This document shows positions 1 to 34,211 of a stretch of 34,211 nucleotides of DNA, piece after piece (position 1 is the first letter of the stretch; every line of letters begins with the position of its first letter). Source of the DNA: Alphaproteobacteria bacterium (GTDB lineage: Bacteria; Pseudomonadota; Alphaproteobacteria; Rhodobacterales; Rhodobacteraceae); the NCBI GenBank assembly GCA_024280735.1, contig JAJRPO010000056.1:1-34211 (forward strand), in the 5' to 3' direction. Under the pieces are notes generated by a model. It was not told the origin of the DNA and searched no databases. It was given only the letters and a program-made list of their open reading frames with translations. Both the position numbers and the translations under genes were made by a program.

Positions 1-1
1 C

Positions 2-1111
2 AAAGGTCTGGAAACAGAAACCGATGTTGTTGAAGGCATGCAGTTTGACCGCGGTTACCTGTCCCCTTACTTCGTGACCAACCCTGAAAAAATGACAACA
101 GAGCTGGAAGACTGCCTGATCCTGTTGCACGAGAAGAAACTCTCAAGCCTTCAGCCAATGGTTCCACTGCTCGAAACTGTGATCCAATCCGGCAAACCGC
201 TGATGATCATTGCCGAAGATGTTGACGGCGAAGCGCTGGCAACATTGGTTGTGAACAAACTGCGTGGTGGTTTGAAAATTGCAGCTGTTAAAGCCCCTGG
301 TTTCGGCGATCGTCGTAAAGCCATGTTGCAAGACATCGCAATCCTGACCGGCGGCCAAGTGATTTCCGAAGACCTCGGCATGAAGTTGGAAAATGTTGGC
401 ATGGAAATGCTCGGCACTGCCAAGAAAGTAGCCATCACCAAAGATGAAACAACAATCATCGACGGCGCAGGCGAAAAAGCAGAGATCGAAGCACGTGTTG
501 CCCAGATCCGCGCACAGGTAGAAGAAACGTCTTCCGAGTATGACCGCGAAAAACTGCAAGAACGTCTGGCCAAATTGGCTGGTGGTGTTGCCGTGATCCG
601 CGTTGGTGGTGCGACAGAAACCGAAGTGAAAGAACGCAAAGACCGCGTTGACGATGCCCTGAATGCGACCCGTGCGGCCGTACAAGAAGGTGTTGTTGTT
701 GGTGGTGGTGTTGCTCTGATCCAAGGCGCTAAAGGCCTGATCGGCATGGAAGGCGACAACGCTGACCAAACAGCCGGTATCGCAATCGTTCGCCGCGCTT
801 TGGAAGCTCCTATGCGCCAAATCGCAGAGAACGCTGGTGTTGACGGTGCAGTGGTTGCCGGCAAAGTTCGCGAAAGCGACGACGTGACTTTCGGCTTTAA
901 CGCTCAAACCGAAGAATATGGCGACATGTTCGCTTTCGGCGTGATCGATCCTGCCAAAGTTGTGCGTACAGCACTGGAAGACGCGGCCTCTATCGCTGGT
1001 CTGTTGATCACAACAGAAGCCATGATCGCTGACAAGCCAGCACCAACTGGTGGTGCCGGTGGCGGCATGCCTGACATGGGCGGAATGGGCGGAATGGGCG
1101 GCATGATGTAA
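2..1111 (+). CDS. groL: 60 kDa chaperonin GroEL, C-terminal part (5' end outside window)
   Basis: This is the 3' portion of the ATP-driven folding chaperonin GroEL, the cytosolic 14-mer that works with GroES. The reading frame is already open at base 2 and enters within the apical domain ([16 protein letters not shown]). It continues through the apical substrate-binding region ([13 protein letters not shown]), the second intermediate segment and the equatorial domain ([12 protein letters not shown]), and ends in the typical Gly-Met repeat tail ([10 protein letters not shown]). About 370 of the usual roughly 545 residues are present and nothing in the visible part is broken. It is followed by a strong intrinsic terminator, consistent with being the last gene of a groES-groEL operon whose first gene lies upstream of the window. 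Confidence 0.98.
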
Positions 1112-1220
1112 GAACCGGCTTTGGCCCCAGGCCAAAACGGTTCTCCCCGACAGCGCTTTGGCCGATAGGCCATTGCGCAAGAGGGGGCAACATCCGATAA
1201 CGCTTATAGCTAAGAACAAA

Positions 1221-1254
1221 ACGCCCCCTCCGAGAAATCGGCGGGGGCGTTTTT
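1221..1254 (+). terminator. Intrinsic terminator after groL
   Basis: The arms ACGCCCCC (1221-1228) and GGGGGCGT (1243-1250) enclose a second short stem, CCGA/TCGG, capped by a GAAA tetraloop (1234-1237). A T-run follows directly. The hairpin sits about 110 bases after the groL stop codon with no gene between. Confidence 0.93.
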
Positions 1255-1363
1255 ATATACCTAAATATTTGCGTAATCGCGAAGAGGGGCTGGCCTAAAT
1301 GTAATTGCGATAACGATGTATTCCAGTTTAGGCTCAAGTATTTCTTTTCAAGGTGACACGATT

Positions 1364-1627
1364 ATGCAGCGGCCCAAAATAACTGTCAAAATTGTGGATG
1401 GGCACGCTGTGTTGACAGTTGTGGATACTGAAACCTTTGACTGGATAGAGGATATATTAACTGAAGAGCACGATATAGAGGGGTCTTTCTTGGAAACTTG
1501 TGAGATCGACGGTAAGACTGTCTACAACGTTCATTTTTTGGATATAAATGATCCTAAGAAACTTAAAACTATTGTTGATGCAATAGATCAAAATGAACTT
1601 CAGAGAATTTGGAATCTAAACAATTAG
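1364..1627 (+). CDS. Small acidic protein of unknown function (87 aa)
   Basis: I do not recognise this family. The frame is also open upstream to 1316, but ATG 1364 is chosen because AAGGTG lies 8-9 bases before it. The protein is acidic, has no signal peptide, membrane segment or cysteine motif beyond a single Cys, and alternates short beta-like and helical stretches. Its base composition is clearly more A+T rich than groL and dtd on either side (for example GATATATTAACTGAAGAG), suggesting accessory or acquired DNA. It stands alone between the groL terminator and dtd. The small, acidic, compact character would suit an immunity or inhibitor protein, but that is only a guess. Confidence 0.6.
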   Translation: MQRPKITVKIVDGHAVLTVVDTETFDWIEDILTEEHDIEGSFLETCEIDGKTVYNVHFLDINDPKKLKTIVDAIDQNELQRIWNLNN

Positions 1628-1744
1628 TTACCCGCATAATACTGCAGTCGGAATAACCCAAAACTGAATAATTACTCGAATCCCACTAGAGGCAGACCAC
1701 AGGCCGACCTGAATAAAGCTGCCTACAAACAAGGAACCACCCCC

Positions 1745-2182
1745 ATGCGCTGCCTACTCCAACGCGTCACCTCCGCCTCTGTCCCTGTCAACAAGACCAC
1801 CATCGGCTCTTGCGAAAACGGCCTGTTGATCCTTGCCTGCGCCATGCAGGGCGACACACATGAAAACGTGGATGCCATGGCTCGTAAGGTGGTAAACATG
1901 CGGATATTTCAGGATGCGGCGGGCAAGACAAACCTCTCGATCCGCGATGTGGGCGGCTCTGCCCTGATCATCAGCCAGTTCACTCTTGCGGCCGACACCA
2001 CCCGAGGCAACAGGCCCGGGTTTTCCGCGGCAGCGGGGCCGGAGTTGGGGGCCGAATTATACACTGCATTTTGTGATGCCATCGCCGCCTACGGCGTCAC
2101 CACAGGAACGGGCCAGTTTGGCGCAAATATGCAGGTATCGCTGGTGAATGACGGGCCAATGACCATCTGGCTGGAAAAATAA
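1745..2182 (+). CDS. dtd: D-aminoacyl-tRNA deacylase (D-Tyr-tRNA deacylase)
   Basis: This cytosolic proofreading enzyme removes D-amino acids (and glycine mischarged on tRNA-Ala) from tRNA. The 145-residue length is normal. The family N-terminus (MRCLLQRVTSASV) is present, as are both active-site signatures: SQFTLAADTTRGNRPGFS in mid-protein and NDGPMTIWLE at the end, the counterpart of the cross-subunit Gly-cisPro region. AAGGA lies upstream of the ATG. The gene appears to stand alone, with an upstream unknown ORF of different base composition and a downstream lipase-like gene 190 bases away. Confidence 0.96.
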   Translation: MRCLLQRVTSASVPVNKTTIGSCENGLLILACAMQGDTHENVDAMARKVVNMRIFQDAAGKTNLSIRDVGGSALIISQFTLAADTTRGNRPGFSAAAGPELGAELYTAFCDAIAAYGVTTGTGQFGANMQVSLVNDGPMTIWLEK

Positions 2183-2372
2183 TGGATCTGTTAATTTCCC
2201 GCCGAAAAATCGCGCCGCAATCCCTGCGCCGGTTCAGACCACCTTGGATCCGCCTAAGTAGGCCACATTACCCTAAGGCTGGTCGATCCCGCCAGTTTTG
2301 AAGATGTATAAAGACGCAGCGTTAGGTGCCCCGTTGCCTTGACATTGCACCAACAATGAACATTTTACGCCC

Positions 2373-3092
2373 ATGAAATTACTACGCCCCTTTTCCCTCT
2401 CGGCTGCGGCTGCCTTATCGTTGAACATGGCCACGCCTGCGCTTGGCGCGGAATGTGTGGTGCTGCTGCACGGCTTGGCACGGTCTTCAAGCTCGTTCCT
2501 GGTGATGGAATGGCGGCTGCGCAAATTGGGCTATGCGGTGGTCAATGTTGATTACCCTTCCACCGACGCCACAATCGAGGAATTGGCCCAGATGGCCATT
2601 CCCAGCGCCATAACGCAATGCGCGGGTGCCAGTCGGGTCCATTTTGTCACCCACTCCATGGGCGGCATTTTGCTGCGGCATTATTTGGCTGAACGCCCGA
2701 CACCATTGGAAAAACTGGGCCATGTGATCATGCTTGGCCCGCCGAACAAAGGCTCCGAAGTGGTCGACCAGTTGGCCGATATTCCGGGGTTTGGTTTTGT
2801 TAACGGAGTTGCGGGAAATCAATTGGGCACCGCGCCGGACAGCGTTCCAAACAGCCTTGGACCAGTGGATTATTCCGTAGGTATTGTGGCTGGAAATCAA
2901 AGCATCAGCCCCTATTTCTCGTTCATGATCGACGGGCCGGATGACGGCAAAGTTGGCGTCGAGCGCACCAAAGTTGCCGGCATGACCGATCACATTATCC
3001 TGCCGGTGACCCATACTTTCATGATGAACAATCCCGCCGTGTTCGATCAGGTGGTGCATTACCTCGACCAGGGCAGGTTTGATCACAAATGA
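2373..3092 (+). CDS. Exported alpha/beta-hydrolase (lipase-like)
   Basis: A 239-residue protein with an N-terminal signal peptide ([20 protein letters not shown], probable cleavage near residue 26, ALGA|E), so the product is likely periplasmic. The fold signature begins immediately after with the oxyanion-hole segment [10 protein letters not shown]. The nucleophile elbow is THSMGG, with Ser95. The C-terminal part has DGPDDGKV and ADH-like [17 protein letters not shown], which should supply the acid and His217-region base. [11 protein letters not shown] is typical of a small bacterial family annotated as lipase or PGAP1-like hydrolase. The natural substrate cannot be deduced. No operon partner: 190 bases before and about 260 after are without genes. 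Confidence 0.85.
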
Positions 3093-3281
3093 ACGAGACC
3101 GCTTTTTTGCGCTGTTCCGTTTCCAGCCAGAATTTTCGCCATAGGCTGCGCTTTTGGGCAAGCAACAATACTAACAGCATCCTGCCTTAAGCCAGTTAAC
3201 AGCAAAAGCATTGGCGCATGGCCCCCATGCCTACAGTTGAAATTCCACCGAGCGCCAGCGAGGCGCGGCCCAACAAATCAA

Positions 3282-3313
3282 GGGATTGGAACAATCCCGC
3301 CGATTTGGCGGGA
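3282..3313. other. Two overlapping alternative hairpins
   Basis: GGGATTG/CAATCCC (3282-3288 and 3292-3298, three-base loop) overlaps TCCCGCC/GGCGGGA (3295-3301 and 3307-3313, five-base loop). They share TCCC and so cannot form together. They lie in the 261-base gap between the hydrolase gene and the 3' end of nadK. No clear T-run follows on either strand, so a terminator role is uncertain. Confidence 0.4.
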
Positions 3314-3353
3314 GTACGCCTTGGCCGCAACGCATATCGCCCCGCATCAGCAT

Positions 3354-4121
3354 TTACACAAACTGCTCTGCAATCAAGCGTTCTTCCAGCCCGTGGCCCG
3401 GGTCAAACAATATCCGGTGCGACACATCCGGTGCGCTGCCAATCTCGACCCATTTAACAGACCGCGCCTCCTGCCCGTCTGCCACCGCCGCGACGGGGCG
3501 CTTCTCGGCTTCCAGCACCTCAAAACGCACTTTGGCAGTCATCGGCAACAAAGCCCCGCGCCAGCGCCTTGGCCGAAAGGCCGCAACCGCTGTCAGCGCC
3601 AGAATTTCCGCCCCAATCGGCAGAATTGGCCCGTGGGCAGAATAGTTATAGGCGGTGGATCCCGCAGGTGTCGCCAGCAGCGCCCCGTCGCAGACCAACT
3701 CCGGCATCCGCAAACGCCCATCCACCAGCACCCGCAGTTTCGCCGCCTGTGGCCCTTGGCGCAGCAATGACACCTCGTTGATGGCCAGTGCTTGAATTTC
3801 TTGCCCGTCCACACAATGGGCCAGCATGCGCAGGGGGTGGATCACTGCCTCCTCGGCCTGTTTCAACCGTTTTATCAACCCATGTGGCGCATATTCGTTC
3901 ATCAAGAAACCAACAGTGCCGCGATTCATCCCGTAAATCGGCACGCCAAGTTTTTGATAGTCATGCAGCGTCGACAGCATGAAGCCGTCCCCGCCAAGCG
4001 CCACAATCGCGTCTGCCTGCTCTGGTACTACATCGCCGTAGCGCCCGGCCAGATCGCTGCGCGAGGCTTGCGCCACGGGGGCGTTGCTTGCCAGAAAGCT
4101 CAGTTTCTTGGATTTAGTCAT
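3354..4121 (-). CDS. nadK: NAD kinase
   Basis: Phosphorylates NAD to NADP in the cytosol. The 255-residue frame carries the diacylglycerol-kinase-like GGDG motif ([16 protein letters not shown]), the [12 protein letters not shown] segment, NEVSLLRQ, and the NAD-binding/catalytic loop ([20 protein letters not shown]). The frame is open further upstream to 4178, but ATG 4121 gives the usual alphaproteobacterial N-terminus ([13 protein letters not shown]) and is preceded by GAGG at good spacing. It is divergent from glyA, 213 bases away, with promoters for both expected in between. A long stretch of open frame on the opposite strand here is a composition artefact. Confidence 0.95.
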
Positions 4122-4334
4122 CGCCTGCCTCGGCCCGTTTAATTCTATCCACCCACTGTTGATGCCCAACACCTCCATGGCAAGCGCTTTTTACAGTTGC
4201 CACTTGCCCCATTCCTTCACTACATATCGTCGCATCGTCAGAATCCGCGTTGATTGCGTCGCTTTCTGCGCATACAAATTGCCCAGAGTTTCCTATCGGA
4301 AACCATCTTTATCAGCCAGCAGCAGGAGCCTGCC

Positions 4335-5630
4335 ATGACCGCATCCCATCGTGACCCCGGTTTTTTCACTGAAACACTTGCCAGCCGTGACCCGGAGATT
4401 TTCGGATCGATCACAAATGAGTTGGGCCGCCAGCGCGACGAAATCGAATTGATCGCCTCGGAAAACATCGTGTCGCGCGCGGTGATGGAGGCGCAAGGCT
4501 CTGTGATGACCAACAAATACGCCGAAGGCTATGCCGGTCGTCGCTATTATGGCGGTTGCCAATTTGTTGATGTGGCGGAAACGCTGGCCATTGATCGCGC
4601 CAAAGAATTGTTTGGTTGCGACTTTGTCAACGTGCAGCCAAATTCCGGCTCTCAGGCCAATCAAGGAGTTATGCAAGCGCTGTTACAGCCGGGTGATACC
4701 ATTTTGGGCATGAACCTTGCGTCCGGTGGTCACCTGACCCACGGTGCCGCCCCTAACCAATCGGGCAAATGGTTTAACGCGGTGCAATACGGCGTGCGCA
4801 AAGATAACAACCTGATTGATTACGATCAAATCGAGGCGCTGGCAAAAGAACATAAGCCCAAGATGATCATCGCCGGTGGTTCCGCCATCCCGCGCCAGAT
4901 TGATTTCAAACGCTTCCGCGAAATTGCCGATATGGTGGGCGCTTACCTGCACGTGGACATGGCGCATTTTGCGGGATTGGTGGCCGCTGGCTTGCATCCC
5001 TCGCCGATCCCTTATGCGGATATCGTCACCACGACGACCCACAAAACCCTGCGCGGCCCGCGCGGCGGCATGGTGCTGACCAACAACGCCGACATTGCCA
5101 AAAAGATCAATTCCGCGATTTTCCCGGGCATCCAAGGCGGCCCGTTGATGCATGTCATCGCCGGTAAAGCCGTGGCCTTTGGCGAGGCCTTGCGCCCAGA
5201 GTTCAAAGAGTATCAGAAAGCCGTGATTGCCAATGCGCAAGCGCTGGCGGATCAACTGATAAAAGGCGGCTTGGACATTGTGACCGGCGGCACCGACACC
5301 CATGTCATGCTGGTCGATTTGCGCCCCAAAGGCGTGAAAGGCAATCAGGCAGATAAGGCCCTAGGCCGCGCCAACATAACCGCCAACAAAAACGGCATCC
5401 CGTTTGATCCGGAAAAACCGATGGTAACATCCGGCCTGCGTTTGGGTTCACCTGCGGGCACCACACGGGGCTTCGGTGAGGCGGAATTCCGCGAGATTGG
5501 TGATCTGATTGTTGAAGTTGTCGATGGATTGGCTGCCAATGGCGAAGAAGGTAACGGCGCGGTAGAGGCTGCGGTGCGCGCCAAGGTTTCTGTGCTATGC
5601 GGGCGTTTTCCGATTTATGAAGGCCTGTAA
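4335..5630 (+). CDS. glyA: Serine hydroxymethyltransferase
   Basis: PLP enzyme interconverting serine plus tetrahydrofolate and glycine plus 5,10-methylene-THF; cytosolic, the main source of one-carbon units. The 431 residues match the family length. Visible signatures are [13 protein letters not shown] near residue 40, [14 protein letters not shown] near 62-75, the cofactor segment [12 protein letters not shown], and the Schiff-base lysine Lys237 in [14 protein letters not shown]. Start ATG 4335 is chosen over the upstream in-frame ATG 4254 because AGGAG lies 6 bases before it and the protein then begins as homologues do. A hairpin shared with the convergent gene follows the stop. Confidence 0.97.
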
Positions 5631-5645
5631 ATGTAAAAGTGAATA

Positions 5646-5673
5646 AATGGCGGCATGGAAACTTGCCGCCATT
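5646..5673. terminator. Hairpin between convergent glyA and the 528-aa gene
   Basis: Perfect 10-base arms AATGGCGGCA (5646-5655) and TGCCGCCATT (5664-5673) around an 8-base loop, placed between two stop codons of convergent genes (5630 and 5684). The T-richness after the stem is modest on both strands, but the placement suits a bidirectional terminator. Confidence 0.7.
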
Positions 5674-5683
5674 CTCCTTTGGC

Positions 5684-7270
5684 TCAAACGGAAGTATTTG
5701 ATTCAGTAACTTCCAAGAGAAAATCATCGCCATGCAATGATTTCCTGTAAAATTTCGCCAAATTACCATTTTCAAAAAACGCTACGGGAACAGTCTTACT
5801 CTCGCAATAACGGTCAAATTCTTTAACTATATTTTTCTCCATTTCAGCTTCATCCTGTTTGAATACAAGTTTTTTTACAATTTTTGGATTTGAAAAATAC
5901 ATTGAGACCCGTTTTGCATTATTTACAACGACCCCATTTGAGTAGGCAACAACAAACCCAAATGACCAGTCGGCGACGCTCCCAAAAAAATACCCGACCA
6001 TTTGCTGCGCAGGTTCAATTTCAGATTCAAATTCCGCCTCAATCCTAAGAGAGTTATTCGCCAACAAAGAAGCGGCGAGACAAATATTTTTGTGAACTGC
6101 ATTAAGTTCATAAAGTGAAACATCAATCGTACCACTTATTTTCTTGCCAATAATGTCAACGAGGAAGCGAGAGGATTGTGCAAGCGGCCCAACCCAATCG
6201 GGGGCAATTTCCATTTGACTTACTGTTCCAGAATAAAGTTTCCCTGTATCTGTGTTCACATCAAATCTTACAGACCCAACCTCCAACCACTCCAGCATGG
6301 TCAACAGGCCAGCCTGCTCTACCAAAGTGAATTTTTTATCTCGGTCTAGTCCCCAATCGAATTTGCATTTGGTGTTTTGTGGTGAAAAGGTAAAATCAAT
6401 TTGCCCTGCCATCACTCGAGTTTTGAATTGTGGGTCTTTGTAAGGAACCACATTGGTGGCGAAAAACTGTGCAGGTAAATCAAATGCTTCCGAGCGGCTT
6501 GACTCCAAATGTAGCACCACAGGTTGGCCCGTGGGGGTTATCGATACTCTTCCACTTTCGAACTCCTGAATTGGGTGCTTTGACAAAATATCAAACCGAA
6601 AGTCATGCAATACAAAATTGCTAAAAGGTAAATCTGGTGTCAGACCTAAAAACAAATCTACTATGGAATCGGCTGGCGAAGTTTGGATAATATTAAGAGT
6701 ACCTTGAACCGAATGTTTACCATACCCAACTTTCTTGGATATTTGTTGCTTGGTGGCCGCATAATCCGGCCCCACACCGTCAAGTACCTCAAGAATCCAA
6801 GCAATTGGATTGCCAGTGATCCGGTCGGACACACCAAACCTCATTGAAACCGTTTTCTTATGAATTTGCGTGTTTTCAGAAAGTTCCATTTCTCGCGCCC
6901 GTTTCAACCAATGCGAAATTTCATCTTTCCAAACATGGCGGCCGTAAAATTCCGGCTCTACACCTCCAACATTATATTTCACCAAGAATACAAAGCACGG
7001 CAAAGCTGATTTGGCTGCCTTAATGGCATTGGAGAGCTTTAGTTTGACAGAGCAAGAGGAACCGCGTGTCGACTTGATCTGCGCAAAACATTGCAAAGGG
7101 GCTGCCTGCAAATCTGCGGGCAGTGTGGGGTCCGCAGGTCTGGAAATCTCAACAATGTGATCCCAACCGTGCTGATCATCATTTGCATCGTTAACCACGA
7201 CTTCTGCCGAAGCAAAATCTGTACACAAGGAAGAAAACTTCAGCTCGCCTTGGCGACCTAGACGAGACAT
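5684..7270 (-). CDS. Unknown 528-aa protein with N-terminal PD-(D/E)xK nuclease-like domain
   Basis: Not a family I can name. The first about 110 residues have the layout of the restriction-endonuclease fold seen in DUF4365/Mrr-type proteins: GRQGE with Glu9, GWDH with Asp37, then a hydrophobic strand ending in QIKST with Gln64 and Lys66. Residues 110-528 have no motif I know, no membrane segment and no signal peptide; they contain several strand-rich blocks, so a sensor or DNA-binding role is possible. The gene is visibly more A+T rich than its neighbours and sits alone between two core genes, glyA and a nitroreductase, the usual pattern of a single-gene accessory insertion. Defence against foreign DNA is a plausible inference, not shown. 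Confidence 0.75.
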   Translation of the reverse strand: MSRLGRQGELKFSSLCTDFASAEVVVNDANDDQHGWDHIVEISRPADPTLPADLQAAPLQCFAQIKSTRGSSCSVKLKLSNAIKAAKSALPCFVFLVKYNVGGVEPEFYGRHVWKDEISHWLKRAREMELSENTQIHKKTVSMRFGVSDRITGNPIAWILEVLDGVGPDYAATKQQISKKVGYGKHSVQGTLNIIQTSPADSIVDLFLGLTPDLPFSNFVLHDFRFDILSKHPIQEFESGRVSITPTGQPVVLHLESSRSEAFDLPAQFFATNVVPYKDPQFKTRVMAGQIDFTFSPQNTKCKFDWGLDRDKKFTLVEQAGLLTMLEWLEVGSVRFDVNTDTGKLYSGTVSQMEIAPDWVGPLAQSSRFLVDIIGKKISGTIDVSLYELNAVHKNICLAASLLANNSLRIEAEFESEIEPAQQMVGYFFGSVADWSFGFVVAYSNGVVVNNAKRVSMYFSNPKIVKKLVFKQDEAEMEKNIVKEFDRYCESKTVPVAFFENGNLAKFYRKSLHGDDFLLEVTESNTSV

Positions 7271-7303
7271 TCAAATACACTCCCAATTATCCTCAATCAC
7301 ACC

Positions 7304-7960
7304 CTATATATGAACAATCACATCCTCAAGATTTTTACGTGATTTCGGCAGGGCCGCGTTGAAATCCTCCTCTGGGTGCGAATAACCAATGGCCAGCGCC
7401 ACGTCGCATTGGAACCCGTCCAGCTCCACCGCAAATTCCGCGTTCACGCGTTCTACGTCGATGCCTTCAATCGGCGTTGCGCCAATCCGAAGCCGCGCCA
7501 ATGTGTGCATTGCGTTGCCAAAGGCCAGATACAGCTGGGCCTTGGTCCAGGGTCCGGTCCCCCCGTCCGCGTCGGTGTTCAATTCAGCGAAAGCAAAGCT
7601 GTTAAATGCCGCCTCGCGGTTTTCCGGCTGGACCCGCCCGTCTTTGATGCCTTTGTCCACAACCTCGGCAAAATCTGCCCGGGTATAGGTCGGGTTATGG
7701 GCAAACAGGATGATTTGCGAGCTTTCAAACACATGCGGTTGATTGAACTGGAATTTCTCAATAAATGTAGCGTTCATACGCTGGCGCGCCACCCTGCTGT
7801 TGATCACCACAAACTTCCACGGTTGCGAGTTGATGGATGAGGGCGACAGGCGCAGGGCTTCATAAAAAATATCGAGGTCTTGCTGGCTAACCTTCCGGTT
7901 CGGGTCGTATTTCTTGACCGTATGGCGCCAAGTCAAATCTTGAATGATGGGATGTTCCAC
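7304..7960 (-). CDS. NfsB-type NAD(P)H nitroreductase family protein
   Basis: FMN flavoprotein of the oxygen-insensitive nitroreductase/dihydropteridine reductase family; 218 residues is the family length. Signatures are the N-terminal WRHTVKKYDPN segment and RLSPSSINSQPWKFVVI, the FMN phosphate and isoalloxazine-contacting region, then AFGNAMHTLARLRIGATPIEG and the C-terminal CDVALAIGYSHPEED. Its physiological substrate (quinones, pterins, nitroaromatics) cannot be decided. It lies 33 bases downstream of the accessory 528-aa gene on the same strand; kpsC ends 62 bases after it, also on the minus strand. Confidence 0.92.
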   Translation of the reverse strand: MEHPIIQDLTWRHTVKKYDPNRKVSQQDLDIFYEALRLSPSSINSQPWKFVVINSRVARQRMNATFIEKFQFNQPHVFESSQIILFAHNPTYTRADFAEVVDKGIKDGRVQPENREAAFNSFAFAELNTDADGGTGPWTKAQLYLAFGNAMHTLARLRIGATPIEGIDVERVNAEFAVELDGFQCDVALAIGYSHPEEDFNAALPKSRKNLEDVIVHI

Positions 7961-8022
7961 GGGGTTCTCCTAAGCGGATTTACCTTGATATATGCCGATC
8001 AACTGGACGTGCAACCAAAAAC

Positions 8023-10098
8023 TCAGCGCCACAAATAGGCATAGCTGGCAAACAGCCCCTGTGCTTTGGCCAACAGGCGGACAGAGCGGCCGGAACCGCG
8101 CCCCAAGCTGCCTGTTGCAAGGCGTTCCAATACGGTTTCGACCGCGCAAGGGCTGCCGGTTACAGGATCCCAATAGCGCGGGTATCCGATCAGCGTTGCG
8201 TGGATCAGGGCGGCAAGGGTTGGGCGCGCTTGGCGGCGGGGGGGCGTTGGGCCTTCGTCTTGGGTCAGCCCCCAGCCCGCATAGAAAGGCGCACCGAAAC
8301 AGATCACTTTCTTGCCGCGCAACAGGGCCTCGAATCCAGTGAGCGAGGTCATCGTGCTGACGATATCCACCTTGTCCAGCAGCGCCGATATATCTGCATC
8401 CAACATGACAGTATCCGCCAATTCACCGGCATTAATTTTACCTTTGCGCAGGCCTTTCTGCACATCGGGGTGGGGCTTGTAGATCAGGTAATCATTCGGA
8501 AACAGCGCCCGCGTTCGGTGGATTAGGTCAAGGTTTGTTGTGACTTTATCCGCCCCCTTCAGGATCGAGGCATCATCTTCGACTTGCCCCGGGACCAGAA
8601 TGATTTTCTGGCCGGACTTGGCAGTAATTTCCGGCAGGTCACCGCCAAGATTGTACTTTGACAGACCCGCCTTAACGATATTTTGGCGCAAATTCTCTGC
8701 CCGTTGCAGTTCATACTCCGGCAAGCAAACCGCCGCTGTTATCACCCTTTCCAAACGGCTCTCGCGGGTTGGGTCGTAATAAATTCCAAGGTCGTCAAAG
8801 ACCAGCGAAACGGGTTGCACCAACTCCGCCCCTAACCCAGCAGAACGCAGAAAACCATCCTCGACCCGCAGGAGCGGGACATCGGCGGCCTTGGCAGCCG
8901 TGTTCAGCTCTCGGGTTTCTTTGCCAGCCCAAACAGCGACGCTGCCTTTCAGCCGCTTGGCCTCTGCAATGGCCGTAGGTGCGTCTTCAATAAACCGGGG
9001 CGCACCCGCAGGGCCAAACAGGTAGGATTTCAGAAAGCCACGTTTCCACAGGCGCATGGCGTGGCAGATCACCGGCGATTGCGCACCACGCATGGCGTTG
9101 GCTTGTGCAGTCAGGGTTTGCGCTGTTGCTTCAAAGCTGGACCGTCGATCAAAGATCGGATCATACCATGCGCAGTACGTCAGGTAGGTGGCGCTGAATA
9201 ATTGTGCCGCAGTGCGGCGGGCATTCAGTTTGGTTTTTGGGTGACGGTCTGCGGTCAGCCCCCAACCACTATAAAACGCATTGCCGTACACAACCGGCTT
9301 GTGACCCGCAAAAATCGCTTCCATTCCTAATTGCGAGGACACGGTGTAAACCGCCTTAGCCTTGGCAAACAAGTGCCATGGGGACACGGGGTCAACCCAT
9401 AGGGAAGTTTGGCCCACCACATCCCCTGCCCCGAAATAGCCCGCCCGCCTGCCCGCCATGACTTCGGGGTGGGTTTTGATAATGATTGCTGTGTCGGGGT
9501 GGTCCCGCCGTGCATCCGCCAACATCTGCGCAAATGTATCCCCGTCCGCACCACTGCCACTGACCGAGGCGTCATTGTAAGTTTGATCAATCACCAGCAC
9601 AAACCCATCCGGTAAATCCGGTGGGTCCAGCGGGAAATCATTGTATTTCGACAGGTGATTGCGGCGCAGCGTATCAATGCCATTTTCTGCGCGTTGCAAT
9701 TCGTCTGAGTTGGCGCCTCCTGCCTCCAGAATGAGCTGGTGCAGGCAGTTGTCCTGCCCTGTTTCAAAATAGATGCCTAGATCGTCAGCAATCAACGACA
9801 ACCCCGCCGCGCCCTGCCGCCCGGTTTGAACGGAACGCAGAAAACCGTCCTCAAAACTAACCACCCCTGCGCCGCGAAACCGTGCCACGGCAATCCCGCG
9901 TTTGGAAACTGGTTTACGGCCCCAAATGCCGACGCGCTCACTTGCATTCGGCAACCCGATACGGGGCCACCAGCCAAGTGCTGTCATCATCTTATTCAAA
10001 GGCCGGTTCAAAAAACCCAGAGAATAAACAAAAATCCGCGACAAGGGTTGCTCCCCTGCCGCGGATTTAAATGCCGTTTTATTAGGTGGCTTAGCCAC
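8023..10098 (-). CDS. kpsC: Capsule beta-Kdo transferase KpsC
   Basis: KpsC adds beta-Kdo residues to the lipid-anchored linker of group 2-type capsules at the cytoplasmic side of the inner membrane. The 691-residue protein shows the expected tandem duplication. Repeat 1 has SFEDGFLRSV, DDLGIYFE, IIIKTHPEV and YGNAFYSGWGLT; repeat 2, from about residue 370, has RVEDGFLRSAGLG, DDLGIYYDP, LIYKPHPDVQ and FGAPFYAGWGLTQDEG. The start is GTG 10098, which overlaps the end of the preceding export gene by 8 bases (GTGGCTAA), implying translational coupling since no clear ribosome binding site is visible. It is the last gene of the kpsS - wza-like - kpsC operon. Confidence 0.95.
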   Translation of the reverse strand: MAKPPNKTAFKSAAGEQPLSRIFVYSLGFLNRPLNKMMTALGWWPRIGLPNASERVGIWGRKPVSKRGIAVARFRGAGVVSFEDGFLRSVQTGRQGAAGLSLIADDLGIYFETGQDNCLHQLILEAGGANSDELQRAENGIDTLRRNHLSKYNDFPLDPPDLPDGFVLVIDQTYNDASVSGSGADGDTFAQMLADARRDHPDTAIIIKTHPEVMAGRRAGYFGAGDVVGQTSLWVDPVSPWHLFAKAKAVYTVSSQLGMEAIFAGHKPVVYGNAFYSGWGLTADRHPKTKLNARRTAAQLFSATYLTYCAWYDPIFDRRSSFEATAQTLTAQANAMRGAQSPVICHAMRLWKRGFLKSYLFGPAGAPRFIEDAPTAIAEAKRLKGSVAVWAGKETRELNTAAKAADVPLLRVEDGFLRSAGLGAELVQPVSLVFDDLGIYYDPTRESRLERVITAAVCLPEYELQRAENLRQNIVKAGLSKYNLGGDLPEITAKSGQKIILVPGQVEDDASILKGADKVTTNLDLIHRTRALFPNDYLIYKPHPDVQKGLRKGKINAGELADTVMLDADISALLDKVDIVSTMTSLTGFEALLRGKKVICFGAPFYAGWGLTQDEGPTPPRRQARPTLAALIHATLIGYPRYWDPVTGSPCAVETVLERLATGSLGRGSGRSVRLLAKAQGLFASYAYLWR

Positions 10099-11239
10099 CA
10101 GCTGAACTGCTCAGCGTACCGGCAGCCCCCACACTGGAAGTCAAAACAGACAGTGTTTTGGTCCATTGTACATAAGGTGCTTCGGTCACATAAATCGTAT
10201 CACCGTCACGAATTTGAAAGTCACGGCCCAAGAACACGCCGGTCGGCTCGGTCAAATCCAGCACATAAGCGAACCGTTTAGGCGTTTCAAAATCATTGCG
10301 GCCCAACACACGATTGGCATATTCCGCAGTTTCGTCGCGAAAGATAAAGATGCCTGTCGGATCGGCCAACGAGCTGTTCAACCCGCCAAGAAAGGCAATC
10401 GCCTCAATCGCGGACATTGTTGGTTTCGGGAATTCCACCAAAGACTGCGCGCCCGTGGCCCCAAGGGCGGTAAAGCGGCGGGTGTCTTCGGCAATCAAGA
10501 TGCGATCACCTGGACGCAACGCAATATCTTGTTTGTTGTCGTTGTACAGGTCTTCCAACCAAACCGTGCCTTTGTGGCTGCCACGGATCACCGATACACG
10601 GGTGTTTTCTGGCTGACTTGTTACACCGCCAGAGGCCGCAATCATGGTGGACAGGGTGCTGGTAGAGGCCTCGATCGGGAAAACGCCCTGACCGCCTGTG
10701 CCAACAATCGAAACGGTGGAACCGTCGCCTGCCGCGCGCTGCATGATGATTTGCGGCTCTGGTGTTTGCGGTTCCAGCTTGCGGGTTACTATCTTGCGCA
10801 GGCTTTCGGGTGAATTGCCTGCCGCGCGGATACGCCCGACATACGGGATAAAAATGTGGCCGGTCTGATCGACCTGCAATTCCGTCAACGTGGACGGTGC
10901 GCCTGCAATGCCAAACAAGCCATCCTCGACGTTTTCATATACTGTTACCAGCAACGTGTCGCCGGGGCGAATGGTGTCTGCACCAATCTTGCCCGCTTTC
11001 AGGAAACGCTCATCGAAGCCGACATTCCCCGCCGCCGCCGTGGCCTGAACCACGCGATCATTGACGGAAATAATATAGGCGTTGCCCTGCTTTTGGACGC
11101 TACCCGCGAAAATTTCACGTTTATTAGGTCCAACACGCGGCAGTCCACAGGACGACACGGCGAAAGCCAATACGCAAAGAGCCATTAACCCGGCCCTGGG
11201 TTTTAGAAAATTTGACAAGGTTACTGCCCCTTTTGTCAA
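10091..11239 (-). CDS. Polysaccharide export outer-membrane lipoprotein (Wza/KpsD family)
   Basis: Predicted lipoprotein of the capsule export channel. The N-terminus has a basic segment (SNFLKPR), a hydrophobic core (LMALCVLAFAV) and a lipobox VSSC, after which the mature chain starts with Cys. Next comes the poly-export (PES) domain (DTIRPGDTLLVTVYE, GHIFIPYVGRIRAAG) and two SLBB-like segments (around TLSTMIAASGGV and AIEAIAFLGGLN). The C-terminus ends in RDGDTIYVTEAPYVQW and a short Ser/Gly tail. Starts: TTG 11239 with GAGG at 5 bases, TTG 11218 with AAGGGG, or ATG 11185, which would remove the basic signal region; 11239 is used here. Operon partner of kpsS and kpsC; no kpsMTE are in the window. 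Confidence 0.92.
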   Translation of the reverse strand: MTKGAVTLSNFLKPRAGLMALCVLAFAVSSCGLPRVGPNKREIFAGSVQKQGNAYIISVNDRVVQATAAAGNVGFDERFLKAGKIGADTIRPGDTLLVTVYENVEDGLFGIAGAPSTLTELQVDQTGHIFIPYVGRIRAAGNSPESLRKIVTRKLEPQTPEPQIIMQRAAGDGSTVSIVGTGGQGVFPIEASTSTLSTMIAASGGVTSQPENTRVSVIRGSHKGTVWLEDLYNDNKQDIALRPGDRILIAEDTRRFTALGATGAQSLVEFPKPTMSAIEAIAFLGGLNSSLADPTGIFIFRDETAEYANRVLGRNDFETPKRFAYVLDLTEPTGVFLGRDFQIRDGDTIYVTEAPYVQWTKTLSVLTSSVGAAGTLSSSAGG

Positions 11240-11341
11240 AACTGCCTCGGTTTATTGCCATCCCCTAGATTTAGGTGAACGGATTTTTTCTTTTACCCTA
11301 CAGAATGTCACAGGAATATCAAAGGGTTTTGCCACAGTAGT

Positions 11342-12643
11342 TTATTTCACAACCTGTAACTGTTGCATAGGTGCCGCGTTGTTATGCGCCAGCAAGTCGT
11401 AGGGGTCATGGTCAGACAGCACCATATCCACCACTTGGCGCACCAACCGCACCCGCCCCTTGCGCGAGTAAAACCCGCCGGTGATTTGCGAGGTCATCAA
11501 CAAATATTGGCGGTAATCGCGATAGGCAGACAGGTCGGGTTTCTTGGGGTTGGCCAAAAAATCATTCAACGACTGGGGGGATGTGAATTCCGGCTTGCAG
11601 AAAACCCCCGCCCCCAGCGCCTTGACCGGCAACCCCCGCCACAGCGCCTGTTGGGCGGCGGTGGAATTAATAGTGATAACAGAACGGGCGTAATCCAGCA
11701 GTTCCGCCAGTTTGCCACCGCGCACGAAATGCACCCGCCCCGTGACGCCATATTGTTCGGCCAATTCTGCCGTTACCTCGGATAATGGTTGGCGGTCATC
11801 CTCTAGCGGATGGGATTTGAACACCAGATGGTGATGATGCGGTGCGTTTTTGGCAAATGCAGCCACGCAAACCTTCATAAAATCCGGCATGTTGGTGAAA
11901 TTGGAATGGCTGCGGATCGAGGCGTCATGGCTGAGTTGCAGCAGCGCCAGATGATAGACAAAGCCGTTGCGCTTGATCCGTCGCGTGGCCCGCCAACGCT
12001 TAAAGGCATGGGTCGGGCGCGACAGCAAGCGTTTCAGATGCAGCCAGAATTCATGGCTGACAGGGCTGTCGCGGTGGGATTTGTAGTTCTTGAAGCGATA
12101 ATTGCGAAACAGGATGTGCCAATGATAAACCGCCCCCAGCAGAATGTGCTGGCGCATATCCCCCCAGCGGGCCGGGGCCTCTGGCTGGTCGTTGTCAACA
12201 AATTGCAACGCGTTGCGCATGGTTTCAACCGACATATCCATCAGGCGGGAATGGCCGTTCACGCCGCCGCGCTCATAAGTTACCCAATAGGGGCGCAGAT
12301 AGCCCTCTTCAAAGCAATGGATGCGAATGCCCAAAGCCTCTGCCGCCGCAATGGCAGATTTATGGATTGGGCGCGTGTCGCCGTAGATCACCATATCCGT
12401 AATGCCATCCGCCAAATAACTGTGGATATAGGCATCCCAAGTATCCAGCGGGTCGGTAAACTCAACAAAGCTTTTGCGATTGCGCCAGAAAAACCGATCG
12501 CCCTCGTTAAAGCCGATTTTAGTAACTTTGGCGCCGGAATCGCCGATCGCCTTGGACAGCTCATAAAAGAACGGCCCATGCGGCCCCTGTAAAAACAGGA
12601 ACGACTTTTGGCTTATGTCCGTGTGGCTTGGCACACCCATCAT
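11342..12643 (-). CDS. kpsS: Capsule beta-Kdo transferase KpsS
   Basis: KpsS starts the poly-Kdo linker on phosphatidylglycerol during capsule assembly; KpsC then extends it. The 433-residue protein has the family opening FLFLQGPHGPFFYELSKAIG, then VIYGDTRPIHKSAIAAA and HCFEEGYLRPYWVTYERGGVN. The C-terminal half has VFKSHPLEDDRQPL and TINSTAAQQALWRGLPVKALG, typical of the capsule polysaccharide biosynthesis domain. ATG 12643 is preceded by AGAGGG; a second ATG follows immediately. First gene of the capsule operon, transcribed divergently from ribE across 176 bases. A 102-base gap separates it from the lipoprotein gene. Confidence 0.94.
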   Translation of the reverse strand: MMGVPSHTDISQKSFLFLQGPHGPFFYELSKAIGDSGAKVTKIGFNEGDRFFWRNRKSFVEFTDPLDTWDAYIHSYLADGITDMVIYGDTRPIHKSAIAAAEALGIRIHCFEEGYLRPYWVTYERGGVNGHSRLMDMSVETMRNALQFVDNDQPEAPARWGDMRQHILLGAVYHWHILFRNYRFKNYKSHRDSPVSHEFWLHLKRLLSRPTHAFKRWRATRRIKRNGFVYHLALLQLSHDASIRSHSNFTNMPDFMKVCVAAFAKNAPHHHHLVFKSHPLEDDRQPLSEVTAELAEQYGVTGRVHFVRGGKLAELLDYARSVITINSTAAQQALWRGLPVKALGAGVFCKPEFTSPQSLNDFLANPKKPDLSAYRDYRQYLLMTSQITGGFYSRKGRVRLVRQVVDMVLSDHDPYDLLAHNNAAPMQQLQVVK

Positions 12644-12819
12644 ATTGACCCTCTGGTCTTAACTCGTGCCCCTACAACACGGTTGCGAGACTTTTACACA
12701 CATACCTGATACATCACCACAAGAATAAAGGCGGCATTTAGCCCTTTTGCGATAGTTAGCCTTGCTGATTTTGCGCACAAAGGCTAGTTGCTGAACCGTA
12801 ATTAGACGGGTGAGGATCG
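12644..12819. promoter_or_regulatory. Divergent intergenic region, kpsS / ribE
   Basis: This 176-base region must carry the promoters of both the capsule operon and the rib-nusB operon. I looked for an FMN riboswitch (RFN element) before ribE and saw none of its conserved blocks. The ribE ribosome binding site is the GTGAGGA segment just before ATG 12820. No convincing operator dyad was seen. Confidence 0.5.
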
Positions 12820-13425
12820 ATGTTTACGGGTATAATCACAGATGTTGGCAAAGTTGAGGCACTGGAGCAGCGCGGCGATTTACGTGCCCGGATTGCAACA
12901 GCTTATGATTCGGCGACAATTGACTTGGGCGCATCCATCGCGTGCAGCGGCGTTTGCCTGACGGTTGTGGATTGTGGGTTGGACGGTAATCAGCATTGGT
13001 TCGACGTGGAAATCTCGGCCGAGTCTGTGTCAAAGACCAACATTGGCGATTGGGTCGTTGGCCAGCCGATCAATTTGGAACGCGCGCTTTGCTTGGGTGA
13101 CGAGCTGGGCGGGCATATTGTTTCGGGTCATGTAGACGGGCTGGCCGTTGTGGTTGCGCTGCGCGACGAGGGCGACAGTACGCGGGTGACGTTTGAGGCC
13201 CCCAAAGAGCTGGCGAAATTCATCGCCCCCAAAGGATCGGTTTCGCTGAACGGCACCTCTTTGACGGTGAACGAGGTTGACGGCTGCCGTTTCGGGGTGA
13301 ATTTCATCTCGCACACCAAGGATAATACGGTCTGGGGCAAGGTGGCGTTAGGCGACCGGATCAATCTGGAAATAGACACGCTGGCGCGCTATGTGGCGCG
13401 GCTGGCGGAAATGCAAGGAACCTAA
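12820..13425 (+). CDS. ribE: Riboflavin synthase (alpha chain)
   Basis: Dismutates two 6,7-dimethyl-8-ribityllumazine molecules to riboflavin plus the pyrimidinedione, the last step of riboflavin synthesis. The 201 residues show the internal two-fold repeat of lumazine-binding domains: MFTGIITDVGKVEAL with CSGVCLTV in the N half, and LGGHIVSGHVDG with SLNGTSLTVNEV and GVNFISHT in the C half. First gene of the operon, 3 bases before ribB. In many relatives ribD lies directly upstream; here the neighbour is the divergent capsule operon, so ribD must be elsewhere. Confidence 0.97.
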   Translation: MFTGIITDVGKVEALEQRGDLRARIATAYDSATIDLGASIACSGVCLTVVDCGLDGNQHWFDVEISAESVSKTNIGDWVVGQPINLERALCLGDELGGHIVSGHVDGLAVVVALRDEGDSTRVTFEAPKELAKFIAPKGSVSLNGTSLTVNEVDGCRFGVNFISHTKDNTVWGKVALGDRINLEIDTLARYVARLAEMQGT

Positions 13426-13428
13426 ATC

Positions 13429-14499
13429 ATGGCAGTAATTTCCAGCATTGAGGAGATCATCGAGGACGCGCGCAACGGGCGTATGTTCGTTCTGGTGGAC
13501 CATGAGGACCGCGAGAACGAGGGTGATCTGGTGATCCCCGCGCAGATGGCCACACCAGAGGCGGTGAATTTTATGGCCACCCACGGGCGTGGGTTGATTT
13601 GCCTGACCCTGACCAATGAACAGACAGATAAGCTGAGCGTGCCAATGATGGCCAGCAGCAACTCCTCGCGCCATGAAACCCCGTTCACGGTGTCGATTGA
13701 GGCCCGCGAGGGTGTGACCACCGGCATTTCGGCGCATGACCGCGCCCATACGGTTTCTGTGGCGATTAACCCGCAGATGATGCCCGATGAAATCGCCACG
13801 CCAGGCCATGTGTTCCCGCTGCGCGCCCGCGATGGCGGCGTGCTGGTACGTGCCGGCCATACCGAGGCCGCGGTGGATATTTCGCGGCTTGCGGGGCTGA
13901 ACCCGTCTGGTGTGATCTGCGAGATTATGAACGACGACGGCACCATGGCGCGGCTGCCGGACCTGATGGAATTTGCTGATAAACACAGCCTGAAGATTGG
14001 CACAATTTCCGATTTGATTGCCTACCGCCTGCGTTATGACAATCTGGTACGCGAAACCAGCGACCGGATGGTGACATCTGTGCATGGCGGCGATTGGCAT
14101 TTGCGGGTGTTTACCGATGAGACCGAGGGCACCGAGCATGTGGTGATGACCAAAGGCGATATCACCACGCCGGAGCCGGTTTTGGTACGCACCCACGCGC
14201 TGGACACGCTTGAGGACGTACTGGGAATAGGCGAAGTGAACAAGCTGCCCCAAGCCATGGCGCGTATCGCTGAGGAGGGTCGCGGCGCGGTGGTGTTGTT
14301 TCGCGATATTGGCGCGCAACTGGATTACGGCGATGCAAATCCCGAAACCCTGCGTCAAACAGGGCTGGGGTCGCAAATCTTGTCTACCCTTGGCCTGCAC
14401 AAAATCACCTTGCTGACTGACAGTCCGATGCCACGGGTTATCGGCCTTGACGCTTACGGCCTTGAAATCGTGGGCACGGCGCCCCTGACAAAGGAATAG
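13429..14499 (+). CDS. ribB: 3,4-dihydroxy-2-butanone-4-phosphate synthase with degenerate GTP cyclohydrolase II domain (RibBX type)
   Basis: The N-terminal about 205 residues are an intact DHBP synthase, making the four-carbon precursor of lumazine from ribulose 5-phosphate. They show VDHEDRENEGDLVIPA, HGRGLICLTLT, GISAHDRAHTV and HTEAAVDISRLAGLNPSGV. The C-terminal 150 residues align in layout with GTP cyclohydrolase II, but the zinc-binding cysteine block (in functional enzymes Cys followed by a CDCG-type motif) is replaced by VRTHALDTLEDVLGIGEVNK, with no cysteine. The protein is therefore most likely a DHBP synthase with a non-catalytic RibA-like domain, the RibBX arrangement known in proteobacteria. 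A separate RibA must exist elsewhere. Lies 3 bases after ribE and 3 before ribH. Confidence 0.93.
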   Translation: MAVISSIEEIIEDARNGRMFVLVDHEDRENEGDLVIPAQMATPEAVNFMATHGRGLICLTLTNEQTDKLSVPMMASSNSSRHETPFTVSIEAREGVTTGISAHDRAHTVSVAINPQMMPDEIATPGHVFPLRARDGGVLVRAGHTEAAVDISRLAGLNPSGVICEIMNDDGTMARLPDLMEFADKHSLKIGTISDLIAYRLRYDNLVRETSDRMVTSVHGGDWHLRVFTDETEGTEHVVMTKGDITTPEPVLVRTHALDTLEDVLGIGEVNKLPQAMARIAEEGRGAVVLFRDIGAQLDYGDANPETLRQTGLGSQILSTLGLHKITLLTDSPMPRVIGLDAYGLEIVGTAPLTKE

Positions 14500-14502
14500 A
14501 TC

Positions 14503-15051
14503 ATGGCTGCAAATGAATCCCACTACGTTCTGCCCGCGCCTGTGTTTACGGACGCCCCCCCAAACCTGCTGATCGTTATTTCGCCCTATTACAAAGACAT
14601 CGCCGACAACTTGCTGGCAGGTGCCCGCGCCGCAATCAAAAAGGCAGGGGCAACCTGTGACGTGGCAGAGGTGCCCGGTGCCTTGGAAATTCCGACGGCC
14701 ATTCGATTGGCGGGGAACTCGGATAAATACGATGGCTATGTGGCGCTTGGCTGCATCATTCGTGGCGAAACCACCCATTATGACACGGTCTGCAACGACA
14801 GCTCACGCGGGTTAACCCTGTTGGGGCTGAGTGGTTATTGCATCGGCAACGGCATTCTGACGGTAGAAAACCGCCCCCAAGCCGAGGTGCGCGCGGCTGA
14901 ACAGAACAAAGGTGGCGGCGCGGCAGAGGCAGCACTGCACCTGATTGCCTTGACGCGCAGATTTAACAAGCCTACAGGGGGCATCGGTTTCAAACCGATC
15001 TCTGAAAATATCATCATCGCCAGCGGTGACAAAGGAACTAGAAACGCATGA
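14503..15051 (+). CDS. ribH: 6,7-dimethyl-8-ribityllumazine synthase
   Basis: Condenses the RibB product with 5-amino-6-ribitylamino-uracil to form lumazine, which RibE converts to riboflavin. Motifs: LLIVISPYYKDIADNLLAGA at the N-terminus, EVPGALEIPTAI, the active-site loop GCIIRGETTHYD, and GNGILTVENRPQA. At 182 residues it is longer than the usual about 155, with an N-terminal leader of about 20 residues and a C-terminal tail (GGIGFKPISENIII), a form common in Rhodobacterales. Its stop overlaps the nusB start by four bases (ATGA). Confidence 0.97.
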   Translation: MAANESHYVLPAPVFTDAPPNLLIVISPYYKDIADNLLAGARAAIKKAGATCDVAEVPGALEIPTAIRLAGNSDKYDGYVALGCIIRGETTHYDTVCNDSSRGLTLLGLSGYCIGNGILTVENRPQAEVRAAEQNKGGGAAEAALHLIALTRRFNKPTGGIGFKPISENIIIASGDKGTRNA

Positions 15052-15509
15052 CCGTCCCTACTTCGCGTCAAAAGAAATCTGCCGCACGGTTTTATGCTGT
15101 GCAGGCGCTGTTCCAGATGGAATCAACCGGCACCCCTTGGGACAAGGTGCGCGACGAGTTTGTCGAGCACCGTTTCGGGGCCGAGATGGGCGGCGTTACC
15201 TGGGTCGATGGCAACATCAACCTGTTTGAAACGCTGCTGGAAACCGTGGTGGAACAGCAGGCCAAGATTGACCAGTTGACCGACCGCGCACTGGTGGCGA
15301 AATGGCCCATCGCCAAGATCGACCCGACAATTCGCGCAGTTTTTCGCGCGGCCGGTGGTGAATTTGTGCTGGATAAAACCCCGCCCAAAGTGGTGATTAA
15401 CGAATTTGTTGACGTCGCCAAGTCGTTTTTTCCAGCAGGTCGCGAAGCCAAGTTTGTGAATGCCGTACTGGATCACATGGCGCGGGAAATCAAACCTGAA
15501 GCATTCTAG
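15048..15509 (+). CDS. nusB: Transcription antitermination factor NusB
   Basis: All-helical RNA-binding protein that, with NusE (S10), binds boxA RNA and supports antitermination of rRNA operons. The 153 residues have the family N-terminus ([20 protein letters not shown]), the central [23 protein letters not shown] segment split by the conserved Asp-Pro, and the C-terminal [16 protein letters not shown] with [13 protein letters not shown]. The ATGA overlap with ribH implies coupled translation. The ribH-nusB order is a widespread bacterial arrangement. Confidence 0.96.
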
Positions 15510-15511
15510 CT

Positions 15512-16534
15512 GTGGCGGGGCCAGATCATCCTGGCCCCCTGCACGGCATTTCCGTGATTGAGGTTTCCGGCCTCGGCCCCACACCTTTTGCCGCCATGCT
15601 ATTGGCGGATATGGGCGCGGATGTCGTGCGTATCGAGCGGCCAAATGCCAAGGCGTTACTGCCGCAAAAACCCGACTTCCTGAATCGGGGGCGCCCGGTG
15701 GTCACGATTGATTTGAAATCCGAAACCGGTGTTTCTGCCGCAATCGAGCTGATCAAAAATGCCGATTTGTTAATAGAGGGCCTACGCCCCGGCGTGATGG
15801 AGCGCCTCGGCTTGGGGCCGGATACCGCCCTTAAAGCAAACCCCAAACTGGTTTACGGACGGATGACTGGCTGGGGACAAGACGGCCCTTTGGCGCAAAC
15901 GGCGGGGCACGATATTAATTACATCGCCATCACCGGCGCATTGCACGCGATTGGCACCATAGACACCCCTGTTGCGCCGCTCAACCTGCTGGGGGACTTT
16001 GGTGGTGGATCGCTTTATCTGGTGAACGGCCTGCTCGCTGCCCTGTTAAGCGCGGCGCGCAGCGGCCAGGGACAAGTGGTTGACTGTGCCATTGTTGATG
16101 GCACTGCCAGCCTGATGACAATGACCTATTCGCTGGCGAATTCCGGCTTGTGGCAGGATAAGCGACAGGCAAACCTGTTGGATGGGGGCGCACCTTTTTA
16201 CGGGGTATACCGTTGCGCCGATGACAAGTTTCTGGCTGTGGGGGCGATTGAGCCACAGTTTTACGCCGCCCTGTTGCGCGGGTTGAAACTGGAAACACCC
16301 CCCCTGCCCGCCCAGTTGGATCAACCGCGCTGGCCTGAATTGCGCGCAGCCCTTGAACAACGCATTGCGCAGAAATCCCGTGATAACTGGGCCGCGGTTT
16401 TTGACGGCACCGACGCTTGCGTAGCCCCCGTTTTAACCCTGGCAGAAGCCCGCATTTATCCGGCTAACGTGGCCCGCAACGTTTTTGATCCGGCCACAGG
16501 GGAACCTTGCAAAGCACCGAGATTTACCCGCTGA
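15512..16534 (+). CDS. CaiB/BaiF family protein, alpha-methylacyl-CoA racemase type
   Basis: Family III CoA-transferase fold; the details point to the racemase branch that epimerises 2-methyl-branched acyl-CoAs. The racemase pair is present: His133 in [12 protein letters not shown] and Asp162 in LLGDFGGGS. Other signatures are [44 protein letters not shown] and [13 protein letters not shown]. The start is GTG 15512, only 2 bases after the nusB stop, with a weak ribosome binding site. At 340 residues it ends right after KAPRFTR, about 20-30 residues shorter than usual. A shifted frame after this point reads [11 protein letters not shown] before a stop, so a small 3' frameshift or natural shortening is possible. 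Confidence 0.88.
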
Positions 16535-16668
16535 CACACCAAATGCCGCCAGTGCCCCAGCGTAACTTGACGTGACACTTGACAGTTAACGAAAGTTTTA
16601 GTTCGCTTGCTCCATTCATGGTTGTATCACATTCGATTGCAGCCTTTGACAATTTTGGGGAGAACAAC

Positions 16669-17997
16669 ATGCGACAGAAAATTGCACTCCTGCTGCTGGC
16701 GGCAACAACTGGCTATGGGATACCGATGATGGCGATTGCCGAAAACCGGATAGACACGCAGCGCCATGATGCGCCCGAACTGGCCGCCTATGGCAGCTAT
16801 TCCGTAGGGGTTCGGACCCTGGAGTTGGTAAACCCCGACCAGATCGACATCTTGAAAATTGACCCGGCGGCACCAAAACCCGATGTTTTGCCCACCTATG
16901 ACCGCGCGCTAACGGTTGAGGTCTGGTATCCAAGTGTGGCGGGCGCGACGGGTGACACCGCGCTCAAGGTCTATCTGCGGGACGGTAAAACCGAGGTGGA
17001 TATTCATGGCAAGGCTGTACGGGATGCAGAACCAGCCGCCGGCAATGCGCTGCCGCTGGTAATCATTTCGCACGGCTATCCCGGCAACCGTTTTTTACTG
17101 TCGCATTTGGCGGAAAACATAGCGTCTAAAGGCTATGTGGTGGCCTCGATTGACCACTTGGATTCCACCTATCGCACCAAGGCGGCCTTTGGCTCCACGC
17201 TGGTGAACCGTTCGCTCGATCAGAAATTTGTGCTCAACCAGATGGACGCTTTGTCCAAAGATGCAGGGTCATTTTTGAACGGCAAGGTTGATGCCAGTAA
17301 CGCCGCCATTCTGGGTTATTCCTTGGGGGGATACGGCGCTGTGATTACCGCAGGTGGCGGGGTCACGCAGGCCTCGGTCGATTACGCTTGGGGTGGGCCG
17401 CTGGGCACACTTGGGGTGCATCTGAGCGGCAGTGACAGCCACAATGCCCTGCCCGATCCGCGTATCAAGACAGCGATCGCCTTTGGGCCATGGGGGATGC
17501 AGCTGGGGTTCTGGAGTGCGGACAGCCTGAAGGGTATCAAAATCCCGATGCTGTTTGTAGCGGGGTCTGTGGATGATGTTTCCGGCTATGAAAAAGGCAC
17601 CCGTGCAATCTGGCAACTGGCCAGCAATACGGATCGGTCCCTGCTGACGTTTGAGAACGGAAACCACAATTCCGGCGCCCCGATGCCAGCACCCGCCGAA
17701 GCAGATAAGGTAGATGCAGACTTGGGGTTTAACCTGTCGGATCATTATTCCGATGCGGTTTGGGATTCTGTGCGGATGAACAACATCTCGCAGCATTTTG
17801 TAACCGCTTGGTTAGGGAAATACCTCAAGGCGGACGCGAGCATGACGCCTTATCTTGATCTGGAGCCAAATGCCAATGACGGGGTTTGGGCCAAAGAAGA
17901 TGATGGCACAGCCAAACCAGAGCATACCCACTGGGCAGGTTTTCAAAACAGGACTGCCAAGGGGCTGCGGTTTGAGAGCCTGAGCGCAGGGGAATAG
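16669..17997 (+). CDS. Exported esterase, PAF-acetylhydrolase/dienelactone-hydrolase-like
   Basis: A 442-residue alpha/beta hydrolase with a signal peptide (MRQKIALLLLAATTGYG, cleavage near residue 24), so periplasmic or secreted. Catalytic features: PLVIISHGYPGNRFLLSHLA (oxyanion loop), nucleophile elbow GYSLGGYG, LFVAGSVDDVSGYEKG (acid region) and ENGNHNSGAP (His). The early EVWYPSVAG segment is typical of the PAF-AH-like branch of COG4188. ATG 16669 is chosen over upstream ATG 16579 because GGGGAGA lies before it and the signal peptide starts there. The substrate is unknown. Single gene, ended by a perfect 16-base hairpin. Confidence 0.86.
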   Translation: MRQKIALLLLAATTGYGIPMMAIAENRIDTQRHDAPELAAYGSYSVGVRTLELVNPDQIDILKIDPAAPKPDVLPTYDRALTVEVWYPSVAGATGDTALKVYLRDGKTEVDIHGKAVRDAEPAAGNALPLVIISHGYPGNRFLLSHLAENIASKGYVVASIDHLDSTYRTKAAFGSTLVNRSLDQKFVLNQMDALSKDAGSFLNGKVDASNAAILGYSLGGYGAVITAGGGVTQASVDYAWGGPLGTLGVHLSGSDSHNALPDPRIKTAIAFGPWGMQLGFWSADSLKGIKIPMLFVAGSVDDVSGYEKGTRAIWQLASNTDRSLLTFENGNHNSGAPMPAPAEADKVDADLGFNLSDHYSDAVWDSVRMNNISQHFVTAWLGKYLKADASMTPYLDLEPNANDGVWAKEDDGTAKPEHTHWAGFQNRTAKGLRFESLSAGE

Positions 17998-18025
17998 CCA
18001 AAGGCTTTAGAAAACACAAAATGAA

Positions 18026-18061
18026 AAAACAGCCGCTTGTTATTCAACAAGCGGCTGTTTT
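18026..18061. terminator. Bidirectional intrinsic terminator
   Basis: Perfect 16-base inverted repeat: arms at 18026-18041 and 18046-18061 with loop ATTC, rich in G+C at the core (CAGCCGCTTG) and bounded by A-run and T-run. It lies between the convergent esterase gene (ends 17997) and the YeeE/YedE gene (ends 18073) and should stop transcription from both sides. Confidence 0.95.
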
Positions 18062-18072
18062 AATGTCATGGA

Positions 18073-18657
18073 TTATTCAGCAGCGACAATTACAGTTTTA
18101 CCACGCATATTTTCTGGCAACGAGTATGCCACCAGGATAATCACGATTCCCAAAATAACACCCAGAATATCGCCGGACACTGCCGTCAGCCCATCATATT
18201 TCGCGCCGGGAACGGTTCCAAGGGTGACTTTGCCACCACCGATTTTCTCCATCAAGCCGGTTGCCTTTACGCTCGTGTATGTGGCCATATAGGCCGCAGC
18301 CCCGAGCAAGCCACCCGCGATAAAGAACAGTGCGTCTTTGCGCCCAGCCGCAGCTGCTGCAATGCCAGTGCCGGGGCAATAGCCGCTGACAGCCCAACCA
18401 ACACCCAGCAGAGCACCGCCAACAAACACGCCTACATAAGCGGATTTTACGGACATGTGCGCAACATCAACCAGGCCCAGCATCTGGCCACCAAACATCA
18501 GCATAGAACCAATGCCAATGGCCAGCAGAATGGTTTTCGCCAGATTAAGATTGGTCAGGTTCAGCATTTTCCCGATCAGGTCAGGATTAGTCGCCCCAAT
18601 CCGATCCAGCACGGCGCCAAAGGCAGCACCAATTACAAGTGCAAGTATAAGTGTCAT
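18073..18657 (-). CDS. YeeE/YedE-type sulfur transporter half (DUF6691-like)
   Basis: Inner-membrane protein of 194 residues, with several hydrophobic helices. It carries the family cysteine motif GWAVSGYCPGTGIAAAAAGR, in which the Cys corresponds to a sulfur-relay cysteine of the thiosulfate transporter YeeE/TsuA. Starts with MTLILALVIGAAFGAVLDRIG. Together with the gene 5 bases upstream it forms a split two-subunit version of the YeeE/YedE fold, as in other proteobacteria. The likely cargo is thiosulfate or a related reduced or persulfidic sulfur species; the direction of transport is not certain. Its position next to a desulfinase operon suggests a role in sulfur handling there. Confidence 0.88.
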   Translation of the reverse strand: MTLILALVIGAAFGAVLDRIGATNPDLIGKMLNLTNLNLAKTILLAIGIGSMLMFGGQMLGLVDVAHMSVKSAYVGVFVGGALLGVGWAVSGYCPGTGIAAAAAGRKDALFFIAGGLLGAAAYMATYTSVKATGLMEKIGGGKVTLGTVPGAKYDGLTAVSGDILGVILGIVIILVAYSLPENMRGKTVIVAAE

Positions 18658-18662
18658 ATCTT

Positions 18663-19211
18663 TTATCCTCTCTTAAACAGTATCATGGCAGTTGGAATCG
18701 CCGCGCCAAACGCGCCCAGTGCAAAAATATAACCCGACAACGATGTTTGCATCATGCCCGACATCATATGCCCCGAGGTGCAACCACCGGCCAAACGCGC
18801 TCCGTACAACACAACGAAGCCGGCTATGAAAGTGGCTATGTAGCGCCGCACAGGGCTGTCGCCAAAGTTAGCGCGCCACAGCTCTGGAACCGAACGGTCC
18901 GTCTTTGCCACACCACCGCGCAGAAACGAAGAACCAGCCGCACCGATAACCATGGCCACCACAAACAAGAAGCTGTAGTTCAACGGGTTCGCTGCGTTTT
19001 TGGCATATTTGCCATTCGATTTCGCCAAATAGGCATTAGAGGACGTATAGCCGTCGGCAGTTTTCGTGATCACTTCGCTATCCACGGCGTTCCACACAAT
19101 TGAATCGAGGATCACAAATTGTGTAGAGACGCCAATCGGCTTCACTAACAGGACCGCCAGAAAGAACACCAGCCCTAACGCCAGTCCTCCGGTTTTCCAA
19201 TTTAAAGTCAT
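18663..19211 (-). CDS. YeeE/YedE-type sulfur transporter half
   Basis: Partner subunit of 182 residues. An N-terminal hydrophobic helix (LALGLVFFLAVLLVKPIGV) is followed by a periplasmic-looking loop of about 70 residues, then helices around SFLFVVAMVIGAAGSSFL and TFIAGFVVLYGARLAGGCTSG. GGCTSGHMMSGM holds the second conserved Cys motif of the YeeE family. AAGGTAT precedes ATG 19211. It is the first gene of a two-gene unit with its own promoter region, which contains an SqrR/BigR-like palindrome and an FnrL-like box. Whether the long loop is usual for this subfamily I cannot say. Confidence 0.88.
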   Translation of the reverse strand: MTLNWKTGGLALGLVFFLAVLLVKPIGVSTQFVILDSIVWNAVDSEVITKTADGYTSSNAYLAKSNGKYAKNAANPLNYSFLFVVAMVIGAAGSSFLRGGVAKTDRSVPELWRANFGDSPVRRYIATFIAGFVVLYGARLAGGCTSGHMMSGMMQTSLSGYIFALGAFGAAIPTAMILFKRG

Positions 19212-19224
19212 GAGAGATACCTTT

Positions 19225-19260
19225 CTTTTCTCATATTCATTTTTGTGAATATGAGAAAAG
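19225..19260. promoter_or_regulatory. SqrR/BigR-like palindromic operator before the YeeE/YedE pair
   Basis: Perfect 15-base inverted repeat: CTTTTCTCATATTCA (19225-19239) and its complement (19246-19260), loop TTTTTG. At its centre it reads ATTC-N8-GAAT (19235-19250), the consensus reported for the sulfide-responsive ArsR-family repressor SqrR of Rhodobacter. It lies 14-49 bases before the minus-strand start codon and covers a -10-like CATATT, so a bound repressor would block transcription. No regulator gene of that family is in the window. Confidence 0.65.
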
Positions 19261-19273
19261 ACGGCGCGATTCT

Positions 19274-19287
19274 TTGATCTGAGTCAA
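19274..19287. promoter_or_regulatory. FnrL-like box (TTGAT-N4-GTCAA)
   Basis: TTGATCTGAGTCAA differs from the FNR consensus TTGAT-N4-ATCAA in one base. Its centre is about 30 bases upstream (in the minus-strand sense) of the -10-like CATATT within the palindrome, close to the -41.5 geometry of class II FNR activation. It suggests low-oxygen induction of the YeeE/YedE pair. Confidence 0.5.
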
Positions 19288-19392
19288 TTAGTCATGAAAT
19301 AATATGCCCCCCCAAAGAAACCTGACCCTAAAACGGTTTGTAATATCATTGCCCGTTTAAACTCGGGCCTGTGGGTAAATGACGTTTTCAAT

Positions 19393-19424
19393 AAAACGCC
19401 CGCGCAGATATGCGCGGGCGTTTT
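19393..19424. terminator. Intrinsic terminator of the act-acd-TRAP-usp operon
   Basis: Perfect 14-base inverted repeat (arms 19393-19406 and 19411-19424, core CGCCCGCGCA) with A-run and T-run edges, 22 bases beyond the usp stop on the minus strand. It separates the operon from the YeeE/YedE promoter region. Being symmetric, it would also work in the plus direction. Confidence 0.93.
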
Positions 19425-19446
19425 TCGTTTTAAGAATTCGGCGGTA

Positions 19447-19875
19447 TCAGTCGCGAACAACAAACACCGATTGCGTAGCGTGACGCACCACGCGGGCAGA
19501 GTTTGGCCCGAGCAGATAGTCCTTCATTTCAGAGCGATGCGAGGCCATCACAATCAGATCGCAACCCGCACTATCGGCGGCCTTGATGATAGATTTGTAG
19601 ATCGAGCCATGCAGCACATGCGCCGTTGTCTTGATGCCAGACGGGATGTTATCCGCGACCAGTTGCTTTAACACCTCTTGGGATGTTTGCGCCGCTTTGG
19701 CAGCAAAATCTTTGGGGAATTGATCGGCAACCATGGCCATCCCGTAATCGGGGATGACCGTTAGCACATGGATTTCAGCCTCGTCCAACCGGGCCAAGGC
19801 AACCGCTTGCGGGATTGCTTTGGACCAAGAGCTTTTGTGGTTCAAGTCCACAGACACAAGGATTGATTTTGTCAT
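19447..19875 (-). CDS. Universal stress protein (UspA family), TRAP-linked
   Basis: A 142-residue cytosolic Usp domain protein: TKSILVSVDLNHKSSWSKAI at the start, HVLTVIPDYGM, then GCDLIVMASHRSEMKDYLLG and a final SVFVVRD. The nucleotide loop usually reads G-x2-G-x9-G-S/T; here the first glycines are missing (ASHRSEMKDYLLGPNSA), so ATP binding may be weakened. ATG 19875 is chosen over the longer frame because GGGAGA lies before it. It begins 11 bases after the TRAP permease gene. Usp proteins encoded with TRAP transporters (for example TeaD with TeaABC) are thought to tune transport, and the same role is likely here. Confidence 0.9.
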   Translation of the reverse strand: MTKSILVSVDLNHKSSWSKAIPQAVALARLDEAEIHVLTVIPDYGMAMVADQFPKDFAAKAAQTSQEVLKQLVADNIPSGIKTTAHVLHGSIYKSIIKAADSAGCDLIVMASHRSEMKDYLLGPNSARVVRHATQSVFVVRD

Positions 19876-19886
19876 TTTCTGTCTCC

Positions 19887-22499
19887 CTATACCGCTGCAG
19901 TTTCGGCCTTGCGAACGCGGCCAAGTTGCAACATGATAACCAATCCCAGCAATAACAGCGCTGGAATATAGAAGATTTCTTTCGGCAGACGTTCCGCATC
20001 CACCTCGATACGCAGCACCTCCCAATCGAAATCCACGCCCTTTTTCTGGGCGTATTGGCCAAACATCACGTTATCCACATAGGTTTTGCCATCGTCCTCG
20101 GTCCGAAACGAAATACCGGAGGTTTTCAGCAAACGTGCCGCCCCGTCGCCGTCCTTCATCTCACCCAGCAACAATGAAACCGTGGTTTCCACATCGTTAC
20201 CAGAGGCGAAATCCTCCCCTGCAAGGCGGACCCGCAAGGCTGCACCATCTTCGGCGGTACTGGCCATTTCAACCAGTTGCGAGGCATCGACAAACACGTA
20301 AGGGTCTTCCATTTTGTTCAGCCAATAGCCCGGCGTGAACAATGTAAAGGCAATCAGCAGCAAAGCCGCATTTTCCCACATGCGTGATTTGGTCAAAAAC
20401 CAGTTCTGCGTTGCTGCGGCGAACAGCATCATCGCAATGACCGCGATAATAAAGACAAACACCGCCTTACCTACCGTCACATCTATCAACAACAGATCCG
20501 TGTTGAAAATGAACAGGAATGGCAGAATGGCCGTCCGCACATCATAGCTAAAACCGATGATACCCGTCTTGATGGGATCGCCCTTGGAAATCGCCGCCGC
20601 CGCAAAGGCTGCAAGCCCCACCGGTGGTGTGTCATCCGCAAGGATGCCAAAGTAGAACACGAACAAGTGGACCGCGATAAGCGGCACGATCAGGCCAGAC
20701 TTGGCCCCAACGGCAATGATCACCGGAGCCATCAACGAGGTGATAACGATGTAGGTCGCCGTGGTTGGCAGCCCCATCCCCAACACAAGGCTGAACAGCG
20801 CCACAAAGACCAGCATCAACAGCAAACTGCCGCCAGAGATAATCTCGATGAATTCACCAATCACCTGATGCGCACCAGTCAGCGACACAGTACCCACGAT
20901 GATACCCGCCGTACCCGTGGCCACCGCGATGCCGATCATGTTGCGTGAACCGGAAATCATCCCGTCGATCAGGTTTCCCCAACCAACAGTGAAGCGTTCC
21001 ATGTAATTGCTCTCACCGCGAAAGAAGGCTTTCAGCGGGTGCTGTGTCAACATCACAAACATCATCGCCATGGTTGCCCAATAGGCAGACAGACCCGGTG
21101 TTTTGCGTTCAATCATCAGGTTCCAGATCAGGACGATCACCGGCAAAGCATAGTAAGTGCCCGATTTCGCAATCGGTCCCGGCTGTGGCAGTTCCAGAAA
21201 CGGCGCATCTGGATCGTCAATTTTCAGATCAGGTTGTTTAGAGGCTGAGCGGATCAACACCAGATAGACAACCACGAACAGAACACACATGCCAATCAGA
21301 TTGAACTGACCCAGAACTGGCTGCAACCAGCTGAGGCCGTAATAAACGGCGAGGCTTAAGCCGCAGAACATGGCAACACCGAAAGACATGCTCATGACCC
21401 GCTGTGACATGGTCTTTTTCGCACCTGTGCGCGGCAGACCCTCAAGGCCCATTTTGCAGGCCTCCAGATGCACAATATAGACCAGAGCGATGTAGGAAAT
21501 GATCGCAGGCAGAAAGGCGTGTTTCACCACTTCAAGGTAGGGAATGCCGACATATTCCACCATCAAGAAGGCCGCAGCCCCCATCACTGGCGGTGTCAAC
21601 TGGCCGTTGGTGGAGGATGCAACCTCTACCGCGCCAGCCTTTTCAGCCGAGAACCCGACCCGCATCATCAGCGGAATGGTGAATGTGCCGGTGGTCACCG
21701 TGTTGGCGATTGAGGAGCCGGAGATCAGGCCCGTTGCAGCAGACGCCACAACCGCAGCCTTTGCAGGACCGCCTTTAAGGTGGCCCATCATCGCAAATGC
21801 CAGTTGGATAAAGAAGTTGCCCGCGCCCGCCTTATCCAGCAGGGAGCCGAACAACACAAACAGGAACACCATCGAGGCCGAAACCCCCAGCGCCGTGCCG
21901 AACACACCCTCGTTTTGCATCCAGAAATGCCACATGGCCTTGCCAAAACTGGCACCTTTCCACTGCATCGCATCCGGAATAAAGGCCTGATCACCATAGA
22001 AGACGTAGACCAGAAAGAAGCCCGCGACGACAACCATAGGCAAGCCCAGCGCGCGGTATGTGGCGACCAAAACGATCGACAGACCAACCGCAGAGGCAAT
22101 CAAATCGCCCGTCGTCGGCAAGCCGGAACGATCCGCAATCGCCGATTGGTTGGCCAGCAGATAGAAACTGGCACCAACCCCGAGCAGGGCCAAGGCCCAG
22201 TCATACAGCGGAATATGGTTGCGAGAAGAGTTTTTGAACAGGGGGAAGGCAATGCAAGCCATCAACAGGCCAAATGCCAGATGGATGATACGCTCTTGCC
22301 CAGAAGTCACATAGAAAAAGCTCACCCCAGTCCATGCCGCCAGATTTGCCGGCAGCGGGGAGGCGTTAAAGACCTGAAGAACCGCCCATAAAAGCGCAAT
22401 TCCAGCGATAAATTTTCCTTGCCAATTATCAGGACTCCGCGCGCCGACATCCAGTTCGGCGACAAAATCCCTCTTTTCGGCTGATGCAGCCTCGGTCAT
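19887..22499 (-). CDS. TRAP transporter permease, fused 4TM/12TM, TAXI type, with DUF3394 tail
   Basis: Inner-membrane subunit in which the small (DctQ-like) and large (DctM-like) permeases are joined; about 870 residues. The large-subunit core shows SGSSIANTVTTGTFTIPLMMR, GQLTPPVMGAAAFLMVEY, GMGLPTTATYIVITSLMAPV and AFAAAAISKGDPIKTGI. After the last permease helices comes a soluble domain of about 130 residues (DUF3394) and a final helix (IPALLLLGLVIMLQLG). ATG 22499 is chosen over ATG 22514 because GGGGAGA falls exactly between them. It works with the TAXI binding protein encoded upstream, driven by an ion gradient. The cargo is inferred to be an organic acid used by the Act/Acd enzymes. 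Confidence 0.95.
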   Translation of the reverse strand: MTEAASAEKRDFVAELDVGARSPDNWQGKFIAGIALLWAVLQVFNASPLPANLAAWTGVSFFYVTSGQERIIHLAFGLLMACIAFPLFKNSSRNHIPLYDWALALLGVGASFYLLANQSAIADRSGLPTTGDLIASAVGLSIVLVATYRALGLPMVVVAGFFLVYVFYGDQAFIPDAMQWKGASFGKAMWHFWMQNEGVFGTALGVSASMVFLFVLFGSLLDKAGAGNFFIQLAFAMMGHLKGGPAKAAVVASAATGLISGSSIANTVTTGTFTIPLMMRVGFSAEKAGAVEVASSTNGQLTPPVMGAAAFLMVEYVGIPYLEVVKHAFLPAIISYIALVYIVHLEACKMGLEGLPRTGAKKTMSQRVMSMSFGVAMFCGLSLAVYYGLSWLQPVLGQFNLIGMCVLFVVVYLVLIRSASKQPDLKIDDPDAPFLELPQPGPIAKSGTYYALPVIVLIWNLMIERKTPGLSAYWATMAMMFVMLTQHPLKAFFRGESNYMERFTVGWGNLIDGMISGSRNMIGIAVATGTAGIIVGTVSLTGAHQVIGEFIEIISGGSLLLMLVFVALFSLVLGMGLPTTATYIVITSLMAPVIIAVGAKSGLIVPLIAVHLFVFYFGILADDTPPVGLAAFAAAAISKGDPIKTGIIGFSYDVRTAILPFLFIFNTDLLLIDVTVGKAVFVFIIAVIAMMLFAAATQNWFLTKSRMWENAALLLIAFTLFTPGYWLNKMEDPYVFVDASQLVEMASTAEDGAALRVRLAGEDFASGNDVETTVSLLLGEMKDGDGAARLLKTSGISFRTEDDGKTYVDNVMFGQYAQKKGVDFDWEVLRIEVDAERLPKEIFYIPALLLLGLVIMLQLGRVRKAETAAV

Positions 22500-22555
22500 G
22501 TTGTTTCTCCCCATCCTGATTTTTTCAGGTATCTATTTTGATTTAATAATTGCGT

Positions 22556-22583
22556 AGAGGCGGGGGCCAAAATCCCCGCCTCT
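22556..22583 (-). promoter_or_regulatory. Intercistronic hairpin between TAXI binding protein and permease genes
   Basis: Perfect 10-base arms AGAGGCGGGG (22556-22565) and CCCCGCCTCT (22574-22583), 8-base loop, within the 105-base gap between the two transporter genes. No T-run follows in the minus direction. Such structures commonly protect the 3' end of the binding-protein message, or attenuate read-through, so that more binding protein than permease is made. Confidence 0.65.
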
Positions 22584-22604
22584 GTTGTCAGTAAGCGGTT
22601 AAGC

Positions 22605-23573
22605 TTAGTCCATCAGGCCCAGCTCTTTGTACGCGCGGATTGCGCCGGCGTGCAAAGGAGCGGACAGGCTGTCACGGATCATTTCTTCGGCTTTCAGATT
22701 TGCAAATGCAGGGTGCAATTTGCGGAAATCATCCAGATTGCCCAAAACAGCGATGGCGACACGGTAAACCGCTTCTTCAGAAACATCGGTGGATGTCACG
22801 AAAGTTGCGCCAACACCAAAGGTTTGGATGTCGTCCGGATTGCCAGGGTACATGCCACCCGGGATGGTTGCCATCCGGTAGTATGGTTTCTCAGCAACCA
22901 AAGCAGTGATTTCCGGGGAAACCGCTGGAACAATCACCGCATCGCAAGAGGCAACTGATTCAGCGGTTGAACCGGAGGGGTGACCCACCAGCCAGAAATA
23001 GCCGTCAATTTTGCCATCACACATAGCGCCCGGAGTTTCCGAGGACTTCATTTTGGAGGCCAGTGCCAGATCGGAGCGTTTCCAGCCCAATACTTCTTCG
23101 ATCACTTCCCAAGTACCTTGCGTACCGGAACCATCGTTGCCGATGTTAAAGCGTTTGCCTTTGATGTCGGTGATGTTCTTGATACCCGCATCGCGGCGCG
23201 CCAGAATTGTCACAGGCTCAGCGTGAACCGAAAACACAGCCCGCAGTTTTTTGAAAGGGCCTGCATCTTTGAACTTGGACGTGCCATTATAGGCGTGGTA
23301 CTGCCAATCAGATTGGGCAACGCCAAATTCCAGCTCGCCGGAACGCAGCGTGTTGATGTTGTAGATCGACCCACCGGTTGATTCCACAGAACAGCGGATG
23401 CCGTGTTCTTTGCGGGTTTTGTTGACCAGACGGCAAATCGCGCCACCTGTAGGGTAATAAACCCCGGTTACACCACCGGTGCCGATAGAAACGAATTGCT
23501 GTTCAGCAGCCGATCCCATTGTTGCCGATAGCATGAGAGCCGTCGTTGCGGCTGCTATTTTTGTAAACTTCAT
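22605..23573 (-). CDS. TAXI-family TRAP transporter solute-binding protein
   Basis: Periplasmic binding protein of 322 residues. A signal peptide (MKFTKIAAATTALMLSATMG, cleavage near GSA|AE) is followed by the family opening FVSIGTGGVTGVYYPTGGAI, then GSIYNINTLRSGELEFGVAQSD and GSGTQGTWEVIEEVLGW. ATG 23573 is chosen because GGGAGAACAAC precedes it and the signal peptide starts there; longer in-frame starts are not credible. Partner of the fused permease. The pocket-defining residues cannot be read for substrate, so ligand assignment rests on the operon: sulfinate or other short organic acids. Confidence 0.95.
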   Translation of the reverse strand: MKFTKIAAATTALMLSATMGSAAEQQFVSIGTGGVTGVYYPTGGAICRLVNKTRKEHGIRCSVESTGGSIYNINTLRSGELEFGVAQSDWQYHAYNGTSKFKDAGPFKKLRAVFSVHAEPVTILARRDAGIKNITDIKGKRFNIGNDGSGTQGTWEVIEEVLGWKRSDLALASKMKSSETPGAMCDGKIDGYFWLVGHPSGSTAESVASCDAVIVPAVSPEITALVAEKPYYRMATIPGGMYPGNPDDIQTFGVGATFVTSTDVSEEAVYRVAIAVLGNLDDFRKLHPAFANLKAEEMIRDSLSAPLHAGAIRAYKELGLMD

Positions 23574-23664
23574 GTTGTTCTCCCTTTGAAGTTTGCGGTT
23601 GGATTTGCGCAGCGCTAGCATTGCAAAAAGATTCGGTTTTGTGAATAAATAACTTTTGTTTTGT

Positions 23665-25281
23665 TCAAAACGCACCATGGTAGCCAATTTTGTCAATCTT
23701 GCAGGCCAGAATAGTGAAACCTGTGCGGTTTTCCGCCCTGATTAACGCTTCTTTTAGTTGAGTTGATTCGCTCACCCACTCACCATAACCGCCATAAGCC
23801 TGAGCTAAAGCCACAAAATCAGTGCTGCCAAAAGTGACGCCGGCTTCGCGCAATTGCATAGCTGTTTGTTTGCGGCCAATCAGGGTGAGGGCATTGTCCA
23901 CCAACACCACGATTGTCAGCGGGATATTCATATCGCGCAGTGTCGCTAAATCACCCGCTGTCATATCCAGCCCCGCGTCTCCAACCACCGCCACCACCGG
24001 CGTATCCGGCGCGGCGAGGCGGTAGCCCATGGCAAGGGGCACCGCGATGCCCATGGTGCAAAAAGCGGTGGATTGCAGGATTTGCGACGGTCGGTTTGAG
24101 TGCCACATCTGCGAAATCAGGATGCGATGCGCGCCGCTGTCGACCGTTACTACCGCCGTGTCGGGCAATTCGCTGTCCAGCGTTGCAAACACGGCGTGAG
24201 GCCCCCAATCTGGGCGGGGTGCGAAATGGGTGGTCAATGCCTCACGGGCCATTTGTGGCATTTCATCAGGCCAAAGGCCGCTGAGTGGTTCTTGCAACCC
24301 GTTGCCAAGGGCACGGGTTGCGGCGGCGACATCACCAACAAATCGCAAGGCCGAGCCGTGCATACCGTGTTCCACTTGGGCGTGGCAAAACTCCATTGCG
24401 ACATCAGCCGCCCACGGGCGGAGCCAATCGGCGCGCATCTCAATCGGATCATAGCCCAGCAGGATCACGCAATCGGAGGCAGCCAGCAGCGGCAGGACGG
24501 TTTTGTCAGACAACGGCGACAAGCCATGACCGCCAAGGCAGTTCGGGTGGTCCTCTGGAATGATACCCTTTGCCTTGTAAGTGGTTAGAACCGGAATGTT
24601 ATGGGTCTCGCTCAGGGCCAAAATATCAGGGCCAGCGCCGTGCAACACCGCACCGATACCGGCCAAAATAATGGGGCGTTCGGCGTTTTTTAGACGCGCA
24701 ATCGCTTGTTCCAGAAAGGCCCCCTGCCCCAGCACAGGTTTTTCGGTGATGGTTGCGGGCATGTCCAGCAACAGGGTTGGGTCCAGCGCCAAAGTATCCG
24801 GCAGATCGATGTGAACAGGGCCGGGCGGATCGGCGCGGGCGATCGACAGGGCCTTGGCCACCACCTGCGCGGCGGTGCCTTTGGCCACTTGAAAACGGGC
24901 TTTGGTGATTGGGGCCAGCAAGGCGGATTGGTCGATAACCTGATGGGTGAAACCCTCGGCCTGCGACGGGCCAATGCAGCCGGACAAGACAATCAGCGGC
25001 ACCTGTTCTTGGAAGGCGTTGGCGATGGAGTTCAGGCCATTTGCGAGGCCCGGGCCAATGGTTGTCAGCAGAATACCGGGGGTGCCAGTGGCTTGCCAAG
25101 TACCCTCGGCCATAAAGCCGGCGGCGTTTTCGTGTTTGCACAGAGTGAAGGCAACGCCCTCGTTTTCCAATGCGTCCAGCAGCACCAGAACTTCGCCTCC
25201 GGGCATCCCGAAAGCGTGTTTGCATCCTGCTGCCGCAAGGCCTTGGGCAATAGCGGTGGCGGCGGTTACTGTATGGCTCAT
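23665..25281 (-). CDS. Thiamine-diphosphate-dependent enzyme (acetolactate synthase-like), substrate unknown
   Basis: A 538-residue member of the POX/BFD/ALS family. PYR domain: AFGMPGGEVLVLLDALE, with the cofactor-activating Glu in LCKHENAAGFMAEG and TTIGPGLANGLNSIAN. Middle domain from about residue 190 (RPIILAGIGAVLHGAG). PP domain: GIAVPLAMGYRLA and the ThDP/Mg signature VVGDAGLDMTAGDLATLRDM ending at Asn in VLVDNALTLIG. It is not an obvious biosynthetic acetolactate synthase because no small subunit follows and it sits in a catabolic operon. Its start overlaps the acd stop by four bases (ATGA). Decarboxylation or C-C cleavage of a 2-oxo acid or aldehyde feeding the sulfinate route is an inference. 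Xsc-type sulfoacetaldehyde acetyltransferase is another possibility, though that enzyme is longer. Confidence 0.88.
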   Translation of the reverse strand: MSHTVTAATAIAQGLAAAGCKHAFGMPGGEVLVLLDALENEGVAFTLCKHENAAGFMAEGTWQATGTPGILLTTIGPGLANGLNSIANAFQEQVPLIVLSGCIGPSQAEGFTHQVIDQSALLAPITKARFQVAKGTAAQVVAKALSIARADPPGPVHIDLPDTLALDPTLLLDMPATITEKPVLGQGAFLEQAIARLKNAERPIILAGIGAVLHGAGPDILALSETHNIPVLTTYKAKGIIPEDHPNCLGGHGLSPLSDKTVLPLLAASDCVILLGYDPIEMRADWLRPWAADVAMEFCHAQVEHGMHGSALRFVGDVAAATRALGNGLQEPLSGLWPDEMPQMAREALTTHFAPRPDWGPHAVFATLDSELPDTAVVTVDSGAHRILISQMWHSNRPSQILQSTAFCTMGIAVPLAMGYRLAAPDTPVVAVVGDAGLDMTAGDLATLRDMNIPLTIVVLVDNALTLIGRKQTAMQLREAGVTFGSTDFVALAQAYGGYGEWVSESTQLKEALIRAENRTGFTILACKIDKIGYHGAF

Positions 25282-26471
25282 TTCGGTAAATACCCCCCAC
25301 GGGTTTGTGGCGTTTTCATATCAAGGACGCGACCCGCAATCAGGTTACGCAACATTTGCGCGGTGCCGCCGCCGATGGTGAACATACGGGCATCGCGGAC
25401 CATGCGCTCAATTGGCAGGTTACGGGAATATCCAACGGCGCCGTGCATCTGTAGCGCGTCATTGGAAACTTTCACGGCGGTCTCAGAGGCGATCAATTTG
25501 GCCTGCGCCGCCATCAAGGGATCGGGAAACCCGCTACCTGTCGTTTCAGCACTTGCCGCCGCCCGCCACAGCATCATACGGGCCGCCTCTAGCGAGACAT
25601 TCATATCGGCAACCATCCATTGCAGGCCTTGGAATTCTGCGATTGGGCGTCCGAACTGTTCGCGCACCTGAATATAATCACAGGCCGCATCATAGGCCCC
25701 CGCCGCCACGCCCAGCGCCACAGTTCCGGCACCGACGCGCTGGCCGTTATAGGCGTTCATCAGGCCGGCAAAACCACGTTTCAGCCCCTCGGGCGGGATC
25801 ACCGCCATGTCTGCGCTGATCTCAAGATCGTTGAAATGGATTTCGGTTTCGGGAATGCCGCGCAGACCCATGGCAGGTTCCCGGCTGCCAATGACAAGGC
25901 CCTCGTCCTCGCCGCGCACGGCGATAAAACCGCCGATGCCGAGGCGCTCGCCGTTTTCCTCTACTTGCGCGAAAATCAGATGCGCCTTGGAAACGCCGCC
26001 GCCGGTGATCCAGTGTTTGGTGCCGTTCAGGATGTATTTGTCACCCTTTTTCACCGCCACCGTCGTCATATCCGTGGCCGCAGAACCCGACCCCGGTTCG
26101 GTGATGCAAATAGCCGGTTTGTCACCAGCCAGAACCAACGGGGCCACACGGTCAATCTGGGCTTTGGAACCATAGGCACAAATCGCGCCAATCGCACCCA
26201 TGTTGCCCTCAACCACGATGCGCCCCGTGACGCCGCAGGCCTTGGCCATTTCCTCAACCACCAGCACCACATCGAGGTAGGAACACCCTTGCCCGCCGTG
26301 TTCTTTGGGAATGCACATGCCCATAAAACCCGCTTCGGTCAGCAGCTTGATATTGTCCCAAGGATATTCCTCAGTGCGGTCCACCTCGGCGGCGCGTTCC
26401 TTGATTGGGCCTTGCGCCAGTTTGCGCGCAGTGGCCTGAATTTGCAGTTGTTCGGGGGAGAGTTGAAACAT
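25278..26471 (-). CDS. acd: Acyl-CoA dehydrogenase-fold desulfinase, probable 3-sulfinopropanoyl-CoA desulfinase
   Basis: Would cleave 3-sulfinopropanoyl-CoA to propionyl-CoA and sulfite; FAD protein, cytosolic. The 397 residues have the whole acyl-CoA dehydrogenase fold (ICITEPGSGSAATDMTT; QMHGAVGYSRNLPIERMVRD). The dehydrogenase base is missing at both places where the superfamily carries it: helix G reads LMNAYNGQRVGAG with Gln244, and the C-terminal motif reads FTIGGGTAQ with Gly368. Arg84 is present in VTGRIVVEGN. In AcdDPN7 of Advenella mimigardefordensis the reported desulfinase hallmarks are Arg84, Gln246 and Gly366, and many flanking segments match what I recall of that protein (EEYPWDN, LVLAGDKPAICI, YILNGTKHWITGGGVSK). 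It starts on the stop codon of the CoA transferase gene (TAATG). Plain dehydrogenase activity is unlikely. Confidence 0.9.
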   Translation of the reverse strand: MFQLSPEQLQIQATARKLAQGPIKERAAEVDRTEEYPWDNIKLLTEAGFMGMCIPKEHGGQGCSYLDVVLVVEEMAKACGVTGRIVVEGNMGAIGAICAYGSKAQIDRVAPLVLAGDKPAICITEPGSGSAATDMTTVAVKKGDKYILNGTKHWITGGGVSKAHLIFAQVEENGERLGIGGFIAVRGEDEGLVIGSREPAMGLRGIPETEIHFNDLEISADMAVIPPEGLKRGFAGLMNAYNGQRVGAGTVALGVAAGAYDAACDYIQVREQFGRPIAEFQGLQWMVADMNVSLEAARMMLWRAAASAETTGSGFPDPLMAAQAKLIASETAVKVSNDALQMHGAVGYSRNLPIERMVRDARMFTIGGGTAQMLRNLIAGRVLDMKTPQTRGGYLPK

Positions 26472-27682
26472 TAGCTTTTTTCCGTCTTGGGGGCATTCTC
26501 GCCCAGTAATTCGTTCAGAACCGCGTCAGTATCCGCGCCACAAAGCGGCGGCGCGTGGCGGTAGGTTACCGGGGTTTCGCTGAATTTTATCGGGTTGCCG
26601 ATCAGATCAACATGGCCTGAGGCGGCCAAGGGATGCGGCATCGAGATTTTCATATCGCGCGCCGCCACCTGTTCGCTGGCAAACACTTCGGCGATAGTGT
26701 TGATTTCGCCGCCCGGCACTTTGGCCGCTTCCATCGCCGCCACCAGCGGGGTTTTCTGCATCTGTTTGATGCGTAATTCCAGTATCGCGATCAAACCTTC
26801 GCGATTTTCCAGTCGGGCGCTGTTGGTGGTGTATTTCGGATCATCCGCCAGTTGCGGCAAGTCAATCAGCGCCGCAAAGCGGGCGAATTGGGCGTCGTTG
26901 CCAGCAGCCACCACTAAGTGGCCGTCAGAGGTGGCAAACACTTGATACGGTACAATATTGGGATGCTGGTTGCCACGGCGCTTTGGTTCTTGACCCGACG
27001 CTAGATAATTCACGCCCTCATTTATCAGCCATGCCACCTGAGTATCGGCCAAGGCAATGTCGATATGCTGCCCCTGCCCTGTTTTATCGCGATGACGCAG
27101 GGCGGCCAGAATGGCGTTGCTGGCATACATGCCGCACATCACATCGGCGATGCCAACCCCGACCTTTGTCGGCTCACCCTCTGGCGCGCCTGTCAGGGCC
27201 ATCATGCCACCGAAAGCCTGTGCCAAAAGGTCATAACCCGGTCGGTGTGAATTGGGGCCAGTCTGGCCAAAACCGGAAATCGAGCAATAAATCAGGTCAG
27301 GCTTGCGTTGCTTGAGCACATCGTAATCCAGCCCGTATTTGGTCAGCCCGCCTACCTTGAAATTCTGGATCACCACATCGCATTTTTCGGCCAGTTTACG
27401 CAATATCTCTGCCCCCGCCGGATCCCCCATATCCACTGCAATCGAGCGTTTGTTGCGGTTGGTACTCATGTAATAGGCACTCTCGCGGGTGGCCTCGCCC
27501 TTGGCGGTGGTCACATAAGGCGGCCCCCAGCCCCGTGTATCATCGCCAACCACGGGACGCTCGACCTTGATAATGTCAGCCCCCATATCACCCAGCAATT
27601 GCGTGGCATACGGCCCTGCGAGGATGCGTGACATATCGAGGATGCGCAGCCCGTCCAGCGGGCCTGTCGGTTTATCTGTCAT
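26471..27682 (-). CDS. act: Family III CoA transferase, probable succinyl-CoA:3-sulfinopropionate CoA transferase
   Basis: Activates a carboxylic acid to its CoA thioester using a CoA donor, probably succinyl-CoA. The 403 residues show LDMSRILAGPYATQLLGDMG, ADIIKVERP, NKRSIAVDM, CSISGFGQTGPN and the catalytic aspartate Asp180 in VGVGIADVMCG. The immediate co-transcription with a desulfinase gene matches the act-acd pair known from Variovorax paradoxus TBEA6, hence the proposed substrate; a family III transferase by itself would not reveal it. ATG 27682 is taken as start (MTDKPTGPLDGLRILD). There is no strong ribosome binding site, and the only upstream alternative is a TTG at 27739. First gene of the operon, divergent from lysR. 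Confidence 0.88.
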   Translation of the reverse strand: MTDKPTGPLDGLRILDMSRILAGPYATQLLGDMGADIIKVERPVVGDDTRGWGPPYVTTAKGEATRESAYYMSTNRNKRSIAVDMGDPAGAEILRKLAEKCDVVIQNFKVGGLTKYGLDYDVLKQRKPDLIYCSISGFGQTGPNSHRPGYDLLAQAFGGMMALTGAPEGEPTKVGVGIADVMCGMYASNAILAALRHRDKTGQGQHIDIALADTQVAWLINEGVNYLASGQEPKRRGNQHPNIVPYQVFATSDGHLVVAAGNDAQFARFAALIDLPQLADDPKYTTNSARLENREGLIAILELRIKQMQKTPLVAAMEAAKVPGGEINTIAEVFASEQVAARDMKISMPHPLAASGHVDLIGNPIKFSETPVTYRHAPPLCGADTDAVLNELLGENAPKTEKS

Positions 27683-27731
27683 TGTGGGGGGCCAATCGAT
27701 TCTGTTCCTAATTTTCAGGGTACAATGTATA

Positions 27732-27773
27732 ATTCTCAAAAGATAACGAATTGAATTTACATTTATTGTTCAA
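27732..27773. promoter_or_regulatory. Two dyads in the act/lysR intergenic region, candidate LysR operators
   Basis: Dyad 1: ATTC (27732-27735) and GAAT (27748-27751), 12 bases apart. Dyad 2: TTGAA (27751-27755) and TTCAA (27769-27773), 13 bases apart. They abut each other in the 108-base A+T-rich gap between the divergent start codons. This is the usual place and spacing for a LysR-type regulator controlling itself and the neighbouring operon. Not experimentally supported. Confidence 0.45.
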
Positions 27774-27790
27774 AATTTTAACATTAAGCC

Positions 27791-28657
27791 ATGCAAACCG
27801 CTCACCTCCGCAGCCTTCTGGCGATCAAAGAAACTGGCAGTTTTACCGCAGCGGCGGCGGCTGTTCATCTCAGCCATTCTGCGGTCAGTGTGCAAATGAA
27901 ACAGCTGGAGCAGCAACTCGGCGCGCCGCTGTTTGTCAAGGGACGTCGCCCTGCGTTGCTGACCCCCCTTGGCGAAGAAATATCTGAACGCGCGCGCGAT
28001 ATTGTGGACCAGTTGGACGGCCTCAAGGCACTGGCAAGTGCCGATAACCTCGGGGGCCGTATCAAGTTGGGGTTTGTGCCAACCACATTACAAACGCTGC
28101 TGCCTGTTGTATTGGAACGGTTGCGGTCCGAATTCCCCAATTTACGCGTGGCGGTGCGCTCTGGCCTCTCTAGTGATCTGGCAAAAATGGTCGAGGATCA
28201 ACATATCGATTTCGCCTTTTTATCTGCGCCTGTTTCCGACCCTGCCTTGATCCGTTTGCATGAATTGGGGTCAGAGCCTCTGTTTCTGGTACAGGCAAAA
28301 TCCGCTACTTCTGAACGGGCCAAAGAGGCCGAGATCTTGCGTCAAAACCCCTATATCGCCTTTAGCCGAACAACGTGGCTGGGGGCGCAGATTGCCAGTT
28401 ATCTGACCCAAGGCGGATACAAGGTAGAGCCAGAGATCGAGCTGGATTCCTTTGATGCCATTGAACATCTGGTGGCGCGAGGTTTTGGGGTTTCGATTGT
28501 GCCTCAACGCCTGCTGGCGGCGCCTTTGCAAGACAGCCTACAGTGTATTACGCTTGGCCAACCCGCCCCAGTGCGGCGTGTCATGCTGGCCACCCCGCGC
28601 CATTGCCAGCGCCAGACCGTTTTGCGTTGCCTTAGCAATATTGCATCCAGCGCTTGA
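27791..28657 (+). CDS. LysR-family transcriptional regulator of the act-acd operon
   Basis: A 288-residue LysR-type regulator. The N-terminal winged helix-turn-helix reads HLRSLLAIKETGSFTAAAAA and VHLSHSAVSVQMKQLEQQLG, with LFVKGRRPALLTPLGEE following. The effector domain starts near residue 90 (IKLGFVPTTLQTLLPVVLER) and ends with AIEHLVARGFGVSIVPQRLL. Divergent orientation and a shared 108-base promoter region suggest it activates the act-acd-ThDP-TRAP operon in response to the substrate or its CoA ester. Confidence 0.94.
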   Translation: MQTAHLRSLLAIKETGSFTAAAAAVHLSHSAVSVQMKQLEQQLGAPLFVKGRRPALLTPLGEEISERARDIVDQLDGLKALASADNLGGRIKLGFVPTTLQTLLPVVLERLRSEFPNLRVAVRSGLSSDLAKMVEDQHIDFAFLSAPVSDPALIRLHELGSEPLFLVQAKSATSERAKEAEILRQNPYIAFSRTTWLGAQIASYLTQGGYKVEPEIELDSFDAIEHLVARGFGVSIVPQRLLAAPLQDSLQCITLGQPAPVRRVMLATPRHCQRQTVLRCLSNIASSA

Positions 28658-28680
28658 AGTTCGGTATACTTTAGTATACT
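28654..28680 (+). promoter_or_regulatory. Tandem GTATACT motif, candidate icd promoter
   Basis: GGTATACT and AGTATACT (28663-28670, 28673-28680) are near-identical, self-palindromic and spaced one helical turn apart. The second TATACT could be a -10 element with TTGAAG (28654-28659) as a -35 at a short 15-base spacing. They lie 66-92 bases before the icd start. Whether they also form an operator is unknown. Confidence 0.35.
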
Positions 28681-28745
28681 GACTTCCCCAATCCCCCTGT
28701 TTCCGCTAAACAGCGCGAAACACGATTCTTGAACAGAGGTATCCC

Positions 28746-29960
28746 ATGACCAAGATCAAAGTAGAAAATCCGGTAGTCGAGCTGGACGGCGATGAAATGA
28801 CCCGTATCATTTGGCAGTTTATCAAAGACAAACTGATCCTGCCCTACCTCGATATTGACCTGAAATACTATGATCTGGGCATTCAAGCCCGCGACGACAC
28901 TGACGACCAAATCACCGTGGACGCGGCTGAGGCGATCAAGAAATACGGCGTTGGCGTGAAATGTGCGACCATCACACCGGATGAACAACGGGTTGAGGAG
29001 TTTGGTCTTAAGCGGATGTATCGCAGCCCGAACGGCACCATCCGCAACATTCTGGGCGGGGTGATTTTTCGCGAGCCGATTATTTGCAAAAACGTACCGC
29101 GCCTTGTTCCGGGCTGGACCAAACCCATCGTTATTGGCCGCCATGCATTTGGCGATCAATATAAAGCCACCGACTTCCGCTTCCCTGGCAAGGGCAAGAT
29201 CACGATGAAGTTTGAAGGTGAAGACGGTAAAGTGATCGAGCATGAGATTTTTGACGCGCCGGATTCCGGTGTTGTCATGGGCATGTACAACCTTGATAAA
29301 TCCATCTTGGATTTCGCCCGTGCGTCATTGAACTATGGCCTAAATCGTGGCTGGCCGGTTTACCTGTCGACCAAAAACACCATCCTCAAAGTCTATGACG
29401 GTCGCTTCAAGGACCTGTTCCAAGAGGTTTATGAAGCAGAATTCGAAGAGCGCTACAAAGCTGCCGACATCACCTATGAGCATCGTCTGATTGATGACAT
29501 GGTTGCCTGTGCAATGAAATGGAACGGCGGTTTCGTGTGGGCCTGTAAGAACTATGATGGCGACGTACAATCCGATACGGTTGCCCAAGGCTATGGCTCC
29601 TTGGGGCTAATGACCAGCCAGTTGATGACGCCGGACGGAAAAATCGTTGAGGCCGAGGCAGCGCATGGCACCGTGACACGCCATTATCGTCAACATCAGG
29701 CGGGCAAAGAAACCTCTACCAACTCGATTGCGTCGATCTTTGCCTGGACTGGCGGGTTGAAGCACCGCGCCAAACTGGATGAAAACACAAAACTGATGGA
29801 ATTTGCCGATACGCTGGAAAAAGTCATCGTGGATACGGTCGAGGCCGGAGACATGACCAAAGACCTCGCGCTGTTGGTTGGGCCGGATCAAGGCTGGCTG
29901 TCCACCATGGGTTTCCTGGAGAAAATCGACGAGAACCTGAACGCCGCGCTGGCGGGATAA
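28746..29960 (+). CDS. icd: Isocitrate dehydrogenase, NADP-dependent (eukaryote-type)
   Basis: Oxidative decarboxylation of isocitrate to 2-oxoglutarate in the TCA cycle; cytosolic homodimer. The 404 residues are of the type II form found in eukaryotes and alphaproteobacteria. Signatures: [17 protein letters not shown] at the N-terminus, [15 protein letters not shown], the substrate-binding [17 protein letters not shown], then [20 protein letters not shown] with a metal ligand aspartate, [20 protein letters not shown], and the NADP-contacting [10 protein letters not shown]. Monocistronic by appearance, ended by a strong terminator. Confidence 0.98.
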
Positions 29961-29970
29961 ATCAAAAATC

Positions 29971-29997
29971 GGGGCATCCTTGCGGGTGCCCCTTTTT
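29971..29997 (+). terminator. Intrinsic terminator after icd
   Basis: Nine-base stem GGGGCATCC/GGGTGCCCC (29971-29979, 29984-29992; one G-T pair), loop TTGC, followed by TTTTT. It begins 10 bases after the icd stop codon. Confidence 0.93.
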
Positions 29998-30059
29998 CTT
30001 GGGAGGCTTGACATTTAGCGGGCCACGCGCAAAATCTGGCGACAAAAAGGGGTGGCACA

Positions 30060-30239
30060 ATGATCGATCTAAACTTAATGAACGGCAAGGCGATGATGGT
30101 AAATATCAATCATATCCAAGCCGTGATTACCGGCGGCTCTGGTGATGGCTCGCAAATAATTTTGGGTGGGACACTGACCTATGAAGTACAGCAGAGCATT
30201 AAAGACATCAAAGGCATGATGGCCGCCTTGGACGCGTAA
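30060..30239 (+). CDS. FlbD-like small protein (59 aa)
   Basis: A short frame starting MIDLNLMNGKAMMVNINHIQ and ending KDIKGMMAALDA. The pattern is an N-terminal strand with Leu-Asn-Gly, a hydrophobic strand ending in Ile-Gln, a segment with ILGG and TYEV, then a helix. It resembles the FlbD family, a small flagellar-associated protein of uncertain function. AAGGGG lies before the ATG. No flagellar gene is nearby; the downstream gene (DUF4170) starts 37 bases after the stop and could be co-transcribed. The assignment rests on eye comparison only. Confidence 0.65.
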   Translation: MIDLNLMNGKAMMVNINHIQAVITGGSGDGSQIILGGTLTYEVQQSIKDIKGMMAALDA

Positions 30240-30276
30240 TCCAGCGTTTCAACTATTAAACCCAAAGGGAACCCCT

Positions 30277-30522
30277 ATGTCTGATAAATTACACCTTGTG
30301 TTTGGCGGAGAGCTGGAAAGCCCCACTGGCGTTAAGTTTCGCGATACCGATGCGATTGATATCGTGGGTATCTTCCCAAGCTATGAGGCGGCGTATAATG
30401 CTTGGAAAGCGGCCGCACAGGGGTCGGTGGACGATGCCCATATGCGGTATTTCATTGCCCACTTGCACCGGCTGATTGGCGAGAAGCGTGAAACAGCAGA
30501 AGGTGATGCGCTGAGTCAGTAG
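30277..30522 (+). CDS. DUF4170 family protein
   Basis: An 81-residue conserved alphaproteobacterial protein of unknown function. The family pattern is intact: KLHLVFGGELESPTGVKF, then DAIDIVGIFPSYEAAYNAWK and the highly conserved DDAHMRYFIAHLHRLI. No signal peptide or membrane helix. AAAGGGA precedes the ATG. Probably forms a unit with the FlbD-like gene before it. A biochemical role cannot be stated. Confidence 0.9.
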   Translation: MSDKLHLVFGGELESPTGVKFRDTDAIDIVGIFPSYEAAYNAWKAAAQGSVDDAHMRYFIAHLHRLIGEKRETAEGDALSQ

Positions 30523-30645
30523 GGCGTTTCGATTTTACTAATTCTCGATAATTTACTTAACTCTCGTTGAAACACTTTCGTAAATTGCGCCAAGCCCCGA
30601 CTCAGGTTATCAACCTTGCAGACCACATTTAATCGGGAAAACCAC

Positions 30646-31275
30646 ATGCCACACCTTACCGTTGTTGACCATCCGCTGATCCAACACAAACTGACCTTGA
30701 TGCGCGACAAAGATACGCCGACATCCCTGTTTCGCCAATTGCTGCGCGAAATCAGCCATTTGCTGGCTTATGAGGTGACGCGTGGGTTGCCAATGGAAAC
30801 CAAGATTGTTGAAACACCGCTGAAAGAAATGACGGCGCCAACGCTGGCAGGGCGCAAATTGGCGCTGGTGTCGATTCTGCGGGCAGGCAACGGTTTGCTG
30901 GACGGGATGCTAGACCTGATCCCGGCGGCGCGGGTTGGCTTTGTGGGCCTGTACCGCGACGAGGAAACCCTGCGACCTGTGCAATATTATTTCAAAGTGC
31001 CGGATCACTTGGACGAACGGGTGGTTATTGCCGTGGACCCGATGCTGGCGACGGGAAATTCATCTGTTGCGGCGATTGATTTGCTGAAGAAGGCTGGTGC
31101 CAAAGACATACGGTTTTTGTGCCTGCTGGCCGCACCCGAGGGCGTTGTCCGTATGAAAGAAGCGCATCCGGATGTGACGATTGTAACCGCCGCGCTCGAT
31201 GATCGCTTGAACGAGCTAGGCTATATCGAGCCGGGTCTGGGTGATGCGGGTGATCGGATGTACGGCACCAAATAA
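30646..31275 (+). CDS. upp: Uracil phosphoribosyltransferase
   Basis: Pyrimidine salvage: uracil + PRPP to UMP; cytosolic. The 209-residue length is standard. Motifs: [40 protein letters not shown], the PRPP-binding [18 protein letters not shown] (usually with Gly-Gly-Ser where Gly-Asn-Ser stands here) and the uracil-binding C-terminus [20 protein letters not shown] 30646 is chosen over 30616 because GGGAAAA precedes it and the protein then starts [10 protein letters not shown] as in the family. Convergent with the lectin gene; no clear terminator in the 53-base gap. Confidence 0.97.
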
Positions 31276-31328
31276 CCGTTCGGGCGGTGCCTTTAACGCG
31301 GTTCGACACTATGTTGAAACGCGGTAGG

Positions 31329-31721
31329 TTAGCCGCCCCGACGTAGCGCCGATACGGGAACAGCAGACCCAATTGCCGACCAAGTAGCAGAGGCGCGCGC
31401 AATTTTGGTATCATCCCACGTTACGAATTTGATATAAAATCCATCGCGGGTGATTTCATCGGCCAATATGTTGAACCGAAGGTTTTGCGCCCGTGATGTA
31501 TCAATGCCAGACAGACCAATGGTAATATGCGGCGGGCGGTGAAACGGCGCTGCAAACTGCACATAGACCCGCACCTCCCGATCGCCATCACCAGACCACA
31601 TCGGCTCATTACGATCAACGTGGTTAAAAACCTCACCCGTGGCGGTAATGATCTGCATGCCCACCAAAGGGGAGGTGGTTTGCTGGTGAAAATGTGTGGC
31701 GATATGCCGAGTGCCGTCCAT
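31329..31721 (-). CDS. H-type lectin domain protein
   Basis: A 130-residue protein whose second half matches the H-type lectin fold known from snail agglutinin: REVRVYVQFAAPFHRPPHIT, IGLSGIDTSRAQNLRFNILA, then ITRDGFYIKFVTWDDTKIAR and a final ATWSAIG. The alternation of Phe/Pro, the GID segment, GF and TW are the usual conserved positions. No signal peptide is visible, so secretion would need another route. ATG 31721 is preferred because AGGAC lies before it; the frame is open a little further to a TTG at 31751. It probably binds sugar (GalNAc in the founding members). Alone between upp and the Rieske gene. Confidence 0.8.
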   Translation of the reverse strand: MDGTRHIATHFHQQTTSPLVGMQIITATGEVFNHVDRNEPMWSGDGDREVRVYVQFAAPFHRPPHITIGLSGIDTSRAQNLRFNILADEITRDGFYIKFVTWDDTKIARASATWSAIGSAVPVSALRRGG

Positions 31722-31929
31722 GTTCTGTCCTGTAATTATCGCTGTGACCAACGCCTAGCAGATCCATCTTACTGTTGGATTAAAGGCGCACTCATTACTG
31801 GATAAAAATACTGCTGCTGCGCAATGCTGCTGATTTGTGTTGTCCAAACCTAGAACCCTGCGACAGGGCCTAATGAATCACATCCCCCTTGCGAGGTCAA
31901 ACATTTGTTAACAAAACTTTAACCTTTGG

Positions 31930-32295
31930 CTAAGAAATTGCCGCGCCCACATGCAAATACTCTCCCTGTAGATGAGTTGGCACCACCGCAAGACAAGCAC
32001 CAAGACCAAAACCGCGCGCGCCAGTGCCGTCAGCAATATCAAACTCCGCCTGGTGGTTGGAGCACATCAGGCGTCGGCCATCCGCGCTCAGGATACTGTT
32101 GCTGCGCTGGTCAAGGGGTAGGAATTGATGGGGACAGGCATTCACAAAGACCTTTGGCGTTGCACCATCGATCACGACAAGCACCGGATAGCCCTCAAGG
32201 GACAGCGACAAAACGCCGTCGCGGGGAATGTCCGCAACGGCGCAAATTTGGTGACCCGATGCTGGCGCATCGGGAAAATCTTGCCAAGTCAGCAT
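31930..32295 (-). CDS. Rieske [2Fe-2S] protein linked to hppD
   Basis: A 121-residue soluble Rieske domain protein. The cluster ligands are visible in two boxes: NACPHQFLPLD (Cys-x-His) and LMCSNHQAEFD (Cys-x2-His). It starts 2 bases after the hppD stop on the same strand and is surely co-transcribed. A ferredoxin-like redox role beside tyrosine degradation is plausible, but no oxygenase subunit is encoded here, so its partner is unknown. Confidence 0.9.
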   Translation of the reverse strand: MLTWQDFPDAPASGHQICAVADIPRDGVLSLSLEGYPVLVVIDGATPKVFVNACPHQFLPLDQRSNSILSADGRRLMCSNHQAEFDIADGTGARGFGLGACLAVVPTHLQGEYLHVGAAIS

Positions 32296-32297
32296 TC

Positions 32298-33389
32298 CTA
32301 CAGCACACCGCGATTGACTTGATCCGCCTCGATGCTCTCAAACAAGGCTCGGAAATTACCCTCGCCAAAACCATCGTCGCCTTTGCGCTGAATGAACTCA
32401 AAGAAGATCGGCCCGATCACAGTTTTAGAGAACACTTGCAACAGAATTTTGGTATCGCCGCCGTCAACCACACCCTCGCCATCAATCAAGATGCCGTTCT
32501 GCTTCATCCGATCCAGCGGCTCATCGTGGCCGGGCACGCGTTTGTGGCTCATGGCGTAATACATGTCGGGCGGGGCAGGCATAAATTCCAGGCCATGCCC
32601 AGCCAACACGTCGGTGCAATCGTAAATCGCGTCACAACCAACGGCGATATGCTGAATGCCTTCGCCGTTATATTCACGCAAATATTCCTCGATCTGGCTT
32701 TTGTCGTCGGCACTCTCGTTAATCGGAATGCGAATCCGCCCACAGGGTGAGGTCAGCGCCCGACTGGTGAGGCCGGTATGTTTGCCAGCAATGTCAAAAA
32801 ACCGGATTTGTTTGAAGTTAAAGATGTCCGCGTAGAAGCTATACCATTTGTCCATATTACCGCGCTGGACATTGTGGGTCAGGTGATCGAGGTAATAAAA
32901 CCCGACGCCTTCGTTTTTCTTGCCGCCATCAATCCAGTTGTATTCATCGTTATACGGGTTTTGATCGCCGCCGAACTGATCCACGAAATACAGCAAGCTG
33001 CCGCCAATGCCCATGATTGCCGGAACGTCCAGAACCTTGTCATCACCGAGATATGCCTCTGCGCCTTTGGACAACGCCCGCTGAAATGCAGCTTTCGCAT
33101 CTATCACCCGCCACGCCATGCTGGGAGCACAGGGACCGTGCTGCGCCACAAAACGCATGCCAAAGGAACCGGGTTCAGCGTTCAACACGTAAGTAACATC
33201 GCCTTGTTGCCACAGCTCTATATTGCGGGTTTTGTGTTTCGCCGTTTGCGCAAACCCCATCTTGGCGAACAGATCGCGCAGCTCTTGCGGGTCCTCATGG
33301 GCGAATTCGACGAATTCCATGCCATTGGTGCCTGCGGGGTTTTCTGCGGTGATTTGTGATTTCGGCGCGTCGTGGGGGAAAGGACCCAT
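32298..33389 (-). CDS. hppD: 4-hydroxyphenylpyruvate dioxygenase
   Basis: Non-heme Fe(II) enzyme converting 4-hydroxyphenylpyruvate to homogentisate in tyrosine catabolism; 363 residues, normal length. The C-terminal catalytic half has the iron triad: His169 in YLDHLTHNV, His in GIQHIAVGCD and Glu in IFFEFIQRKGDDGFGEGNF. The N-terminal vicinal-oxygen-chelate half starts NGMEFVEFAHEDPQ. AGGAGTATTCCC precedes ATG 33389. Divergent from an Lrp/AsnC regulator across 151 bases that carry paired inverted elements; controlled by that regulator in all likelihood. Confidence 0.97.
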   Translation of the reverse strand: MGPFPHDAPKSQITAENPAGTNGMEFVEFAHEDPQELRDLFAKMGFAQTAKHKTRNIELWQQGDVTYVLNAEPGSFGMRFVAQHGPCAPSMAWRVIDAKAAFQRALSKGAEAYLGDDKVLDVPAIMGIGGSLLYFVDQFGGDQNPYNDEYNWIDGGKKNEGVGFYYLDHLTHNVQRGNMDKWYSFYADIFNFKQIRFFDIAGKHTGLTSRALTSPCGRIRIPINESADDKSQIEEYLREYNGEGIQHIAVGCDAIYDCTDVLAGHGLEFMPAPPDMYYAMSHKRVPGHDEPLDRMKQNGILIDGEGVVDGGDTKILLQVFSKTVIGPIFFEFIQRKGDDGFGEGNFRALFESIEADQVNRGVL

Positions 33390-33469
33390 GGGGAATACTC
33401 CTGTTTGATGTGTTGAGGCCTGAATACGGCAGAATGGATGCGGAGAATGCGCGAAGTTTCGTAGTGTTG

Positions 33470-33494
33470 GTTGAAATATTGACCATTAGGCGTA
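33470..33494 (+). repeat. Operator-like element, copy A
   Basis: GTTGAAATATTGACCATTAG followed by GCGTA. The core ATATTGACC (33476-33484) is the exact inverted counterpart of copy B at 33531-33539, 46 bases away. A closely related copy C lies after the regulator gene (34032-34057). Contains TTGACC, which may double as a -35 for the Lrp/AsnC gene. Confidence 0.6.
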
Positions 33495-33520
33495 GAATTA
33501 CGTACTATACTGCAAATTAC

Positions 33521-33540
33521 CCGCACTAAAGGTCAATATC
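33521..33540 (-). repeat. Operator-like element, copy B (inverted)
   Basis: Read on the minus strand: GATATTGACCTTTAGTGCGG. It shares ATATTGACC, then TTAG and GCG with copy A. It abuts the start codon of the Lrp/AsnC gene and its TTGACC faces hppD. Copies A and B thus form a symmetric pair in the divergent promoter region. Confidence 0.6.
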
Positions 33541-33999
33541 ATGCTCGACTCCGCCGACTTACGCCTCCTGAACGCCCTGCAACGCAACGCCCAGGCCACG
33601 GCGCAGGAACTGGGCGAGGCGCTGAATCTGTCACCCTCCCAAGCAGGGCGACGGCGACAAAGACTGGAGCAGGACGGTTATGTCACCCGCTATACAGCAC
33701 AGTTAAACCCTGCTTTGCTGGGCCTGTCAGTTCAGGCATTTGTGCAAGTGTCGATGGTCGGTCATTTTCCCGATTTGGTGGACAGTTTCCACAGCCTTGT
33801 TAAGCGCCAACCTGAGGTCGTCAGCGTTTGGACCATGACCGGAGAGGCGGATTACTTGCTGCGAGTCTGGTGCCGTGATTTGGCGGCGCTGAACAGCCTT
33901 GTACACAGTGTTTTCCTGCCCCACAAAGCGGTTGGACGGGTGCAAACGCGCATTGTGATGGATCAGATCAAACAGGATGCTCCTTTGCCGATTTATTGA
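33541..33999 (+). CDS. Lrp/AsnC-family transcriptional regulator of hppD
   Basis: A 152-residue regulator. N-terminal helix-turn-helix: SADLRLLNALQRNAQATAQE, LGEALNLSPSQAGRRRQRLE and DGYVTRYTAQLN. The C-terminal RAM/effector domain spans about residues 65-145 (VQAFVQVSMVGHFPDLVDSF, VVSVWTMTGEADYLLRVWCRD). Divergent from hppD; the shared region holds inverted copies of an operator-like element. The ligand is probably tyrosine, phenylalanine or a breakdown product, by context only. Confidence 0.93.
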   Translation: MLDSADLRLLNALQRNAQATAQELGEALNLSPSQAGRRRQRLEQDGYVTRYTAQLNPALLGLSVQAFVQVSMVGHFPDLVDSFHSLVKRQPEVVSVWTMTGEADYLLRVWCRDLAALNSLVHSVFLPHKAVGRVQTRIVMDQIKQDAPLPIY

Positions 34000-34031
34000 A
34001 AGAACCCCAATTACAGTAGGTTTTATTGCCA

Positions 34032-34057
34032 GTTGAAAATTTGACCAATCAGGCATA
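34032..34057 (+). repeat. Operator-like element, copy C
   Basis: GTTGAAAATTTGACCAATCA followed by GGCATA. It aligns with copy A over about 25 bases with few differences, in the same orientation. It lies 32 bases after the regulator's stop codon, where it may have served the next gene, which is now cut off by the insertion sequence starting about 17 bases later. Confidence 0.55.
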
Positions 34058-34074
34058 TGCTCGCCTTACAACTA

Positions 34075-34211
34075 GGGCGTAGACTCATAAATACCAAATT
34101 ACGATTGCAGCCAGGTGGGCGGCAGCAAGGAACGTTTCAGGGCAGCGAAAGGTTCGTAATGACAGGGATCGCCAATCTTTGATGCGGTTAAAACAACGCT
34201 CGACCAGATTG
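34075..34211 (-). mobile_element. IS5-family insertion sequence, one end only (continues past window)
   Basis: The terminal sequence GGGCGTAGACTCATAAAT starts near 34075, preceded by CTAG (34072-34075), a target site typical of IS427-group elements of the IS5 family. Reading inward on the minus strand gives the transposase C-terminus. The other end and the duplicated target lie beyond the window. Confidence 0.8.
34085..34211 (-). CDS. IS5-family transposase, C-terminal 41 residues
   Basis: The visible fragment reads NLVERCFNRIKDWRSLSLRT and ends in FLAAAHLAAIVIWYL before a TGA that lies within the terminal repeat. NLVERxFNRIK followed by FLAA and a short hydrophobic tail is the standard end of IS5/IS427-type DDE transposases, where the Glu of VER is the last catalytic residue. 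The 5' part is outside the window; nothing can be said about whether it is intact. Confidence 0.85.
   Translation of the reverse strand, partial: NLVERCFNRIKDWRSLSLRTFRCPETFLAAAHLAAIVIWYL

Follow-up and report, generated by a model that had tools for sequence, protein, structure and literature searches.

A predicted 3-sulfinopropanoyl-CoA desulfinase in a variant operon with a thiamine diphosphate enzyme and a TAXI-TRAP transporter in Rhodobacteraceae

The operon described here places a known enzyme family in a variant setting, in which a thiamine diphosphate (ThDP) enzyme and a TAXI-type TRAP transporter are found in place of the usual substrate-making gene. It lies on the minus strand of a stretch of 34,211 nucleotides from a member of the Rhodobacteraceae (contig JAJRPO010000056.1), hereafter the window. 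Its best explanation, to which we give a probability of about 0.88, is a desulfination pathway carried out by Act and Acd. The family III CoA-transferase Act would load CoA, probably from succinyl-CoA, onto 3-sulfinopropionate, and Acd, which belongs to the acyl-CoA dehydrogenase superfamily, would then convert 3-sulfinopropanoyl-CoA to propionyl-CoA and sulfite. Since Acd lacks a catalytic base, no dehydrogenation is expected. The ThDP enzyme and the TAXI-TRAP importer may serve the same pathway, and a divergent LysR-type regulator probably controls the operon. This proposal starts from what the computation shows, i.e. the family, residues and clade of Acd and the order of the genes.

This operon matters because the family has been characterised in bacteria that consume industrial polythioester precursors, in which the substrate is made by a dioxygenase. 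Here, relatives of one such dioxygenase were searched for and not found, and a ThDP enzyme accompanies the desulfinase instead. Identification of the substrate would reveal the natural diet of such bacteria and assign the ThDP enzyme.

Family, residues and clade of the desulfinase

Acd (25278..26471, minus strand, 397 aa) and Act are open frames within 25278-27682, where the sequence-only reading had predicted a desulfinase beside a family III CoA-transferase. This prediction is backed by a family model, the closest structure, active-site residues and clade for Acd, and by PF02515 for Act. Acd reaches 651.6 bits with NCBIfam NF042439 (3-sulfinopropanoyl-CoA desulfinase), above its cut-off of 600. 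Hence, standard annotation pipelines should name it a desulfinase, and the expectation that they would call it an ordinary dehydrogenase was not borne out. Its top solved relative is 5AF7/5AHS (514.7 bits), the next structure scoring 248.1 bits, a gap of 266 bits. In the structure table, 5AF7 is labelled merely as an acyl-CoA dehydrogenase; we take it to be the Advenella desulfinase. With the enzyme of Advenella mimigardefordensis DPN7 (5AF7, 5AHS; NF042439), Acd shares homology over its full length, the same three residues and the same clade.

These residues, Arg84, Gln244 and Gly368, had been noticed from the sequence alone; they are indeed present and, in the HMMER alignment, face Arg84, Gln246 and Gly366 of 5AF7, numbered as the sequence-only reading had given them. 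The proposed comparison with other family members relied on 111 aligned sequences (a single row for each locus, with 330 aligned residues as the minimum, and four PDB chains as HMMER printed them). The triad is found in all 70 sequences of at least 52% identity, the window and 5AF7 being counted in, and in none of the 41 more distant members. In 38 of the latter, the column of Gly368 holds a glutamate; in the remaining three (L134, L029 and L002), glutamate occupies the column of Gln244. The residue match therefore exceeds chance. Furthermore, a placement outside the desulfinase clade had been named as grounds for rejecting the prediction, and the window Acd falls inside the 70-row clade that contains 5AF7 (SH-aLRT 100 in a 90-row quick tree built without bootstrap). 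The predicted activity of Acd as a 3-sulfinopropanoyl-CoA desulfinase is thus well supported by sequence comparison, and Acd is an additional member of an already known enzyme family.

An ordinary acyl-CoA dehydrogenase with its base located elsewhere would share the superfamily fold, and acryloyl-CoA reductase is the second-best NCBIfam family of Acd, with 306.7 bits for a cut-off of 640. However, glutamine and glycine occupy both usual base positions and Acd groups with 5AF7, so that residues and clade led us to reject this assignment, which we consider scarcely credible. A desulfinase that turns over a different beta-sulfinyl acyl-CoA in this clade is somewhat less far-fetched, yet improbable. 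It would fit three divergent clade members from glucan operons (L131-L133), which are 52-55% identical and score 498-551 bits, under the NF042439 cut-off, whereas the window Acd lies above this cut-off and keeps the triad.

The CoA-transferase and the layout of the operon

On the minus strand, the genes follow each other in the order Act, Acd, ThDP enzyme, TAXI protein, TRAP membrane protein and universal stress protein. Neighbouring frames overlap in the first two cases: the stop of Act and the start of Acd share one base (TAATG), and the start of the ThDP gene overlaps the stop of Acd by four bases (ATGA). The fused TRAP membrane component (19887..22514, minus strand) scores 606.2 bits with TIGR02123, matches PF06808 and carries a C-terminal DUF3394 (PF11874). 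The universal stress protein (19447..19875, minus strand; PF00582, 93.6 bits) is the last gene of the conserved part; homologues occur in 10 of 93 loci searched, in nine of them directly after the TRAP gene. The LysR-type regulator (27791..28657, plus strand; PF00126 and PF03466) is divergent.

Act (26471..27682, minus strand, 403 aa from its ATG) scores 436.1 bits with PF02515. It exceeds no specific NCBIfam equivalog cut-off, the best model being NF052585 (480.1 bits, cut-off 750), which counts against the preferred pathway. Two Acts that adjoin desulfinases elsewhere (L061, 510.2 bits; L041, 493.0 bits) do not exceed one either. We infer the substrate specificity of Act from its adjacency to Acd. 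In our survey of 73 desulfinase loci (53 from contigs and 20 from genomes, several ending at contig edges), Act precedes Acd by no more than two genes in 26 loci, and another four have it behind the ThDP gene. In the Act tree, the window protein clusters with other alphaproteobacterial Acts from desulfinase loci. Betaproteobacterial Acts, which are 53-56% identical and adjoin desulfinases, form a separate clade. A sister group is located in periplasmic-glucan operons without desulfinase, so that the occurrence of this subfamily apart from desulfinases also weighs against the pathway.

Among the 196 genomes of an order-level sample, 22 have a desulfinase (19 over the NF042439 cut-off and three at 498-551 bits). 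An Act relative of at least 55% identity is found in 19 of these 22, and two others (G110 and G151) have one at 50 and 46% identity, respectively. The genome search recovered no Act relative at E 1e-90 in the last one, G184, which is of the same genus and holds locus L080. Its operon is present without Act, a further point against the preferred pathway; another CoA-activating enzyme must therefore act there.

Beyond the conserved part, the composition is variable. TAXI and TRAP genes follow in 9 of the 73 loci. Genes for a BKACE protein and a class III aminotransferase come after the operon in L041-L044 (one of each was domain-scanned); since they are missing in L037 and L086, they were excluded from the operon core. 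Two YeeE/YedE-like halves, which may transport sulfur compounds, form a possible extension of the window operon on the minus strand (18663..19211, PF04143 53.6 bits; 18073..18657, 35.2 bits; cut-off 27), and homologues of this pair are absent from the 93 loci searched. The window's genome also has a methylmalonyl-CoA-mutase-type gene, suited to the disposal of propionyl-CoA.

The ThDP enzyme and 3-mercaptopropionate dioxygenase

The ThDP enzyme (23665..25281, minus strand, 538 aa) carries the three TPP_enzyme Pfam domains and resembles acetolactate synthase most closely, both in sequence and in modelled fold. Its AlphaFold2 model (mean pLDDT 88.9) again retrieves the acetolactate synthase type with Foldseek. 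It shares the fold of catabolic acetolactate synthase (e.g. PDB 4RJJ) with a TM-score of about 0.9, whereas identity is only 26% and no acetolactate synthase equivalog cut-off is reached. For the 25 top-ranking NCBIfam families out of 55, all equivalog scores are under their cut-offs, the top one being NF006187 (330.7 bits against 509). Neither sulfoacetaldehyde acetyltransferase nor sulfopyruvate decarboxylase is among these 25, and both candidates were rejected. Oxalyl-CoA decarboxylase pairs with formyl-CoA transferase. This pairing was discarded too, since acetolactate synthase structures fit the ThDP enzyme better (199 bits) than those of oxalyl-CoA decarboxylase and 2-hydroxyacyl-CoA lyase (147 bits at best).

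A ThDP gene immediately follows Acd in 31 of the 73 loci, three of which (L039, L063 and L081) have broken or miscalled frames. With a threshold of 430 bits, picked after the list had been seen, homologues are found in 85 of the 196 genomes. They occur in 21 of the 22 desulfinase genomes and in 64 of the 174 others (Fisher p 7e-8, ancestry being ignored). In the 22 genomes, the gene adjoins Acd in eight, lies elsewhere in 13 and is absent in G151. An Act relative comes after 18 of 20 inspected homologues that do not adjoin Acd in desulfinase genomes. These 20 loci also include members of a TPR-protein family (15 loci), an OpgC-like family (12) and an MdoG-like family (16), one or two members of each having been scanned with Pfam. 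Nine loci (L050, L057, L059, L060, L069, L119, L127, L128 and L132) have a member of the TPR family close to Acd, and L132 has consecutive genes for desulfinase, ThDP enzyme, Act, TPR, OpgC and MdoG.

In the Advenella cluster, the available part of the source describes genes for a CoA-transferase, Acd, 3-mercaptopropionate dioxygenase (Mdo) and TctC (PMC5373536), whereas the window has the ThDP enzyme and TAXI-TRAP genes, and Mdo was not found. With the thiol dioxygenase that adjoins Acd in L073 (PF05995, 28.7 bits) and the PF05995 model itself as queries, i.e. a search that reaches relatives of one Mdo and of this domain, no Mdo was detected in 23 genomes (22 with desulfinase; the window's own, only 71% complete, is included). 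As a positive control, the same Mdo query was run on 35 further desulfinase genomes. It gave matches of at least 51% identity in 13, which comprise the full set of 10 betaproteobacterial genomes and three genomes of Alphaproteobacteria (L072, L078 and L083). Weak matches (30-37%, or 28%) were obtained in four of the 35 (L049, L052, L054 and L076). Strong matches occur in none of the 17 genomes in which the ThDP gene adjoins Acd versus 13 of the 18 without this adjacency (Fisher p 7.4e-6, unadjusted). This comparison holds two or three independent contrasts and is not significant once ancestry is counted, so that ancestry accounts for much of the mutual exclusion.

A related arrangement is that of Variovorax paradoxus TBEA6, in which mdo, act and acdA are clustered with ilvX, the gene of a putative acetolactate synthase (PMC6370202, available part). 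The window shares the CoA-transferase, the desulfinase and the acetolactate-synthase-like gene, the likeness of IlvX and the window ThDP enzyme being one of description and not of sequence comparison. TBEA6, however, possesses mdo and can use thiodipropionate for growth. According to the same part of this source, all four genes are raised on 3-sulfinopropionate, IlvX (VPARA_05550) is more abundant on thiodipropionate and on 3-sulfinopropionate, and deletion of ilvX left growth on thiodipropionate unaltered.

The transporter and the origin of the substrate

The solute-binding protein (22605..23579, minus strand) is of the TAXI type (TIGR02122, 330.1 bits for a cut-off of 84.35) and scores 412.8 bits with 8S4J, the structure of VcGluP (VC0430), a glutamate TAXI to which it is 58% identical. 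In VcGluP, according to the available part of PMC11574862, loss of Y45 or Q93 reduced affinity most, residue 157 holds a water at the alpha-carboxylate, residue 200 flanks the side chain and the main chain of residue 201 touches the amino group. Y45, S75, Q93, H123, E125 and G156 are common to both proteins, whereas positions 40/157/200/201 are G/T/W/L in the window and S/D/Y/M in VcGluP. T157/W200/L201 is found in all 11 TAXIs of the window type, ten from desulfinase operons and one from L054, whose transporter is encoded upstream in divergent orientation; L054 has another TAXI (34% identical), which is of a different kind. Among 28 TAXIs alignable in 12 genomes, three are of the window type and have all T/W/L, while the eight paralogues at 52-64% identity all have Q157/Y200/T201; the other 17 (at most 34% identity) are too distant for reading residues. 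Since residues that contact the amino acid are kept and the protein has its own T/W/L, the pocket suggests that the ligand is likely to be amino-acid-like, and either not glutamate or not glutamate alone. As Y45 is present in 78% of TAXIs (PMC11574862, available part), this likeness is a hint and no proof.

How 3-sulfinopropionate arises can be viewed in two ways. Its direct uptake, or that of a disulfide or thiol precursor, with a dioxygenase outside the cysteine dioxygenase family if one is needed and a side role for the ThDP enzyme, has in our opinion close to an even chance. The end of the pathway would be identical, the Mdo search reached relatives of one Mdo and PF05995 only, and IlvX is dispensable on thiodipropionate (PMC6370202, available part). 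However, direct uptake leaves unexplained both the ThDP adjacency in 31 of 73 loci and the amino-acid-type binding protein.

The alternative would supplement the Act/Acd pathway without replacing it and would constitute a route, not described before, by which Rhodobacteraceae catabolise L-homocysteine sulfinate or its 2-oxo acid; we regard both the route and its place upstream of Act as rather unlikely. L-homocysteine sulfinate, a glutamate analogue, would be imported by TAXI-TRAP and converted by a general aminotransferase to 2-oxo-4-sulfinobutanoate, which the ThDP enzyme would decarboxylate to 3-sulfinopropanal. Succinate-semialdehyde dehydrogenase would then oxidise the latter to 3-sulfinopropionate, the substrate of Act and then Acd. 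If true, the IlvX-like enzyme would gain a function and the desulfinase a natural substrate source without Mdo. Titles and abstract starts concerning sulfinopropionate or its CoA ester, subscription journals being mostly outside reach, gave none on Rhodobacteraceae desulfinases. Searches on bacterial homohypotaurine degradation and on 3-mercaptopropionic acid in connection with acrylate in marine sediment retrieved nothing pertinent, the matches concerning starch and polyesters, respectively.

Several observations argue against this longer route: the ThDP enzyme resembles acetolactate synthase and no substrate can be read from its sequence or fold, its relatives also occur in periplasmic-glucan operons without desulfinase, deletion of IlvX left thiodipropionate growth of TBEA6 unchanged (PMC6370202, available part), ancestry is a confounder for both Mdo loss and ThDP adjacency (only two or three independent contrasts), and the residues for amino-group recognition are widespread among TAXIs (Y45 in 78%; PMC11574862, available part). 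In its favour are the count of Mdo (0/23 genomes versus 13/35 other desulfinase genomes), that of ThDP homologues (21/22 versus 64/174) and the six VcGluP contact residues kept by a TAXI with its own T157/W200/L201. Moreover, succinate-semialdehyde dehydrogenase is over its cut-off in G000, G184 and G122. Homohypotaurine is the decarboxylation product of homocysteine sulfinate, and GABA transaminase with succinate-semialdehyde dehydrogenase converts it to 3-sulfinopropionate in vitro (PMC11396700, available part). In the window, the ThDP enzyme could arrive at the aldehyde of this conversion by starting from the 2-oxo acid. The gene row of L119, act-acd-TPR-YeiH-like-gabT-gabD, includes gabT and gabD, in keeping with homohypotaurine chemistry.

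Gene rows around the operon in other loci

In four of the loci compared (L041 to L044), the operon's stress-protein gene is immediately followed by genes for a beta-keto acid cleavage enzyme and a class III aminotransferase (L041:17009-19096 in the first of them). Another locus carries the order act-acd-TPR-YeiH-like-gabT-gabD, all on one strand (L119:7689-15279), an order that would be expected if homohypotaurine were used.

Desulfinase relatives and glucan loci

Two desulfinase relatives lie in tandem at L134:7798-10133, with 43-44% identity and scores under the family cut-off. In the aligned member of the pair, Glu occupies the Gln244 column and Gly that of Gly368; with these residues the protein may be a dehydrogenase that is closely related to the desulfinases.

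The gene row of L132 starts with a desulfinase relative and goes on with a ThDP enzyme, a CoA-transferase, TPR, OpgC and MdoG. A TPR gene, together with the periplasmic glucan genes OpgC and MdoG, also accompanies ThDP and family III CoA-transferase genes in Rhodobacteraceae loci L135-L137, L139-L142, L144-L152 and L154 (for instance L139:7612-13080).

Other genes of the window

Downstream of the operon and on the same strand, the window encodes two YeeE/YedE-like sulfur-transport halves (PF04143; 18073-19211), a pair without counterpart in the other loci searched (93 loci). An additional family III CoA-transferase of 340 aa is encoded on the plus strand (15512-16534), preceded by genes that, judged by eye, resemble nusB and those for riboflavin synthesis. 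On the minus strand, the stretch 8023-12643 encodes two proteins of capsule synthesis (PF05159) as well as one for polysaccharide export.
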